Assembly: GCF_000376265.1 (NCBI RefSeq)
Contig: NZ_AQWU01000072.1
Coordinates: 1-64,000 of the forward strand
Length of the DNA: 64,000 bases
Direction of reading: 5' to 3'
DNA from: Thermus igniterrae ATCC 700962
GTDB taxonomy: Bacteria > Deinococcota > Deinococci > Deinococcales > Thermaceae
The position numbers and the translations under genes were made by a program. A model generated the notes under the pieces. That model was given only the letters and a program-made list of their open reading frames with translations, made no database searches and had not been told where the DNA came from. Positions 1-64,000 of the stretch are shown here, one piece after another; positions within the stretch are counted from its first letter, which is position 1, and each line of letters starts with the position of its first letter.

Positions 1-232
1 TTGGGTCCAGACGGTGAAGGAGGAGGGTGAGGATGGTGTGGCCCGGGGGGTTGCGCAGGCCCAGGTGGGGCAAGAGGTGAGGGTTGGCCCGGGCGAAACG
101 TTCCACGCCGCGCAGGGAGTCCACGCGGGCGAGAAAGGCCACCAAGATGAGGGCCAACAAGCCCCACAAGGGATACCGCCGGTTGCGGGCCCTGGGGTCG
201 GGGACTTGGGACAAGGCCTCGCGTAGGGTCAT
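1..232 (-). CDS. ISAs1-family transposase, N-terminal fragment (runs off window)
   Basis: The reverse strand is open from an ATG at 232 to the window edge and encodes about 77 residues starting MTLREALSQVPDPRARNRRY. The pattern 'L..vpDpRa.nr.YpLwglLal', followed by a short hydrophobic stretch and 'R.vERFARANP..LPHLGL', matches the domain found at the N-terminus of ISAs1 (H-repeat) transposases. The DDE catalytic domain would lie outside the window, so intactness cannot be judged. A purine-rich ribosome site lies just upstream of the ATG. The gene points away from the chromosomal lyase gene that follows, so this is the 5' end of an insertion element. Confidence 0.75.
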   Translation of the reverse strand, partial: MTLREALSQVPDPRARNRRYPLWGLLALILVAFLARVDSLRGVERFARANPHLLPHLGLRNPPGHTILTLLLHRLDP

Positions 233-280
233 GCCCCCTCTTTACCCCAAGGCCGCATATCGGTCAAGTCTGGGCAAGAG

Positions 281-310
281 GCTAGCCCTTTCCCCTCCCT
301 GGGGGCTAGC
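281..310. repeat. 8-bp perfect inverted repeat between transposase and lyase
   Basis: GCTAGCCC at 281-288 is repeated in inverted form as GGGCTAGC at 303-310, with a 14-nt spacer. It sits between the divergent transposase start (232) and the lyase start (319). It could be an end of the insertion element, a regulatory hairpin in front of the lyase, or chance. There is no T-run to support a terminator. Confidence 0.4.
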
Positions 311-318
311 ATGGGACC

Positions 319-1746
319 ATGCGCTGGCACGGGGTTTTCCGCCGCTGGGTCCTGGCCCGGCACTACCGCTTCGCCCGTGAGGCCCTGGTGCCCTACTTCT
401 TTGACGCCCTCAGCGCCTACGCCCTGGAGCTTGCCCGCCTGGGAGTGCCCCAAGCCGGGGAGGCGGTGCGGGCCTTGCGGGAGCTCCGCACCCTGCCCCT
501 TCCCAGCTTCACCGGGCAGGTGGAGGATGTCTTTTTCTCCATCCAGGCCCAGCTGGCGGAGCACTGGGGGGAGGAGGTGGCGGGGGCGGTACGCCGGGGC
601 CTTTCCCGCAACGACCTGGACCTCACCGCCTTCCGGGCCTACTTGCGGGACCGGGTCTTGGCCCTTTTGGGGGACTTTCTCCGCCTGCGGGCGGTCCTTT
701 TGCGGGTGGCCAGGGCCCAGGCCGGGGTGCCCCTCATCCTCCACACCCACCACCGGCCCGCCCAGCCCACCACCCTGGACCACTACCTCCTGGGGATAGA
801 GGGCTTGCTCTTCCGGGACTACCGCCGCCTGGTCCGGGCCCTTTCCACCCTGGACCGTTGCCCTTTGGGGGCCAGCGCCCTGGCGGGAAGCCCCTACCCG
901 GTGGACCGGGAGCGGCTGGCGGCCCTTCTGGGGTTTTCGGGCCCGGTGGAGAACACCCTGGACGCCGTGGCCTCGGGGGACTATGCCCTGGAGCTGGCCT
1001 TTGCCCTGGCGGGGCTTGGGGCAAGCCTTTCCCGCTTCCTCACGGACCTCCTGGCCTTTGCAGAGCGGGGGGCCTTTGTGGTGGGGGAAAGCTTGGCCCA
1101 AGGGTCCAGCTTCATGCCCCAGAAGCGGAATCCCGTGGTCTTGGAGCACGCCCGCATTTACGCTGGCCGGCTCACGGGAGGGATAGGGGTACTCCTTGCC
1201 CTGAACCACAACACCCCCTTCACCGACCTCAACGACCACTCCACCGGGGTGCTGGAACCCCTGGCGGGGCTTCTGGAGGACGCGGAGGCGGTTTTGGAGC
1301 TCACCCGGGCGGCTCTCGAGGAAAGCCACTTTGACCCCGCCTTGCTCCTGGTGGAGTTTTCCCCGGAGGTCCTGGCCTCGGAGGCGGTGGACTTCCTGGT
1401 GCGCCGGGGGGTGCCCCTGGGGGAGGCCTACCGCCGGGTGCAGGGGGCTTTGCCCGGGGTTAGGCCCGAGCTTCTGGGGGTGGAGCGAGAGGAGCTGCTG
1501 GCCTGGATGGGCCTCGAGGGCTTCTTCGCCCGCCGGGAGGTCCTGGGGGGCGTGGGGCCCAGGGCCAGGGCCGAGACCCTGGGCCGGGCCAGAGGGCGCC
1601 TGCGCGAGGACCAGAGGGCCTTAACTGCTCTTCGGGCCCGGGTGCGCCTGGCCCGGCGCCTCCTGGGGGCGCAGGACCTCCAGCCGCCCAAAGGCCAGCA
1701 GGCTCCGCAGGAGGAGAGGCAGGTAGAAGGCCAGGAGGAGGCCTAG
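319..1746 (+). CDS. Argininosuccinate lyase-like protein (fumarate lyase superfamily)
   Basis: The 475-residue protein carries the superfamily signature [18 protein letters not shown] near residue 262. It also has ArgH-like blocks: '[16 protein letters not shown]' near 95, '[19 protein letters not shown]' near 185, and '[16 protein letters not shown]' near 213. The usual ArgH N-terminus (WGGRF) is absent, so it looks like a divergent ArgH paralogue rather than the housekeeping enzyme, and its substrate is unknown. The last 40 or so residues are Gln/Glu-rich. They overlap the opposite-strand transporter by 126 bp, suggesting that the true family domain ends near 1640. The ATG at 319 follows closely on a palindrome and has only a weak ribosome site; an ATG at 311 is out of frame. 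Confidence 0.7.
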
Positions 1747-2675
1747 TAGGAGGTGGGCCGCGGCCCTAAGGAGGAGGCTGGAAAGCCCCACGGCCAGGGT
1801 GTGGGTGGCCAAGGTGAAGGCCGCCAGGGGAAAGACCAGCCCCCAAAGGCCAGGCTGGAAGCGGGGCCGTACACGGTGCCAAAGGGGGTTTTCCAGGAGG
1901 AGGCCCAAGGAGAGGGCCAACCACCAGCCCCCAAGCCCCCAGAGGGCGGTGCCCAGGAGGTAGAGGGGTTTGGGGTCAACGGCCAAGGGCCCGATGGCCT
2001 CACTCCCCTGAAGAAGGGAAAGGGGAGCCAGGATGCCTGTGCCCAGGGGAGCCAGGCCGATGAAAAGGCTGGGTACCAGCTCCGGAGCCGGCCGCTCGTG
2101 GGCGTAGAGGCGGGCGAAGAGGCTGGCCCCCACCCAGAGGAAGAGGACCAAGCCCAGGCCCCAAAACATGAAGAGGGCGTAGGCCACCTCCTTGGCCCAG
2201 GGGCCCATCCAGGGCAGGAGGGGCCCCCCGGCCAGGGGAACCACCAGGGTGGAGACGGGGGGAATAAACCAGGTGCCGTTGGCCGCCTCAAAGGGCAGGC
2301 GCATCCGGGTGAAGATCAGGTAGGCCAGGAGGAGGCTACACCCCAGCACCAGGGGGTCCCCAGGAGGAAGGGAAAAAGGGCGCCCTCCCTTCACCCCAGC
2401 ACCCTTTCGCTGGCCACCCCTAGGAGGAGGAGGGCTAAGGGGAAGGTAGCGTAAAGCTGGGAGCGCAGGGGGTGGTGGAGCTCTGCCCACACCTGCCTGG
2501 GGTAGCCCACCAGCTTGGCCAGGAAAAGGGCCAGGCTGAAGGCAAAGAATAAGCCCGTGAGCACGTAAACACCCAGGGCCAGGGGGTAGAGGCCAAAGGC
2601 CTTCAGCACAACGCTCACGCCACTACCCCCCATGACCGCCGCGAACCAGGCGGGATTAAAAAAGCGGGGGCTCAT
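1621..2675 (-). pseudogene. TDT-family (TehA/SLAC1-like) transporter, frameshifted
   Basis: Two reverse-strand frames together make one membrane protein. The first runs from ATG 2675 ([20 protein letters not shown]) for 94 residues to a TGA at 2391-2393. The second frame carries the remaining 257 or so residues to a stop at 1621. The start motif '[16 protein letters not shown]' and the later '[18 protein letters not shown]' are typical of tellurite-resistance/dicarboxylate (TDT) transporters, which have about ten membrane helices. Adding one G to the run of four at 2394-2397 would join the frames into about 351 residues, the family's usual size. This is either a real one-base deletion or a homopolymer sequencing error. 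The gene sits 32 bp downstream of galE on the same strand, and its tail overlaps the lyase gene. Confidence 0.75.
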
Positions 2676-2707
2676 GCCCCCATCATGGTATAGGGGGTGG
2701 GGGTATG

Positions 2708-3640
2708 TCAACTTTTCCGGAAGTATTCCACAGTTAACCGGATGCCCTCCTGGAAGCCCACCTCCGGCTGCCAGCCGTGGGCCATGAGCTTCAGGGGAGA
2801 GAGGACGCTCCGCTCCAGGTCCCCGGGGCGCGGGGGGGCGGGGTTTACCTGGGGCTCCCGGCCCGCCGCCTGGGCCACGGCCAGGAGGACCTCCTGGGTG
2901 GTGTGCCCCTCCCCGGTGCCCACGTTGTAAACCCCCTCCAGGCCCCTCAGGGCCAGGTTGTGGGCCCGCACCACGTCCCCCACGTAGATGTAGTCCCGCA
3001 CGCAGCCCTCGTCCCCCGGGGCCTTGCGGGCGTAAAGGGTCACGGGTTCCCCCTTCAGCACCCTTTCCGCAAAGATGGCCACCACCCCCGCCTCCCCGTG
3101 GGGGTCCTGCCGCGGGCCGTACACGTTGGCGTAGCGCAGGGAGACCCACTTCAGCCCGAAGTTCTGGCCGTAGGCGGAGAGGTAGTGCTCAAAGCCCGCC
3201 TTGCTGGCGGCGTAGGGACTTTTGGGCCTGGGGGGCCAGGTCTCCTCGGCCTTTTCCCCCTCGGGCACCTCCCCGTAGATGGCCCCACCGGTGGAGGCGA
3301 AGAGGACCTTTTCCGTGCCCCATTTGCGGGCGGCTTCCAGGAGGTTCAGGCCCCCCAGGAGGTTCACCTCAAAGTCCAGGAGGGGGTTTTCCACGCTTAC
3401 CTTCACCGAGGCCTGGGCCGCCTGGTGGGAGATGTGGGTGGGGCGGAACTCGCGGAAAACCCGTTCCAGTCCCTCCCGGTCCCGCACGTCCACCCGGTAG
3501 AAGTACACCCCCTGGGGGACGTTTTCCCGCTTGCCCGTGGAGAGGTTGTCCAGGACGGCCACCTCCACCCCCTCTTTGAGGAGGCTTTCCACGATGTGGC
3601 TGCCGATGAAGCCCGCACCTCCTGTGACCAGTACGCGCAT
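2708..3640 (-). CDS. galE: UDP-glucose 4-epimerase / NAD-dependent sugar epimerase
   Basis: This 310-residue short-chain dehydrogenase/reductase starts with the NAD-binding motif [11 protein letters not shown] (residues 5-15). The acidic residue after beta-2 (LDNLSTGK) fits NAD rather than NADP. The catalytic Tyr-x3-Lys is seen in '[14 protein letters not shown]' near residue 146, preceded by '[11 protein letters not shown]', which supplies the Ser/Thr position. '[22 protein letters not shown]' is the usual sugar-nucleotide epimerase signature. It should interconvert UDP-glucose and UDP-galactose in the cytoplasm for envelope polysaccharide; a related UDP-sugar epimerase is possible. An upstream hairpin isolates it from the redoxin gene, and the transporter follows 32 bp downstream. 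Confidence 0.85.
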
Positions 3641-3655
3641 GCTGGACCTCCGGGC

Positions 3656-3685
3656 AAAACCCGCGCCATCCTATCATGGCGCGGG
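3656..3685 (-). terminator. Rho-independent terminator of the redoxin gene
   Basis: A perfect 10-bp inverted repeat (CCCGCGCCAT / ATGGCGCGGG) with a 6-nt loop lies at 3660-3685. On the reverse strand it is followed at once by TTTT (3659-3656). It lies between the redoxin stop (3712) and the galE start (3640), so it should end redoxin transcription. Confidence 0.75.
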
Positions 3686-3711
3686 CCGGGTGGGAAGCGC
3701 CCGGAAGCCCC

Positions 3712-6739
<3,028 letters not shown>

Positions 6740-6758
<19 letters not shown>

Positions 6759-7204
6759 GCGTGAAGGCCAGGGAGGCCATGGTAAGCCCGGTGGTGGCGG
6801 TGCCCTTGGGCACCACCTTGGACGAGGTGGCGCGGCTCATGGTGGACAGGCGCATCGGGAGCGTGCTGGTGGTGAACGGGGAGGGAAGGCTTGTGGGCAT
6901 CGTGACGGAAAGCGACTTCCTGAAGGAAAAGGGCATCCCCTTCTCCACCTACCGCGCCCCCATGCTCCTGGGGCGTTTTTTGGCCCAGGACCAGCTGGAG
7001 CGCATCTTCCAGGAGGCCAAGAGCACCCAGGTGGAGGAGATCATGTCCCACCCGGTGCACGCCGTGGCCCCGGAGGACCCCCTTTCCCGGGTGCTGGAGC
7101 TCATGCTCCTTTACGACATCAACCACGTGCCGGTGGTGGAAGGGGGGAAGCCCATCGGCATCATCTCCCGCTTTGACCTCCTGCGGCTTCTGCGAGGGGT
7201 ATGA
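6740..7204 (+). CDS. CBS-domain pair protein
   Basis: This 154-residue soluble protein consists almost entirely of two CBS repeats: 'AREAMVSPVVAVPLGTTLDEVARLMVDRRIGSVLVVNGEGRLVGIV' (about 10-56) and 'VEEIMSHPVHAVAPEDPLSRVLELMLLYDINHVPVVEGGKPIGIISRFDLL' (about 96-146). CBS pairs normally bind adenine nucleotides and regulate a partner. Its start lies inside the P-type ATPase gene and its last codon overlaps the exchanger start by 4 bp. The three genes are therefore translationally coupled, and the likely partner is one of the two transporters. That partnership is inference from position. Confidence 0.85.
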
Positions 7205-8178
7205 CCCTCCTGGCCTTCTTGGCCGTGGCCCTGGCGGTGGTGTTTGCCGGGCAACGGGTGGCCTTTTATGGGGACGCCCTGGCGGAGAAGCGGGGTTGGG
7301 GAAGGGCCTGGGTGGGGCTCATCCTGGTGGCGGCCACCACCAGCCTGCCCGAGCTCATCACCGGGACCAGCGCCGTCCTTCAGGGCCTGGTGGACATTGC
7401 CGTGGGGGACGTGCTGGGGAGCACCCTGTTTAACCTCCTCATCCTTTCCCTCTTGGATGCCGTGGGGGGGAGGATTCCCCTTTTGGGAAGGCTCCATGCG
7501 GGGCACGCCCTGGCGGTGGGCTTTGCCCTCATCTTTTTGGCCCTGCAGGGCGCGGCCCTCTGGTGGGGGGGGCCCGGGCTGGGACCGGTTTCCTGGTACA
7601 CGCCCCTGGCCCTCCTCCTCTACCTCCTGGCCACCCGCCTCACCTTCCTCTACGAGCGCAGGCGGCCCGTGGCGGAGGTGGAGCGGCTGGAGCGCCTTTA
7701 CGGCCATCTGGCGGAGGACCAGGTGGTCCGGGGCTACCTCCTCTGGGGAGGGATGGTGGTGCTGGCGGCCAGCCTCCTGCCCACCCTGGCCGAACGCCTG
7801 GCCCAGGAGACTGGTCTGGGGGCAGGCTTTGTGGGCACGGTCCTGGTGGGGGCCATCACCTCCTTGCCCGAGGTGTCGGTCACCCTGGCCGCGGCCCGCC
7901 TGGGGGCCTTTGACCTGGCGGTGGGCAACCTCCTGGGGAGCAACCTCTTCAACGCCCTGATCCTGGCCTGGGACGACCTCCTTTACCCAGGGGCTTTCTT
8001 CGCCGCTGCCCACGGGAGCCATCTGGCGGCCGTCCTGGTGGCCTTGGCCATGTACGGGGTGGTGCTTCTTGGCATGAGCTACCAGGCCCTGCGCAAGCTG
8101 GCGGTGCTCTCCTGGGACACCCTGGCCCTCCTTGGCCTCTACCTCCTGGGCCTCTTCTGGCTTTACGCCCTGCGGTAG
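7201..8178 (+). CDS. Calcium/cation antiporter (CaCA superfamily)
   Basis: This is a 325-residue integral membrane protein of about ten helices with the two inverted alpha-repeats of cation exchangers. Repeat 1 is 'AATTSLPELITGTSAV' with 'VGDVLGSTLFNLLIL' (residues 40-80). Repeat 2 is 'AITSLPEVSVTLAAARLG' with 'VGNLLGSNLFNALIL' (residues 220-260). The Glu of each 'SLPE' and the GS.LFN motifs are the ion-binding elements. It probably exchanges Ca2+ (or Na+) against H+ or Na+ across the inner membrane. It overlaps the CBS gene by 4 bp and converges on the usp gene with a 16-bp overlap. Confidence 0.82.
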   Translation: MTLLAFLAVALAVVFAGQRVAFYGDALAEKRGWGRAWVGLILVAATTSLPELITGTSAVLQGLVDIAVGDVLGSTLFNLLILSLLDAVGGRIPLLGRLHAGHALAVGFALIFLALQGAALWWGGPGLGPVSWYTPLALLLYLLATRLTFLYERRRPVAEVERLERLYGHLAEDQVVRGYLLWGGMVVLAASLLPTLAERLAQETGLGAGFVGTVLVGAITSLPEVSVTLAAARLGAFDLAVGNLLGSNLFNALILAWDDLLYPGAFFAAAHGSHLAAVLVALAMYGVVLLGMSYQALRKLAVLSWDTLALLGLYLLGLFWLYALR

Positions 8179-8603
8179 GGGACCACCAGCACGGGCTTGG
8201 GGGCGCGGCGTACCACCTCCAGGGCCACGCTACCCAGAAGGACCAGGTCGGCCCCCGTGCGCCCGTGGCTCCCCAGGACCACCAGGTCGTGCTTGGCCGA
8301 CTCGGCCAGGATGACCTCGGCGGCCCGGCCCTCGAGGAGGTGGGCCTCAAAGGGCACGCCCATGGCCTCCGCCCTCTGGGTGGCCCGGTCCAGGGCCTTA
8401 AGGCCCTCCCGGCGCAGGTCCTCCAGGAGGGCCTGGTAGTAGGGGAGGGTCTCCGGGCCCAGGAGTAGCCTGGGGCCCAGGGGCTCCAGGGCGTGGAGGA
8501 AGGCCACCCTGGCCCCCAGGGCCTTGGCCAGGCGGAGCCCTTCCTCCACGCCCCTTTCTGCCGCCTCGCTGCCGTCGGTGGGTAGGAGCAGGCTCCGGTA
8601 CAT
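8163..8603 (-). CDS. Universal stress protein (UspA family)
   Basis: This single 146-residue Usp domain starts MYRSLLLPTDGSEAAERGV, with the Asp that contacts adenine near residue 10. It ends with the nucleotide-binding pattern GSHGRTG-x9-GS near residues 112-130, so it belongs to the ATP-binding subclass. Such proteins are cytoplasmic dimers linked to stress and energy state. The stop lies inside the end of the convergent exchanger gene. The start is 3 bp downstream of the rnj stop on the same strand, so it may be read through from rnj. Confidence 0.85.
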   Translation of the reverse strand: MYRSLLLPTDGSEAAERGVEEGLRLAKALGARVAFLHALEPLGPRLLLGPETLPYYQALLEDLRREGLKALDRATQRAEAMGVPFEAHLLEGRAAEVILAESAKHDLVVLGSHGRTGADLVLLGSVALEVVRRAPKPVLVVPYRRA

Positions 8604-8606
8604 GCC

Positions 8607-10334
8607 TCACCCCTCAATCACCACGGGCAGGATCACCGGGTCGCGGCCCGTGGCCTTCTTCAGGAACTTCTTCACCGGGTAGTAGATGTCGTCCCGGATG
8701 CGCTCCAGGGGCTTTTTCTCCCGCACGCCGTTGTGGAGGGCCTCGAGGGCCATGCGCCGCACCTCGCCCAGGAGCTTCTCCCCGGCCTTCACGAAGCCCC
8801 GGGACACCACCTCCACCACCGGGTCCTCCCCGGCCAGGGCGGTGATGACCACCAGGCCCTCCTCGGCCATGTGCCGCCGGTCGGCCAGGATTTCCTCGGT
8901 GATGTCCCCCACCCCCAGGCCGTCCACGTAGAGCACCCCATGGGGCACCTCCCCGGCCTTTTCAAAGGTGTGGGGTGTCAGGCGGTAGACGGCCCCGTTC
9001 TCCCCGATTAGGGTCTTCTCCGGGGGGCGGCTCATGGCCTCGGCCAGCCACTTGAAGTTGGTCTGGTGCCGCACCTCCCCGTGCCAGGGCAGGAAGAACT
9101 TGGGGGTGGTGAGGTTCAGGATCAGCTTCAGCTCCTCCTGGGAGGCGTGCCCCGAGGCGTGGACCTTGTAGGTGGGGGGATAGAGGACGTAGGCCCCCAG
9201 GGCGTAGAGGCGGTTGATGACCCGGTTCACCGCCTCCTCGTTGCCGGGGATGGGGCTACTGGAGAGGATCACCGTGTCCCCCGGCTTGATGGCCATCTTG
9301 GCGTGCCCCTCAAAGGCCAGGCGGGAGAGCACCGACATGGGCTGGCCCTGGCTCCCGGTGGCCAGGATGAGCACCTGGTGGTCGGGAAGGTCCATAACCT
9401 CTTCCAGGGTGTAGAGGCGGTCCTTCACCTTCAGGTAGCCCAGCTCCAGGGCGATGCGGCTAAACTTCAGCATGCTCCGCCCCTCCATGGCCACCTTGCG
9501 CCCGTACTTCTCCGCGGCCCAGATCACCGCCTGGATGCGGTGGATGTGGCTGGCGAAGGTGGTGACGAAGACCCGCCCTGGGGCCCGCCCGATGACCCGG
9601 TCCAGCTCCTTGGCAATCTCCATCTCGCTGGGGGTGTAGCCTGGCCGCTCGGCGTTGGTGGAGTCGGCGATGAGGAGCAAAACCCCTTCCGCCCCCGCCT
9701 GGGCCACCTTGGCCAGGTGGGAGACCTTCCCGTCTATGGGGGTGGCGTCCAGCTTGAAGTCCCCGGTGTGCACGATGGTGCCGATGGGGGTGCGGATGAC
9801 CACGCCAGAGTTGTCGGGGATGGAGTGGGTCATGCGGAAGAGGTCCAGGGTGAAGTAGCGCCCCACCTGGATCCGGTCGTCGGGGGAGACCTCCTTGAGG
9901 TTGAAGCCGCCCGGGCGTAGCCCAAACTCCTCCAGCTTGCCCTTCAGGAGGCCCAGGGTGAGCCGGGCCCCGTAAATGGGCACCGGGCTCTCCTTGCCGT
10001 AGACCATGGGCAGGATGAAGGGTAGCCCCCCGATGTGGTCCTCGTGGCCGTGGGTGAGCACCCAGGCCTTGATGAGGTGGCGGTTTTCCACCAGGTAATC
10101 CACCCGGGGGATGAGGAGGTCCACCCCGGGCATCCCCTCCTCCGGGAAGGCCAGACCCCCGTCCAGGACGAAGATCTCGTCCCGGAAGCGGAAGGCGGTG
10201 ATGTTCTTGCCAATCTCCCCCATGCCCCCCAGGGGGATGATCTCCACGAAGTCCTGGGTGCTTAAGGGTATCCCGGCGCCCTCCTGGGGTTTCCGGCGGC
10301 GCCGCCTTCTCGGTCTGCGTTCCTGGTTTTCCAT
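8607..10334 (-). CDS. rnj: Ribonuclease J
   Basis: This 575-residue metallo-beta-lactamase/beta-CASP ribonuclease has an arginine-rich N-terminal tail (RRPRRRRRRKPQ). The core zinc motif is THGHEDHIGG near residue 80, followed by 'VHTGDFKLD', 'TNAERPGYTPSE', 'VHASGHASQEELK' and 'LPWHGEVRHQ'. A C-terminal dimerisation domain is present. RNase J combines 5'-3' exonuclease and endonuclease activity in mRNA decay and rRNA maturation. The ATG follows a clear GGAGG site (TAGGAGGTTT). A small CCCGGC-GGG-GCCGGG hairpin (10349-10363) lies just upstream of that site and could affect translation. It follows pnp on the same strand. Confidence 0.93.
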   Translation of the reverse strand: MENQERRPRRRRRRKPQEGAGIPLSTQDFVEIIPLGGMGEIGKNITAFRFRDEIFVLDGGLAFPEEGMPGVDLLIPRVDYLVENRHLIKAWVLTHGHEDHIGGLPFILPMVYGKESPVPIYGARLTLGLLKGKLEEFGLRPGGFNLKEVSPDDRIQVGRYFTLDLFRMTHSIPDNSGVVIRTPIGTIVHTGDFKLDATPIDGKVSHLAKVAQAGAEGVLLLIADSTNAERPGYTPSEMEIAKELDRVIGRAPGRVFVTTFASHIHRIQAVIWAAEKYGRKVAMEGRSMLKFSRIALELGYLKVKDRLYTLEEVMDLPDHQVLILATGSQGQPMSVLSRLAFEGHAKMAIKPGDTVILSSSPIPGNEEAVNRVINRLYALGAYVLYPPTYKVHASGHASQEELKLILNLTTPKFFLPWHGEVRHQTNFKWLAEAMSRPPEKTLIGENGAVYRLTPHTFEKAGEVPHGVLYVDGLGVGDITEEILADRRHMAEEGLVVITALAGEDPVVEVVSRGFVKAGEKLLGEVRRMALEALHNGVREKKPLERIRDDIYYPVKKFLKKATGRDPVILPVVIEG

Positions 10335-10389
10335 AAACCTCCTATCTTCCCGGCGGGGCCGGGATATGCGCTAGGGAAATCCCCAGGGG

Positions 10390-12534
10390 CTAGCCCCGCC
10401 GCCTGGGGGGGATCTTGCCCTCCAGTTCGGGGCGGATCAGGTCAATCTTGCCCCGTTCGTCAATGCGGTGCACCTTGACCTTGATCACGTCCCCCACCTT
10501 GAGGTGGTCCTCCACCCGCTCCACCCGCCCCGGGGCGATCTGGCTGATGTGGAGGAGCCCCTCGGTGCCGGGGAAGAGGCTCACGAAGGCGCCAAAGGGG
10601 GTGATCTTGGTGACGGTGCCCTCGTAAACCTCCCCCACCTTGGCCTCCATGGTCAGCTCCTCTATGCGCTTCTTGGCCTTTTGCGCCGCCTCCATGTCGC
10701 TGGAGTAGATGCGCACCGTCCCGTCTTCCTCAATATCCACCTCTACCCCAAGCTCTTCCAGGGCGCGCACGTTCTTGCCGCCAGGCCCAATCACCAGGCC
10801 GATCTTGTCCACCGGCACCTTGAGGGAGAGGATGCGGGGGGCAAAGGGCTTGGGCTCGGGGCGGGGGGCGGGGAGGACGCTTTCCATGAGGGAGAGGATT
10901 TGTAGCCTAGCCTCCCTAGCCTGGAGCAGAGCCTCCTTGAGCACCTCCCGGGGCAGGCCTCCCACCTTGTTGTCCATCTGCAAGGCGGTGACGCCTTGGC
11001 GGGTACCCGCCACCTTGAAGTCCATGTCCCCCAGGGCGTCCTCGAGGCCCAGGATGTCCGTGAGGATCACCGCCCGGTCGTTTTCCCAGACCAGGCCCAT
11101 GGCCACCCCGGCCACCGGGGCCCGGATGGGCACCCCGGCGTCCATCAGGGCCAGGCACCCGGCGCAGACCGTGGCCATGGAGCTACTCCCGTTGGACTCC
11201 AGCACGTCCCCCACCACCCGGATGGTGTAGGGGAAGGCCTCCTGGGGGGGAAGCACTGCCTTGAGGGCCCGCTTGGCCAGGTTGCCGTGCCCCACCTCCC
11301 GGCGGGAAACCCCCCGAAGGCGCTTGACCTCCCCGGTGGAGAAGGGGGGGAAGTTGTAGTGCACCAGGAAGGGGTCGGTCTCGTCTATCCCCAGGTCGTC
11401 AATGATCTGCTCGTCCCGGCCCGTGCCCAGGGTCACCGTCCCCAGCACCTGGGTCTCCCCCCGGGTGAAGATGGCGGAACCATGGGTCCGGGGCAGGACG
11501 TCCACCTCAATCCAGATGGGCCTCAGGTCCTTGGGCCCGCGGCCATCGGCCCGCTTCCCCTCCTCCAGCACCAGCCGCCTCAGCTCCCGGCGGACCACCT
11601 CGTCAAAAGCCCGCTCATAAAGGGGTTTTTGGGCCTCGTCCGGGGTGCCGTCCTCCTTTTTGGGCAGAGCCTCGGCGATCAGGGCCTCGGCGAAGGCGGC
11701 AAGGGCCTGGCTTCTCTCCCCTTTGCTGGCGGTCTGCAAAACCCCGGAAAGCCCCCGGGCCACCGCCAAGCGGTAGAAGGCCTCCTTCTCCTCCTCCGGC
11801 AGGGATTCCGGCGGGGTCCAGGCCATCTTGGCCTTGCCCAGGTCCTGGGCCATGGCCTCCTGCAACTCCAGAATGGGCTGCATCTCCCGGTGGGCGAACT
11901 CCAGGGCCTGCACCAGGGTCTCCTCGTCCACCTCCTGGGCCCCGGCTTCCACCATGAGGATGGCGTCCCGGCTTCCCGCCACCACCAGGTCCAGGGCGCT
12001 TTCCTCCATCTCCTGCAGGGTGGGGTTCAGGACGAACTGCCCCCCTATGAGCCCAACCCGTACCGCGGCCACCGGGCCCTCCCAGGGGATGTCCGAGAGC
12101 ATGAGGGCGGCGCTGGCCGCCGTGGGCCCCAGGATGTCCGGGGGGTTCTTCTGGTCCGCGGAGAGCACGGTGACGATGACCTGCACCTCGTGGCGGAACC
12201 CCTTGGGGAAAAGGGGCCTTATGGGGCGGTCCGTCATGCGGGCGGAGAGAATGGCTTTCTCCCCGGGGCGGCCTTCCCGCCGCATGAAGCTTCCCGGGAT
12301 CTTGCCCACCGCGTAGTGCCGCTCCTCAAACTCCACGGTGAGGGGCAGGAAGTCGGCCTCCACGGGGTTTTCCGAGGCCTGGGCGGTGGCCAGGACCACG
12401 GTGTCCCCATAGCGGACCAGCACAGAGCCCGAGGCCTGTTTGGCGTACTTGCCGGTTTCCAGGACCAGGGGGCGGCCGGCCACCTGGACCTCGTAGCGGA
12501 AGGCTTTGGGGGTGTTGGGTGTGGCTTCTGGCAT
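10390..12534 (-). CDS. pnp: Polyribonucleotide nucleotidyltransferase (PNPase)
   Basis: The protein has about 714 residues with the full PNPase layout: a first RNase PH domain ('[19 protein letters not shown]'), an alpha-helical linker, a second catalytic PH domain ('[20 protein letters not shown]', '[18 protein letters not shown]'), a KH domain ('[17 protein letters not shown]') and a C-terminal S1 domain ('[23 protein letters not shown]'). It degrades RNA 3'-5' by phosphorolysis. ATG 12534 is chosen because TTGAGG lies 6 nt upstream; the in-frame TTG at 12546 has no ribosome site. It is downstream of rpsO with a terminator-like hairpin between them, as in many bacteria. Confidence 0.94.
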
Positions 12535-12552
12535 GGCTAACCTCAAGGGAAA

Positions 12553-12574
12553 GGCGGAGCCCTAAGGCCCCGCC
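12553..12574 (-). terminator. Hairpin between rpsO and pnp
   Basis: On the reverse strand a 9-bp stem with one G-T wobble (GGCGGGGCC / GGCTCCGCC) and a 4-nt loop is followed by TTT. It lies between the rpsO stop (12593) and the pnp start (12534). It is probably a partial terminator or processing hairpin that lets some transcription continue into pnp. Read-through is inferred. Confidence 0.6.
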
Positions 12575-12592
12575 CCCGACCTGGATTCCAGT

Positions 12593-12862
12593 TTACTTCC
12601 TCAGGCCCAGCTTCTCAACCAGGGCCTGGTAGCGCTCGGGGTCCTCCCGCTCCAGGTAGCGCAAGAGCCTGCGGCGCTGACCCACCAGCATGAGGAGGCC
12701 CCGGTGGGAGTGGTGGTCGTGCTTGTGGTCCTTCAGGTGCTCGGAAAGCCGGTTGATGCGCAGGGTGAGGAGGGCCACCTGCACCTCGGTGCTCCCCGTG
12801 TCCCCGGGGAAGCGGGCGAACTCCGCAATTACCTTCTGCTTTTCTTCCTTGGTGATGGGCAT
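12593..12862 (-). CDS. rpsO: 30S ribosomal protein S15
   Basis: This 89-residue protein starts [20 protein letters not shown] and contains the S15 signature '[47 protein letters not shown]'. It matches the family in length and in all RNA-contact blocks. S15 binds the three-way junction of the 16S rRNA central domain early in 30S assembly. The ATG is preceded by GGAGGAAAAG. It has its own near-consensus promoter 68 bp upstream and a leader of about 60 nt. Confidence 0.96.
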
Positions 12863-12958
12863 CTTTTCCTCCGTCAGGGGGGAAGGCGCTCAGGCCCCTT
12901 CCTCCTCAAAGCCCCAAAGGGCCTTAACCAGAATAGGCCCTGGTTCTCCTCCCGTCAA
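12863..12958 (-). promoter_or_regulatory. rpsO promoter and probable autoregulatory leader
   Basis: TTGACG (12958-12953), a 17-bp spacer and TATTCT (12935-12930) form a near-consensus sigma-A promoter. The expected start near 12923 leaves a leader of about 60 nt before the ATG. The leader contains AGGCCC...GGGCCT arms that can pair, with a purine-rich loop, followed by GACGGAGGAAAAG. In T. thermophilus, S15 is known to repress its own mRNA by binding an rRNA-like fold in this leader. The same control here is inferred. Confidence 0.7.
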
Positions 12959-14072
12959 GGAGAAAGAGGGAGAGGGCGGCCAGGGCTAAAAGGGCCCCTG
13001 CCAGGAAGGCCACCTCCGCTCCTAGCCCCTGCCAGAGCAGGCCGAAGAGGAGGCTCGCGGGCAGGAGGAGGAGGCCCACCACCGTGTGGTAAAGCCCGAT
13101 GGCGCTGGCCTTGGCCTCTTCCGGCACCAAAGTGGCCAGGTAGGCCCGGCTGGCCCCTTCAAAGGCGGCGGAGTAGAGGGCGTAGAGGAGGAGAAAGGCC
13201 ACTCCCCAAAGGGGTGCCTTTGCCCAGGCAAAGCCCAGGTAGACCAGGGCGTAAAGGGAAAAACCTAAGGCCACCACCCGCCTCAGCCCCACCCGGTCGG
13301 CCAGGCTCCCCAAGGGGTAGGAGAGAAGGGCATAGAGGAGGTTGTAGCCGGTGTAGGCCAGGGTGACCTCCCCTTCGCTCAGGCCCAGCTCCTTAAGCCT
13401 TAGGAGCAGGAAGGCGTTGGAGGAAAGGGCCAGGGCGAACACCCCGGAGACCAGGAGGAAGCGCCGGTAGGCGGGGGGCATGCCGGAAAGGCGCAAGGGG
13501 GGCAGGGGGCGCTTAGGAGCGGGTTTTTCCCGTATCCAGAGGAGGACCAAGGCGGCCAGAAGGGCGGGAAGCGCCGAGGCCCAAAACACCCCCCGCACCC
13601 CTAGGTGGGGGAGGAGGAGAAAGGCCAGCAAGGGGCCTAAGGTGGCCCCCAGGGTGTCCATGCCCCGGTGGAGGCCGTAGGCCCTGCCCAAGGCTTCCCG
13701 GGGAGCGCTTTCTGCCAGGAGGGCATCCCGAGGGGCGGTGCGCAGGCCCTTGCCCGTGCGGTCCAGAAAGCGGTAGAGGAGGACGTGCCAGGGGCTTTGC
13801 GCCAGGGCCAGGAGGGGGCGCAAGAGGCCGGGAATCCCGTACCCCAGGAGGAGGAGGGGTTTCCTTCTGCCCATGCGGTCGGAAAGCCGTCCCCCCACCA
13901 CCTTGAAGAGGCTGGCCGTGGCCTCGGCCACCCCTTCTACCAGGCCGATGGCCCCAGCCCCCGCCCCCAGGCTGGCCAGGAAAAGGGGAAGGAGGGGGTA
14001 GACCATCTCGCTGGCCACGTCCATGAGGAAGCTGACCAGGCCAAGGAGGTAGACCACCAGGGGAAGCTTCAT
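12924..14072 (-). CDS. MFS transporter
   Basis: This 382-residue major facilitator protein has about 12 hydrophobic helices. The loop 2-3 motif is present as 'GGRLSDRMGRRKPLLL' near residue 60 and repeated in degenerate form as 'GSLADRVGLRRVVALG' near residue 256. The N-terminal segment 'LVSFLMDVASEMVYPLLPLFL' matches MFS proteins often annotated as multidrug-type efflux carriers. The substrate is unknown. Its ATG overlaps the stop of the upstream small membrane protein (ATGA), so the two are coupled. The region just beyond its stop holds the rpsO promoter. Confidence 0.78.
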   Translation of the reverse strand: MKLPLVVYLLGLVSFLMDVASEMVYPLLPLFLASLGAGAGAIGLVEGVAEATASLFKVVGGRLSDRMGRRKPLLLLGYGIPGLLRPLLALAQSPWHVLLYRFLDRTGKGLRTAPRDALLAESAPREALGRAYGLHRGMDTLGATLGPLLAFLLLPHLGVRGVFWASALPALLAALVLLWIREKPAPKRPLPPLRLSGMPPAYRRFLLVSGVFALALSSNAFLLLRLKELGLSEGEVTLAYTGYNLLYALLSYPLGSLADRVGLRRVVALGFSLYALVYLGFAWAKAPLWGVAFLLLYALYSAAFEGASRAYLATLVPEEAKASAIGLYHTVVGLLLLPASLLFGLLWQGLGAEVAFLAGALLALAALSLFLLDGRRTRAYSG

Positions 14073-14548
14073 GGCCGGTACCTGAGGTAAAGCCCCACTA
14101 GCAGGGGCTCAGGAAGGACCATGAGCAGGGAGAGGGGGTCCAAAGGGGCGGGGGCGAGGACGGCCGGACCCAAGGGGGTGCTAAAGGGCAGGGGCAGGGT
14201 GCGGGTCAGGAGGAAAAGCAGGAGCATGGTGAGGGAAAGCCCCATTCCCAGCCGCCAGATTCCCAGGGCAAAGGGGGGGTCTTGGTCTGGATACATGAAG
14301 CGGAGCACCATGAGGCCTAGCGCATAGGTCACCTTCAGGGCCAGGAGGAGGAGGAAAAGCTGCCCGTACAGGTAGTACTCGCTCACCAGGCCGTACCGAA
14401 CCGCCTCGGCCTCCGAGATTCCCAGGGCGCTTCCGCAAAGCCCCTGGCCCAGGACCTCGCCCAGGCTGAGGCCCAAAAACTGCAGGAAGAAGGGTAGGAG
14501 GGAAAGGGCCACCATCCAGGGGAGGGCAGGTCCGGCCACGAAGCGCAC
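14069..14548 (-). CDS. Four-helix membrane protein of unknown function
   Basis: I do not recognise this 159-residue protein. Four hydrophobic segments are visible (about 8-32, 58-85, 97-115 and 134-155). The last begins near a Pro/Ala-rich loop, and the first and second are separated by a loop containing one Cys. The start is GTG at 14548. The gene begins only 24 bp beyond the cba terminator and ends in an ATGA overlap with the MFS gene, so the two form a unit and may act together. It could be an accessory subunit, but nothing in the sequence proves it. Confidence 0.6.
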   Translation of the reverse strand: MRFVAGPALPWMVALSLLPFFLQFLGLSLGEVLGQGLCGSALGISEAEAVRYGLVSEYYLYGQLFLLLLALKVTYALGLMVLRFMYPDQDPPFALGIWRLGMGLSLTMLLLFLLTRTLPLPFSTPLGPAVLAPAPLDPLSLLMVLPEPLLVGLYLRYRP

Positions 14549-14572
14549 GCCCTTAGCCTTTCCCCTATCCGG

Positions 14573-14609
14573 AAAAAGGTCAAGGGCCAGGGCGCCCTGG
14601 CCCTTGACC
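14573..14609 (-). terminator. Terminator of the ba3 oxidase operon
   Basis: A perfect 16-bp self-complementary arm pair (14578-14593 / 14594-14609, core CCAGGGC/GCCCTGG) is followed on the reverse strand by five T residues (14577-14573). It lies 11 bp past the cbaA stop. The absence of a spacer means that the real loop forms from the central GGCGCC. Confidence 0.88.
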
Positions 14610-14619
14610 CCACACGGCC

Positions 14620-16308
14620 TTACCAGAGGCGCAGCCCAGGCACCAGGTTCACGTTGCCGAAGAGCTGGACCAGGGTGGGCCCATAGGTGAGGGCCACCAG
14701 GATCACCGCCACCACGAACCAGAAGCCCACCCGGTCCAGGGCCTGGACCAGCCTGCGGTCCTCAGGGCCGGAGAGCACCTCGGCGAAGGGCACCGGGGCC
14801 TCGGCCAGCTCGGGCCTGCGCTCCCGCCCCAGGAGGACGCCGAAGAGGCCGTAGATGAAGAGGAGAAGGGCCACGAGGAGGATGATCCCGCCCAGGATGT
14901 TGAAGACCATGGGGACGGCGCTGTGGGCGTAGGCGTCGGGCACCTGGGCGATGTAGGCCCGCCGGGGCACGTTGAGAAGCCCCTGCCAGTGGAGGCCAAT
15001 GGCCATGACCAGCATGCCGATGAACCACAGCCAGACCACCGCCAGGCCAACCCGCCTTTGGGCATCGGAGATGGGCTTGCCCGTGAGGTTGGGGATGAGC
15101 CACCACAGGGAGCCCATGGCCGTGAGGGTAACCAGGCTGGCCACCTGCAAGTGGAAGTGCCCGGCGATCCAGATGGTATTGTGGACGACGTAGTCCAGGG
15201 TGAAGCTGGCGTTCACCATGCCGCCGGCACCGCCAGGGATAAAGCCGATGAGGCCAAGCACCGGGGCCACGAAGGCTGGGTTGCCCCAGGGGAGGACCTT
15301 GATCCAGCCAAAGAGGCCCTTACCCCCCCGCATCCGGCCGGCGAACTCCAGGCTGGCGGCGATGGTGAAGGCGGTCATGAGGCTGGGCACCGCCACGAAC
15401 ATGGTGAGGATGGAGTGGATCATCTTCCAGGTGGGGTCAATCCCAGGGTCGGCGAACTGGTGGTGGAACCCCACGGGGGTGGAGAAGAGGAGGAAGAGGA
15501 GGAAGACGATGCGGGCGATGGGGTCGGAGACCAGCTTGCCCCCCGCCTGCTTGGGCAGGATGGTGTAGATGATGACGTAAGCGGGCAGGAGCCAGAAGTA
15601 CACGATGGGGTGGCCCGTCCACCAGAAGAGGGTGCGGGTGATGAGGGGGTCCACCCCCTTGACGAGGCCGAAGGACCAGGGGAGGAGGAAGAGGACGGCC
15701 TCGAGGACCAGCCCGATGGAGGCGATGAACCACATCAGCCAGTACACCACGGCCATGTAGGTGACCAGGGGGGTCACCTTGCCGGGGTTCTGGGCCTTCC
15801 AGCGCCGCCAGAGGTCCAGCACGATGTAGATGCTCACCCAGGTGGAGAGGACGAAGATGCTGGCCCCCAGGTAGAAGGCCCAGTGGCCCTGGAGGGGCGG
15901 GTAGAAGGTGTAGAGGACGGTGGCGTTGTTGGAAAGCAGGGGCAGGGCCGCCATCACCAGGCCGATGAAGGCCATCCACCAGGAGAGCCACATGAGGCCC
16001 ATGTTGGGCCTGAGGTTCAGCTCCCGGGCCGGCAGGTAGACCATGATGGCCTGGGCGAAGAGCTGGGTGAAGACGATGGCGTTCAGGACCCCGTGCAGGG
16101 TCAGGCCCTGGTAGTAGGACTGGACGAAGGGGAGAAGGCGCTTAAGGAGGGGATAGGCGTCCACGTTCCCGTAGTTCAGGGCCTGGAAGGGACCGAAGAG
16201 GCTCCCCACGATGACGGCGATGAAGCCCAGGACCAGGAAGTACAGGGTGGCCTTCTTCTCCGGATGGGCCTCGTACACGCGGCTTGCGTCGCTGGTGCGT
16301 ACTGCCAT
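14620..16308 (-). CDS. cbaA: ba3-type cytochrome c oxidase subunit I
   Basis: The 562-residue haem-copper oxidase subunit has the same length as T. thermophilus CbaA and a nearly identical start (VYEAHPEKKATLYFLVLGF). Thirteen membrane helices are expected. 'LTLHGVLNAIVF' carries a low-spin haem ligand. 'WWTGHPIVYFWLLPAY' contains the CuB His and the cross-linked Tyr (H-P-I-V-Y), and 'GFHHQFADPG' the paired CuB His. 'VVHNTIWIAGHFHLQVASL' carries the haem ligands near residue 380. This B-family enzyme reduces O2 with high affinity and is typically used at low oxygen. It starts 3 bp after cbaB and ends at a strong terminator. Confidence 0.96.
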   Translation of the reverse strand: MAVRTSDASRVYEAHPEKKATLYFLVLGFIAVIVGSLFGPFQALNYGNVDAYPLLKRLLPFVQSYYQGLTLHGVLNAIVFTQLFAQAIMVYLPARELNLRPNMGLMWLSWWMAFIGLVMAALPLLSNNATVLYTFYPPLQGHWAFYLGASIFVLSTWVSIYIVLDLWRRWKAQNPGKVTPLVTYMAVVYWLMWFIASIGLVLEAVLFLLPWSFGLVKGVDPLITRTLFWWTGHPIVYFWLLPAYVIIYTILPKQAGGKLVSDPIARIVFLLFLLFSTPVGFHHQFADPGIDPTWKMIHSILTMFVAVPSLMTAFTIAASLEFAGRMRGGKGLFGWIKVLPWGNPAFVAPVLGLIGFIPGGAGGMVNASFTLDYVVHNTIWIAGHFHLQVASLVTLTAMGSLWWLIPNLTGKPISDAQRRVGLAVVWLWFIGMLVMAIGLHWQGLLNVPRRAYIAQVPDAYAHSAVPMVFNILGGIILLVALLLFIYGLFGVLLGRERRPELAEAPVPFAEVLSGPEDRRLVQALDRVGFWFVVAVILVALTYGPTLVQLFGNVNLVPGLRLW

Positions 16309-16311
16309 GGC

Positions 16312-16818
16312 TCACTCCTTCACCACGATCTTGCCGAACATGTTCTGGTGGCCGAGGCCGCAGTACTGGTTGCAGATGATGCGGTACTCGCCTGCCTTCT
16401 TGAAGGTGTAGCGGACGGTGGTGACGTCCCCGGGTAGGACCTCCACGTTGATGTTGGTGCCCTCCACGTGGAAGCCGTGGATCACGTCCGGGCTGGTGAT
16501 CTTGAAGATGATCTCGGCCCCTTTGGGCACCTCAATGGGGTTGGGCTGGTAGCCGAAGGCGAAGGCCAGCACGTGGACCGTGTACTGGTTGGGCCCGGTC
16601 TGCACCACCGCCTGGGCCGCGTCGGCCCAGGGGCCTTCCGTGCGCACCTTGGTGGGGTCAAGGCGCTCCAGCTGACCCGCGGGGATCACTCCGGCGGTGT
16701 GGGTGGCCAGGGTGTAGGCGATGAGGGCGATGAAGACCACCACCATGACCAGGGAAAAGGCCAGCCATCCCTTCTCGTACGCCAGTATCGCCTTGTGGGC
16801 CTTGTGCTCGTCCACCAT
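16312..16818 (-). CDS. cbaB: ba3-type cytochrome c oxidase subunit II (CuA)
   Basis: This 168-residue protein has one N-terminal membrane helix (about 18-38) and a periplasmic cupredoxin domain. The CuA ligands are visible: His in 'DVIHGFHVEGTNINVEV' and 'CNQYCGLGHQNMFG' with both Cys, the His and the Met. It takes electrons from cytochrome c552 and passes them to haem b in CbaA. It lies between cbaD (3-bp gap) and cbaA (3-bp gap) in a tight operon. Confidence 0.96.
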   Translation of the reverse strand: MVDEHKAHKAILAYEKGWLAFSLVMVVVFIALIAYTLATHTAGVIPAGQLERLDPTKVRTEGPWADAAQAVVQTGPNQYTVHVLAFAFGYQPNPIEVPKGAEIIFKITSPDVIHGFHVEGTNINVEVLPGDVTTVRYTFKKAGEYRIICNQYCGLGHQNMFGKIVVKE

Positions 16819-16821
16819 GGC

Positions 16822-16926
16822 CTACCCCCTAGCGAAGAAGAGCGCGTATACCCCCAGCCAGAAGATCAGGATGGTGAGGGTAAGAATCACTATCACACCC
16901 ATAGCGCCGACCGGTTTTTCCTCCAT
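16822..16926 (-). CDS. cbaD: ba3-type oxidase small subunit IIa
   Basis: The 34-codon gene encodes MEEKPVGAMGVIVILTLTIL followed by IFWLGVYALFFARG, a single membrane helix. Length and both ends match subunit IIa of the T. thermophilus ba3 oxidase. It is a structural subunit packed against subunits I and II and is easily missed because of its size. A good ribosome site (GGAGGAAGGGT) precedes the ATG. It is the first gene of the cbaD-cbaB-cbaA operon. Confidence 0.93.
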   Translation of the reverse strand: MEEKPVGAMGVIVILTLTILIFWLGVYALFFARG

Positions 16927-16939
16927 ACCCTTCCTCCCT

Positions 16940-16988
16940 TACGGCAGGTTGCCGTATACGGGGGACATGTTAGCCAAAGGCGATTTGG
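16940..16988 (-). promoter_or_regulatory. Inverted repeats in the cba promoter/leader
   Basis: Two inverted repeats stand out upstream of cbaD: TACGGCA-N3-TGCCGTA (16940-16956) and CCAAA-N5-TTTGG (16974-16988). A possible promoter, TTCACC-N18-TAACAT, would place the second repeat in the spacer and the first at or just after the transcription start. They could be operators or, for the first, a leader hairpin. The regulator is unknown. Confidence 0.5.
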
Positions 16989-17051
16989 AAGGTGAAGTAC
17001 ATTTGTCCCTGCGGTGTGGCGCAGGGTGCCAAGTACCGGTAGGAGGTATAA

Positions 17052-17077
17052 GGGGGCCGGGGTATGCCCCGGCCCCC
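17052..17077 (-). terminator. Terminator-like hairpin after mglA
   Basis: An 11-bp GC-only stem (GGGGGCCGGGG / CCCCGGCCCCC) with a TATG loop lies 16 bp past the mglA stop. On the reverse strand only TT follows, so the T-run is poor. It probably separates mglBA from the cba promoter. Confidence 0.6.
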
Positions 17078-17092
17078 CCTCAGCCCCTGCCC

Positions 17093-17680
<588 letters not shown>

Positions 17681-17681
17681 G

Positions 17682-18173
17682 CTAGTTGCCGAAGAGCTCG
17701 TCCAGGAGGGCCTTGGCTTCCTCGCGGTACTGGGTGTCCAGGGAGAGCTTGGGCGGGTTGGCCAAGGCCTCCTCCGCCAGCCGGGCCAGGGCCTCGGCCG
17801 CCCGCTTGCCGTAGAGCTTCACCTTGCCCAGAGGGGCGTTTTCGTCAAAGACCAAAAGGAGCAGGGCGTGCTCCCCCGCCTCGTCCACATAGAGGCCCAT
17901 GCGTTCGCCCTGGTGCACCAGCTCCTGGAAGCGCACCTCCCCCAGGAGCTTGGCCAGGGCCTGGGTGGCGGCGGCGTTGCCCGCCACCAAGGTGGCCAAG
18001 GAGTCCAGGGGCGGGGGCTTGGGCGCCCAGAGGGCTTCCTTGTGGGCTAGAACGAAGCCTTTGCGGTCAATGAGGAGGCCGTAGCGGGCCCCGGTCTCCC
18101 GGAGGGTCTCCTCCAGGACCTCCATGGCCCGCTCGTAGAGGGCCCCGTACAGGACCAAAGAGGGTTCCACCAT
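17682..18173 (-). CDS. mglB: MglB, roadblock/LC7 GTPase-activating protein
   Basis: This 163-residue roadblock/LC7 protein has the core '[26 protein letters not shown]' (about 22-48), '[20 protein letters not shown]' and '[37 protein letters not shown]'. MglB dimers bind one MglA and stimulate GTP hydrolysis, so cytoplasmic polarity control is the expected role. The ATG at 18173 is only 17 bp from the divergent M20 peptidase start, with a -10 box 9 nt upstream. mglA follows directly. Confidence 0.92.
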
Positions 18174-18190
18174 AGTATGCTCAGTCTACC
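18174..18190. promoter_or_regulatory. 17-bp divergent promoter region, mglB and M20 peptidase
   Basis: Two start codons face away from each other with 17 bp between. Forward TATGCT (18176-18181) is 9 nt from ATG 18191; reverse TAGACT (18188-18183) is 9 nt from ATG 18173. Both genes would give leaderless mRNA, and both -35 regions must lie inside the opposite gene. Confidence 0.55.
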
Positions 18191-19516
18191 ATGAGCGCCT
18201 TTTTACAAGAGGCCAGGGCCCTTTTGGCCGAGCTGGTGGCCATTCCCACGGTGAGCGCCGAGGGGAGGGCTCTTCGGGAGGGGGCGGAAAGGGTGGCCGG
18301 GCTTCTGGAGGCCCTGGGGTTGCGGGCAGAGCTCCAGGAGGGCTATGGGCCGCCGGTGGTCTACGCCGAGGGGGGGGAAGGGGAGAAGACGCTCCTTTTT
18401 TACAACCACTACGATGTCCAGCCTCCCGATCCCCTGGAGCTCTGGGAGAGCGACCCCTTTGCCCTAGCCGAGCGGGAGGGGGCCTGGTACGGCCGCGGCA
18501 CCCACGACGACAAGGGGGAGCTGGTGGCCCGCCTGGTGGCCCTCCGGCTCTTCCGGGAGAAGCACGGGTTTCTGCCCCGGGTGAAGTTCGTGGTGGAGGG
18601 GGAGGAGGAGGTGGGAAGCCCCCACCTGGCGGACTACGTGCGGGACCATCGGGACCTTTTGCGGGCCGAGGCCATCCTCTGGGAGGCGGGAGGCGTGGAC
18701 GCCCAGGGGAGGCCCTACCTCTACGCGGGGCTCAAGGGGATCGTGGCCCTGGAGCTCAGGGTGCGCACCGCCGCCTTTGATCTCCACTCCTCCTATGGGG
18801 CGGTGGTGGAAAACCCCATCTACCGCCTGGCCAGGGCGGTGGCCAGCCTGCGGGACGAGGAGGGGCGGGTCCTCATCCCCGGGTTCTACGAGCGGGTGCG
18901 GCCCCTCACCCCCAAGGAGGTGGAGGTGCTCTCGGAAATCCCCGATGAGTCGGAGAGCCTGAAGTCGCTTTTTGGCGTGCGGGACTTCCTGGGGGGTGCC
19001 AGGAACCTGGAGTTCAACCAGCGCCTTTACGCCGAGCCCTGCGTGAACCTCAACGGCTTCCATGCCGGCTACGGGGGCCCGGGTTCCAAGACGGTTTTGC
19101 CAGCCGAGGCCTTCGCCAAGCTGGACTTCCGCCTGGTCCCTGACCAGGACCCGGAGGAGGTTCCCGAGCTCCTTCGCCGGCACCTCGAGGCCCAAGGCTT
19201 CCACGACGTGGAGGTGGTGGTCCTGGAGAAGGGGGAGCACCCCGCCCGCTCCGACCTGGCCCATCCCTTCGTGGGCCTAGCCAGGCGGGCCCTGGAGGAG
19301 GCCTTTGGCGCCAGGGCCGTCCTCTACCCCAACATGGCGGGCTCGGGGCCCATGTACCCCTTCCTCCACCACCTGAAGGCCCCGGCGGTGGGCCTGGGGG
19401 TGGGGTACCCTGGGAGCCGGGTCCACAGCCCCAACGAGCACATCCGCATCGCCGACTTTGAGCGGGGCACCCGGGCCCTCCTGCGGCTTTTGGAGCTTTA
19501 CTTCCTGGGCGGCTAG
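18191..19516 (+). CDS. M20-family metallopeptidase (dipeptidase-like)
   Basis: The 441-residue protein has the two-zinc peptidase layout: 'LLFYNHYDVQPPDPLELWESDPF' near residue 73 (His and catalytic Asp), 'YGRGTHDDKGELVARLVAL' near 100 (bridging Asp), 'FVVEGEEEVGSPHL' near 135 (general-base Glu and ligand), and 'VHSPNEHIRIADFERGTRALL' at the end (ligand His). The lid/dimerisation domain is inserted in the middle. It matches M20 dipeptidase/acylase enzymes that trim peptides in the cytoplasm; the exact substrate is unknown. The ATG is leaderless. Confidence 0.83.
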   Translation: MSAFLQEARALLAELVAIPTVSAEGRALREGAERVAGLLEALGLRAELQEGYGPPVVYAEGGEGEKTLLFYNHYDVQPPDPLELWESDPFALAEREGAWYGRGTHDDKGELVARLVALRLFREKHGFLPRVKFVVEGEEEVGSPHLADYVRDHRDLLRAEAILWEAGGVDAQGRPYLYAGLKGIVALELRVRTAAFDLHSSYGAVVENPIYRLARAVASLRDEEGRVLIPGFYERVRPLTPKEVEVLSEIPDESESLKSLFGVRDFLGGARNLEFNQRLYAEPCVNLNGFHAGYGGPGSKTVLPAEAFAKLDFRLVPDQDPEEVPELLRRHLEAQGFHDVEVVVLEKGEHPARSDLAHPFVGLARRALEEAFGARAVLYPNMAGSGPMYPFLHHLKAPAVGLGVGYPGSRVHSPNEHIRIADFERGTRALLRLLELYFLGG

Positions 19517-19536
19517 GGGTGCTATCCTTGGGCGGT

Positions 19537-20406
19537 ATGCGCCTGGTCTTTGGCGAGCGCGATACCCCTTACGAGGCGGCCCGGGTGGTGGTCCTGCCCG
19601 TGCCCTACGACCTCTCCCTCTCCTTCCTCCCCGGGGCGCGGCGGGGGCCGGAGGCCCTCCTTCTGGCCAGCCGGGAGCTGGAGCCCTTCCTGCTGGAGCT
19701 GGGCGTGGCCCCGGAGGAGGTGGGGATCCACGCGGCCGAGCCCGTGCCCTGGGTGGCGGGGAGCGCCGAGGAGAGCCACCGCCTCATCCGGGAGGCGGCT
19801 TTGGCCCACCTCCGGGCGGGCAAGTTCCTGGTGAGCCTGGGGGGGGACCATTCCATCGTCCACCCCCTGGTGCAGGCCCACCGGGAAGCCCTGGGGGACT
19901 TTTCCATCCTGCACATAGACGCCCACGCCGACCTCTACCCCGAGTGGCAGGGCTCGGTCTACTCCCACGCCTCCCCCTTCTTCCGCCTGCTCCAAGAGGG
20001 TTTTCCCCTGGTCCAGGTGGGCCTCAGGGCCATGGACCGGGACTCCCTCCACCTGGCGAAGGAGAAGGGCGTGGCCTTCTTCCCTGCCCACCGCCTCCAC
20101 CGGGAAGGCCTTCCCCTGGAGGAGATTCTGGCCGCTTTGGGCAAGCGGGTCTACCTCAGCTTTGACTTTGACGCCCTGGACCCCTCGGTGATGCCCAGCG
20201 TGGGGACCCCTCTTCCTGGAGGGCTCACCTACCGCCAGGCGGTGGAGCTCCTCGAGGCCCTCTTCCGGGAAAAGGAGGTGGTGGGCATGGACTTCGTGGA
20301 GCTCTCCCCCAACGGGCAGTTCCACGCGGAGATGACCGCGGCCCAGCTGGTCTACCACGCCATCGGGCTCAAGGGGCTACAGGCGGGCTGGCTCAGGCCC
20401 GAGTAG
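19537..20406 (+). CDS. speB: Agmatinase-family ureohydrolase, probably aminopropylagmatinase
   Basis: The 289-residue arginase-fold enzyme shows all Mn-binding motifs: 'SLGGDHSIVHPLV', 'HIDAHADLYPEWQGSVYSHAS', and 'YLSFDFDALDPSVMPSVGTP'. In T. thermophilus the SpeB homologue acts on N1-aminopropylagmatine to give spermidine, the route to its long polyamines. By similarity the same job is likely here, with agmatine as the other possible substrate. ATG 19537 is chosen because TATCCT (19522-19527) lies 9 nt upstream; an earlier in-frame start at 19519 would overlap that box. No polyamine gene neighbours are present. Confidence 0.82.
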   Translation: MRLVFGERDTPYEAARVVVLPVPYDLSLSFLPGARRGPEALLLASRELEPFLLELGVAPEEVGIHAAEPVPWVAGSAEESHRLIREAALAHLRAGKFLVSLGGDHSIVHPLVQAHREALGDFSILHIDAHADLYPEWQGSVYSHASPFFRLLQEGFPLVQVGLRAMDRDSLHLAKEKGVAFFPAHRLHREGLPLEEILAALGKRVYLSFDFDALDPSVMPSVGTPLPGGLTYRQAVELLEALFREKEVVGMDFVELSPNGQFHAEMTAAQLVYHAIGLKGLQAGWLRPE

Positions 20407-20444
20407 GGCACATTTTTCCCCGGGCCCTGGCTTACCATGGGCCT

Positions 20445-21341
20445 GTGCTCCGAGCCTTCCTTGTTTTGGGGGCCCTTTGGGCCCCAGCCCTGGCCCAGGT
20501 CCTGACCATCCCCCACCTGCGCGCCCGGGCCTACGGGGAAGGGGGGTTTCGGGTGGAGCGGGTCCTGGCCGAGGGACCCCGCTTCACCCGGGTGCAGTTC
20601 TCCCACCTCTCCGACGGCCTCAGGGTCTACGGCTTCGCCAACCTGCCCAAAGGGAAAGGGCCTTTTCCCGTGGTGGTGGTCCTCCACGGGTACGTGCCCC
20701 CCGCGGGCTACCGCCTTCTGGCCTACACCACCCCCTATGCGGACTGGCTGGCGGAGGAGGGCTTCCTGGTGCTCCACCCCAACTACCGGGGCCACCCCCC
20801 CTCGCAAGGGGAGCCCGCCCGGGGCCTGCGCCACGCCTACGCCGTGGACGTGCTCAACCTCCTGGCCGAGGTGCGCAAGGGGGCCTTTCCTCGGGCGGAC
20901 CCCGGCCGCATGGCCCTCCTGGGCCACTCCATGGGGGGCGGGGTGGCCCAGGTGGTGAGCCTGGTGGACTCGAGGCTCAAAGGGGTGGTCCTCTACGCCA
21001 GCATGAGCGGGGACGAGCGGCGGAACCTGGCGCGCATCCTCCGCTGGTCGGGAGGGGAGCGGGGGAGGGAACTCTACACCCTGCCCGCCGAGGTCCTGGA
21101 GGCCGTCTCCCCCTGGGCCTATCTGGGGGAGCTTTCCGTGGCCTACAGCGTCCACCACGGCACCCAGGACGCCCAGGTGCCCGCGGAGTGGTCCTGGGAG
21201 CTCTGCCGCAGGCTGAAGGCCCTGGAGAAGCCCGTGGAGTGCTTTGCCTACCGGGCAGGCCACCTCTTCCGCGGGGAGGCGGACCTGGCCTTCCGGGAGC
21301 GGGCCCTGGCCTTCCTCCGCCGTGCCTTGCGGGCATACTGA
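20445..21341 (+). CDS. Secreted alpha/beta hydrolase
   Basis: The 298-residue protein begins with a signal peptide (LRAFLVLGALWAPALAQ, cut likely after ALA near residue 17). It has the prolyl-oligopeptidase/dienelactone-hydrolase type core: 'VVVVLHGYVPPAG' (oxyanion region), 'LVLHPNYRGHPPS', the nucleophile elbow GHSMGGG, an acidic position in the 'HHGTQDAQVPAEWS' segment and a final His in 'YRAGHLF'. It probably acts in the periplasm on an ester or peptide bond; the substrate is unknown. The start is GTG 20445 with TACCAT 6 nt upstream. A small membrane protein follows 4 bp downstream. Confidence 0.75.
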   Translation: MLRAFLVLGALWAPALAQVLTIPHLRARAYGEGGFRVERVLAEGPRFTRVQFSHLSDGLRVYGFANLPKGKGPFPVVVVLHGYVPPAGYRLLAYTTPYADWLAEEGFLVLHPNYRGHPPSQGEPARGLRHAYAVDVLNLLAEVRKGAFPRADPGRMALLGHSMGGGVAQVVSLVDSRLKGVVLYASMSGDERRNLARILRWSGGERGRELYTLPAEVLEAVSPWAYLGELSVAYSVHHGTQDAQVPAEWSWELCRRLKALEKPVECFAYRAGHLFRGEADLAFRERALAFLRRALRAY

Positions 21342-21345
21342 GGCC

Positions 21346-21510
21346 ATGCGCGGCTTTCTGGAGAACCTCGAGGCCCTCTTCCTGGCCCTGGCCTTTGGGA
21401 GCCTGGTCTTCGGCCTTCTGGCCCGGCTGGTGGGGGTGCGGCGGGCCTGGCCCTTCTTCCTCCTGGCCCTCCTCTTCCTGGGCCTGGCCCTCTACCAGGG
21501 GGTAAAATAG
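21346..21510 (+). CDS. Small two-helix membrane protein
   Basis: The 54-residue protein begins MRGFLENLEALFLALAFGSL and has two hydrophobic stretches (about 9-28 and 34-50) separated by LVGVRRAW. I do not recognise a family. It follows the secreted hydrolase by 4 bp with GAGG before the ATG and ends 6 bp before the next gene. Two-gene coupling with the hydrolase is likely. The -10 box of the next gene overlaps its stop codon. Confidence 0.6.
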   Translation: MRGFLENLEALFLALAFGSLVFGLLARLVGVRRAWPFFLLALLFLGLALYQGVK

Positions 21511-21516
21511 CCCCCC

Positions 21517-22422
21517 GTGGCCAAGCGCGTGGTTTCCGTTTCCCTGGGGGCTAGCCGCCGCGACTCCGTGGCGGAGGTGGAGCTCCTGGGCGAGAGGGTG
21601 GTCCTGGAGAGGCGGGGCACGGATGGGGACTTCCAGGCCGCCCTCTGCCTCATCCGCGAGCTGGACGGCCAGGTGGACGCCATCGGCCTGGGGGGGATAG
21701 ACCTCTACCTCTGGGCGGGAGGGCGGCGCTACACCATCCGCCAGGCCAGGAGGCTCAAGGAGGCGGCCAAGAAGACCCCGGTGGTGGACGGCTCCGGCCT
21801 CAAGCACACCTTGGAGCGCCGGGCGGTGGCTGAGCTCAGCGCCCGCATAGACTGGAAGAACACCAAGGTCCTCCTGCCCTCGGCCGTGGACCGCTTCGGC
21901 CTGGCGGAGGCCCTCCATCAGGCGGGGGCTCGGGTGCTCTATGGGGACTTCATCTTTGCCCTGGGGCTTCCCATCCCCCTTTACAGCCTCGCCTTCCTGC
22001 AAAAGCTGGCCTGGCTCCTTCTGCCCCTCCTTACCCAGCTCCCCTTTGCCCTCCTCTACCCCACGGGGGAGAAGCAGGAACGGCGGGTGGTGGACTGGCG
22101 GAGCCGCTACTACCGCTGGGCGGACGTGGTGGCCGGGGACTGGCACTACCTGAAGCGCCACATGCCCGACGAAATGGCAGGGAAGGTCGTCCTTACCAAC
22201 ACCACCACCCTCGAGGACGTGGCCTTCTTGAGGGAAAGGGGGGTGCGCTGGCTCATCACCACCACCCCCCGCTTGGGCGGCCGGAGCTTTGGCACCAACG
22301 TGATGGAGGCCCTCCTGGTGGCCCTGGCGGGGCGGGAGCTTGGGGAGGCCGACTATCTCCGGTATATTGACCTCTTAGGGCTTGGGCCCCAGGTCTTGGA
22401 CCTTCAGGAGGAAAGAGCATGA
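21517..22422 (+). CDS. Conserved protein of the 'quinate 5-dehydrogenase' annotation group
   Basis: The 301-residue soluble protein starts with GTG (MAKRVVSVSLGASRRDSVAE). I recall that Thermus/Deinococcus proteins of this type are automatically named quinate 5-dehydrogenase, but no classical GxGxxG NAD motif is visible and the activity is unproven. Conserved-looking blocks are 'GLGGIDLYLWAGGRRYTIRQA', 'PVVDGSGLKHTLERRAV', 'VLYGDFIFALGLPIPLYS' and 'TPRLGGRSFGTNVMEALLVAL'. TAAAAT (21503-21508) lies 8 nt before the GTG, suggesting a leaderless mRNA. It overlaps efp by 4 bp. Confidence 0.55.
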   Translation: MAKRVVSVSLGASRRDSVAEVELLGERVVLERRGTDGDFQAALCLIRELDGQVDAIGLGGIDLYLWAGGRRYTIRQARRLKEAAKKTPVVDGSGLKHTLERRAVAELSARIDWKNTKVLLPSAVDRFGLAEALHQAGARVLYGDFIFALGLPIPLYSLAFLQKLAWLLLPLLTQLPFALLYPTGEKQERRVVDWRSRYYRWADVVAGDWHYLKRHMPDEMAGKVVLTNTTTLEDVAFLRERGVRWLITTTPRLGGRSFGTNVMEALLVALAGRELGEADYLRYIDLLGLGPQVLDLQEERA

Positions 22423-22973
22423 TCAGCGTGACGGATCTGCGTCCCGGCACCAAGGTGAAGATGGAGGGCGGCCTCTGGGAGTGCGTGGAATACCAGCACC
22501 AGAAGATCGGCCGCGGCGGGGCCAAGGTGGTGGCCAAGTTCAAGAACCTGGAGACCGGGGCCACCATTGAGCGCACCTTCAACTCCGGGGAAAAGCTGGA
22601 GGACATCTACGTGGAGACCCGCGAGCTCCAGTACCTCTACGGGGAGGGGGAGGACCTGGTCTTCATGGACCTGGAGACCTACGAGCAGTTCCACCTGCCC
22701 AAGGACCAGGTGGAGGCCGCCCGCTTCCTCAAGGAGGGGATGACCGTCCTGGGGGACATGTACGAGGGCCGTCCCCTGAAGATCACCCCGCCCACGGTGG
22801 TGGAGCTCAAGGTGGTGGACACCCCGCCTGGGGTGCGGGGGGACACGGTCTCGGGCGGCTCCAAGCCCGCCACCCTGGAGACGGGGGCCGTGGTGCAGGT
22901 TCCCCTCTTCGTGGAGCCGGGAGAGGTCATCAAGGTGGACACCCGCACCGGCCAGTACGTGGGCCGGGCCTGA
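22419..22973 (+). CDS. efp: Elongation factor P
   Basis: The 184-residue protein contains all three EF-P barrels: the KOW-like N-domain ('ISVTDLRPGTKVKMEGGLWE'), the middle OB domain, and a C-terminal OB domain ending 'VKVDTRTGQYVGRA'. It relieves ribosomes stalled at polyproline. The tip residue is Arg 32 in 'HQKIGRGGAKV', so this is an arginine-type rather than lysine-type EF-P. The ribosome site GGAGGAAAGAGC lies before the ATG. It ends at a strong terminator. The next operon begins with accB, so efp stays near the acc cluster as in several bacteria. Confidence 0.95.
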   Translation: MISVTDLRPGTKVKMEGGLWECVEYQHQKIGRGGAKVVAKFKNLETGATIERTFNSGEKLEDIYVETRELQYLYGEGEDLVFMDLETYEQFHLPKDQVEAARFLKEGMTVLGDMYEGRPLKITPPTVVELKVVDTPPGVRGDTVSGGSKPATLETGAVVQVPLFVEPGEVIKVDTRTGQYVGRA

Positions 22974-22987
22974 GGGTTGGAGGCTGG

Positions 22988-23018
22988 AAAGGGCCCGGGA
23001 ACCCCGGGCCCTTTCTTC
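22988..23018 (+). terminator. Rho-independent terminator after efp
   Basis: A 12-bp stem (AAAGGGCCCGGG / CCCGGGCCCTTT) with a 3-nt loop is followed by TCTTCTC. It lies 15 bp past the efp stop. Confidence 0.88.
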
Positions 23019-23092
23019 TCCCCTATGGTTTGACCGGGTCCAAGGAGCACTTATCCCTTTATGGGGTAAGCTTTATGCCACGAGGTGTACCT

Positions 23093-23596
23093 ATGACGCC
23101 CAAGGAGCTTAAGCAGATCCTTCAGGCCCTGGTGGAGCACGGGGTGAACGAGCTCACCCTGGAGACCCCCGACTACAAGCTCACCGTACGCCGGGGGGGA
23201 GAGGTGCAGGTGGTGGCCATGCCCCAGGTGGTGGCCCCCCCGCCCAGTCCACCTGTACCCGTGGCCCCGGCCCCCAGGCCAGAGGTGCCGGCGGCTCCTG
23301 CCCCGGTCCCTGCCCCCGAGCCCGTCCAGGCCTCCCCCAAAGAGGAGTGCGCGGGATGCGTGGAGGTGAAGGCCCCCATCGTGGGCACCTTCTATCGGGC
23401 CCCGGCTCCCGATGCCCCGCCCTACGTGAAGGAGGGGGACCGGGTGGAGAAGGGCCAGGTCCTCTGCATCATTGAGGCCATGAAGCTGATGAACGAGATT
23501 GAGTCGGAGGTCGCGGGCATCGTCAAGAAGATCCTGGTGCAGAACGGGGAGCCCGTGGAGTACGGGCAACCCCTCTTCCTCATCCAGCCGGTATGA
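23093..23596 (+). CDS. accB: Biotin carboxyl carrier protein of acetyl-CoA carboxylase
   Basis: The 167-residue protein has an N-terminal helical domain ('MTPKELKQILQALVEHGVNE'), a Pro/Ala linker (about 45-85) and a biotinyl domain with the modified lysine in EAMKLMNE near residue 131. It carries the carboxyl group from AccC to the transferase in fatty acid synthesis. ATG 23093 is chosen because GAGGTG lies 7 nt upstream; in-frame ATGs at 23030 and 23075 have no site. It overlaps accC by 4 bp. Confidence 0.93.
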   Translation: MTPKELKQILQALVEHGVNELTLETPDYKLTVRRGGEVQVVAMPQVVAPPPSPPVPVAPAPRPEVPAAPAPVPAPEPVQASPKEECAGCVEVKAPIVGTFYRAPAPDAPPYVKEGDRVEKGQVLCIIEAMKLMNEIESEVAGIVKKILVQNGEPVEYGQPLFLIQPV

Positions 23597-24930
23597 AGAA
23601 GGTCCTGATCGCCAACCGGGGCGAGATCGCCCTGAGGATCATCCGCGCCGCCCGGGAGCTGGGCATCAAGACCGTGGTGGCCCACTCCACCGCTGACGAG
23701 AAGAGCCTGCCCGTGCTCCTGGCCGACGAGGCCATCTGCATCGGCCCGCCCCCCTCGGGCCAGAGCTACCTCAACATCCCCAACCTCCTTTCCGCTGCCA
23801 TCGTCACGGGGGCAGACGCCATCCATCCCGGCTACGGCTTCCTGGCGGAGAACGCCACCTTCGCCGAGATGTGCCGGGAACACGGGATTACCTTCATCGG
23901 CCCCACCCCGGAGAACATGCGGGCCCTGGGGGACAAGGCCACCGCCCGGAAGGTGGCCCGGGAGGCCGGGGTACCCACGGTGCCGGGCACGGACGAACTG
24001 GAGAGCATTGAGGAGGCCAAGCGGGCCGCCTTGGAGATCGGCTACCCCGTCATCCTCAAGGCCTCCGCCGGGGGTGGGGGGCGGGGGATGCGGGTGGTGC
24101 ACACGGAGGAAGAGCTGGAGAGGGCCATCCAGCAGGCCCAGGAGGAGGCCCGGGCGGCCTTCGGCAACCCCGCTGTCTACCTGGAGAAGTACATTGAGGA
24201 GCCCAAGCACATTGAGATCCAGGTCCTGGGGGATGGGGAGAACGTGGTCCACCTCTGGGAGCGGGACTGCTCCATCCAGCGCCGCCACCAGAAGCTCCTG
24301 GAGGAGGCCCCCAGCGTCCTGCCCTACGAGACCCGCAGGGCCATCGCCGAGGCGGCGGCCCGCCTGGCCCGGCACGTGGGCTACGTCTCCGCTGGCACCC
24401 TGGAGTTCTTGGTGGACAAGGAGGGGAACTTCTACTTCATAGAGATGAACACCCGCATCCAGGTGGAGCACCCCATCACCGAGCTCATCACCGGCATTGA
24501 CCTGGTGCAGGCCCAGTTCCGCATCGCCCAGGGGGAAAAGCTTTGGCTCCGCCAGGAGGACATAGAGGTGCGGGGGCACGCCATAGAGGTGCGCATCAAC
24601 GCCGAGGACCCCGAGAAGGGCTTTAGACCCTCCATCGGCAAGGTGGAGACCCTGCTCTTCCCCGGGGGGCCCGGCATCCGCGTGGACAGCCACCTCTATG
24701 CGGGCTACCAGATCCCCCCTCACTACGACAGCCTCATCGCCAAGATCATCGCCTGGGCCCCTACCCGGGAGGAGGCCATCCGCCGCATGGAAAGGGCCTT
24801 GGCCGAAACGGTCATCGAGGGTCCCGGCCTCAAGACCACCATTCCCTTCCACCAGAAGGTGCTGCAGAACGCCTTCTTCCGCCGAGGGGCGGTCTACACC
24901 AACTTCGTGGCCCGGCGGATGGAGATGTAG
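23593..24930 (+). CDS. accC: Biotin carboxylase subunit of acetyl-CoA carboxylase
   Basis: The 445-residue ATP-grasp enzyme starts MKKVLIANRGEIALRIIRAA. It has the Gly-rich ATP loop 'KASAGGGGRGMRVV', the catalytic/metal segments 'FIEMNTRIQVEHPITE' and 'RGHAIEVRINAEDP'. It carboxylates biotin on AccB with bicarbonate and ATP. Length and motifs are typical. It is followed 12 bp later by the Asp23-family gene; the carboxyltransferase genes (accA, accD) are not in this window. Confidence 0.95.
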   Translation: MKKVLIANRGEIALRIIRAARELGIKTVVAHSTADEKSLPVLLADEAICIGPPPSGQSYLNIPNLLSAAIVTGADAIHPGYGFLAENATFAEMCREHGITFIGPTPENMRALGDKATARKVAREAGVPTVPGTDELESIEEAKRAALEIGYPVILKASAGGGGRGMRVVHTEEELERAIQQAQEEARAAFGNPAVYLEKYIEEPKHIEIQVLGDGENVVHLWERDCSIQRRHQKLLEEAPSVLPYETRRAIAEAAARLARHVGYVSAGTLEFLVDKEGNFYFIEMNTRIQVEHPITELITGIDLVQAQFRIAQGEKLWLRQEDIEVRGHAIEVRINAEDPEKGFRPSIGKVETLLFPGGPGIRVDSHLYAGYQIPPHYDSLIAKIIAWAPTREEAIRRMERALAETVIEGPGLKTTIPFHQKVLQNAFFRRGAVYTNFVARRMEM

Positions 24931-24942
24931 ACTGGGCGTGTG

Positions 24943-25272
24943 ATGGTGGACTACGAGATCAGCGACCATGCCCTCGAGGGCCTGGTGCTCCACGCCCTGG
25001 CGGGCCTCGAGGGGGTGCGGCTCCTGGAGGTGGCCCCCCGCTCCCTGGGGGAGGTCTTCCGCCGCATGAAGCCCGTGCGGGTGGAGCGCTCCCCCGAGGG
25101 GCTTTCCGTGGACCTGGTGGTCTCCGTGGACTACGGGGTGGTCATCCCCGAGCTGGCCCAGGAGGTGCAGAAGGCGGTGGCCGAGGCCCTCTACCTGGCC
25201 ACGGGGGAGAAGGTGAGGGCGGTGAACCTCACCGTGGCCCAGGTGGAGTACCGCAAGGAGGCCCATGCTTAG
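24943..25272 (+). CDS. Asp23/Gls24 family protein (YqhY-like)
   Basis: The 109-residue protein has the Asp23 fold pattern: 'YEISDHALEGLVLHALAGLEGV', a two-strand core, 'LSVDLVVSVDYGVVIPELAQEVQKAVAEAL' and 'LATGEKVRAVNLTVAQVEY'. The same gene lies between accC and nusB in Bacillus subtilis (yqhY), where it is tied to control of acetyl-CoA carboxylase activity. A similar role here is inferred from position. A GTG at 24940 directly before the ATG is an alternative start. It overlaps nusB by 8 bp. Confidence 0.85.
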   Translation: MVDYEISDHALEGLVLHALAGLEGVRLLEVAPRSLGEVFRRMKPVRVERSPEGLSVDLVVSVDYGVVIPELAQEVQKAVAEALYLATGEKVRAVNLTVAQVEYRKEAHA

Positions 25273-25720
25273 GCGGGCGCGGGAGCTGGCCATGCGGGCC
25301 CTCTTCGCCCACACCCAGGGCGGGGTGGAGCTGGAGGAGGCCTTCCGCCATGCCCTGGAGGAGATGGGTGGGGAGGACGACCCCTACGGGGACCCCCTGG
25401 ACGAGGAGGGGGTGGCCTTCGCCCGAAGGCTACTCTCCGGGTACCGGGCCCACCGGGAGGAAGTGGACCGGGTGCTCAAGGAGACGGTGGAGGGCTGGGA
25501 CTTCGCCCAGATGTCCAAGACCGACCTGGCCGTCCTGCGCCTGGCCGCCTACGAGATGCTCTATGAACCCACTCCCTTCGCCCCCCTCATCGAGGTGGCG
25601 GTGAAGATCGCCAACCGCTACGGGGGGGAGCACTCCGGCTCCTTCGTGAACGGGGTGCTGGGCCGCCTTTACCGGCGCATCCAGGAGGGCGAGCTTCAGG
25701 CCGTGCCCAAGGAGGACTGA
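25265..25720 (+). CDS. nusB: Transcription antitermination factor NusB
   Basis: The 151-residue all-helical protein starts LRRARELAMRALFAHTQGGV and has the NusB core 'WDFAQMSKTDLAVLRLAAYEMLY' and 'IEVAVKIANRYGGEHSGSFVNGVLGRL'. With NusE/S10 it binds boxA RNA in rRNA antitermination. Length fits the family. It overlaps the Asp23 gene and is followed by folD after 1 bp. Confidence 0.93.
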   Translation: MLRRARELAMRALFAHTQGGVELEEAFRHALEEMGGEDDPYGDPLDEEGVAFARRLLSGYRAHREEVDRVLKETVEGWDFAQMSKTDLAVLRLAAYEMLYEPTPFAPLIEVAVKIANRYGGEHSGSFVNGVLGRLYRRIQEGELQAVPKED

Positions 25721-25721
25721 G

Positions 25722-26573
25722 ATGACCCTGGCCCGAACCCTTTCCGGCCATCAGGTGGCGGAGGCCCTTTACCAGGAGCTCCGCCAGACCCTGAAGACCC
25801 TGCCCTTCACCCCTTCCCTCCGGGTGATCCGCCTGGGGGAGGACCCGGCCTCCGTCTCCTACGTGCGCCTCAAGGACAGGCGCGCCCGGGAGCTTGGGCT
25901 TTTGAGCCAGGTGGAGGTCTACCCGGAGGATACCCCGGAGGAGGCCCTTCTGGAGCGGATTGGGGAGCTTAACCGCGACCCCCATGTGGACGGCATCCTG
26001 GTCCAGCTTCCCCTTCCCCGGCACATCCGTACGGAACGGGTCCTCGAGGCCATCGCCCCCGAGAAGGACGTGGACGGCTTCCACCCGGTCAACGTGGGCC
26101 GGCTCTGGAGCGGGGGGGAGGGGCTTTTCCCCTGCACCCCCTTGGGCATCCTCCGCCTCCTCCAGCACTACGGGGTGGCCCTCAGGGGCAAGGAGGTGGT
26201 GGTGCTGGGCCGCTCCAACATCGTGGGCAAGCCCCTAGCTGGTCTTCTCCTCCGCGAGGACGCCACGGTGACCGTGGCCCACTCCCGCACCCAGGACCTC
26301 CCCGCCCTCACCCGCCGGGCCGAGGTGCTGGTGGTGGCCGTGGGCCGGCCCCACCTGGTGCGCAAGGACTGGGTCCGTCCCGGGGCGGTGGTGGTGGACG
26401 TGGGGGTGAACCGGGTGGAGGGGAAGCTCCTTGGGGACGTCCACCCTGAGGTAGCCGAGGTGGCGGGGGCCCTCACCCCTGTGCCCGGGGGTGTGGGGCC
26501 CATGACCGTGGCCATGCTCATGGCCAACACCGTGAAGGCGGCCCTTCTCAGGCGGCATGGAGCTCCTCGCTAA
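25722..26573 (+). CDS. folD: Bifunctional methylenetetrahydrofolate dehydrogenase/cyclohydrolase
   Basis: The 283-residue enzyme shows the FolD signatures 'SYVRLKDRRARELGL' (Tyr and Lys of the active site; Lys near residue 50), 'PHVDGILVQLPLPRHI', 'DVDGFHPVNVGRL', 'VVVLGRSNIVGKPLAGLLL' and 'TPVPGGVGPMTVAML'. It interconverts 5,10-methylene-, methenyl- and 10-formyl-tetrahydrofolate with NADP. It provides formyl-THF for purine synthesis, which the purH product elsewhere in this window consumes. It overlaps the next gene by 17 bp. Confidence 0.95.
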   Translation: MTLARTLSGHQVAEALYQELRQTLKTLPFTPSLRVIRLGEDPASVSYVRLKDRRARELGLLSQVEVYPEDTPEEALLERIGELNRDPHVDGILVQLPLPRHIRTERVLEAIAPEKDVDGFHPVNVGRLWSGGEGLFPCTPLGILRLLQHYGVALRGKEVVVLGRSNIVGKPLAGLLLREDATVTVAHSRTQDLPALTRRAEVLVVAVGRPHLVRKDWVRPGAVVVDVGVNRVEGKLLGDVHPEVAEVAGALTPVPGGVGPMTVAMLMANTVKAALLRRHGAPR

Positions 26574-27012
26574 CCAGGTCTTCTGGACCGCCCTCTTGGC
26601 CAACCTTCTGGCCCAGACCCTGAAGCTTTTCATCTACTACGTGCTGGAGGGCCGCTTCCAGTGGGAGCGCTTTCTGGAGACCGGGGGGATGCCCAGCTCC
26701 CACTCGGCCACGGTGAGTGCCTTGGCCATAGGGGTAGGGCTTCAGGAGGGCTTTGGCAGCACCCTCTTCGCCGTGGCCGCCGTCTTCGCCCTCATCGTCA
26801 TGTACGACGCCACGGGCATCCGCCGGGCGGCAGGCCTCCACGCCCAGCTCCTCAACCAGCTGGTGCAGGAATTGCAGAAGGTGCTGGAAAAAGGCCCTGC
26901 CCCCGAGCCCCTGAAGGAGCTTTTAGGCCACACCTACCTGGAGGTCCTGGTGGGGGCCCTGTTGGGGGCGGCGGTGGCCCTCCTAAGCTTTTACCTCTTC
27001 CCCGCCCAGTAG
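26557..27012 (+). CDS. Divergent PAP2-family (DUF212) membrane protein
   Basis: The 151-residue membrane protein has the family hallmark 'ETGGMPSSHSATVSALAIGVGL' near residue 41 and 'ALIVMYDATGIRRAAGLHAQLLNQL' near residue 73, both typical of the short divergent PAP2 group related to acid phosphatases. Three or four helices are visible. The usual PAP2 C-terminal motif is reduced, so catalysis is uncertain. The start lies inside the end of folD. The last 22 bp overlap a small gene on the other strand. Confidence 0.8.
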   Translation: MELLANQVFWTALLANLLAQTLKLFIYYVLEGRFQWERFLETGGMPSSHSATVSALAIGVGLQEGFGSTLFAVAAVFALIVMYDATGIRRAAGLHAQLLNQLVQELQKVLEKGPAPEPLKELLGHTYLEVLVGALLGAAVALLSFYLFPAQ

Positions 27013-27191
27013 AAGGCCAGGGTCTGGCCCAGGAGGAAGACCAGAAGCCCCAGCACCGGGGAGAGAAAAAAGACGAAGAAGCTCAGGAAGAGTACCCCCA
27101 AAAGGGGCAACAGGGGCTTTCGGAAGCGGTGGAAGACGAGGAGGTTCAAAAGGCTGAAAAGCAAGAGGGTGGCCAAGGCCGCGGTTTCCAC
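26991..27191 (-). CDS. Small two-helix membrane protein
   Basis: The 66-residue protein (GTG start, METAALATLLLFSLLNLLVF) contains two hydrophobic segments (about 3-20 and 27-58, the second possibly two helices) around a basic HRFRKP turn. No family is recognised. The perfect -10 box TACAAT (27205-27200) is 8 nt from the GTG, so expression as a leaderless mRNA is likely. It is divergent from the Fe-S oxidoreductase and convergent with the PAP2 gene. Confidence 0.6.
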   Translation of the reverse strand: METAALATLLLFSLLNLLVFHRFRKPLLPLLGVLFLSFFVFFLSPVLGLLVFLLGQTLAFYWAGKR

Positions 27192-27230
27192 AGCGCCCCA
27201 TTGTACGCTCTTGCCAGGCCTGGGGGATGG

Positions 27231-27253
27231 GGTAAACTTTTACCGAGTATAAG
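27231..27253 (+). promoter_or_regulatory. Palindromic operator candidate and -10 box before the Fe-S oxidoreductase
   Basis: GGTAAA-CT-TTTACC (27231-27244) is a perfect 6-bp inverted repeat placed directly upstream of TATAAG (27248-27253), 12 nt before ATG 27266. A ribosome site GGAGGGTG overlaps the end of the -10. The repeat would sit between -35 and -10, a usual place for repressor or MerR-like binding. The binding protein is unknown. Confidence 0.5.
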
Positions 27254-27265
27254 GAGGGTGCACCC

Positions 27266-29244
<1,979 letters not shown>

Positions 29245-29248
<4 letters not shown>

Positions 29249-29787
29249 GCCGGAGGCTTCTGGTAGACGGCGAAAGCTCTGTACCCTTCCCAATCCCCCT
29301 CGCCGAAGGCGCGCAGGCGGAAGCCAGGGGGAGGGGTTAGGAGCTCATAGGGTTCCCAGTAGAAGGGGCTTTCCCCTCTACCCCGGCGGAGGGCTTCCTT
29401 GCGGGTAAACCCCTCCACCAAGAGGAGCCCCTGGGGGAGGAGAAGGGGCCCAAGGGCCAGGAGGAGGGGCCGGTTCACGTAGTAGCTCATCACCACCCCG
29501 GCGAAGGGGCCTGGGGGCAGGCGCCGGAGGGCGTCCCCTTCTTCCAGGTCCAGGGCCACCAGGCTGAGGCCAGGGGTGCCGGCAAGGCGCCTTAGGGCTT
29601 CCTGGCTCCTTTCCACCAGGACCACGGGGTGGCCCCGCTGGAGGAAGTAGCGGGCGTTGCGCCCCAGGCCCCCGGCCAGGTCCAGCACCGGCCCCGGGGG
29701 CAGGAAGGGCCCGTAGGCCCGCACCACCAGGGCGGGAGGGCGGACCTCGGGGTGCTTTTGGTAGTGGGCGTCCCAGTCCCTAGGCAT
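29245..29787 (-). CDS. SAM-dependent class I methyltransferase
   Basis: The 180-residue protein has the motif I variant 'PVLDLAGGLGRNARYFLQRG' near residue 34, a conserved acid two strands on ('VLVERSQEAL'), and the motif IV-like 'FAGVVMSYYVNRPLLLAL'. It resembles small methyltransferases of the tellurite-resistance TehB/UbiE type ('DWDAHYQKHPEVRPPALV' start). The substrate is unknown. It overlaps terC by 8 bp on the same strand, forming the last gene of an esterase-terC-methyltransferase operon. Confidence 0.75.
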
Positions 29788-30450
29788 CCCGGCGCAGGGC
29801 CAGGAGGCTGCCCCCCGCCAGGATGAGGAGGGTGCCCCCCCAGAAGACGGCCTTGGGGAGCTCCAGGGCCAGCTCGGCCCGGGCCAGGAGGTGGGCCAGG
29901 GTGCTCTCCCCCTGGAGCATGAGCTTCACCCCGGCCCAGCCCACCAGGGCGTAGGCCACCTGCTCCAGCCTGGGGTAGCGTTCCAAAACCCTCACCACCC
30001 AGCTGGCTGCCAGGCGGATGAAGAGGATACCCAGGGCCACCCCCAGGAAGACCAGGGCCAGCTCCCGGGAGAAGGCCACCACCGCCAGGATGGAGTCCAG
30101 GGCGAAGGCTAGGTCCACCAGGTTGATGAGGAGGACCACCCGGAGGAAGTTCTGGGCGGTCTCCTGGGGGAGGGGCTCGGCCTCCTTGGAACCGCGGAAG
30201 TGCTGGACCATGAGGTGGAGGAGGTAGAGCCCGCCCAGCACCTGGACCCACCAGAGCTGGACGATGTAGACGGCAAGGAGGAGGACAAGGCCCCGCAGGA
30301 CGTAGGCCCCCAGGATGCCGTAGAGGAGGGCCTTCCGCCTCAGGTCCGGGGGCAGGGGCCTCACCATCACCGCCAGGACCAGGGCGTTGTCCCCGGAGAG
30401 GAGGGCCTCGAGGGCCACCACGGAAAGGAGGACCAGGAGGGCTTCCGGGT

Positions 30451-30454
<4 letters not shown>
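29780..30454 (-). CDS. TerC-family integral membrane protein
   Basis: The 224-residue membrane protein has the TerC signatures 'LEALLSGDNALVLAVMV' near residue 17, containing the conserved Asp-Asn, and 'LINLVDLAFALDSILAVVAFSRE' near residue 115. About seven helices are predicted. TerC proteins are linked to metal (manganese) export or tellurite resistance and to metallation of exported proteins. ATG 30454 is chosen because it begins the TerC domain and overlaps the esterase stop (ATGA); a longer upstream open frame is only the other frame of the esterase gene. Confidence 0.85.
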
Positions 30455-32337
<1,883 letters not shown>

Positions 32338-32344
32338 GCCTCCT

Positions 32345-33202
32345 TCAGAGCTTCTCCAGCTCGGGGTAGAGGCGGAGGAGCTCCTCCTCGGTCAGGGCCT
32401 CCCCTTCCCGCTCTGGGGTCCAGGAGAGGTAGGCGGCGAGGAGGGTGAAGGGGCTGGACCCCGCCGCGTCCAGCAGGGCTGCTCGCGCGCCTTCCCGGGT
32501 GAGGGGCCGCCTTGGGGTGTGGGTCCGCCGCTCCGCCAGGAGGAGGCTCACCACCAGGTACCTGCCCCCCGGCTCCACCTGGGCTTGGTAATCGGCCAGC
32601 GCCTGCTTTTCCCCCTCAAAGTGGCGAAAGGTTTCCTGGTACTTGCTCCGCTCCTCCAGCATCCAGGCGTCGAACCGGGCCAGGACCTCCTCCTCGGAAC
32701 CCGCCGCCACCTGGTAATCCCCAAAGCGCCAGGCGGGCTCCTCCCTGAGGAGCAAGAGGGCCGCCTCGTCCAGCAGGTCCGCGAGGCCCTTGGCGGAGGT
32801 GGTGTCCGCTTCCTCGGCCAGGCGCCTTAAGGTCCTTTGTACCAGGGGGCGGTGGAGAAGGGCCAGGCGCAGCCGGGCCACGCTAGCCGTAGGGCCATCA
32901 GGGTACGGCCCGTGGCTCCCCGCCTGCCTGAGGCCCCGCACCAGGTAAGCGGTCACCAGGACCAGGCCGAGGAAGACCAAAACGGGTAGAATGCCTAGGC
33001 TTCCCCCACCCCCTCCGGGATAGACCACCACCGGGCCTGGATAGGAGGGGTACGAGGGCGCCGGGGTGGGGAAAACGGGGGCGGGACCGGGGCTCATGGG
33101 GGGTGGGCTTGGACTGTACGGGCGCCCGCCCACCCCACCCCCGCTCTTCTGGGCCAGGGCCAGGCTGAGCCCCAGAAGGGCCAGGAGGAGGAGGCGGCGC
33201 AT
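32345..33202 (-). CDS. DUF1517-like membrane protein with Pro/Gly-rich region
   Basis: The 285-residue protein has a signal peptide (MRRLLLLALLGLSLALAQ) and a low-complexity linker rich in Pro, Ser, Tyr and Gly (about 20-66). One membrane helix (about 70-90, LPVLVFLGLVLVTAYLV) and a soluble domain follow. The soluble domain, from 'ASVARLRLALLHRPLVQRTLRRLAEEADT' to 'RTHTPRRPLTREGARAALLDAAG', resembles DUF1517 proteins, which occur in chloroplasts and cyanobacteria. Function is unknown. ATG 33202 is chosen because TATGCT (33215-33210) lies 7 nt upstream; ATG 33214 would overlap that box. Confidence 0.65.
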   Translation of the reverse strand: MRRLLLLALLGLSLALAQKSGGGVGGRPYSPSPPPMSPGPAPVFPTPAPSYPSYPGPVVVYPGGGGGSLGILPVLVFLGLVLVTAYLVRGLRQAGSHGPYPDGPTASVARLRLALLHRPLVQRTLRRLAEEADTTSAKGLADLLDEAALLLLREEPAWRFGDYQVAAGSEEEVLARFDAWMLEERSKYQETFRHFEGEKQALADYQAQVEPGGRYLVVSLLLAERRTHTPRRPLTREGARAALLDAAGSSPFTLLAAYLSWTPEREGEALTEEELLRLYPELEKL

Positions 33203-33313
33203 GCCCCTAAGCATACGCCTGGGGCGGGACCCTTTGCGCTAAATGCCCTTTCGCAGTAAACTTGATAAAGGTAGGCTTAGGCTATGGACGAACGCGAGAA
33301 CAGGAGGGAAACC

Positions 33314-35737
33314 ATGTTGCCAGAGACCTTGCCCGTCTGCCCCGTCCGGGGGTCGGTCATCTACCCCACCATGGTGATGCCCATTGACGCGGGCCGGCCC
33401 ATCTCCATCCGGGCCATTGACGAGGCCCTGGCCCGGGAGCGGGTGCTCCTCATCGTGAGCCAGAAGGACAAGGAGGTGGAGGCCCCCAAGCCCTCCGACC
33501 TCTACGAGGTGGGCACCGCCTGCAACATCCTCAAGATGCGCAAGAACCCCGACGGTTCCGTCCAGGTGCTGGTGCAGGCTTTTGCCCGGGTGCGCATCAA
33601 GGCCTGGCTGGACCGGGGGGACCACCTCGAGGCCCAGGGGGAGGTGCTGGCCGACGAGCCCGGGGAGCCCACCCTGGTGAAGGCCCTGGTGCGGGAGGTG
33701 AAGGACAAGTTCCAGGCCCTCCTCAAGGAGGGCAAGTACCTGGCCCCCGAGGTGGCCCAGTTCGTCCTCAACCTGGAAGACCCCTCCCAGCTGGCGGACT
33801 ACATCGCCTTCCACATGGAATTCCGCCTCGAGGACAAACAGCGGGTGCTGGAAACCGCCGAGGTGGCCGAGCGGCTCAAGCGGGTCCTGGTCCTCCTGGA
33901 GGCCGAGCTCCAGCTCATTGAGACCCAGCGGCGCATCCAGCAACAGGTCAAGGAGGAGATTGACCGCAACCAGCGGGAGTACTTCCTCCGGGAGCAGATG
34001 AAGGCCATCCAGCGGGAGCTCCACGGGGAGGAGGGGGAGCAGGAGGTGGAGGAGTTCCGGAAGAAAGTGGAGGAACTCCAGCTTCCCCCCGTGGTACGCC
34101 AGGAGGTGGAACGGGAGCTCAACCGCTTCGCCCGCATGCACCCCGACTCCGCCGAGGCCAGCGTCATCCGCACCTACCTGGACTGGATCGTCCACCTGCC
34201 CTGGAACCGGCGCACCGAGGACAACCTGGACCTCTCCCGGGCCAAGGAGATTCTGGAGCGGGACCACTACGGCTTGGAGAAGGTCAAGGACCGGGTGCTG
34301 GAGTTTTTGGCCGTGCGCAAGCTGAAGGCGGAGAAGGCCAAGCGGGGGGAGATCCCCGAGGAGGAGGTCAACAAGGGGCCCATCCTCCTCTTCGTGGGCC
34401 CGCCCGGGGTGGGGAAGACCTCCATCGCCAAGAGCATCGCCGAGGCCCTGGGCCGCAAGTACGTGCGCATCTCCCTGGGGGGGGTGCGGGACGAGTCCGA
34501 CATCCGGGGCCACCGCCGCACCTACATCGGGGCCATGCCCGGCCGCATCATCCAGGGCCTGAGGCAGGCGGGTACCAAGAACCCCGTCTTCCTCCTGGAC
34601 GAGGTGGACAAGCTGGGCATCTCCTACCAGGGGGACCCGGCGGCGGCCCTTTTGGAGGTGCTGGACCCGGCCCAGAACAAGGAGTTCGTGGACCACTACC
34701 TGGGGGTGCCCTTTGACCTCTCCGAGGTGATGTTCATCTGCACCGCCAACTTCCCCCAGAACATCCCCGCCCCCCTCTGGGACCGGATGGAGGCCATTGA
34801 GTTCACCAGCTACATTGAGCAGGAGAAGCTGGAAATCGCCAAGCGCTACCTCCTCCCCCGGCAGCTTAAGGAGACGGGGCTTTCCGAGGGCCAGGTGGTG
34901 GTGACGGAGGCCGCCCTCATGCGCCTCATCACCCACTACACCCGCGAGGCCGGGGTGCGGCAGCTGGAGCGGGAGATCGGTTCCCTGTTGCGCAAGGCGG
35001 CCCGGCAGATCCTGGAGGAGGGGAAGAAGCGGGTGCGCATCACGGAGAGGGACCTGGAGAAGTACCTGGGCCCACCCCGCTACCTGCCCGAGACCGAGGC
35101 CCGCGAGCCCCAGGTGGGGGTGGCCACGGGGATGTACTACACCCCGGTGGGGGGGGACATCATGTTCGTGGAGGTCTCCGTCACCCCGGGCAAGGGGAAC
35201 CTGATCCTCACCGGGCAGCTGGGGGACGTGATGAAGGAGTCGGCCCGCGCAGCCCTTTCCTACGCCAAGAAAAACGCCCAGCGCTTCGGCATCCCCCTGG
35301 AGCGCTTTGACCAGACCGACATCCACATCCACGTGCCCGCCGGGGCCATCCCCAAGGAAGGCCCCTCGGCGGGGGTGGCCATAGTGAGCGCCCTGGTCTC
35401 GGCCCTCACCGGGGTCCCCGTGCGCCACGACATCGCCATGACCGGAGAGATCACCCTCACCGGGCGGGTCCTGCCCATCGGGGGGGTGAAGGAAAAGGTC
35501 CTGGGGGCCCGGCGGGCGGGCATCCGCGAGGTGATCCTGCCCAAGCAGAACGAGCCCGACCTCTCGGACATCCCCAGGCCCCTCCGCCAGAACATGACCT
35601 TCCACTTCGTGGAGGGGCTGGACGAGGTCCTGGACCTGGCCCTGGTGGGGGGGGTGAAGGCCCTGGAGGCCCAGGCTCAAAAGGCCAGCAAGCGCCCCGG
35701 CAAGCGGGCCAGGAAGGAGCTGGTGGCCCACGCCTAG
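33314..35737 (+). CDS. lon: ATP-dependent protease Lon
   Basis: The roughly 807-residue Lon has the N-terminal substrate domain ('[22 protein letters not shown]'), a coiled-coil region (about 180-290), the AAA+ module with Walker [10 protein letters not shown] near 357 and Walker B '[13 protein letters not shown]', and the serine-lysine protease domain with '[18 protein letters not shown]' and '[15 protein letters not shown]'. It degrades misfolded proteins in the cytoplasm. ATG 33314 is preferred because AGGAGG lies 7 nt upstream. ATG 33284, 10 codons earlier, has TAGGCT 6 nt upstream and could be a leaderless start. The gene abuts bshA tail to tail with no gap. Confidence 0.93.
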
Positions 35738-36832
35738 CTACCCCAGGGCCCGGGCGTACACCTCCAGGTACTGCCGGGTGATCCTTTCCGGGTGGAACTG
35801 CTCCACCGCGTAGGCCCGGGCCCTCTGCCGCATCCGGGGTAGGTGGGGGCTGGCCAAGAGTTCCAGGACCGCCTCGGCATAGCCCTCCAGGTCTCCCAGC
35901 TCCACCAGCCGGCCCACCTCCGGGGTGATGAGCTCCGGGACCCCCCCCACGGCGGTGGCCACCACCGGCACCCCCGAGGCCAGGGCCTCGAGGGCCGCCT
36001 GGCCAAAGGACTCCTCCTCCGAGGCCAGCAGGAAGAGGTCCGCCGCCCCCAGGACCGCCTCGGGGTGGGGGGTGGGGGGGTGGAGGGTGACCCAGGGGGC
36101 CACCCCCAGCTCCTCCGCCACCCGCCGGGCCTCCCCTTCTTCGGGGCCCTTGCCCAGGAGGAGGAGCCTGGCCCGCACCTTCTTTCGCACCTTGGCGAAG
36201 GCCCGCACGATGTCGGGCACCCGCTTGATGGGGCGGAAGTTGGAGGCGTGCACCAAAAGCCACTCCCCTTCCTCCGCGTAAAGCCCCTTGCGCTCGGGAC
36301 GGGGGCGGAAGCGTTCGGGGTCCACGGCGTTGTGGATCACCACGGGCTCCACCCCAAAGGCCCGCCTGGCCTCCTGGGCCAGGGCCCGGCTCACCGCCGT
36401 GGTGGCCCGGGCCTCCTGGAGGGCCCTGCGGGTGGGCCCATGGAAGGCGGGGTCCATGCCCAGCACGGAGACGTCGGTGCCGTGGAGGGTGTGCACCAGG
36501 GGAAATTCCCTTCCGAAGGCCAGGTAGCTGGCGGCGGCATGGGGGATGGCGTAGTGGGTGTGGACCAGCTCCAGGCCAAGCCGCTTGGCCTCCCGCTCCA
36601 GGGTGCCCGCCAGGGAGAGGGTGTAGAGGGGTCCGGGGAAGACGGGGTAGTAGGGGAGGTCCACGGGCACGTAGACCACTGGGCTTTCCTTGGGCAGCCG
36701 GAAGGGCCTCTCCGTGGCGAAGAAGTAGACGGCGTGCCCCATCCGGCCCAGGCGGTCGGCCAGTTCCGCGGCCACGATGCCGCTTCCCCCCAGGCCGGGG
36801 TAGGCCACCATGCCGACCCTAAGCGGCGCCAC
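35738..36832 (-). CDS. bshA: N-acetyl-alpha-D-glucosaminyl L-malate synthase
   Basis: The 364-residue GT-B glycosyltransferase (family 4) opens MAPLRVGMVAYPGLGGSGIV AAELAD, the BshA-type UDP-sugar loop. It has 'LVHTHYAIPHAAASYLAFG' near 92, 'VIHNAVDPERFRPRPE' near 166, and the donor-site 'LLASEEESFGQAALEALASGVPVVATAVGGVPELI' near 270. BshA makes the first intermediate of bacillithiol from UDP-GlcNAc and malate, consistent with reports that Thermus makes bacillithiol. GTG 36832 is the start, with no strong site. A leader hairpin lies upstream. The later bsh genes are not nearby. Confidence 0.87.
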   Translation of the reverse strand: MAPLRVGMVAYPGLGGSGIVAAELADRLGRMGHAVYFFATERPFRLPKESPVVYVPVDLPYYPVFPGPLYTLSLAGTLEREAKRLGLELVHTHYAIPHAAASYLAFGREFPLVHTLHGTDVSVLGMDPAFHGPTRRALQEARATTAVSRALAQEARRAFGVEPVVIHNAVDPERFRPRPERKGLYAEEGEWLLVHASNFRPIKRVPDIVRAFAKVRKKVRARLLLLGKGPEEGEARRVAEELGVAPWVTLHPPTPHPEAVLGAADLFLLASEEESFGQAALEALASGVPVVATAVGGVPELITPEVGRLVELGDLEGYAEAVLELLASPHLPRMRQRARAYAVEQFHPERITRQYLEVYARALG

Positions 36833-36846
36833 CTTCCGAACCTGAC

Positions 36847-36864
36847 GGGAAAGGACGCTTTCCC
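36847..36864 (-). promoter_or_regulatory. Leader hairpin upstream of bshA
   Basis: GGGAAAG-GACG-CTTTCCC is a perfect 7-bp inverted repeat, 14 bp upstream of the bshA GTG. A possible -10 box TAAACT lies at 36902-36897, which would give a leader of about 55 nt containing this hairpin. It could modulate translation or serve as an operator. It has no T-run. Confidence 0.4.
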
Positions 36865-36941
36865 TTGGCCGTGGACCCAGACCCCGTCATGCTCCCAGTT
36901 TAGCCCGGACCCCTCCCCGCGGGAGCCTCGAGGGGGCTGGC

Positions 36942-37193
36942 CTAGAGGCTTTCCAGGGCATCCTCCGCCTCTTCCATGTACCGGTCCCAGGGGATTAGGG
37001 TGTGGCCACCCCTTCCCCGGGCAGCGTAGTAGGGCAGTTCCAGCCGCAAGGGGGTGCGCACCTCCTGGTACTCCCGGACGAGGGCGGGAAGGGACTTGGG
37101 GAAGACCCGGGGATGCCTTAGCCGTTCCAGGAGGAGGCTTAGGCGCAGGGCCCGGTAGCCCTTCTTCTTTTCCCCATCCCCTTGCCTTCCCAT
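36942..37193 (-). CDS. Small conserved-looking protein of unknown function (MoxR-VWA operon)
   Basis: The 83-residue soluble, basic N-terminal protein starts MGRQGDGEKKKGYRALRLSL and contains 'LPALVREYQEVRTPLRLELPYY' and 'HTLIPWDRYMEEAEDALESL'. No family is recognised. It lies 9 bp after the VWA gene, on the same strand, with GGAGGACC just upstream of its ATG, so it is almost certainly the third gene of the MoxR-VWA operon. An adaptor or substrate role is inferred only from that. Confidence 0.6.
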   Translation of the reverse strand: MGRQGDGEKKKGYRALRLSLLLERLRHPRVFPKSLPALVREYQEVRTPLRLELPYYAARGRGGHTLIPWDRYMEEAEDALESL

Positions 37194-37202
37194 GGTCCTC
37201 CT

Positions 37203-38426
37203 TCAGTGCCGCTGCACCTTCTTGTTGAGGAAGTCCAGGAGCAGGTACTTGCCGATGTTCCTGGGGTGGGTCAGGTAGGCCTTGCCCCGGGTGATTTGGG
37301 AGAGCTTCTTCACGAAGGCCAGAAGCTCGGGCTCCCGGGCCAGCATGAAGGTGTGGATGGGGATGCCCTCCCGCCGGGCCAGGGTGGCCTCCTTGAGGGT
37401 CTCGGCCAGGATCAGGGGGTCCAGGCCCCAGGCGTTTTTGTAGACCTCCCCGCTCGGCAGGGTGAGGGCCGAGGGCTTGCCGTCGGTGATGAGGATGATC
37501 TGCTTCATCTCCCCGCCCATCTTGCGCAGGAGGGTGCGGGCCAGCTCCAGCCCGGCCTTGGTGTTGGTGTGGTAGGGGCCCACCTGGGCCAGGGGGAGCT
37601 TGGCCAGGGGGATCTCCTCCGCGGTGTCGTGGAAGAGCACAAAGCGCACCTGGTCCCCGGGGTACTGGGTGCGGATGAGGTGGGCCAGGGCCAGGGCCAC
37701 CCGCTTGGCCGGGGTGAAGCGGTCTTCCCCGTAGAGGATCATGGAGTGGGAGCAGTCCAGCAGGACCACGGTGCTCATGCTGGCGGTGTACTCGGCAAGG
37801 TCCATCACCAGGTCCTCGGGGGCAAGCTCCGTCAGGCCCTTGGCCGCCGCCTTCTTGAGGGTCTCCGGGACGTTGAGCTCCAGGGGGTCCCCCCACTCCC
37901 AGGCCTTGGTCTCTCCGGTGCGCTCCACCCCGGGGGCGTGGTGGGGGGTGGGGTGGAAGCCGGGGGGGTTGCGGCCCAGGGCCCCCAGGAGCTCCCGCAG
38001 GCTCTTGAGGCCCAGGAAGTCCGAGGCCTTTTCCGTGAGCTCCAGCCGGGTCTCCCCCGCCTCTCCCCGGTGGCCGCCCTGGGCGGGCTGGGTGGGGTCC
38101 TCCCCGGGCTCCCGGATGTACCCCGCCTCCCGCAACTTCTCCAGCATGCGCTCTATGGCCTGGTGGAGCCGGGTCTCCTCCTTGCGGTTGGCGAAGCGGG
38201 CTTCCCGGAGCCACTCCTCGGGGACCAGCTCGTTTTTGAGAAGGGCCTGGAGGAGGGCATCGTAAAGGTCCTCCAGGGTGGGGGCGCGGTTGGGGTCGGG
38301 GTCGTAGCGCTGGAAGGGATCGGAGAAGCCCGAGTCCAGGAGGAAGTCCTCCAGGAGGGAGAGGATCTCCTCGGGGGAGAGTTCCTCCAGCCCCCCCTCG
38401 TAGCGGCTGTAGCGGACGGCTCTCAT
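37203..38426 (-). CDS. VWA-domain protein, partner of the MoxR ATPase
   Basis: The 407-residue protein has a helical N-terminal region ('[27 protein letters not shown]', to about residue 200) and a C-terminal von Willebrand A domain. Its metal-binding MIDAS motif DCSHS is in '[27 protein letters not shown]' near 229, with '[15 protein letters not shown]' near 311 as the second loop. VWA proteins of this type pair with MoxR AAA+ ATPases in metal insertion or complex remodelling. The start is 18 bp after the MoxR stop. Substrate and process are unknown. Confidence 0.82.
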
Positions 38427-38444
38427 CCTGACCCCTTGGGGTGG

Positions 38445-39839
38445 CTAGTTGCCATAGCTCCGCGTCCTCTCCGCCGCCTGGTAGCTGGCCTCCCCCCGGG
38501 AGAGCTTCCGGCGGCCCACCAGGCCCTCCAGCACGAACTCCCCGGCGGAGAGGAGGAGTTCGGGTTCCTCGCCTTCCGCCAGGCCCCTCGCTGCTTCCAA
38601 GAGCCCGGGCACCTCGGCCATGGCGGCCAGGGCCCCCTCCAGGTCCCCCTCGGGCAGGGTGAGGAGGTGGCCGGCCTCAAAGTGGGCCACGATGCTTTCC
38701 GTCTTGAGGCGGTAGCGGGGGAGGACCAGGCCAAAGGCCCGCTGCACCACCTCCTTGGCCACCCGCTCGGCCCCCTGGAGCTCCCCCTCGTATTCCAGCT
38801 CCAGCTTGCCGGTGATGGCGGGCAGGCCCACATAGAGGTCCAGGGGCCGGGCCACCGCCCGCTGGCCCTGGAGGAGGGCCCGCCTTTCGGCGCTGGCCGC
38901 CACCACCTCCAGGAGGCTGATGGCAAGCCGCTGGGAGACCCCGGCGGTCTGGTCCACCCGCCGGTCCTCCCGGGCGGCGAAGGCCACCGCCTCCACGGAA
39001 AGCCGGATCCACTCGGGCACCAGGACTCCTTCCGGCACGTAGGCCTCCTGGGCGCTGATCTTGAGGCCCTCCTCGAGGCTCCGTGGGTAGTGGGTGCGGA
39101 TCTCGCTACCGATGCGGTCCTTCAGGGGGGTGACGATCCGTCCCCGGGCGGTGTAGTCCTGGGGGTTGGCGGTGAAGACCAGCCACACGTCCAGGGGCAG
39201 GCGGATGGGGTAGCCCCGGATCTGCACGTCCCCCTCCTCGAGGATGTTGAAGAGGGCCACCTGGACCTTAGGGGCCAGGTCAGCCAGCTCGTTCACGGCG
39301 AAGATGCCCCGGTTGGCCCGGGGCAGGAGGCCGAAGTGGATGCTCTCCAGGTCGGCCAGCCCCGTGCCCCGCCGGGCGGCCTTGATGGGGTCCATGTCCC
39401 CCAGGAGGTCGGCCACGGTGGTGTCGGGGGTGGCCAGCTTTTCCACATAGCGCTCCTCCCGGGGGATGTAGACGATGGGGGCATCGTCCCCTGCCTCCTC
39501 CAGAAGCCTTTTCCCCTCAGGGGAGATGGGGTGGAGGGGGTTGTCGCGCAGCTCGGTGGGCAGGGCGGGAACCTCCTCGTCCAGGAGACCGATGAGGCTC
39601 CGCAGGATGCGGCTTTTGGCCTGGCCCCGGGTGCCCAGGAGGATGAAGTTCTGCTTGGCCAGAATGGCCTGGACCAGGGCGGGGATCACCGTGTCCTCGT
39701 ACCCGTGGATGCCTGGGAAAAGCCTTTCTCCCCGCCGAAGCTTCTCCCGCAGGTTCTGGCGGGCCTCCTCCTTCACCGTGCGCTTCAGCTTGTCCAGGGG
39801 GTAGGTGCGCTTCAGTTCGCCCAGGGTTTTCGCCCTCAC
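38445..39839 (-). CDS. MoxR/magnesium-chelatase-like AAA+ ATPase
   Basis: The roughly 464-residue protein has Walker A '[20 protein letters not shown]' near 65, '[15 protein letters not shown]', a Walker B-like '[29 protein letters not shown]' near 175 with Asn at the usual Asp position, and '[34 protein letters not shown]', as in ChlI-type ATPases. The VNEL variant seems typical of this group. It should power the VWA partner encoded 18 bp downstream. GTG 39839 is chosen because TAAACT (39852-39847) lies 7 nt upstream; an ATG at 39890 adds 17 residues without a ribosome site. Confidence 0.82.
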
Positions 39840-39957
39840 CCTTTCCAGTTTAGGGGCAGGACGGCCGGGGTATGTACCCTGGCTTCCCATGCCGGGGGTG
39901 GCCCGGGGCAAAGGGCTCCCTAACGCCCTTCTCATCCCTTGGCGGTATCTTGCCCCT
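39840..39957. promoter_or_regulatory. Divergent promoter region, MoxR ATPase and hslV
   Basis: Reverse strand: TAAACT (39852-39847) sits 7 nt from the MoxR GTG. Forward strand: TATCTT (39946-39951) sits 6 nt from the hslV GTG 39958. Both indicate leaderless transcripts. The 90 bp between the boxes contains no gene I can support, so both -35 regions fit inside it. Confidence 0.5.
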
Positions 39958-40500
39958 GTGGAGATCCACGGCACCACCATCTTGGCCGTACGCAAGGACG
40001 GGGTCACCGCCCTCGCTGGGGACGGCCAGGTCACCTTCGGCCAGACGGTCCTCAAGCGGGGTGCGGTGAAGGTACGCCGGCTGGAGGTGGGGGAGGGGGT
40101 TCTGGTGGGCTTTGCCGGAGGGGTGGCCGACGCCCTGAGCCTCCTGGAGCGCTTTGAGGAGAGGCTCAGGGAGGCCCGGGGCAACCTCCTCAAGGGGGCG
40201 GTGGAGACGGCCAAGCTCTGGCGTACCGACCGGGTCCTGCGCCATCTCCAGGCCATGATCATCGCCGCCGACCGGGAGAGCATGGTCCTCCTCTCGGGGA
40301 GCGGGGAGGTGATTGCTCCCGAAGAACCCCTCCTGGCGGTGGGTTCCGGGGGCCCCTACGCCCTCACCGCGGCCAAGGCCCTTTACCGGCACTCGGGGCT
40401 TTCCGCCCGGCAGATCGCCGAGGAGGCCCTCAAGATCGCTGCCGAGGTGGACCTCTACACCTCGGGCCAGATCACCGTCCTCACCCTGGGGGAGACATGA
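39958..40500 (+). CDS. hslV: ATP-dependent protease proteolytic subunit HslV
   Basis: The 180-residue protein reads [21 protein letters not shown] (GTG start). Removal of the first five residues would expose the catalytic threonine of TTILAV, as in other HslV. '[22 protein letters not shown]' and '[19 protein letters not shown]' are standard. HslV forms a double-hexamer proteasome-like chamber with HslU. The start is supported by TATCTT 6 nt upstream; earlier in-frame starts would run into the promoter region. It overlaps hslU by 4 bp. Confidence 0.95.
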
Positions 40501-41747
40501 ACCTGACGCCGGCAGAGATCGTACGGGAGCTTTCCAAGCACATCGTGGGCCAGGAGGCGGCCAAGAGGGCGGTGGCCGTGGCCCTGCGCAACCGCTACCG
40601 CAGGAAAAAGCTTCCCCCCGAGGTGGCCCGGGAGGTCACGCCCAAGAACATCCTCATGATTGGACCCACCGGGGTGGGCAAGACGGAGATCGCCCGCCGC
40701 CTGGCCCGCCTGGCCGGGGCCCCCTTCGTCAAGGTGGAGGCCACCAAGTTCACCGAGGTGGGCTATGTGGGCCGGGACGTGGACGCCATCGTGCGGGACC
40801 TGGCTGAGGCCAGCTACCAGCTGGTCCTCGAGGAGATGAAGAAGCGGGTGGAGGAGAAGGCCCTGGGCCTGGCCGAGGAGGAGCTGGCCACCCTCCTGCG
40901 GGCCTCGGTGGCCGAGGTGCGTTCCGGCCGCCTGGACAGCCTTTCCGTGGAGGTGCAGGTGGAGGAGGAGCTGGCCCTGCCCTTCATGGGGGTCCTGGGT
41001 GGGGAGGGCATGGGGGGCATGGGGGAGATGCTCCGGGGTCTTCTCCCCAAGAGGCCGGTGCGCAAGCGCATGACGGTGAAGGAGGCGCGGGAGGTGCTGA
41101 AGAACCAGCACGCCGAGCGCCTCATTGACCAGGAGGAGCTCAAGGAGGAGGCCCGCAGGCGGGCCCAGGAGGAGGGCATCGTCTTCATTGACGAGATCGA
41201 CAAGGTGGCCCGGCGCGAGGGCACCGTGGGGCCGGACGTCTCGGGGGAGGGGGTGCAGCGGGACCTGTTGCCCATCGTGGAGGGGACGGTGGTCTCCACC
41301 CGCATCGGCCCGGTTTCCACGGAACACGTCCTCTTCATTGCCGCTGGCGCCTTCCACGTGGCCAAGCCCTCCGACCTCATCCCCGAGCTTCAGGGGCGTT
41401 TCCCCATCCGGGTGGAGCTTTCCCCTTTGGGCCCCGAGGAGTTCTACCGCATCCTCAAGGAGCCGGAGAACTCCCTGGTCCGCCAGTACACGGAGCTTTT
41501 GCGGGCAGACGGCACCGAGCTCGTCTTTGAGGACGAGGCCCTTTGGGCCATCGCCCAGGCCGCCTACCGGGCCAACCAGGAGCTGGAGGATATCGGGGCC
41601 AGGCGGCTGGCCACGGTGCTGGAGAGGGTATTGGAGGAGGTGAGCTTCCAGACCGACCTGGGGCGGGTGGAGATCACCCGGGCTTACGTGGAAAAGCGGT
41701 TGGAGGCGGTCTTCGCCTCCCCGGACCTCACGCGGTTTGTGCTGTAG
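40497..41747 (+). CDS. hslU: ATP-dependent protease ATPase subunit HslU
   Basis: The 416-residue AAA+ unfoldase starts [35 protein letters not shown]. It has Walker [10 protein letters not shown] near 60, the pore motif GYVG near 87, an inserted I-domain (about 105-215), Walker B '[14 protein letters not shown]' near 227, and sensor regions in the C-domain ending 'TRFVL', the tail that docks into HslV. Together with HslV it forms the second bacterial AAA protease in this window after Lon. The TPR gene follows 11 bp later with its own ribosome site. Confidence 0.95.
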
Positions 41748-41758
41748 GAGGTAAGGAC

Positions 41759-42823
41759 ATGCGCTGGTTTCTCTTGGCTCTGAGCTTGCTGGCCGCACCC
41801 ACCCTGGCCCAGACCCCACCGCCGCCCGCCCAGGCGGCGCAACAGGACGCCCTGAAGCTGGGGGTGCAGCTTTACGCCCTAGGCCGTTACGAGGCCGCCC
41901 TGGAGCTCTTTGAGCGGGCGGTGAAGGAAAAGCCTCAGGACCCCGATGCCCTTTACTGGCTTACCCGGGCCCAGCTGAAGGTGGGCCTTCTGAACCCCGC
42001 CCTGGAGAACGCCCGGGGGTTGATCGCCAAGAACCCCAGGTACATCGGGGGGTACATGGTGCTGGCCGAGGCCTATGTGGCCCTCTACCGGGCCACCGAG
42101 GACCGGGAGAAGGGCAAGGCCTACCTGGAGCAGGCCCTCACCGTGTTGCGGGATGCCGAAAGGGTGAACCCCCGCTACGCCCCCCTCTTCGCCCAGCGGG
42201 GCCTGGTCTACGCCTTCTTGGGGCAGGCGGACCGGGCGGAGGAGGCCTTCAAGAAGGCCCTGAGCCTCCAGGACACCCCGGAGGTGCGGGTGGCCTTGGC
42301 CGAGCTCTACCTGGCCGCAGGGCGGTTGGACGAGGCCTTGGAGCAGTACGCCAAGGCCCTGCAGCTTTCCCCCAAGGACGCCGACCTCCGGGTGCGCTAC
42401 GCCTCGGCCCTCCTCCTGAAGGGCAAGGCCGAGGAGGCGGCCAGGGTTCTGGAGGAGGGGCACCGCCTGAAGCCCCTGGACGCCGAGGGCTGGTACACCC
42501 TGGGCCAGGCCTACCTGAGCCTGGGCCGGGCCAAGGAGGCGGGGATGGCCCTGGAAAACGCCATCGCCCTAGCCCCCTTGCGCTTCCCCGCGGCCTACGG
42601 CTACCTGGGCCAGATCTACCTGGCCCTGGGGGATTTCCAGAAGGCCAAGAGCCGCCTCACGGTGGCCGTGCGCCTCGAGCCCAAGAAGGCCGAGTACCGC
42701 TACCAGCTCTGCCTGGCCAACGAGCGCCTGGGGGACAAGGAGGGGGCCCGGTACCAGTGCCAGGAGGCCCTCAAGCTCCGCCCCGGGTACAAGGAGGCGG
42801 AGGAAGTCCTGCGCAGGCTTTAA
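41759..42823 (+). CDS. Exported tetratricopeptide-repeat protein
   Basis: The 354-residue protein has a signal peptide (MRWFLLALSLLAAPTLAQ, cut after LAQ near residue 18), a short Pro/Gln stretch, and then about eight TPR units with the W-LG-Y-A-F-A-P pattern. Examples are 'ALKLGVQLYALGRYEAALELFERAVKEKP' and 'VALAELYLAAGRLDEALEQYAKALQLSP'. It should be a periplasmic protein-interaction scaffold; the partner is unknown. The ATG has GGAGGTAAGGAC upstream. It is co-directional with hslVU but exported, so the shared operon need not mean shared function. A terminator follows. Confidence 0.82.
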   Translation: MRWFLLALSLLAAPTLAQTPPPPAQAAQQDALKLGVQLYALGRYEAALELFERAVKEKPQDPDALYWLTRAQLKVGLLNPALENARGLIAKNPRYIGGYMVLAEAYVALYRATEDREKGKAYLEQALTVLRDAERVNPRYAPLFAQRGLVYAFLGQADRAEEAFKKALSLQDTPEVRVALAELYLAAGRLDEALEQYAKALQLSPKDADLRVRYASALLLKGKAEEAARVLEEGHRLKPLDAEGWYTLGQAYLSLGRAKEAGMALENAIALAPLRFPAAYGYLGQIYLALGDFQKAKSRLTVAVRLEPKKAEYRYQLCLANERLGDKEGARYQCQEALKLRPGYKEAEEVLRRL

Positions 42824-42835
42824 ACTAGGGGCTTT

Positions 42836-42865
42836 CCCCGGGGGTTTGTGCCCCCGGGGTTTTTT
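42836..42865 (+). terminator. Rho-independent terminator after the TPR gene
   Basis: CCCCGGGGG / CCCCCGGGG arms with a TTTGTG loop are followed by six T residues (42860-42865), 13 bp past the stop. It ends the hslV-hslU-TPR unit. Confidence 0.92.
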
Positions 42866-42899
42866 CTTACCTCCCTTTGCGGGTAAGGTAAGGGTGTCC

Positions 42900-43637
42900 A
42901 TGTGGCGCTACCAGGGCGGAGCCTTCCAGGAGGAGAGCTTCCCCCTGCCGGAGGAGGCGCGCTTCCTCCTGGTGGTGAACGGGAAACCCTGGACCTCCTT
43001 CAGCTACACCCCGGGGGATGAGGCCTACCTGGCCCTGGGCCACCTCTTCCTGAGCGGGGTGCTGTGTAGCCTGAAGGGCGTGCGCTACCGGGTGGGGGAG
43101 GGGGTGGTCCTGGTGGACCTGCCTGGGGAGCCGGAGCGGGGCGTGGGGGTGAGGGATAGCGGTTGCGCCGCCGGGCTCCGCTATGGGGAGCCCAGGCTTG
43201 CCCCCCTGCCCCGCCTGCCCCTGGACCCCGGGCTTCCCCTGGCCCTCATGGCTGCCCTGCGCCAGGGGACCAGCCTTTACGCCCGCACCCGGGGCATCCA
43301 CGGGGCAGCCCTCTTTGACCCCTCGGGCCGCCTCCTCTACCTGAACGAGGACATAGGGCGCCACAATGCCGTGGACCGCCTGGCCGGCTTCATGCTCCTG
43401 GAGGGGGTTTCGCCCCCGGTGCTGGTGGCCTCCACGGGCCGGGTGAGCCAGGAGATGGCCGCCAAGGCCATCGGCATGGGGGCAGTCCTCCTGGCAAGCC
43501 GCACCGGGGCCACGCGCCCGGCCGTGGACCTGGCCCGCCGCTACGGGCTGGCCCTGGCGGCCTACGTGCGCCCCACGGGCTACCGCCTGTATGCCCCCGG
43601 GGGAATGCCCGTGGGGGAAAGGAGCCCTACGCCTTAG
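42900..43637 (+). CDS. fdhD: FdhD, formate dehydrogenase sulfurtransferase accessory protein
   Basis: The 245-residue protein has the FdhD core: '[26 protein letters not shown]' near residue 31, '[34 protein letters not shown]' near residue 135, and '[37 protein letters not shown]' near residue 180. FdhD moves sulfur from IscS to the molybdenum cofactor of formate dehydrogenase. The usual CxxC appears as 'DSGCAAG', with only one of the two cysteines. ATG 42900 is chosen at the start of the homologous region with TAAGGG upstream. No formate dehydrogenase gene is in this window. The end overlaps tatA by 11 bp. Confidence 0.85.
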
Positions 43638-43791
43638 GCTCTTCCTTCTTTTCCTCGCCCTCCTGCAAGCCCTTTTTGAACTCCCTGGCCGACTGGCCGA
43701 TTCCCCGGGCCAGCTCCGGGAGCTTCTTGGCGCCGAAGAGGAGGAGGATGACCAGGAGGATGAGGAGGATTTCCACCGGACCTAAGCGCAT
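43627..43791 (-). CDS. tatA: Twin-arginine translocase subunit TatA
   Basis: The 54-residue protein starts [20 protein letters not shown] (one membrane helix), followed by the hinge and amphipathic helix '[22 protein letters not shown]' and a charged EGEEKKEE tail. TatA oligomers form the pore for folded Tat substrates. It is short but complete. TATGAT (43803-43798) lies 6 nt from the ATG, giving a probable leaderless mRNA. Its neighbour fdhD serves molybdo-enzymes, which are classic Tat substrates, an attractive but unproven link. tatB/tatC are not here. Confidence 0.9.
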
Positions 43792-43810
43792 GGGCCCATC
43801 ATAGCACGCC

Positions 43811-43839
43811 TTGACCCTCCCCTGCCCAGGTGTTATTGT
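43811..43839 (+). promoter_or_regulatory. Promoter of the tRNA operon
   Basis: TTGACC (43811-43816), a 17-bp spacer and TATTGT (43834-43839) form a strong sigma-A type promoter 23 bp upstream of the first mature tRNA. Transcription should start near 43846. Confidence 0.85.
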
Positions 43840-43862
43840 GGCCTGTGGGGTGACCACGGCCC

Positions 43863-43939
43863 CGGGGCGTAGCGCAGGCCGGTAGCGCACCTGCTTTGGG
43901 AGCAGGGGGTCGCCCGTTCAAATCGGGCCGCCCCGACCA
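43863..43939 (+). tRNA. tRNA-Pro (anticodon TGG)
   Basis: The 77-nt cloverleaf has the acceptor stem CGGGGCG/CGCCCCG, anticodon stem CCTGC/GCAGG with loop TTTGGGA (anticodon TGG), and T arm with GTTCAAAT. The 3' ACCA is encoded. It is the first tRNA after the promoter at 43811; the next tRNA begins 2 nt later. Confidence 0.95.
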
Positions 43940-43940
43940 T

Positions 43941-44016
43941 GCGGGAGTAGCTCAGTTGGTAGAGCATCGGCTTCCCAAGCCGAGGGTCGCGGGTTCGAGT
44001 CCCGTCTCCCGCTCCA
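43941..44016 (+). tRNA. tRNA-Gly (anticodon CCC)
   Basis: The 76-nt cloverleaf has the acceptor stem GCGGGAG/CTCCCGC, anticodon stem TCGGC/GCCGA with loop TTCCCAA (anticodon CCC), and T loop GGTTCGAGTCC. The 3' TCCA is encoded. It is the middle gene of the three-tRNA operon. Confidence 0.95.
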
Positions 44017-44054
44017 AAGGGCCGGGGTGGTTTTCCACCCCGGCCTCCTTCCAT

Positions 44055-44130
44055 GGGCCCGTAGCTCAGGGGACAGAGCAGCCGCCTTCTAAGCGGTAGG
44101 TCGGGGGTTCGAATCCCTCCGGGCCCGCCA
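44055..44130 (+). tRNA. tRNA-Arg (anticodon TCT)
   Basis: The 76-nt cloverleaf has the acceptor stem GGGCCCG/CGGGCCC, anticodon stem GCCGC/GCGGT (one G-T pair) with loop CTTCTAA (anticodon TCT), and T loop GGTTCGAATCC. The 3' GCCA is encoded. It reads the rare AGA/AGG codons. It is the last tRNA before the terminator at 44140. Confidence 0.95.
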
Positions 44131-44139
44131 GTTGCCTTG

Positions 44140-44170
44140 ACCCCCCGGCCACGCCACCGGGGGGTGTTTT
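44140..44170 (+). terminator. Terminator of the tRNA operon
   Basis: ACCCCCCGG (44140-44148) and CCGGGGGGT (44157-44165) form a 9-bp stem with an 8-nt loop, followed by GTTTT. It lies 10 bp after tRNA-Arg. Confidence 0.88.
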
Positions 44171-44215
44171 GTGGTTCCTCCGTGGTATCCTCAGGCGGGG
44201 CTCGAGGCCCTGCCC

Positions 44216-45685
44216 ATGTTGAAGCTGGAGAACATCACCAAGCGCTTCGGTCCCGTGGTGGCCAACCGCCGGGTGAGCCTCGAGGTGGGCCGGGGAGAGG
44301 TCCTGGCCCTCCTGGGGGAGAACGGGGCGGGGAAGACCACCCTGGTGAGCATCCTCTACGGCCTCTATGCCCCCGATGAGGGGCGCATCCTCCTGGAGGG
44401 CCGGGAGGTGCGCGTGCCCTCGCCCAAGGCCGCCCAGCGGCTCGGCATCGCCCTGGTGCCCCAGCACCCCGAGCTCATTGAGGCCCACACCGTGGCGGAG
44501 AACCTGGCCCTGGGCCTGGACCTTCCCCCCTTCTTCTCCCGTAGGGCCCTGGAGGGGCGGCTTCGGGAGCTCCTCAAGGACCATCCCCTGGGGGTGGCCC
44601 TCGAGGCCCCCGTAGCCCGCCTCTCCGCTGGGGAAAAGCAACGGGTGGAGCTTTTGCGGGCCCTCCTTTCCCGCCCCAAGGTCCTCATCCTGGACGAGCC
44701 CACCAGCGTCCTCACCCCAAAGGAGGCCCAGGAGCTTTTCCAGGAGATTCGCCGCCTCCAGGCCCTGGGCCTGGCCGTCATCTTCATCAGCCACAAGCTG
44801 GACGAGGTCTTGGCCATCGCCGACCGCATCGCCGTCCTGCGCGGGGGGGAGAAGGTGGGGGAGCTTTCCCGCAAGGAGGCGGACAAGGAGACCCTGGTGC
44901 GGATGATGGTGGGGCGGAGCGTGGCCCCCCTACCCAAGGTCCCCCCGCCCCGGGAGGAGGTGGTGCTGGAGGTGGAGGACCTGGTGGTGCCCCGGCACGG
45001 CTTTCCCGTGCAGGGGGTGTCCTTTGCCCTCCGGGCCGGGGAGGTCCTGGGGGTGGCAGGGGTGGCAGGCAGCGGCCAGAGCGAACTGGTGGAGGCCCTG
45101 GCCGGCCTGAGGCCTTACCGGGGTAGCGTGCGCTTCCTGGGCCAGCCCCTACCCAAGGACCCTGCTCGCCTCTACGCCCTGGGGGTGGCCCACATCCCCG
45201 AGGAGCGGGCCATGGGGGTGGTGGGGGGGATGAGCGTGGCCGAGAACCTGGCCCTGCGCACCTTCCGGGCCTACGCCCCCAAGGGGCTTCTGGACTACCG
45301 GGCCATGGAGCGGGAGGCCAGGGCCCTCATTGAGGGGTATCGCATCAAAACCCCTTCCCCCCGCACCCCGGTGCGCTTCCTCTCCGGGGGCAACGTGCAG
45401 AAGGTCATCCTGGCCCGGGAGCTTAAGGGGGGGCCGAGGCTCCTTTTGGCCATGCACCCCACCTACGGGGTGGACGTGGGGGCCGCGGAGGAGGTCCACG
45501 GGCGCATCCTGGAGCTGGTCCGCCAGGGAGCGGCGGTGCTTTTGGTGAGCGAAGACTTGGACGAGATCCTGGCCCTTTCCCACCGGGTGGCGGCCCTCTA
45601 CCACGGCCGCCTCGTGGGACCCATCCCCAGGGAGGCGGCCAGCCGGGAGGCCTTGGGGCGCATGATGGCGGAGGGGCGGGCATGA
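44216..45685 (+). CDS. Nucleoside/BMP-type ABC importer, double ATP-binding protein
   Basis: The 489-residue protein has two ABC domains. Domain 1 has Walker A GENGAGKTTL near 34, the signature 'LSAGEKQRVELLRALL' and Walker B 'VLILDEPTSVL'. Domain 2 (from about 265) has the degenerate Walker A GVAGSGQSEL, the signature 'LSGGNVQKVILAREL' and a Walker B lacking Asp-Glu ('RLLLAMHPTYGVD'). This matches the RbsA-like ATPases of BMP-family (YufO/NupO) importers. ATG 44216 follows GAGG. A -10 box TATCCT is at 44186-44191. It is the first gene of a four-gene importer operon. Confidence 0.88.
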   Translation: MLKLENITKRFGPVVANRRVSLEVGRGEVLALLGENGAGKTTLVSILYGLYAPDEGRILLEGREVRVPSPKAAQRLGIALVPQHPELIEAHTVAENLALGLDLPPFFSRRALEGRLRELLKDHPLGVALEAPVARLSAGEKQRVELLRALLSRPKVLILDEPTSVLTPKEAQELFQEIRRLQALGLAVIFISHKLDEVLAIADRIAVLRGGEKVGELSRKEADKETLVRMMVGRSVAPLPKVPPPREEVVLEVEDLVVPRHGFPVQGVSFALRAGEVLGVAGVAGSGQSELVEALAGLRPYRGSVRFLGQPLPKDPARLYALGVAHIPEERAMGVVGGMSVAENLALRTFRAYAPKGLLDYRAMEREARALIEGYRIKTPSPRTPVRFLSGGNVQKVILARELKGGPRLLLAMHPTYGVDVGAAEEVHGRILELVRQGAAVLLVSEDLDEILALSHRVAALYHGRLVGPIPREAASREALGRMMAEGRA

Positions 45686-46731
45686 GGCTGGAGCTGGACC
45701 CCAATCCCACTCCCGCGAAAATCCTGGGCCTCTACGCCCTCTTCCTGGGGCTCGCCCTCCTCCTTTTGGGAGGGGTGTTCCTGGCCTACGGGGTCTCCCC
45801 CTTACGGGCCTACGCCCTCCTCCTTTCTCCCTTAGGGGATACCCTGGGCCTGGCCGAGGTGGCCCGGCGCACCATTCCCCTTCTCCTCATCGGAGCGGGG
45901 CTTTCCCTGGCCTTCCGGGTGGGCTTCTTCAACATCGGGGCTGAGGGGCAGCTCCTCTTGGGGGCGGTGGGGGCGGCTTACGTGGCCCTCTTCCTCCCCC
46001 CGGGTCCCTGGACCCTGCCCCTGATGTTCCTCCTGGGCGGTGCCCTGGGGGCTCTTTGGGTGGGGCTGGCCGCCTGGCTGAGGGTACGCTTTGGCGCCAG
46101 CGAGATCCTCACCACCCTCATGCAGAACTATCTGGCCTACTACCTAGTGGTCTACCTGGTGGCCGGGCCCTGGAAGGGGCAGTTCGTCTTTGGCTTCCTC
46201 TACACGGACCGCTTCCCCCAGGAGGCCCAGCTTCCCCGACTGGGGGATACCCTGGTGCACTGGCCCACCCTGCTCCTGGGGGTGGGGGCGGCCTTGCTCC
46301 TCCAGGTCCTCCTCTTCCGCACGCCCTTGGGCTTTGCGTGGCGCATCCTGGGGGAGAACCCTGCCGCTGCCCGGTACCTGGGGCTCAAGGGGGGCAGGCT
46401 CCTCCTGGTGGCCGCCCTTGTTTCTGGCTTCCTGGCTGGCTTGGCTGGGGTGGGGGAGGTGGCGGGCATCCACCTGAGGCTTTTGGAACCCGCCCAGATC
46501 TCCCTGGGTTATGGCTTCACCGCCATCTTAGCCGCCTGGCTGGCCCGGGGGCGGCCCCTTTTGGTCCTCCTCACCGCGCCCCTTTTGGGGGTGATCCTGG
46601 CCGGAGGGGACGCCCTGAAGCTTTCCCTTTCCATGCCCTTTAGGGTGGTGGATGTGGTGGCGGGCCTCTTCCTCCTGGCCCTCATCGGGGCCGAGGCCTT
46701 AAGCCGCCACCGCCTGATCTGGAGGCGCTGA
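45682..46731 (+). CDS. BMP-type ABC importer permease 1
   Basis: The 349-residue permease of the branched-chain/ribose family (BPD_transp_2-like) has about ten helices. Marks are 'RVGFFNIGAEGQLLLGAVGAAYVAL' near 75, 'LRVRFGASEILTTLMQNYLAYYL' near 130 and 'AWRILGENPAAARYLGLKGGRLL' near 218. It overlaps the ATPase gene by 4 bp and the second permease by 1 bp. Such two-permease systems take up purine nucleosides in characterised species; substrate here is inferred. Confidence 0.87.
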   Translation: MRLELDPNPTPAKILGLYALFLGLALLLLGGVFLAYGVSPLRAYALLLSPLGDTLGLAEVARRTIPLLLIGAGLSLAFRVGFFNIGAEGQLLLGAVGAAYVALFLPPGPWTLPLMFLLGGALGALWVGLAAWLRVRFGASEILTTLMQNYLAYYLVVYLVAGPWKGQFVFGFLYTDRFPQEAQLPRLGDTLVHWPTLLLGVGAALLLQVLLFRTPLGFAWRILGENPAAARYLGLKGGRLLLVAALVSGFLAGLAGVGEVAGIHLRLLEPAQISLGYGFTAILAAWLARGRPLLVLLTAPLLGVILAGGDALKLSLSMPFRVVDVVAGLFLLALIGAEALSRHRLIWRR

Positions 46732-47564
46732 TGGAAGAAGCCTTGGTGCGCGCGGTCCTCTTCGGTACCCCCATCCTCCTGGCCTCCCTGGGGGCCCTCC
46801 TGGCCGAGCGGGGCGGGGTGGTGAACCTGGGGGTGGAGGGCATCATGGCCCTTTCCGCCCTGGCGGCCTTCGCCGCCGCCATGGCCGGGGGGGTTGGGCT
46901 TGGGGTGCTGGCCGGGGTGGGGACGGGGGCGGTTTTGGGGGCATTTTTGGGCCTCTTTGCCGTTTCCCTTAGGGCCAACCAGTTCGTGGCCGGGCTGGCC
47001 CTGGCCGCCTTGGGCCTGGGGGCCTCGGGGCTTTTGGGCAAGCGCTACGAGGGGGTTCCCCTCCCCAACCCCCTGCCTGAGGAAGGGCTTGCCCTCCTGG
47101 CCCTGGCCCTTGCCGCCTTGCTCCACCTCCTCCTTTACCGCACCCGTTTCGGCCTCTACCTGCGGAGCGTGGGGGAAAACCCCAGGGCGGCGGACCTCTT
47201 CGGGGTCAGCGTGGACGGGGTGCGCCACCTGGCCCTCTTCCTGGGGGGCGGGCTCATGGGGCTGGCAGGAGCCTACCTCTCCTTGGCCTACCGTCCCTCC
47301 TGGACGGACGGCATGACCGCGGGGCTGGGCTGGGTGGCCATCGCCCTGGTGATCCTGGCCGCCTGGCAACCCCTACGGGCGGTGCTCGGGGCTTACCTCT
47401 TTGGCCTCCTCTTCTTCCTGCAGTTCCGGTTGCAGGGTAGTGTACCTATACCATCGGAGGCCTTTGCCGCCATGCCCTACCTTCTGGTTATCCTGGTCCT
47501 GGCCCTTTCGGGGCGTACCCGGGCCCCCAAGGCCCTGGGAATACCCTTTGAGCGGGGGAGGTAA
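46731..47564 (+). CDS. BMP-type ABC importer permease 2
   Basis: The 277-residue permease of the same family carries 'LAERGGVVNLGVEGIMALSALAAF' near 25, 'FAVSLRANQFVAGLALAALGLG' near 78 and 'LRSVGENPRAADLFGVSVDGVRHL' near 143. About eight helices are expected. It shares the last base of permease 1 and is followed 3 bp later by the substrate-binding protein. The two permeases form the heterodimeric channel. Confidence 0.87.
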   Translation: MEEALVRAVLFGTPILLASLGALLAERGGVVNLGVEGIMALSALAAFAAAMAGGVGLGVLAGVGTGAVLGAFLGLFAVSLRANQFVAGLALAALGLGASGLLGKRYEGVPLPNPLPEEGLALLALALAALLHLLLYRTRFGLYLRSVGENPRAADLFGVSVDGVRHLALFLGGGLMGLAGAYLSLAYRPSWTDGMTAGLGWVAIALVILAAWQPLRAVLGAYLFGLLFFLQFRLQGSVPIPSEAFAAMPYLLVILVLALSGRTRAPKALGIPFERGR

Positions 47565-47567
47565 GGG

Positions 47568-48707
47568 ATGAAACGTTTTTGGGCACTAGCGGTGCTGGCC
47601 CTGGGGCTTGCCCTGGGCCAGGGGGATAAGCTCAAGGCCTGCTTCATCTACGTGGGGCCCATCGGGGATGCGGGCTGGACCTATGCCCACGACCTGGGGC
47701 GGAAGAAGGCGGAGGCCGCCCTGCCCTGGCTGGAGACCCGGTACGTGGAGAGCGTGCCCGAGGCCCAGGCCCTGCCGGTGATTGACCGCTTCGTGCGGGA
47801 AGGGTGCCAGGTGATCTTCGCCACCAGCTTCGGGTACATGGAGGGGGTCCTCGAGGGGGCCAAAAAGTACCCCAACGTGATCTTCGCCCACGCCACCGGC
47901 GTCAAGCGTGCCCCCAACGTGGCCACCTACATGGCGGACTTCTACCAGGTCTACTACCTGAACGGCCTGGCCGCCGGGGCCCTGAGCAAGACGGGCAAGA
48001 TCGGGTACGTGGCCGCCTTCCCCATCCCCGAGGTGAAGCGGCACATCAACGCCTTCACCCTGGGGGTGCGGGCGGTGAACCCGAACGCCCAGGTGCTGGT
48101 GCGCTGGATCAACGCCTGGTACGACCCGGCCAAGGCCCGGGAGGCCACGGAGGCCCTTCTGGCCCAGGGGGCGGACGTCTTCGCCTTCACCGAGGACACC
48201 CCCACGGTGATCCAGACCGCGGCCAAGAAGGGGGCCTATTCCTTCGGGCACTACACCCCCATGCTCAAGTTCGCCCCCGACCACGTGGTCTCCGGCCAGA
48301 TCGTTCACTGGGACGTCATCTACATTGACTTCCTCAAGAAGGTGAAGGAGGGGGTTTACACCGCCAAGAACCTGCAGAACGTGGACTACTTCTGGCTCCT
48401 GCAGCACAAGGCGGTGGAAATGGGGGCGGACTACGGGGTGCCCATCAACCCCAAGCACGTGACCCTCCTGCAGAAGGCCCAGATGACCGTGGGGGGCAAA
48501 AAGGTTTCCGTCTACGACCACATCCTGGCCCTGGTGAAGGACATGTCCAGCCCCAAGCCCACCTTTGACCCCTTCACCGGGCCTATCCGGGACCGCAAGG
48601 GGGTGGTGCGCATCCCCGCCGGGAAGAAGGCCACCCTGGAGGAGCTCCTCACCATGGAGTGGGCGGCGGCCGGAGTGGTGGGCGACTGGCCAGGGGAGCC
48701 CAAGTAG
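47568..48707 (+). CDS. BMP-family substrate-binding protein
   Basis: The 379-residue protein has a signal peptide (MKRFWALAVLALGLALGQG) without a lipobox cysteine, so it is likely soluble in the periplasm rather than a lipoprotein. The BMP/PnrA core is seen as 'CFIYVGPIGDAGWTYAHDLGRKKAE', 'VIFATSFGYMEGVLEGAKKYPNVIFAHATG' and 'KIGYVAAFPIPEVKRHINAFTLGVR'. It captures the ligand, probably a nucleoside, for the preceding ABC proteins. It is the last gene, the reverse of the usual binding-protein-first order. A terminator follows. Confidence 0.88.
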   Translation: MKRFWALAVLALGLALGQGDKLKACFIYVGPIGDAGWTYAHDLGRKKAEAALPWLETRYVESVPEAQALPVIDRFVREGCQVIFATSFGYMEGVLEGAKKYPNVIFAHATGVKRAPNVATYMADFYQVYYLNGLAAGALSKTGKIGYVAAFPIPEVKRHINAFTLGVRAVNPNAQVLVRWINAWYDPAKAREATEALLAQGADVFAFTEDTPTVIQTAAKKGAYSFGHYTPMLKFAPDHVVSGQIVHWDVIYIDFLKKVKEGVYTAKNLQNVDYFWLLQHKAVEMGADYGVPINPKHVTLLQKAQMTVGGKKVSVYDHILALVKDMSSPKPTFDPFTGPIRDRKGVVRIPAGKKATLEELLTMEWAAAGVVGDWPGEPK

Positions 48708-48725
48708 CCCTGCCCCTATAGGCCT

Positions 48726-48758
48726 GGGGGACCGGCCTTGCCCGGTCCCCCCCTTTTT
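48726..48758 (+). terminator. Terminator of the BMP importer operon
   Basis: GGGGGACCGG (48726-48735) and CCGGTCCCCC (48742-48751) form a 10-bp stem with a 6-nt loop, followed by CC then TTTTT (48754-48758). The T-run touches the stop codon of the convergent aminotransferase. Confidence 0.88.
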
Positions 48759-50055
48759 AAAGTTCCCTGAAGACCTCTTCCAGGATTTCCAGGCCCATGG
48801 CCGCCTCCTCCTTTGAGAGGATGAGGGGCGGGGCGATGCGGACAGCACTCGGGCCCGCCTGCAGGAGGAGAAGCCCCTTCTGGAAGGCCCGCTCCACCAC
48901 CTGGTCCCTCAGGTGGGGGCGTTCCTCCTCTGGGGTGCCGAAGTCCAGGCCGATCATCAGGCCCCTTCCCCGCACGTCCCCCAGGAAGGGGAAGCGCTTC
49001 TGCAGGGCCTTGAGCTCCTCCAGGAGGTAGGTCCCCACCCGGGCAGCATGCTCCATGAGCCCCCCTTCCAGGAGGTCCAGGGTGGCGTGGGCCGCCGCTG
49101 CCGCCACCGCCTGGCCGCCGAAGGTGGTGCCGTGGGCCCCGGGGCGCCAGCTCCCCAGCTCCTCGCGGAAGAGGAGGGCGCTAATGGGGTACCCGGAGGC
49201 CAGGCCCTTGGCCAGCACGTAGACGTCCGCCTGGATGCCCTCGTGCTCCAGGGCCAGGAAGCGGCCGGTGCGCCCGGCCCCGCTTTGGACCTCGTCGGCC
49301 ACCAGGAGGATGCCGTACCGCTCCAGGAGGGCCTTGAGCTTGGAGAGGAACCCGGCCGGGGGGACCACGTACCCCCCCTCTCCCTGGATAGGTTCCAGGA
49401 AAAATGCTGCCACCTCCTCGGGGGGCAAGACGGTGCGGAAGAGGTGTTCCAGGTACTCCAGGACCGCCTCGCCCACCGTCTCCGGGCTGGCCCCCAGGGG
49501 GGGACGGAAGGGGTTGGGGAAGGGCACGTGCACCACCCCGGGCAGGAGGGGGGAGAAGCCCTTGCGGTAGGCGCTTTTGCTGGCGGTGAGGGAGAGGGCG
49601 CCCAGGCTTCGCCCGTGGAAGGCCCCGGTGAAGGCCAGGAGGTAGGGCCGGCCCGTGTGGTGGCGCACCAGCTTGATGGCCGCCTCAATGCCCTCGGTGC
49701 CGGAGTTGCCGAAGAAGACCCGGTAGCCCCCGCCCAGCCTGGCCACCAGGCGTTCGGCCAGGGAGAGGGTGGGCTCGTGGGTGAAGTCGGAGAAGCAGAC
49801 ATGGGCGAAGCGCTCCGCCTGGGCCCTCACCGCCTCCAGGACCTTGGGGTGGGCGTAGCCGGTGGTGTTCACCGCGATGCCCGCCATGAAGTCCAGGAAG
49901 AGGTTGCCGTCCACGTCCTCCAGGAAAACCCCCTGCCCCCGGGCGGGCACGAAGGGGTAGGGCCGGATGTAGGAAGGGGAGAGGACCGCCTGCCCCCGTT
50001 CCATGAGCTCCCGGGCCTTGGGCCCGGGGAGGGGCGTGGTGACCTTGGGTTTCAT
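48757..50055 (-). CDS. Class III (ornithine/GABA-type) aminotransferase
   Basis: The 432-residue PLP enzyme has 'VFFGNSGTEGIEAAIKLVRHHTGR' near 113, 'FLEPIQGEGGYVVPPAGFL' near 226, 'LLVADEVQSGAGRTGRFLALEHEG' near 252 with the PLP-binding Asp, and the Schiff-base lysine in 'DVYVLAKGLASGYPISA' near 285. It fits the acetylornithine/4-aminobutyrate group. Substrate cannot be set from sequence, and no arginine or GABA genes adjoin. ATG 50055 has TAGACT (50069-50064) 8 nt upstream. It converges with the BMP operon. Confidence 0.82.
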   Translation of the reverse strand: MKPKVTTPLPGPKARELMERGQAVLSPSYIRPYPFVPARGQGVFLEDVDGNLFLDFMAGIAVNTTGYAHPKVLEAVRAQAERFAHVCFSDFTHEPTLSLAERLVARLGGGYRVFFGNSGTEGIEAAIKLVRHHTGRPYLLAFTGAFHGRSLGALSLTASKSAYRKGFSPLLPGVVHVPFPNPFRPPLGASPETVGEAVLEYLEHLFRTVLPPEEVAAFFLEPIQGEGGYVVPPAGFLSKLKALLERYGILLVADEVQSGAGRTGRFLALEHEGIQADVYVLAKGLASGYPISALLFREELGSWRPGAHGTTFGGQAVAAAAAHATLDLLEGGLMEHAARVGTYLLEELKALQKRFPFLGDVRGRGLMIGLDFGTPEEERPHLRDQVVERAFQKGLLLLQAGPSAVRIAPPLILSKEEAAMGLEILEEVFREL

Positions 50056-50147
50056 ACGGGGCCAGTCTACCAGGGGCCCAGTGGCTTTCCCACAGGGATT
50101 TTATGCGGTGGGGTGAGGGGTTTTGCACGCCGCCGGACGCCCGCTTT

Positions 50148-50696
50148 TTAGAGGAGCCCCCGCTTTTCCAGGTGGGGTCGGGCGTAGAAGAGGGTGAGGG
50201 CGGTGGAGGCGTCCTCCACCTGGCCCCTTTCCAGGAGGGTGTAGAGCTCGGTCAAGGGGACCTCCAGGGGTTCTAGAAGCTCCCCATCCTCCAGGCTGGG
50301 CGCCCCCACCACCCGGGCCTTTAGGGCCAGAAAGGGGTGGAAGACCACCGCGGTGAAGGAGGGCTGGGGGTGGAAGGGGGGCAGGGCCACCACCTCCCCC
50401 GCCACCGCCCCCACCTCCTCCAGAAGCTCCCGCCGGGCGGCGGCCTCGGGGCTTTCCCCGGCATCCACCTTGCCCGCGGGAATCTCCAGGAGGAACTTCC
50501 CCGTGGGGTGGCGGTACTGGCGGATGAGGAGGGCGGTGGCCCGCTCGGTCACCGGCAGGACGAAGCTGGCCGCCACCGGTCCGGGGCGGTAGATGTAGGT
50601 GAGCTCCTTGCCCGTGTGGGTGCGCACCCTTTCCCGCACCAGCCGCACGGGCTCGGTGAGGATTTCCTCAATGAAGAGGCGTTCCCAGGGGCTCAT
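50148..50696 (-). CDS. Nudix hydrolase (Ndx2/ADP-ribose pyrophosphatase-like)
   Basis: The 182-residue protein carries the Nudix box 'GKVDAGESPEAAARRELLEEVGA' (G-x5-E-x7-RELLEEVG) near residue 74, after 'AASFVLPVTERATALLIRQYRHPTGKFLLEIPAG'. The sequence strongly resembles T. thermophilus Ndx2, an ADP-ribose/FAD-type pyrophosphatase. It probably cleans up nucleotide sugars in the cytoplasm. Its ATG overlaps the yqeY stop (ATGA), so the two are coupled. Confidence 0.85.
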   Translation of the reverse strand: MSPWERLFIEEILTEPVRLVRERVRTHTGKELTYIYRPGPVAASFVLPVTERATALLIRQYRHPTGKFLLEIPAGKVDAGESPEAAARRELLEEVGAVAGEVVALPPFHPQPSFTAVVFHPFLALKARVVGAPSLEDGELLEPLEVPLTELYTLLERGQVEDASTALTLFYARPHLEKRGLL

Positions 50697-51079
50697 TGGG
50701 TCAGGCGCTCAATCACCCGCCGCACCTTCTCCCCCGGGGCCCGGGGGCCCAGGGCCTTGGTCACCGCCCCGATAGCCGCCAGGGGGGTTTTGAACTGGGA
50801 GAAGTCTATGTTTTCCCGGATCCAGGCCTCCAGCTCCTCCTCGCTCATCTCCTGGGGCAGGAAGCGGTCCAGAAAAGCCGCCTCAAAGGTGTTCCCCTGT
50901 TCCAGGGCGATCTCCTTGAGGGCCTTAAGCACCTTTACCGCCTCGGCATCGGGAAGGGGCTTGCCATCCCCCTTGCGGTCCAGCTCCGCCTTCACCACCC
51001 GGGCGAAGTCCAGGGTCTTCTGGTCCCGGGCCTTCATGGCCTCCTTGATGGTCTCCTTGATGGCCTCGTAGATGCCCAT
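50693..51079 (-). CDS. YqeY/GatB-like domain protein
   Basis: The 128-residue helical protein starts MGIYEAIKETIKEAMKARDQ and contains 'LDFARVVKAELDRKGDGKPLPDAEAVKVLKALKE' and 'QEMSEEELEAWIRENIDFSQF'. This is the GatB/YqeY tail domain that occurs alone. It may touch tRNA in amidotransfer, but its function is not established. ATG 51079 has GAGGGGG and TAGACT 7 nt upstream, facing purH across 30 bp. It precedes the Nudix gene. Confidence 0.85.
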   Translation of the reverse strand: MGIYEAIKETIKEAMKARDQKTLDFARVVKAELDRKGDGKPLPDAEAVKVLKALKEIALEQGNTFEAAFLDRFLPQEMSEEELEAWIRENIDFSQFKTPLAAIGAVTKALGPRAPGEKVRRVIERLTQ

Positions 51080-51109
51080 CCCCCTCAGTCTAGCGGGTAA
51101 AATCCCCCC
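51080..51109. promoter_or_regulatory. 30-bp divergent promoter region, yqeY and purH
   Basis: Forward: TAAAAT (51098-51103) lies 6 nt from the purH ATG 51110. Reverse: TAGACT (51092-51087) lies 7 nt from the yqeY ATG 51079. No purine riboswitch or PUR-box is visible in this short region. Confidence 0.55.
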
Positions 51110-52600
51110 ATGTGGGCCCTTCTTTCCGTTTCCGACAAGCGGGGGCTGGTCCCCTTTGCCCAGGGGCTTCTTGCCTTAGGTTTCCGCCTTCTGGCCACCG
51201 GGGGCACCCATAAGGCCTTGGTGGAGGCGGGGCTTCCCGTCACCTACATCTCCGACTTTACCGGCTTTCCCGAGGTGCTGGAGGGCCGGGTCAAGACCCT
51301 GCACCCCAAGGTGCACGCCGGCCTCCTGGCCCGGCCCGACCAGGAGGGGGAGCTAAAGGCCCTGGGCTTTGAGCGCATCGCCCTCCTGGCGGTGAACCTC
51401 TACCCCTTCCGGGAGACGGTGGCCCGGGGGGCCTCCTTTGAGGAGGCTCTGGAACAGATAGACATCGGCGGGCCGGCCATGCTCCGGGCGGCGGCCAAGA
51501 ACCATCTGGCGGTTCTCCCCGTCTGCGACCCCGAGGACTACGGGCGGGTCCTGGAGGCCCTTAAGGAGGGCCCCACCCCCGAGTTCCGCCGGGAGCTGGC
51601 CCGGAAGGCCTTTGCCCACACCGCCACCTACGATGCCGCCATCGCCGAGTGGCTTTCCGGGGAGAAATTCCCCGAGGAGAAGTTCCTGGTCCTCAGGCAG
51701 GAAGCCCCCCTGCGCTACGGGGAAAACCCCCACCAGGAAGCGGCCCTCTACCGGGTGGCCGGGGAGGAGGGGCCCTTGCTGGCTGCCCGGATCCTTCAGG
51801 GCAAGGCCATGAGCTTCAACAACTACCTGGACGCGGAGGCCGCCTGGAACCTGGTCTCCGAGTTCCAGGAGCCCGCCTGCGTGGCGGTAAAGCACCAAAA
51901 CCCCTGCGGGGTGGCCCTGGGGGAAACCCCTTTGGAGGCCTACCGCAAGGCCTACGAGGCCGACCCCGTCTCCATCTTCGGCGGCATCGTGGCCTTCAAC
52001 CGGCCCGTGGATGGCCCCACCGCCCTGGCCATGGGGGAGGTCTTCCTGGAGGTGGTCCTGGCCCCCGCCTTCACCCAGGAGGCCCAGGAGGTCTTCGCCA
52101 AGCGCAAAAACCTGCGCCTCCTGGAGGTGCCCTTTCCCGCCCAAGGGCCCTACCTGGACCTGAGGCGGCTAAGGGGTGGGATGCTCCTCCAGGACGCGGA
52201 CACCGAAGACCCCACCGCCCCCAGGGTGGTCACGCAAAAGGCCCCCACGGAGGCGGAGTGGCGCGACCTCTGGTTCGCCTGGAAGGTGGTGAAGCACGTG
52301 CGTTCCAACGCCATCGTGGTGGCCAAGGGGGGAAAGACCCTGGGGATTGGCGTGGGCCAGACCAACCGCTACGCCGCCGCCAAGCACGCCCTGAAGAGCG
52401 CCAAGGAGGGGGCCAGGGGGGCGGTCCTGGCCTCCGACGCCTTCTTTCCCTTTGACGACGTGGTGCGCCTGGCGGGGGAGTTCGGCATCGCCGCCATCAT
52501 CCAGCCTGGGGGAAGTGTGCGGGACGAGGACTCCATCCGGGCCGCGGACGAGCTAGGGCTGGCCATGGTCTTCACCGGGGTGCGGCACTTCAAGCACTAG
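51110..52600 (+). CDS. purH: Bifunctional AICAR formyltransferase / IMP cyclohydrolase
   Basis: The 496-residue protein has an N-terminal MGS-like IMP cyclohydrolase domain ('[31 protein letters not shown]', '[18 protein letters not shown]') and the C-terminal AICAR transformylase domain with '[16 protein letters not shown]', '[25 protein letters not shown]' (catalytic Lys-His) and '[22 protein letters not shown]'. It catalyses the last two steps of IMP synthesis using 10-formyl-THF, which FolD (25722) helps to supply. The last 11 bp overlap the desaturase end. Confidence 0.95.
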
Positions 52601-53624
52601 CCGCCTTGGCCCTCTCCTTGAGCCGGCGGTGGGCCTCCCGGAAGCCCACCAGCTTGCGGCTTTCCTCATCGTGGAGGTGGAGGTCGGCGAAGGCGATCTG
52701 GAAGGCGTCCTTGAGGGTGACCGTGGGGGCCACCTTCACCAGGTCCACCTCCTCCTGCACTTTGGGCAGAAGGTAGTTGGGGATTTTGGGGGCCAGGTGG
52801 TGGATGTGGTGGAAGCCGATGTTCCCCGTGAGCCACTGGAGCACCCTGGGTAGCTTCAGGTAGGTGCTCCCCTCCATGGCCGCCTTGAGGTGTTCCCAGC
52901 GGGGGTCGTGCTCCCAGTAGGCGTCCTCAAACTGGTGCTGCACGTAGAAGAGGAAGATTCCTACCATGCCCGCCAGGTACTGGATGGGGAGGTAGACCAG
53001 GAGGAGGGTCTTGACCCCAAAAAAGACCACGATGCCCGCCAGCAAAAGGGCCAGGAAGAGGTTGGTGAGGGCCACGGAGTTCCGCACTGAGGGCCGGTCT
53101 GCCCCGTAGCCCAAGGGCAGGCGGTAGGAGAGCATGAAGACGTAGATGGGGCCCAGGAAGAACATCACGAAGGGGTTGCGGTAGAGACGGTACTGGAGCC
53201 GTTGCCAGGGGGTGGCCTCTAGGTACTCTGCCAGGGTCATGGTGTAGATGTCCCCCACCCCCCGTTTGTCCAGGTTGCCGCTGGTGGCGTGGTGGCGGGC
53301 GTGGGAGAGCTGCCAGTGGTGGTAGGGGACCAGGGTGAGGACCCCGGTGAAGAAGCCCAGGAGGTCGTTGGCCCACTTCTTGGGAAAGAAGGAGCCGTGG
53401 CCGGCATCGTGCTGCAGGATGAACAGGCGCACCAGGAAAAGCGCCGCCAGGAAGTCCAGGGCCAGGGTGAGGGGGAGGGAGACCGAAAGGGCCCGGTGGG
53501 CCAGGTAGAAGAGGAGGAGCAGGGGAAGGAGGGTGTCCGCCACCTGACGGAGGCTTCGTAGGGTGTGGGGTTTGGTATAGGGCTTGATGAGGGGGATCCA
53601 GTCCTTGGGTTGCACTTGTTTCAT
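52590..53624 (-). CDS. Fatty acid desaturase-like membrane protein
   Basis: The 344-residue membrane protein contains the three His boxes of membrane di-iron desaturases: HDAGHG near 74, HARHH near 111, and HHIHH near 271. Four to six helices surround them. It should insert a double bond in an acyl chain or hydroxylate a lipid or carotenoid, using O2 and an electron donor not encoded nearby. ATG 53624 is taken as the start because [11 protein letters not shown] begins the conserved part; an upstream in-frame start at 53651 has no site. It converges with purH by 11 bp. Confidence 0.82.
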
Positions 53625-53684
53625 GTTTATCCCGCGCTTTTTAGGGCGCAATTCATGGTAGGCGCGGGTCGGATGAGGGATATG

Positions 53685-53712
53685 AGAGCCTTCCTGCTCC
53701 TGGGAAGGCTCT
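53685..53712 (-). terminator. Hairpin after dtd
   Basis: A perfect 10-bp stem (AGAGCCTTCC / GGAAGGCTCT) with an 8-nt loop lies 9 bp past the dtd stop. No T-run follows on the reverse strand, so terminator function is uncertain. It could instead form a barrier before the desaturase gene. Confidence 0.45.
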
Positions 53713-53720
53713 GAGCCCTT

Positions 53721-54179
53721 TCAGCGGGGCCTGAGGCGCTCCTCCGAGTCCAGGAGGAGGGTCACGGGGCCATCGTTCACCAGGTGCACCCGCATGTGGG
53801 CCCCGTAGACCCCGGTCTCCACGTGGACACCCTGGGCCAAGAGGGCCTCGAGGGCCGCCTCATAGAGCCGCCTGCCCTGGTCGGGGGGGGCGGCCTGGAG
53901 GAAGGAGGGGCGGTTCCCCTTGCGGGTGTCCGCGTAGAGGGTGAACTGGCTCACCAGGAGTACCTCCCCCCCTACCTCCTTCAGGGAGAGGTTCATCCGG
54001 CCCTCGGCGTCGGGAAAGATGCGCAGGGCCACGATCTTGCGGGCCAGGTACTCGGCGTCCTCCCGGGTGTCCTTCTGGCCCACCCCCAGGAGGACCAGGA
54101 GGCCCAGGCCAATCCGGCCCACCACCTCCCCCTCCACCTCCACGTGGGCCTCGGAGACCCGCTGGACCACCGCCCGCAC
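53721..54179 (-). CDS. dtd: D-aminoacyl-tRNA deacylase
   Basis: The 152-residue protein has the Dtd motifs '[20 protein letters not shown]', '[20 protein letters not shown]' (SQFTLYAD) and '[15 protein letters not shown]' (cross-subunit GP cis-Pro). It removes D-amino acids, and glycine from tRNA-Ala, to protect translation. The start is GTG 54179. It lies 3 bp after the degV stop in a degV-degV-dtd operon. Confidence 0.93.
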
Positions 54180-54182
54180 CCC

Positions 54183-55034
54183 TTACCTCCTGGGCCCGGC
54201 GAAGAGGGCCACGGTACCGGGGCCGGTGTGCACGCTCACCGCCGCCCCGGCGGGGAGGGTGGAGAGGACCTCTACCCCCTCGCTCCGCAAAAGCTCCCCC
54301 AGGGCCCTGGCCCCCTCGGGGTTGGCGGCGTGGGCCAGGTGGACCAGGGCCCCTTGGGGAAAGTCGCGGCGGAAGAGCTCGGCGATCCGCCGAAGGCCCT
54401 CGTGGAAACCCCGCACCCGGGGGCCGGGCAGGACCCGTCCCCCCTTCACCTCCAGCACCGGCAGGATGCGCAAAAGCCCTCCCACCAGGCCCTGGAGGCC
54501 GGAGATGCGGCCGGAGCGCTGGAGGTAGACCAGGGTCTTGGGGAGCACATAGCCCCGCACCCGCTCCCGGTAGGGGGAGATGCGCTCCTCCAGCCGCTCC
54601 CAGGCCACCCCTTCCTTCAGGAGGCGGCGGGCCTCCTCAAGGACCAGCCAAAGCCCCCCATTTAAGGACCAGGAGTCCAGGACCTTGACCCGGCCCCCGA
54701 AATGCTGGGCCACGCTGAGGGCCGTGGCCACGGTCCCGGAGAGCTGGCCGGAGATGTGGACGGAGAGGACCCGGTCGTGGGTCCTGAGGAGCCTTTCGTA
54801 GGTCTCTTGGAAGTCGGCCGGGGCCACCTGGCTGGTGGTGAGCCTTTCCCCCTTTTCCAGCAGGGCCAGGACCTCCTCGGGGGTGATGTCCAGGAAGTCC
54901 CGGTAGGTGCGGTCCTTGTGGACCACCTGCTGGGGTACCAGGTGGATGCCGTGCCTGAGGGCCTCTTCCGGGGTGAGGCCCAGGGTGGAGTCGGCCACGA
55001 AGGCGGTGCTAGAGGCTGTAGGCATAAAACCCAT
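54183..55034 (-). CDS. DegV-family fatty-acid-binding protein (copy 2)
   Basis: The 283-residue DegV protein has 'FVADSTLGLTPEEALRHGIHLVPQQVV' at the start, the lipid-binding Ser/Thr region 'LTTSQVAPADFQETYERLL' near 65, 'VLSVHISGQLSGTVATAL' near 90 and 'YLQRSGRISGLQGLVGGLLRILPVL' near 170. DegV proteins bind acyl chains and act with fatty acid kinase in species that have it. It overlaps the upstream degV by 26 bp, so translation of the two is coupled. The exact start is uncertain: ATG 55025 is an alternative. Confidence 0.85.
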   Translation of the reverse strand: MGFMPTASSTAFVADSTLGLTPEEALRHGIHLVPQQVVHKDRTYRDFLDITPEEVLALLEKGERLTTSQVAPADFQETYERLLRTHDRVLSVHISGQLSGTVATALSVAQHFGGRVKVLDSWSLNGGLWLVLEEARRLLKEGVAWERLEERISPYRERVRGYVLPKTLVYLQRSGRISGLQGLVGGLLRILPVLEVKGGRVLPGPRVRGFHEGLRRIAELFRRDFPQGALVHLAHAANPEGARALGELLRSEGVEVLSTLPAGAAVSVHTGPGTVALFAGPRR

Positions 55035-55851
55035 AGGTGCCGGGGCCGGTGTGGCTGGCGATCACCGCCCCAAGCTCGCTCACCAAAGCCTCTTCCACGG
55101 GGAGCCCGGAGGCCAGCACCATCTCCTTGAGCTCCCCTACGGCGCTTTCCTCGGCACTGTAGAGGAAAAAGGCCCGGATGGACCGGCGCCCCTGGCCCCA
55201 GGCCTTGAAGTCCTTGAGGATCTCCTCCCGGGCCTTCTTCTCCCCCCGGGCCCGGCCAGCCGCTTCCACCCGCCCCTCCTTGAGGGTGAGGATGGGCTTG
55301 ATGCCCAGCAGGGTGCCCAAAAGGGCCTGGGCCCCCCCGATGCGCCCGCCCCGCTTCAAAAACTCCAGGGTGGCCACGCTGAAGCGCACAAAGTGGTCCT
55401 GGCGGATGCGCTTGAGTTCCTCCAGCACCTCCGCAAGGCCCTTTCCTTCCCCCAGGAGCTCGTGGGCCCGGAGGACCATCATGCCGATGCCCAGGGAGGC
55501 CGCCTGGCTGTCAAACACGGTGATGCGCCCAGGGAAGCTCTGGGCGGCCAGCTCCGCGGACTGCACCGTGCCGGAGAGCTTGGCGGAGATGTGCACCGAA
55601 AGGACGTGGTCCGCCTCCTTCAGGGCCTCCTCGTAGGTGCGCAGGAAGTCCTCGGGGGAGGGCTGGCTGGTGGTGGGGAAGGCGGAGCCCTCCCGCACCT
55701 TCTGGAAGATCTCCTCGGGGGTGATCTCCTGCCAGTCCCGGTAGACCCGTCCCCCCAGGTTCACGTACAGGGGGACCACGCGGATGCCCAGGCGCTCCCG
55801 TAGGGGCCCGGGCAGGTCGGAGGTGGAGTCGGTTACCAAGGCTACCTTCAT
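55009..55851 (-). CDS. DegV-family fatty-acid-binding protein (copy 1)
   Basis: The 280-residue DegV protein starts MKVALVTDSTSDLPGPLRER with the Asp-Ser-Thr motif. It continues with 'FPTTSQPSPEDFLRTYEEAL', 'VLSVHISAKLSGTVQSAELA', 'LEFLKRGGRIGGAQALLGTLLGIKPIL' and the terminal 'IASHTGPGTYGFYAYSL'. It is a paralogue of the gene that overlaps its 3' end. The two share only moderate identity, so the duplication is old. ATG 55851 is chosen because AAGGAGG lies 5 nt upstream. Confidence 0.9.
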   Translation of the reverse strand: MKVALVTDSTSDLPGPLRERLGIRVVPLYVNLGGRVYRDWQEITPEEIFQKVREGSAFPTTSQPSPEDFLRTYEEALKEADHVLSVHISAKLSGTVQSAELAAQSFPGRITVFDSQAASLGIGMMVLRAHELLGEGKGLAEVLEELKRIRQDHFVRFSVATLEFLKRGGRIGGAQALLGTLLGIKPILTLKEGRVEAAGRARGEKKAREEILKDFKAWGQGRRSIRAFFLYSAEESAVGELKEMVLASGLPVEEALVSELGAVIASHTGPGTYGFYAYSL

Positions 55852-55950
55852 AAGGCCTCCTTGTGATCCGGGACAGGATACCACAGGGGGGCGGTGTAGT
55901 GTAGGGGTCTTGTTGCTCCAGGGGAGGGTTTCTGCTAGGGTCAAGGGTAT
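55852..55950. promoter_or_regulatory. Divergent promoter region, degV and serA
   Basis: Forward: TTGCTC (55913-55918), 17-bp spacer and TAGGGT (55936-55941), 9 nt before the serA ATG. Reverse: -10 TATCCT (55880-55875), followed by a 5' leader with GGAGG before the degV ATG. No palindrome typical of an operator is obvious. Confidence 0.5.
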
Positions 55951-57516
55951 ATGTGGCGGGTGCTGGTGTCCGACGACATGCGGCTGGGGGACGCCAAATA
56001 CCCCGGGGTGCTCCTGGACTACCGGCCGGGGATTGGGCGGGAGGAGCTTTTGGAGGTCATCCCTGCCTACGATGCCCTCATCACCCGAAGCCGCACCCAG
56101 GTGGATGCCGAACTCCTCCAGCGGGGAAAGCGGCTAAAGGTGGTGGGCCGGGGTGGGGTGGGGGTGGATAACGTGGACCTCGAGGCCGCAAGCCGCCTGG
56201 GCATCCTGGTGGTGAACGTGCCCGAGGCCAACACCCGCTCGGCGGCGGAGCTGGCCTTCGGCCTCCTCCTGGCGGCGGCTCGGGGGATTGCCCTTTCCGA
56301 CCGCAAAATTCGCGCCGGGGAGTGGGACCGGAAGTTTTTGGGCCTGGAGCTCAAGGGCAAGACCCTGGGCATTGTGGGCCTGGGAAGGATTGGGGGCCAG
56401 GTGGCCCGCTTCGCCAAGGGGTTTGAGATGCGGGTCCTCGCCTACGACCCCTACATCCCCCGCACCCGGGCGGAGAGCCTGGGGGTGGAGCTTCTGGAGG
56501 ACCTGGCCGACATGCTCCGCCAGAGCCACTTCCTCACCGTGCACACTCCCCTCACGGAGGAGACCCGGGGCATGATCGGCCGGCGGGAGCTCTACCTCCT
56601 GCCCCGGGGGGCGGTGGTGGTGAACGCCGCCCGGGGGGGAATCATTGACGAAAAGGCCCTTTTGGAGGTGCTGGAGGAGGGCCACCTCTTCGCCGCCGGC
56701 CTAGACGTCTTCACCCAGGAACCCCCGCCTGAGGACCATCCCCTCCTCGCCCACCCTAAGGTGGTCCTCACCGCCCACCTGGGGGCCAACACCGTGGAGG
56801 CCCAGGAGCGGGTGGGGGAGGCCATCCTGGAACGGGTGGTGCGCACCCTGGAGGGCGACCTCTCCTACGCCCTGAACACCGGCTTTGACCCCGAGGCCCT
56901 GGAGGCCCTCAAAGGCTTCCTTCCCCTGGGGGAGGCCCTGGGGCGGCTTCTCGCCCAGATCACCCGCGGGCGGCCCCAGGTGCTGGAGGTGAGCTTCCTG
57001 GGCCAGTTTGAAAAAGACCCCGAGCCCGTGGCCAGCGCCGTGGCCAAGGGGCTCCTCTCCCGGGTCCTGGGGAGCGAGGCGGTGAACCTGGTATCCGCCC
57101 GCCCCCTCCTCAAGGAACGGGGGGTGCGCCTCATCACCCGGCGCTCCGAGGAGGCGGGGGAGTACACCCGGCTGGTGGAGGTGCGGCTTTCCACCGACCA
57201 GGAGGAGCGCCGGGCCCGGGGGGTGGTCATGGGAGGGCGGCCCCGGCTGGTAGGCGTAGACGACTACGCCCTGGAGGTGGTGCCTGAGGGGTACATGCTG
57301 GTCTGCGTCAACTACGACCGCCCCGGGGTGGTAGGCCAGGTGGGCACCCTCCTGGGGGAGGCCGGGGTCAACATCGCCGGGATGCAGCTGGGGCGGGATG
57401 TGCCTGGGGGGCGGGCCCTTTTTGTCCTGGCGGTGGACCAGAAGCCCTCCCCCGAGGTGCTGGAGGCCTTGAGGGCCCTGCCCGTCCTGGAGCGGGTGGA
57501 CCTGGCGGAGCTCTAA
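55951..57516 (+). CDS. serA: D-3-phosphoglycerate dehydrogenase
   Basis: The 521-residue long-type PGDH has 'VVGRGGVGVDNVDLEAASRLGILVVNVPEANTRSAAELAFGLLLAAARG' near 66, the NAD fold 'TLGIVGLGRIGGQVARFAKG' near 140, the catalytic Arg in 'NAARGGIID' near 228, and 'HLGANTVEAQERVG' near 276 with the catalytic His. Then come the ASB insert (about 305-440) and a C-terminal ACT domain ('LVCVNYDRPGVVGQVGTLLGEAGVNIAGMQLGR'), the usual site for serine feedback. It is the first step of serine synthesis. Confidence 0.95.
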   Translation: MWRVLVSDDMRLGDAKYPGVLLDYRPGIGREELLEVIPAYDALITRSRTQVDAELLQRGKRLKVVGRGGVGVDNVDLEAASRLGILVVNVPEANTRSAAELAFGLLLAAARGIALSDRKIRAGEWDRKFLGLELKGKTLGIVGLGRIGGQVARFAKGFEMRVLAYDPYIPRTRAESLGVELLEDLADMLRQSHFLTVHTPLTEETRGMIGRRELYLLPRGAVVVNAARGGIIDEKALLEVLEEGHLFAAGLDVFTQEPPPEDHPLLAHPKVVLTAHLGANTVEAQERVGEAILERVVRTLEGDLSYALNTGFDPEALEALKGFLPLGEALGRLLAQITRGRPQVLEVSFLGQFEKDPEPVASAVAKGLLSRVLGSEAVNLVSARPLLKERGVRLITRRSEEAGEYTRLVEVRLSTDQEERRARGVVMGGRPRLVGVDDYALEVVPEGYMLVCVNYDRPGVVGQVGTLLGEAGVNIAGMQLGRDVPGGRALFVLAVDQKPSPEVLEALRALPVLERVDLAEL

Positions 57517-57537
57517 AGCCCCTCCGGCCGGGGGCTT
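57516..57537 (+). terminator. Hairpin after serA
   Basis: AAGCCCC (57516-57522) and GGGGCTT (57531-57537) form a 7-bp stem with an 8-nt loop immediately after the serA stop. There is no T-run, so it is a weak terminator candidate. Confidence 0.45.
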
Positions 57538-57564
57538 GCTCCCTCGGACCCCAAAAGTTTGGCA

Positions 57565-57594
57565 TTGACAGAACTTTGCGAACGGGCATAGGCT
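57565..57594 (+). promoter_or_regulatory. Promoter of the regulator-permease-LolA-like operon
   Basis: A perfect -35 TTGACA (57565-57570), an 18-bp spacer and TAGGCT (57589-57594) are followed after 6 nt by GTG 57601. The transcript should be leaderless for the regulator. The spacer is less GC-rich than the surroundings (GAACTTTGCGAAC). Confidence 0.7.
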
Positions 57595-57600
57595 CGGGGC

Positions 57601-58044
57601 GTGGAGGCTCCCCTGAAGGCCTGGGTGGAGGAGACCGCCCTCCTCTTTGAGGCCGCCGGCCTACCCCGCATGGCGGGCCGGGTGCTGGCCTGGCTCCTCA
57701 TCGCCGAGCCCCCGGAGCAGACGGCCAGGGAGATGGGGGTGGCCCTTTCTGCCAGCAAGGGGGCCTTGAGTCCGGCCCTGTACCTCCTCACCCGGCTCCA
57801 CCTGGTGGAGCGGCTTCGCCGGCCAGGGGAGCGGGCGGACCGCTACGCCGTGCGCCCTGGGGCCTGGAAGCGCCTCCTTCTGGAGAAGACCCGGGCCCTT
57901 TCCCGCTACCGGGAGCAGGCGGAGAGGGGCCTGGCCCTGGTGGGGGAGGTGCGCGGGGAGAGGCTTAGGGAAATGCGGGAGCTCTACGCCTTTTTTGAGC
58001 GGGAGCTTCCCAAGCTTCTGGAGCGCTTTGAGGAGGGGAGATGA
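57601..58044 (+). CDS. GbsR/MarR-like transcriptional regulator
   Basis: The 147-residue protein (GTG start) has a winged-helix core 'AGLPRMAGRVLAWLLIAEPPEQTAREMGVALSASKGALSPALYLLTRLHLVERLRRPGERADRYAVRPG' (about 18-88) and a C-terminal helical dimerisation part rich in Arg and Glu. The N-terminal 'ETALLFEAAGLPRMAGR' resembles GbsR-type regulators. The 4-bp overlap with the first permease gene suggests control of its own operon, probably as a repressor responding to a small molecule. The ligand is unknown. Confidence 0.75.
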   Translation: MEAPLKAWVEETALLFEAAGLPRMAGRVLAWLLIAEPPEQTAREMGVALSASKGALSPALYLLTRLHLVERLRRPGERADRYAVRPGAWKRLLLEKTRALSRYREQAERGLALVGEVRGERLREMRELYAFFERELPKLLERFEEGR

Positions 58045-59225
58045 GCCTCTTGCGCCTGGCCTGGCGGAGCGTGTTGCGGCAACGGCGCCGCACGGCCCTC
58101 CTCTCCTTGGTGGTGGTCTACGTCACCGTGGCCACCCTCTTTCTCCTGGGCTTCTTGGACGGGTACGGGGAGAGCCTGGTGGAGGCTTACGCGGAGTACG
58201 TGGAGGCCCCGGTGGCCGTGGCCCAGGAAGCCTGGTGGGCAGACCCTGACCCGGAGCACGGCCTAAAATCCCTTCCCACCCTGGCCCACCCCCTGGTCCA
58301 GGCGGTGAGCCCCCGGCTTTCCGTTTACGCCCTTTTGCGCTCCCCCTACCGCCTCGAGGGGGGACTGGTCCTGGGCGTGGACCCCGAGGGGGAAAAGGGC
58401 CTTTCCCGCGTGCCGGCCAAGGTGGCGGAGGGGCGCTGGCTTCGCGCCCGGGGCGAGGTGGTCCTGGGCCAGCGCCTGGCGGAGCGGCTGGACGTGAGGG
58501 TGGGGGAGCGGCTGGTGGTGGAGACGGGAAAGGCGGCTTTGGGCCTGGAGGTGGTGGGCCTGGTGCGGGCTGGGGTCTCCAACGTGGACTTTTTCGGGGT
58601 TTACCTGCACCTAGAGGACGCCCAGGCCCTCACCGGGGCCCTGGCCACCCACCTGGCGGTGAAGGTCCCCCGGGGCAGGGAGGGGGCCGTGGCCCAGGCC
58701 CTGAGCCGCACCCTGCCCCCCGGCCTCCAGGCTAAGGGGGTCTGGGACCTCATGGGGCCCATCCGGGCGGACTACGAGGGAAGCCGCCTCCTCTACATCC
58801 CCCTCCTGGGCCTTTTCATGCTCCTGGCGGCCATCGCCGTGGTGAGCACCACCTACGTGAGCGTGCGGGAGCGCCTAAGGGAGTTCGCCGTGGCCGAGAG
58901 CCTGGGCCTCACCCCCTGGCGCCTGGCGGGGCAGGTGGCCCTGGAGGCGGCCCTGGCCAGCGGCGTGGGCCTGGTCCTGGGCCTTCTTCTTGGGTATGCC
59001 CTCCTCTGGTACACCTCCACCCACGATGTCTTCGGACCCCTCATGCGGATGAGCGTGGAGCTCCTTCCCGAGTCCGGGCTTTCCGAACACCTGTACACCG
59101 CCCTAAGGCCCGCGTACGCCCTGTATGCCGCCGGGGTGGTGGGGCTTTCCGCCCTCTTGGCCCTGCTCTTCCCCGGGCGGCTGGTGCTGGCCCTGGAGGT
59201 CCCCCGCTACCTGAAGGAGGGGTGA
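58041..59225 (+). CDS. FtsX/LolC-type ABC permease 1
   Basis: The 394-residue membrane protein has the MacB/LolC layout: one N-terminal helix (about 19-42, 'RTALLSLVVVYVTVATLFLLGF'), a large periplasmic domain (about 45-245), and three C-terminal helices (about 253-275, 297-325, 360-385). 'YVSVRERLREFAVAESLGLTPWRLAGQV' after helix 2 is the FtsX-family coupling region. It starts 4 bp inside the regulator gene and ends 1 bp before the LolA-like gene. It should pair with permease 2 and the ATPase. Confidence 0.82.
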   Translation: MSLLRLAWRSVLRQRRRTALLSLVVVYVTVATLFLLGFLDGYGESLVEAYAEYVEAPVAVAQEAWWADPDPEHGLKSLPTLAHPLVQAVSPRLSVYALLRSPYRLEGGLVLGVDPEGEKGLSRVPAKVAEGRWLRARGEVVLGQRLAERLDVRVGERLVVETGKAALGLEVVGLVRAGVSNVDFFGVYLHLEDAQALTGALATHLAVKVPRGREGAVAQALSRTLPPGLQAKGVWDLMGPIRADYEGSRLLYIPLLGLFMLLAAIAVVSTTYVSVRERLREFAVAESLGLTPWRLAGQVALEAALASGVGLVLGLLLGYALLWYTSTHDVFGPLMRMSVELLPESGLSEHLYTALRPAYALYAAGVVGLSALLALLFPGRLVLALEVPRYLKEG

Positions 59226-59226
59226 G

Positions 59227-59922
59227 ATGCGCAAGGTTTTCCCGGTTCTTCTGATCCTCCTGGCTCCCGTCCTGGCCCAGACCCCCTTGGAGAAGCTCCG
59301 GACCGCCCTGGACCGCCTACGCGGCCCAGCCCACCAGGCGGTCTACGCCCTGTGGGTGGAGCGCCCCGGCCAGAGCAAGCTCTACCGCCTCAAGGTCTAC
59401 ACCGACGGGGAGCGGGTCCACCTCCGGGTGCTGGAGCCTAAGGCGGAGGCGGGGCAGGCCTACTTGTCGTTGGGGCAGGACCTCTACCTCTACGACCCCC
59501 GGCTTGGCCGCACCCTGCGCCTGCCCCCCACGGGCCGGAGCGAGCGCTTCCTGGGTTCCGACCTCACCTACCAGGACCTTATGGGCCGCGACCTGGAGGA
59601 GCTTTTCCAGGTGGCGGAGGAGAGGGGGGTGCTGGTCCTTTCCCCCAAGCCTGGGGCCGCCACCCCCTACGGGCGGGTGGAGGTCCACCTGAAGGAGGGC
59701 CTGGTGGAGCGGGTCCTCTACTTTGACCAGCGGGGCCAGGCGGTGCGGGAGCTGAGGCTTGGCGCCTACCAGCGCCTGGATGGGGCCTACCTACCCCGGG
59801 AGATGGAGCTTAAGGACCTCCTGCGCCCTGGGTACCGCACCCGGCTGGAGGTGAGCGAGGTCCAGGTAGGGGGGGTGCCCGAGCGGTGCTTCCATCCCCT
59901 CTACCTGGAAAGGGGGTGTTAG
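59227..59922 (+). CDS. LolA-like outer-membrane lipid/lipoprotein carrier
   Basis: The 231-residue exported protein has a signal peptide (MRKVFPVLLILLAPVLAQ) and then the pattern of the LolA/LppX half-barrel family: 'VYALWVERPGQSKLYRLKVYTDGERVHLRVLEPK', 'DLYLYDPRLGRTLRLPPTGRSERFLGSDLTYQDLMGRDLE' and 'YLPREMELKDLLRPGYRTRLEVSEVQVG'. Such proteins carry hydrophobic cargo across the periplasm. It is set between the two permease genes, so the two FtsX-type permeases probably hand it a lipid or lipoprotein. The cargo is unknown. Confidence 0.75.
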   Translation: MRKVFPVLLILLAPVLAQTPLEKLRTALDRLRGPAHQAVYALWVERPGQSKLYRLKVYTDGERVHLRVLEPKAEAGQAYLSLGQDLYLYDPRLGRTLRLPPTGRSERFLGSDLTYQDLMGRDLEELFQVAEERGVLVLSPKPGAATPYGRVEVHLKEGLVERVLYFDQRGQAVRELRLGAYQRLDGAYLPREMELKDLLRPGYRTRLEVSEVQVGGVPERCFHPLYLERGC

Positions 59923-61119
59923 GTGCTGCGCCTGGCCTGGCGGAACCTGCTCCGCACCCCGGGCCGCAACCTGGCCACGGGCGGGGTGGTGGCCCTGGTG
60001 GTCTTCCTGTCCCTGGTCTTCCTCTCGGTCTACGCCGGGGCCTTTGACGCCTTCTTCCGCCTCCTCCTGGAGCGCACCGGGCATCTGGTGGTCCGGGTGG
60101 AGAGCTACCGGGAAAAGGAGGACCTGGAGGCCCTGACCTTTGCTCCCCCGGCCCTGCCCCTCCCCCCCGGGACCCAGGTGGAGGGGGTTTTGGAGGGGCA
60201 GGCCCTGGTCATCGCCGGGGAGCGGAGCCGGGCGGCGGTGCTCACGGGCCTCGAGGCCGGGGGGCTTGAAAGGCAGCGGAAGTTGCTGAAGGCCGGCCGC
60301 CTGCCCCAGGCCTCGGGGGAGGCCCTTCTGGGGGAGGCCCTGGCCCGGGCCCTCAAGGTGGGCCTGGGGGACGAGGTGGTGGCCTACGCCCCCGGGGGGA
60401 TGGGCCTGGGCATCTTCCCCTTCCGGGTGGTGGGCCTTCTGGACCTGCCGGAGACCCACCTGGAGGCCCGCACCCTGGTGGTGGGCCTAGGGGACGCCCA
60501 AGCCCTCCTCTTTCCCGGCCGGGTCACCCGGCTGGAGATTAGGCTTTCGGGAATCGGCCTTTACGACCAGGAGCCCCTGGAGGCCTTGAAGGCCCGCCTG
60601 AAGCCCCACCTGGAGGGCCTGACGGTGGAAACCTGGCTGGAGGCCAATCCCCTCTACGCCGCCCTCCTGCCCCTCTACGACACGGTGATGGCCCTTTACG
60701 TGGGGATCTTCTTCCTCCTGGGGGGGCTCATCCTCCTCAACGCCCTCTACCTCTCCCTGGTGGAGCGGGTGCGGGAGTTCGGCCTCCTCAGCGCCCTGGG
60801 TCTCACCGGCCGGCGGGTCATGGCTCTGGTCTTTTGGGAGAGCCTCCTCCTGGTGGGGGTTTCCGCCCTGGTGGGGGCGGGGCTTGGGCTTCTTCTGCAC
60901 CTGGAGCTTTTGGACGGCTTCCGGCTCCCCCTGCCCCAGTGGATCCTGGAGCAGTACCGGGAGTTCGGCCTGCCGGAGGTGCTCTACGGGCGGCTTGGGG
61001 TGAAGGAGGTCCTCCTCACCCTGGGGTATGCCGTGGGGGTAGCCCTGCTGGCGGCCCTTTGGCCGGGGTATCTGGCCTCGAGGCTGGAGCCGGTGGAGGC
61101 CATGCGCTACGTGCCCTAG
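59923..61119 (+). CDS. FtsX/LolC-type ABC permease 2
   Basis: The 398-residue membrane protein (GTG start) has the same arrangement as permease 1: N-terminal helix (about 18-40, 'TGGVVALVVFLSLVFLSVYAG'), a periplasmic domain (about 45-240), and C-terminal helices including 'LYVGIFFLLGGLILLNALYLSLVERVREFGLLSALGLTGRRVMALVFWE' and 'ALLAALWPGYLASRLEPVEAMRYVP', the family's end motif. It starts directly after the LolA-like gene. The ATPase gene follows with GGAGGGAGT before its ATG. Confidence 0.83.
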   Translation: MLRLAWRNLLRTPGRNLATGGVVALVVFLSLVFLSVYAGAFDAFFRLLLERTGHLVVRVESYREKEDLEALTFAPPALPLPPGTQVEGVLEGQALVIAGERSRAAVLTGLEAGGLERQRKLLKAGRLPQASGEALLGEALARALKVGLGDEVVAYAPGGMGLGIFPFRVVGLLDLPETHLEARTLVVGLGDAQALLFPGRVTRLEIRLSGIGLYDQEPLEALKARLKPHLEGLTVETWLEANPLYAALLPLYDTVMALYVGIFFLLGGLILLNALYLSLVERVREFGLLSALGLTGRRVMALVFWESLLLVGVSALVGAGLGLLLHLELLDGFRLPLPQWILEQYREFGLPEVLYGRLGVKEVLLTLGYAVGVALLAALWPGYLASRLEPVEAMRYVP

Positions 61120-61127
61120 GAGGGAGT

Positions 61128-61811
61128 ATGCCCATCGTGGAAGCCAAAGGGGTGCGGAAGGTTTACCGGGGGGATGGGGTGGAGACCGAGGCCCTGCGGG
61201 GGGTGGACCTCCGGCTGGAGGCGGGGGAGTTCACCGCCCTGGTGGGGCCTTCGGGGAGCGGCAAGAGCACCCTGCTCCACATCCTGGCGGGGCTGGATCT
61301 GCCCACGGAGGGGGAGGTCTGGGTGGGTGGGGTGCGGCTGGACCGGCTTTCCCGGGCGGAAAGGGCCCGCTTCCGCCTGGAGCATGTGGGCCTGGTCTTC
61401 CAGGCCTACAACCTCCTCCCCGTGCTCACCGCCTTGGAAAACGCCGCCTTTGTTCTAGAGCTCCGGGGCCTTTCCCGCCCCGAGCGGGAGCGGAGGGCCA
61501 TGGCCGCTCTGGAGGCCCTGGGGCTGGCGGACAAGGCGGGGCGGTTTCCCCGGCAGCTTTCCGGGGGGGAGCAGCAGCGGGTGGCCGTGGCCCGGGCCCT
61601 GGCGGCAGAGCCCCTTCTGGTGCTGGCGGACGAGCCCACGGCCAACCTGGACTCCAAGACGGGGCTCGCCCTCATTGAGCGCATGCAGGCCCTGAACGAG
61701 GAGCGGGGGGTGACCTTTCTCTTCTCCACCCACGACCCCAGGCTCCTGGCCCACGTGAAGCGCATCGTCCGCTTGGAGGACGGGCGCCTGGTGGGGGAGG
61801 AATGGCCATAA
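61128..61811 (+). CDS. LolD/MacB-type ABC ATPase
   Basis: The 227-residue ATPase has Walker A GPSGSGKST near 42, the signature 'LSGGEQQRVAVARALAAEP' near 143, Walker B 'LLVLADEPTANLD' and the H-loop 'STHDPRLL'. This is the LolD/FtsE/MacB class that drives FtsX-type permeases rather than importers. It lies 8 bp after permease 2 and overlaps the next gene by 10 bp. Confidence 0.88.
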   Translation: MPIVEAKGVRKVYRGDGVETEALRGVDLRLEAGEFTALVGPSGSGKSTLLHILAGLDLPTEGEVWVGGVRLDRLSRAERARFRLEHVGLVFQAYNLLPVLTALENAAFVLELRGLSRPERERRAMAALEALGLADKAGRFPRQLSGGEQQRVAVARALAAEPLLVLADEPTANLDSKTGLALIERMQALNEERGVTFLFSTHDPRLLAHVKRIVRLEDGRLVGEEWP

Positions 61812-62584
61812 GGGCCATGCGCCCCCTCTTCTGGCTTCTTTTCCTCCTCCCCGCCTTGGCCCAGGGGTACGAGGTGGGGGCCTACGGCCTGGCGGGCCAG
61901 GCCACCTTGTACCTGCGCCTTTACGGGGAGGTGGCCGGGGAAGGGGGGCGGCTCCGCTTCTCCCTGGCCCCTTACCTGCGCCCCTCCTTGGGGGAGGCGG
62001 GGGTTTCCCTGGAGCAGCTTTCCCTGACTTGGGAGGGGGAGGCCTATGCCCTCACCCTGGGCCGCTTTCCCCTGACCTTGGGGGAGGGGCGGCTTTTCCC
62101 CACCACCTGGAACCGCCCCGGCCCCGCAGGCGGGGAGGAGGGGGTCTGGGGGGGTGTGCTCACGGGCTACGGGGTGGTGCGGGCGCGCCTGGGCTATGCC
62201 TGGGGGCAGGGTGCCTTTTTGGAGCTGGCCTGGCCGGACCTCCGGCTATGGACCTTTTCTGGGGGAGGGGGCCTGGGGGCCACCGGCCGTTTGGGGGAGG
62301 CGGTGGTCTATGGGGAGGCCACCTGGGAGGCCGGGCAGGGAAGGGGGCTTTTGGGCCTGGCCCAGGCCCTCTGGGGGGGTCTTCTGACCCTGGAGGTGGG
62401 GTATCCCTGGAAGGCAGGGCTGGCCTGGGCCTGGGGTGGGGAGGGCCTCGCCTTCCAGGTTCTGGCCGGCTACCGGGAGGGGCCCTTCTTCGCCCTGGAC
62501 CTGGGGGTGGGGGGGCTCAGCCTGGGGCTAGGAGGTTTGGGGGGCCTTCTCTGGTGGCGGGCCTCCTGGAGAGGAGACCTTTAG
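61802..62584 (+). CDS. Predicted outer-membrane beta-barrel-like protein
   Basis: The 260-residue protein has a signal peptide (LFWLLFLLPALAQG) and then alternating short strands rich in Gly, Ala, Tyr and Trp ('YEVGAYGLAGQATLYLRLYGEV', 'LGYAWGQGAFLELAWPDLRLW', 'VVYGEATWEAGQGRGLLGLAQALWGG'), the pattern of a beta-barrel. No family is recognised, and the C-terminus is not a classic barrel end (ends SWRGDL). As the last gene of the LolA-like operon it may be the outer-membrane receiver of the exported cargo; that is inference. The start may also be ATG 61817. Confidence 0.55.
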   Translation: MAIRAMRPLFWLLFLLPALAQGYEVGAYGLAGQATLYLRLYGEVAGEGGRLRFSLAPYLRPSLGEAGVSLEQLSLTWEGEAYALTLGRFPLTLGEGRLFPTTWNRPGPAGGEEGVWGGVLTGYGVVRARLGYAWGQGAFLELAWPDLRLWTFSGGGGLGATGRLGEAVVYGEATWEAGQGRGLLGLAQALWGGLLTLEVGYPWKAGLAWAWGGEGLAFQVLAGYREGPFFALDLGVGGLSLGLGGLGGLLWWRASWRGDL

Positions 62585-62611
62585 CACAAGCCAGATTAAT
62601 CGTGAAAACTT

Positions 62612-63046
62612 TCATTTTTTCTTCCCGAAGGCATAGACCAGCTCATCCCCCTTGCGCACCACCAAAAGCAGGGCCGCCCGGCCCAGGCTGTCCTTGAGCA
62701 CGTACTTGGTGCGCACCTCCCCCTCCACCACCTTCTCCTCCTGCCCTTCCAGGAAGTACCCGGCGGCGGCGAAGGCAGTGAGCACCTGCTGCACGAAGGC
62801 GGCGTGGAGCCGGCTGGCGATGCCCTTGGCGGCGAAGGCCTCCAGGGCGTACCCCCTGGCTTCCGGGAAGCGGCTTAAGAGGGGTTCGGGGCTGCGGGCC
62901 TTATAGGTGCCCGAGGGCAGGCGCACCGCCGGGTCCAGGCTGGAGAGGGTAGCCACCACCGTGGTTACCTCCACCAGGGTCTGGGCCAGGGCCCCGCCCG
63001 CGCCTAAAAGGGAAAGGACCAGGGCCAATACCTTGAGCTTGACCAT
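62612..63046 (-). CDS. Exported protein of unknown function
   Basis: I do not recognise this 144-residue protein. It has a signal peptide (VKLKVLALVLSLLGAGGALAQ), then a compact domain with 'LVEVTTVVATLSSLDPAVRLPSGTYKARSPEPLL', 'KGIASRLHAAFVQQVLTAFAAAGYFLEGQEE' and 'KYVLKDSLGRAALLLVVRKGDELVYAFGKKK'. It appears periplasmic. A short TGAAA-AC-TTTCA hairpin with TTTTTT (62603-62620) spans its stop codon and the end of the preceding operon. The PucR-type regulator ends 9 bp upstream on the same strand. Confidence 0.6.
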   Translation of the reverse strand: MVKLKVLALVLSLLGAGGALAQTLVEVTTVVATLSSLDPAVRLPSGTYKARSPEPLLSRFPEARGYALEAFAAKGIASRLHAAFVQQVLTAFAAAGYFLEGQEEKVVEGEVRTKYVLKDSLGRAALLLVVRKGDELVYAFGKKK

Positions 63047-63055
63047 GGGGTCATT

Positions 63056-64000
63056 TTAGCCCAGGAGGAGGTCCCGGGCCCTTAGGGCCAGGTGGACCCG
63101 GGCCAGGACCTCGGGGCGGGAGAGGGGGCCGAGGGCTTCCTCTATCCGCTTCAGGCGGTAGCGCAGGGTGTTGGGGTGGATGTTGAGGCGCGCGGCTGCC
63201 TCCTCCACCCCCCCGGAGGCCATGAAGACCTCGAGGGTACGGAGGAGTTTGGGCGGAAGGGGAAGGTAGCGCTCCACCAGGGCCCTCAGGTCCTCCGGGG
63301 ACTGTTGCAGGAGGACGAAGGCCACGGGGTCCAGGCCGGTAAAGGAGAGGGCCTCCCCGGGACGGGCGGCCTTAAGGGCGATGAGGGCCTCGCGGTAGGC
63401 TTCCTGGACCCCGGTGTCGGCGTGGACGGCGGAGTAGCCCAGCCGGCTTCCTGGGGGCAGGGCGGCCAGGAGGCTTTCCGCTTCCCGTTTGGGGCTGTGC
63501 ACCTGCCACATGGCCGCCACCCGGTTGCCCCGCACCGCCAGGAGGTAGGGTACCCCCAGGCGGTCCAGGTAGGTGCCGGCGCGGCGCCTGAGCTCCAAGG
63601 TGGCCTCCCGCCGCCTCTCCTCCGCCAGGCGGTGGCGGCCCGGCACCTCGGGGGGTTCCACCAGGCTCAGCACCCACTCCACGCCCTCGGCGAAGCCGAA
63701 GGCGAAGAGCCTGGCCGGCTCGGCCTCCCCCAGGATCAGGCCCTCGAGGAGAGCCCCACCCAGGGACTCCTCCTGCATCCTTTCCAGGCTACGCTCCAGG
63801 GCCCGCACCCGCAGGACCCGGGCCGCCACCTCCAGAAGCCCCCGGACCCCTCCCAGGACCTCCTCCTCCCCGTAGGCCACCAGGACCCCCTCCCCGGCCT
63901 CCAGGGCCAGCCAACCCCGGCTCGTCCCGGGCTCCTTGGGGTGCTGGGGGGGCACGGGGCCGGCGAAGCCCAGGACCTCCCCCCAGGGGGCCACCCGGGC
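63056..64000 (-). CDS. PucR/CdaR-type transcriptional regulator, 5' part missing
   Basis: The reverse strand is open from the window edge to a stop at 63056 (about 314 residues seen). The C-terminus has the PucR helix-turn-helix 'VEEAAARLNIHPNTLRYRLKRIEEALG' preceded by 'LALLVERYLPLPPKLLRTLEVFMASGG'-like sequence, and the middle has a long GGDEF-like regulator domain ('REALIALKAARPGEALSFTGLDPVAFVLLQQ'). These proteins act as activators of catabolic genes in other bacteria. The N-terminal domain lies outside the window, so the target is unknown. Confidence 0.75.
   Translation of the reverse strand, partial: ARVAPWGEVLGFAGPVPPQHPKEPGTSRGWLALEAGEGVLVAYGEEEVLGGVRGLLEVAARVLRVRALERSLERMQEESLGGALLEGLILGEAEPARLFAFGFAEGVEWVLSLVEPPEVPGRHRLAEERRREATLELRRRAGTYLDRLGVPYLLAVRGNRVAAMWQVHSPKREAESLLAALPPGSRLGYSAVHADTGVQEAYREALIALKAARPGEALSFTGLDPVAFVLLQQSPEDLRALVERYLPLPPKLLRTLEVFMASGGVEEAAARLNIHPNTLRYRLKRIEEALGPLSRPEVLARVHLALRARDLLLG

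Follow-up and report, generated by a model that had tools for sequence, protein, structure and literature searches.

The promoter of the ba3 oxidase operon of Thermus igniterrae ATCC 700962 carries a conserved box, GGGACAAATGTAC, that lies at a fixed distance from the -10 element and recurs before respiratory genes. It is found on the minus strand at 17009-16997 of the window (the whole stretch of DNA that was analysed, 64,000 nucleotides of contig NZ_AQWU01000072.1); it is the best-conserved feature of the region, and was absent from the preliminary description of this DNA, which had pointed to two palindromes. Taken as GGGACAAATGTACT (16996-17009, minus strand), the box is an imperfect form of the palindrome RGGACA-NN-TGTCCY, is centred at about -42.5 and is a proposed operator. 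Our best explanation of the region as a whole, which we hold with reasonable confidence, is that the box would be the operator of a respiratory regulator, that one of the two palindromes (palindrome 1) would form a hairpin in the leader and that the other (palindrome 2) would be a product of chance. The earlier interpretation is partly supported: it was right in kind but relied on the wrong elements.

In the mechanism that we propose, the -10 of ba3 (TAACAT) is preceded by GGGACAAATGTAC, with its centre near -42.5 and beside a poor -35. A dimeric regulator would bind the box and adjust the transcription of respiratory genes to oxygen or redox conditions; it would most likely be an activator in contact with RNA polymerase. 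A regulator had indeed been suggested for this promoter. Specific regulation is well supported, but it had been tied to the palindromes, and GGGACAAATGTAC takes their place; the suggested oxygen or redox signal is plausible in view of the types of gene in front of which the box recurs.

On the minus strand, the locus consists of a gene at 17680-17093, a GC-rich hairpin at 17077-17052, a short intergenic region and the genes cbaD (subunit IIa of the ba3 oxidase, 34 aa, 16822-16926, with 16926 as the first base of the start codon), cbaB (subunit II, 16312-16818, with relatives in other genomes) and cbaA (subunit I, 14620-16308). Among the named genomes listed, the closest match of subunit II is that of Thermus scotoductus DSM 8553 (95%). 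We take ba3 to be a low-oxygen enzyme in Thermus. The Shine-Dalgarno sequence of cbaD, AGGGAGG, lies at 16933-16939. The hairpin at 17052-17077, seen in the inverted-repeat listing and absent from the output of the terminator scan, is likely the terminator of the gene upstream. A cbaDBA operon with its own promoter is the best explanation of this layout. The gene order agrees with that given, in the parts of PMC7662524 drawn on here, for TTHA1133 (IIa), TTHA1134 (II) and TTHA1135 (I), which are followed by genes for a hypothetical protein and an MFS transporter. Directly upstream of the ba3 promoter (minus strand, 17093-18173), two genes look MglA/MglB-like by eye, that at 17093-17680, apparently a small GTPase, and one of 163 aa at 17682-18173.

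For conservation, we compared the regions upstream of cbaD in L030-L056, 27 loci of which one is from the own genome, 25 are from other members of the genus and one is from genus g5; L057, whose contig begins inside the box, was added as a 28th leader. The pattern GGGACAAAYGTAC is found in 27 of the 27 loci, with GGGACAAACGTAC in L049. Within the core, 12 of 13 columns are invariant (26 of 27 rows), while none of the preceding columns (-30 to -2) exceeds 0.78 bits. The -10 element (16967-16972, minus strand), kept as GCTAnCAT, sits 37 bases after the box start in 26 of 27 loci; L052, with 27 bases, is one helical turn shorter. A second copy of the box lies upstream in 11 of the 27 loci, at exactly 32 bp in eight of them and at 31, 31 and 35 bp in the others, and seven of these 11 copies are perfect palindromes such as GGGACAAATGTCCC.

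The box extends beyond Thermus. In three other genera of the family (G001-G022), which we take to be Meiothermus-type, RGGAC-N4-GTMCY was found in 18 of the 20 ba3 upstream regions compared, from 20 of the 22 genomes; it is missing from L200 (G012) and L207 (G006). The two genomes outside this set are G004, whose ba3 upstream region (L059) holds TGGGACACTTGTACTT, and G021. TTAGACT matched as the -10 in 15 of the 20 regions. Two ba3 operons of family f4 (G066 and G070), which came from regions fetched for holding the box, present GGGACAAATGTCCC with a TANNNT at offset 27.

We then consider the box elsewhere in the genome. The exact pattern GGGACWNWTGTMCY occurs at nine places, and eight of them are intergenic when read by eye, with the reservations that L064 and L068 are intergenic only if the gene starts downstream of the start of the longest open reading frame and that L061 shares two bases with a stop codon; the ninth, at a protoglobin gene, is possibly coding sequence. 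On the assumption that non-coding DNA makes up 8% of the genome, the binomial chance of at least eight of nine intergenic sites is 1e-8. Besides ba3, the exact sites precede genes for a multihaem cytochrome c (Cytochrome_C7), a radical-SAM protein adjoining a cytochrome c, and a branched-chain amino-acid transporter. Others stand before a TetR gene with a paa-type gene behind it, a CtaA-UbiA fusion upstream of caa3-type oxidase genes, a gene resembling the sulfite-oxidase-type one of G027 and a litR/crtB pair. Perfect forms are found before the multihaem cytochrome c gene, sorA, paaR, litR/crtB and the f4 ba3 operons, and one half is degenerate in Thermus ba3; related forms stand before haem-A synthase, Sco/PCuAC, bc-type, sulfite-oxidase-type and dnrS-like genes. 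The names ACIII, bc complex, NirJ-like, PaaR, LitR, SoxW, SorA, narC and dnrS/dnrT are our reading of sequences, Pfam matches and neighbourhoods.

Sites with one mismatch were also inspected: 15 were read as L069-L083, one (C70:18639) was read as L183, and seven more lie outside the reading. Five of the 15 (L072, L073, L079, L080 and L081) are by genes for NosD and PCuAC-SCO1 (two copies), a bc-type cytochrome c, a thioredoxin in a sox-like cluster and CcdA/ccmA; L079 and L080 are intergenic only if nosD starts downstream of the longest open reading frame. Seven sites (L069, L070, L071, L074, L075, L078 and L082) lie in genes, L076 is at a gene end, L077 is in an apparent repeat array and L083 is between genes of no evident respiratory kind. 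The further site on contig C70, AGGACAGATGTCCC, separates a dnrS-dnrT-like pair from a divergent narC-like cytochrome c gene (L183:3157-6500). The dnrS-like gene encodes a 599-aa GAF-BTAD protein and is followed by one for a CRP protein, an assignment made by the description given in PMC6282519. The same layout is seen in L184 (G047), and a similar protein with a box is found in L232 and L234, of another family.

Most of the target genes of the own genome are boxed again in G030 and G027, from which 20 of 27 regions were fetched (11 of 14 and nine of 13, respectively; those skipped were ba3 or had GC-rich or other non-AT centres). One of the 20 (L213) lies inside a gene and another (L228) is without a named family; Pfam names were obtained for 16 of the 20 proteins scanned. 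Among 20 box-holding regions of families f2 and f4, at least six (L229, L237, L238, L245, L246 and L248) are without a respiratory gene.

In all 27 Thermus genomes GGGACNNNTGTMCY is more frequent than its reversed control (213+208 against 42+42), while GGGACNNNNGTCCC exceeds its reversed control in only four of the 27 (in the own genome, eight against 22). Counts of an exact pattern were dropped as proof of enrichment after the latter control. Because enrichment depends on the pattern chosen, the case for the box rests on position, orthologous conservation and kind of gene. On these grounds we read the box as the putative operator of a lineage-wide respiratory regulator.

Two of the places deserve separate mention. 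In L065, L214 and L220, from three genomes, a GGGACAAATGTACC box falls on the 5' end of a protoglobin gene (PF11563 in L188), and the site is set apart because it may be coding (RYICP). The litR/CRP-type (TTHB099-like) operon of the own genome itself carries a box, GGGACTTTTGTCCC, which it shares with a divergent phytoene-synthase-like gene (L068:1-2500; also L211). This sharing links carotenoid and light control to the respiratory box.

The distance from box to -10 bears on the sign of regulation. Among 49 promoter orientations, which exclude the ba3 operons of Thermus and the Meiothermus-type genera, include the two of f4 and, comprising orthologues, are not independent, 22 of 38 occurrences of TANNNT at offsets 14-50 fall at offsets 25-30. 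None is found at offsets 25-30 at sorA, the nirJ-like gene, soxW or the narC side; ctaA has none within offsets 14-50, and by eye it shows CAGAAT or CAAAAT at about offset 38. Since most TANNNT lie at offsets 25-30, while the -10 of ba3 lies at 37 and the hexamer seen at ctaA at about 38, Thermus ba3, and perhaps ctaA, would use a register one turn further out. A box that starts 25-30 bases before a -10 overlaps the -35 position, so it could bind a repressor that blocks RNA polymerase. Many target promoters have this arrangement, and ba3 is under negative control of some kind, as the strain deficient in TTHB099 indicates (PMC7662524). However, the box of Thermus ba3 is one turn further out and beside a poor -35, that of ctaA is alike by eye, and an activator is what one would expect there. 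Repression is a serious but doubtful alternative, and activation remains the reading that we prefer for ba3.

Which protein might read the box was also considered. The own genome encodes four LuxR-type proteins, one of which, P0004, is an orphan response regulator of the NarL/LuxR type (L084:1054-1707). An orthologue is found in 48 of 50 genomes of the family, in all 14 genomes taken from other families, picked mainly because they hold many exact sites, and, with at least 65% identity, in 11 of 14 additional genomes. The motif SEKTVRN is identical in the 22 orthologues read, and its K, R and N align with K179, K182 and N183 of DosR, which PMC5999986 names as core DNA-binding residues while reporting that the K182R variant still binds. 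Other observations point the opposite way. P0004 is missing from G008 (99% complete) and G018 (84%), whose ba3 promoters nonetheless carry the box; nine genomes without exact GGGACNNNNGTCCC possess it; its nearest structural relatives by sequence are VraR/LiaR, ahead of DevR; and at least two paralogues (L265 and L270) also have KTVRN. No kinase gene was recognised beside P0004 in the loci read. Comparison of box counts with the presence of P0004 was not decisive, as mostly high-count genomes had been chosen and the exact pattern misses the AGGACA form. With evidence both ways, P0004 is tentatively put forward as the leading candidate for the regulator of the box.

A bolder proposal can be formulated, and we regard it as speculative and, as a whole, unlikely: that the order comprising Thermus, the Meiothermus-type genera and family f4 would possess an ancestral, unreported global respiratory regulon, run by the orphan DosR-like P0004 reading RGGACA-NN-TGTCCY at two helical registers (-32.5 and -42.5) and coordinating oxidases, haem-A synthesis, copper delivery, the bc complex, sulfur oxidation and the denitrification master switch dnrS. 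A different pair, found at L087:131-1689 near a molybdopterin oxidoreductase gene, joins a LuxR-type response regulator to a sensor kinase that has several cysteines near its N-terminus; by eye, it resembles an oxygen or redox system of the NreBC type.

Two other families were weighed as readers of the box in place of a NarL-type protein. One is the CRP/FNR family, in the form of either a 207-aa protein of the L130 type or the LitR-linked TTHB099 type. A position at -42.5 suits class II activation by members of this family, and each type has a likely orthologue in seven of eight genomes of the family, the own genome included, when matches given a locus are considered. In addition, ba3 is strongly raised in the TTHB099-deficient strain: the array reported in PMC7662524 gives log2 changes of +1.3, +2.9 and +4.3 for TTHA1133, TTHA1134 and TTHA1135, which for the subunit I gene amounts to a rise of about 19-fold, and complex I genes are up as well. 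These data indicate that the ba3 operon is regulated at the transcript level, though they do not show thereby which protein is responsible. Against a direct role, the same study, in the parts drawn on here, did not find the TTHB099 motif upstream of the affected operons, and MEME on upstream regions yielded neither that motif nor another. Furthermore, the measured motifs of two Thermus members are unlike GGGACA-NN-TGTCCC: RGGACA-NN-TGTCCY, judged by eye, fits neither of the consensuses published for TTHA1359 and TTHB099 (AWTGTRA-N6-TYACAWT or TGT(A/g)NBSYRSVN(T/c)ACA). As far as the sources drawn on here go, the motifs published for TTHA1359, TTHB099, NsrR-Th and TTHA1953 all differ from the box. 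We consider a CRP/FNR reader unlikely.

The other is the Rrf2 family, exemplified by a three-cysteine regulator adjoining a cysteine desulfurase (L296). All 12 genomes searched gave family matches; the MWVSTKAQYGLRALVEIG type can be seen in eight of 11 loci read, including that of G008, which is without the NarL-type candidate; three cysteines are present in six of six proteins read; and Thermus NsrR binds CTTGACCNNGGTCATGG, whose GAC-N4-GTC geometry is similar (PMC5748679). However, the neighbourhood indicates iron-sulfur or sulfur supply, and in the loci read no RGGAC-type site lies ahead of the gene, with only loose in-gene matches in three of them. L305 (G012) encodes a different type, and the simple gene caller did not bring out the gene in L298 or L304. 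A reader of this family is rather unlikely, and P0004 remains the candidate that we place first. As an observation apart, the three-cysteine Rrf2 regulator beside the cysteine desulfurase gene (L296:1450-1896), of a type visible across the order, is an IscR-like candidate for this lineage.

We now return to the two palindromes. Both are present as described, TACGGCA-GGT-TGCCGTA at 16940-16956 and CCAAA-GGCGA-TTTGG at 16974-16988; their location within 50 bp of cbaD was slightly off, as the second lies 48-62 bases from the first base of the start codon (16926). As bare repeats, both are unremarkable and not above chance: inverted repeats with 7-base arms and spacers of 3-8 bases number 98 in the window, compared with 62-96 in 10 Markov shuffles, and those with 5-base arms and N5 number 147.

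Palindrome 1 differs from the other in being conserved. It lies on the minus strand just upstream of the Shine-Dalgarno sequence and just after the likely transcription start, a G at 16959 (minus strand) that is inferred from the -10 and present at the same distance past it in 27 of 28 leaders (in L052, one base earlier). A location inside the transcript would follow from the conserved -10, and a probable 5'-UTR hairpin would be UACGGCA-ACC-UGCCGUA. A possible stem of at least five Watson-Crick pairs is kept in 26 of 28 Thermus-group leaders, own leader included, against a mean of 1.7 and a maximum of six leaders in 300 mononucleotide shuffles; the exceptions are L052 (four pairs) and L056 (five pairs only with G-U). 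The loop varies between 3 and 6 bases. When 24 distinct leaders were aligned (L032, L039, L040 and L046 are identical to included ones from the inferred start), 94.4% of the cells were paired, and versions slid by 1-3 columns reached at most 54.9%. Two of the six pairs are altered on both sides, in three cells. Support from covariation is modest because the left arm is nearly invariant, and the number of pair types was equalled by 121 of 500 shuffles.

Could palindrome 1 itself be the DNA operator of an oxygen- or redox-responsive regulator at the transcription start, as first suggested? Its left half, GTATACGGC, hardly varies among the Thermus-group leaders, and the repeat directly follows the likely start site. 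However, the proposed search of the genome for more sites brought no site family: there is one exact copy in 2.2 Mb, and with up to two mismatches four forward matches are found, compared with three for the reversed-pattern control. As a regulon operator, the palindrome was rejected on these counts. The distance between the arms varies, two pairs change on both sides, and Meiothermus-type ba3 promoters keep the GGGAC box without the palindrome 1 sequence. The repeat is conserved, but an operator at this place is improbable, and because the loop is variable, some changes are paired and no second genome copy exists, palindrome 1 is probably a 5'-UTR RNA hairpin. Close to the 5' end of the mRNA and just before the ribosome site, it would most likely slow decay from that end.

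Two related ideas were discarded. Sequestration of the Shine-Dalgarno sequence by a C-run before the hairpin appears in some folds only, and the C-run is unconserved and probably lies before the start site. In Meiothermus-type leaders, stems of at least five pairs between a C-run and a G-run are found in eight of 15; the C-run comes directly after the -10 and so is probably upstream of the start, and these stems were not counted as a matching hairpin.

Palindrome 2, CCAAA-N5-TTTGG, lies in the promoter spacer and is found in one of 27 Thermus-group ba3 promoters, that of the own locus, a lack of conservation for which it is judged to be a chance repeat; for this repeat, the outcome is the one that the preliminary description had itself set as refuting. 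The promoter elements described around it are present, with TTCACC (minus strand, 16996-16991), an 18-base spacer and TAACAT (16972-16967). Its -10 is borne out by conservation, while the -35-like element is weak: TTCACC is exact in 15 of 27 loci, and a scan of 16000-19800 found no sigma-70-type site. The notion that the conserved block, which abuts the -35 position, is core promoter sequence only, without a specific regulator, is very improbable given that the same palindrome is found at two registers, has second copies 31-35 bp upstream and is common to many respiratory genes. The stretch immediately upstream of the GGGAC box is poorly conserved among relatives; a third perfect inverted repeat, CCCTGCG-N6-CGCAGGG (17007-17026), absent from the preliminary description, overlaps that edge of the box.

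The ba3 oxidase is a much-studied enzyme, and the setting of its level is a matter for which our literature search located no published account of promoter control in Thermus. According to PMC6282519, T. thermophilus has no gene for an FNR-like sensor. None of six spelled forms of the box was found in the open-licence PubMed Central literature searched, and none of the papers listed deals with a box of this kind in Thermus. A single box common to oxidases, haem and copper assembly factors, bc-type genes, sulfur oxidation and dnrS-like genes would be a testable handle on respiratory control across the lineage.

Several known systems invite comparison. Stem-loops at the 5' end, of the ompA type, stabilise bacterial mRNAs. 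Palindrome 1 is alike in being a short stem-loop near the inferred 5' end and before a Shine-Dalgarno sequence; it differs in that, among the leaders read, it is found only in the ba3 leaders of Thermus and genus g5.

Nitrate control by DnrS/DnrT shows a resemblance in that a box lies between dnrS-like and narC-like genes, both in L183 of the own genome and in L184 of G047. However, according to the parts of PMC6282519 drawn on here, the aerobic strain HB27 has no Dnr proteins, which are part of mobile regions for nitrate respiration, whereas the ba3 box is present in 27 of 27 Thermus-group promoters. In G049, whose ba3 promoter (L053) has the box, there is no DnrT-like protein among four strong CRP matches. 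The NsrR-Th operator, CTTGACCNNGGTCATGG, is likewise an NN-centred palindrome with GAC..GTC halves in Thermus respiratory promoters (PMC5748679). It differs in its outer and inner bases (TTGACC versus GGGACA), and, as the title of that paper states, the genes of its regulators belong to mobile clusters.

The mycobacterial DosR/DevR system, whose box is given as TTSGGGACTWWAGTCCCSAA in PMC2275270, is also alike. Perfect boxes of the Thermus lineage share with it the 14-bp core GGGAC-N4-GTCCC; multiple copies are found in both (here, in 11 of 27 ba3 promoters), as is the respiratory context; and a NarL-type regulator with K-x-x-R-N in its reading helix, P0004, is present. Differences are seen in the inner bases, which here are often A..T instead of T..A, and in one half of the palindrome, which is degenerate (GTACT) in Thermus ba3 and ctaA. 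The targets differ too, as those described here include oxidases together with their assembly factors.

Follow-up and report, generated by a model that had tools for sequence, protein, structure and literature searches.

A six-gene operon of Thermus igniterrae with the parts of a candidate ABC-driven export line from inner to outer membrane

Gene organization of the locus

The window, a stretch of 64,000 nucleotides from a Thermus igniterrae ATCC 700962 contig, carries six ORFs on the forward strand at positions 57601-62584, with spacings of -4, +1, 0, +8 and -10 bp. The original prediction had described a tightly packed six-gene unit made of a regulator, two permeases flanking a LolA-like carrier, an ATPase and a beta-barrel protein. 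Both the packing and the part list hold: every ORF lies where it had been placed, the spacings stay between -10 and +8 bp, and Pfam returns MarR_2, FtsX with MacB_PCD twice, LolA_like and ABC_tran, the sixth gene being a predicted barrel. The clustering of these genes is far beyond chance, and their order recurs in Thermaceae, in two more families of this class and in some MAGs that bear other labels.

A promoter of the form TTGACA-N18-TAGGCT (57565-57594, forward strand) precedes the operon, with the -35 box at 57565-57570 and the -10 box at 57589-57594. The GTG start codon follows only 6 nt downstream of the latter, a spacing that suggests a probably leaderless mRNA. The site is conserved across genera, as is its position relative to the start codon. 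The single promoter originally proposed is thus present, but its strength was overstated, since the -10 box agrees with TATAAT at 3/6 positions only and the output of a generic sigma-70-like promoter scan does not include it.

The genes flanking the operon differ by genus, with serA in Thermus and other genes elsewhere, so that the neighbors give no hint of a cargo. In the window, a gene on the reverse strand (62612-63046) converges with the operon and encodes a 144-aa exported-looking protein with no significant Pfam match. Just before serA, also on the reverse strand, two tandem ORFs (54183-55944) have DegV-like starts (VTDSTSDLP and VADSTLGLT) and, judged by these motifs, could be fatty-acid-binding proteins.

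Regulator and putative operator

The first gene (57601-58044, forward strand) encodes a MarR-type (GbsR-like) transcriptional regulator of 147 aa. The window copy scores 22.9 bits with MarR_2, against a cut-off of 27, while all five orthologues tested exceed that cut-off; the protein also matches a DNA-binding protein of known structure (PDB 4nb5, E=2.8e-22). Upstream of the regulator gene, a putative operator, GTTTGGCATTGACAGAAC (57557-57574, forward strand), forms a GTTY-N10-RAAC inverted repeat over the -35 box. The inverted repeat common to Thermus and Meiothermus at this position, GTTYNNNNTTGACNRAAC, is matched perfectly by two f4 loci (L045 and L064) outside the set from which it was derived.

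The 18-bp palindrome over the -35 box, present once per genome at the operon, is a new observation. The 2.2-Mb T. igniterrae genome holds one perfect match to GTTYNNNNTTGACNRAAC, at the six-gene operon, and the reversed control holds none. Exactly one perfect site, again at the operon, occurs in 14 of the 15 operon-carrying Thermus genomes (one damaged); G021 has none. Among the 12 Thermus genomes lacking the operon, nine have no perfect site; G002 retains one beside serA and a fragment of the regulator, and G003 and G020 each have one elsewhere. Such a conserved, nearly one-per-genome palindrome makes autoregulation by the MarR-type protein likely. A regulon extending beyond the operon was considered and set aside; this genome holds three sites with one mismatch.

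The inner-membrane ABC transporter

Two FtsX/MacB_PCD permeases are encoded by the second and fourth genes: permease 1 (58041-59225, forward strand, 394 aa; FtsX 57.9 and MacB_PCD 40.9 bits) and permease 2 (59923-61119, forward strand, 398 aa), which share ~30% identity. The fifth gene (61128-61811, forward strand) encodes a LolD/MacB-type ATPase of 227 aa (ABC_tran 120.9 bits). Both FtsX and MacB_PCD are above cut-off in the two permeases, and the ATPase matches LolD, YbbA and MacB, which places the transporter among the type VII ABC systems. Those of known function, such as LolCDE and MacB, mostly extrude hydrophobic or amphiphilic molecules from the outer leaflet of the membrane; members of the class can also sense or transmit force, as in BceAB and FtsEX.

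The ATPase is also related to BceA, and a BceAB-like module for defense against antimicrobial peptides or envelope stress would accommodate this relationship, together with MarR-type control through a single operator and a patchy loss of the operon of the kind known for defense functions. In such a module, the permeases would sense or free the target, and the carrier and barrel would be accessories. This explanation is improbable, because the operon encodes two ~395-aa MacB_PCD permeases rather than a BceB-like single permease, has no two-component system, and includes a carrier and a barrel of its own.

The periplasmic carrier and the outer-membrane barrel

The third gene (59227-59922, forward strand) encodes a LolA_like protein of 231 aa with a signal peptide, scoring 106.5 bits with PF17131 (cut-off 30). 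Its AF2 model, built from 22 sequences, has a mean pLDDT of 87.8 and is predicted to form the LolA half-barrel that had been anticipated for this gene. The nearest Foldseek matches are LolA-superfamily structures (3buu, 3bk5 and 9tp6; TMq 0.72-0.80, E 1e-14 to 1e-16), with LolA and LolB ranking after them. Two cysteines near the C-terminus, C221 and C231, are invariant. A search of plasmids for close relatives gave only distant LolA_like matches, and the one inspected adjoins an MMPL gene.

The last gene (61802-62584, forward strand) encodes a 260-aa protein, for which an outer-membrane beta-barrel is predicted, in agreement with the barrel-like reading first given to it. The AF2 model, also from 22 sequences, has a mean pLDDT of 94.5 and shows a signal helix followed by 18 strands. 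Its listed Foldseek matches are all outer-membrane barrels, namely OmpU, the R. blastica porin, Veillonella OmpM1, OprD-type channels and AlgE; of these, AlgE reaches the top TM value (TMq 0.61). These moderate values support the fold class of the model and not membership in any of the matched families. Single-sequence searches of Pfam, NCBIfam and PDB returned no match for this protein. Assignment to DUF1302 was rejected, since 0/22 members match PF06980 and hhalign to a DUF1302 member reached only 40% probability.

A direct protein search with the Thermus barrel found no homologue outside Thermus. Homology across genera was instead established through operon position and profile-profile comparison. 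Outside Thermus, most ORFs that follow the ATPase are 300-360 residues long and begin like a signal peptide, and the Thermus set and the set from other genera are homologous by hhalign (99% probability, E=2.6e-18).

Uptake porins are included among the best Foldseek matches of the barrel, and a LolA fold could in principle work in either direction. The line might accordingly run inward, with the barrel taking up a lipid or hydrophobic nutrient and the carrier bringing it to the permeases. This import reading is unlikely, though somewhat less so than the defense module: well-characterized type VII ABC transporters (LolCDE and MacB) extrude their substrates, and the operon has unrelated flanks, with no linked genes for substrate use.

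Distribution and co-inheritance

Thermus, G028 (another genus of the same family, in which no regulator was found at the operon), the Meiothermus-like genus g4 and members of two additional families of the taxonomic order all keep the gene order permease-carrier-permease-ATPase, in most cases with the regulator in front. Named close relatives are T. caliditerrae, T. composti, T. arciformis, T. altitudinis and T. brockianus; the operon is present in T. brockianus and T. composti genomes. A named scan with one genome per species recovered the full six-gene order in Thermus, in Meiothermus, and in some Thermaceae and Trueperaceae MAGs, and the order without a detected regulator in MAGs labeled Bacillota, Clostridia and Armatimonadetes. 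This pattern-limited scan found no locus in Deinococcus. Four operon-bearing MAGs (L077, L080, L084 and L085) are labeled bacterium, Bacillota, Clostridia and Armatimonadetes; the barrels of the first three have signal-like starts and aromatic ends (YFF or WFF), a hint that the cells are diderm or the MAGs mislabeled.

A profile search of 111 genomes of the class found the operon-type carrier in 47 and the barrel in 48. Both were present in 41, the carrier only in six, the barrel only in seven, and neither in 57 (Fisher P=1e-16, a value uncorrected for phylogeny). The two genes start no more than 4.5 kb apart in 39 of the 41 genomes with both. The homologues are therefore not scattered, and their order is kept across genera and families. 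In G090 (L172, 4832-6854), carrier and barrel lie adjacent with neither an FtsX permease nor the operon ATPase beside them, an arrangement suggesting that these two proteins are functional partners.

Some genomes, namely G001, G016, G024 and G028, have retained the carrier, or what is left of it, with no barrel detected, which counts against the export line as a fixed unit. The sixth gene might still be an unrelated porin, joined to the other genes only by a common transcript. Two genomes of genus g27 would fit this explanation, as their barrel homologue sits on a separate contig, close to a different ABC ATPase (L166/L169 in G100 and L167/L168 in G101), as would G028, where no barrel was found beside the operon. 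Nevertheless, three families and several MAG lineages have a homologous sixth gene at the same position, and the adjacency in 39 of 41 co-occurrences makes a chance passenger very improbable, the least credible of the explanations weighed here.

Loss of the operon within Thermus

The operon carrier is absent from 12 of the 27 Thermus genomes, in which the DNA separating serA from the converging 144-aa gene (57517-62611 in the window) has been lost wholly or largely. Most of the operon-less genomes read have serA and the 144-aa gene, the usual downstream neighbor of the operon, close together, which looks like excision of the unit. The remnants differ among genomes: the barrel gene follows serA in G005; ATPase residues 82-225 and the barrel remain in G022; a piece of the barrel persists in G023, pieces of the regulator in G018 and G002, and pieces of a permease and the ATPase in G020. 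Decay is also seen in G016, where the carrier and permease 2 are broken, and in G024, where the operon ATPase and the barrel are missing. These varied remnants suggest several independent losses, and the repeated disappearance of the whole unit indicates that it is dispensable and behaves as one function. That 12 of the 27 Thermus genomes have lost the unit, often with fragments left beside serA, is a new observation.

Relation to known transport lines and proposed function

The operon resembles the Lol pathway (LolCDE-LolA-LolB) in combining two FtsX permeases, a LolD-type ATPase and a LolA half-barrel carrier. It differs in that its outer-membrane partner is a barrel, that it is dispensable, and that its proteins fall below the Lol cut-offs: the ATPase scores 221.8 bits with the LolD model (cut-off 307.75), the permeases 60.5 and 72 bits with LolC/E (cut-off 362.45), and the carrier 11 bits with LolA (cut-off 112). 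Alignment with E. coli LolC further shows, in both permeases, a shortened version of the segment that we take to be the hook, which recruits LolA. The missed cut-offs and the dispensability rule out a general Lol pathway, with weaker support from the hook segment.

A second Lol-type line that sorts some of the lipoproteins and uses the barrel in place of the missing LolB, or as a gate for surface exposure, has more in its favor than the other alternatives, given the LolD-like ATPase, the LolA-fold carrier and a genome without any match to PF03548 LolA. It is nonetheless unlikely on the same grounds that speak against the general pathway, namely the cut-offs, the loss in Thermus and, more weakly, the hook segment. 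Moreover, a separate FtsX permease elsewhere in this genome (L161, G000:C48, 5995-7107, reverse strand) reaches 169 bits with LolC/E, above both operon permeases and below the cut-off. Porphyromonas gingivalis LolA3 (9tp6), the recently studied one among the closest solved folds to the carrier (TMq 0.80), also did not pair with LolB, in a paper that mentions neither FtsX nor an operon context (PMC13103446).

Among published proposals, the Borrelia BBJ23-BBJ29 cluster comes closest, with a MacB-like type VII permease and its ATPase, a LolA-like carrier and an outer-membrane barrel in one conserved cluster of an LPS-less diderm (PMC13078400). The Borrelia system has one permease, proposed to form a homodimer, together with TPR chaperones and an Omp85-type barrel, and lacks a MarR regulator; the Thermus unit has two permeases and an AlgE/porin-like barrel, and its six genes include no Omp85 barrel or TPR chaperone.

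AmeABCD-type RND(MMPL)-LolA_like/DUF1329-DUF1302 lines likewise unite an inner-membrane pump, one or more LolA-superfamily periplasmic proteins and an outer-membrane barrel in one cluster, whereas the Thermus unit uses a two-permease FtsX/LolD ABC pump, a MarR-type regulator and a shorter barrel outside DUF1302. AmeABCD of Castellaniella defragrans serves monoterpenes (PMC6394551), and iron shortage evokes a strong response from related TetR-ABC-MMPL-LolA_like operons in Porphyromonas and Prevotella (PMC10434189). By analogy with these RND/MMPL lines, the cargo is more likely to be lipids or small hydrophobic compounds than lipoproteins, with which the missed Lol cut-offs agree, as does, more weakly, the shortened hook segment. 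The operon is probably best read as an inducible and dispensable system for exporting a lipid or hydrophobic compound, driven by an ABC pump but otherwise equivalent to the RND-LolA_like-DUF1302 lines.

The carrier and barrel folds and the co-inheritance of the genes support the dedicated export route that had been suggested from the locus. The operon probably encodes a self-contained, inducible trans-envelope export line, for which we infer the direction, the cargo, the repression and the hand-over from carrier to barrel. In this proposal, the MarR-type protein would bind the palindrome over the -35 box and repress its own operon, and would leave the DNA on encountering the cargo or a related signal. 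The ABC transporter would then lift a hydrophobic molecule from the inner membrane, and the LolA_like half-barrel would ferry it through the periplasm to the dedicated 18-strand barrel, which would release or insert it at the outer membrane.

Ordinary LPS requires LpxC, which was found in four control genomes and had no match in this one, in keeping with the earlier description of a genus without ordinary LPS. How Thermus and other LPS-less diderms bring lipids or hydrophobic compounds to their surface is largely open, and this unit has every part that such a line would need, including an outer-membrane barrel family absent from Pfam and NCBIfam. A literature search, with most subscription papers outside its reach, found no description of the six-gene unit. 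A broader claim appears to us evenly balanced between belief and doubt: that several families of Deinococci, and some MAGs labeled as other phyla, share an undescribed, complete ABC-driven line from the inner to the outer membrane, which has a barrel family of its own, is switched by a one-target MarR repressor and brings one specific lipid or hydrophobic compound to the cell surface in LPS-less diderms. One predicted switch and natural deletion about half the time in Thermus make the proposal testable with matched species pairs and knockouts.

Parallel RND-type clusters that pair a LolA_like carrier with a barrel lend further support to the proposed export line. Within the taxonomic order to which Thermus belongs, a paralogous TetR-MMPL-LolA_like-DUF1302 cluster occurs in G055 (L165, 5495-10544), and G047 (L164, 4632-8875) carries a similar cluster of an MMPL/RND pump, a LolA_like carrier and an exported barrel-like protein, the DUF1302 match being confined to L165. 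A LolA_like-DUF1302-MMPL cluster is also present in Chromatiaceae.
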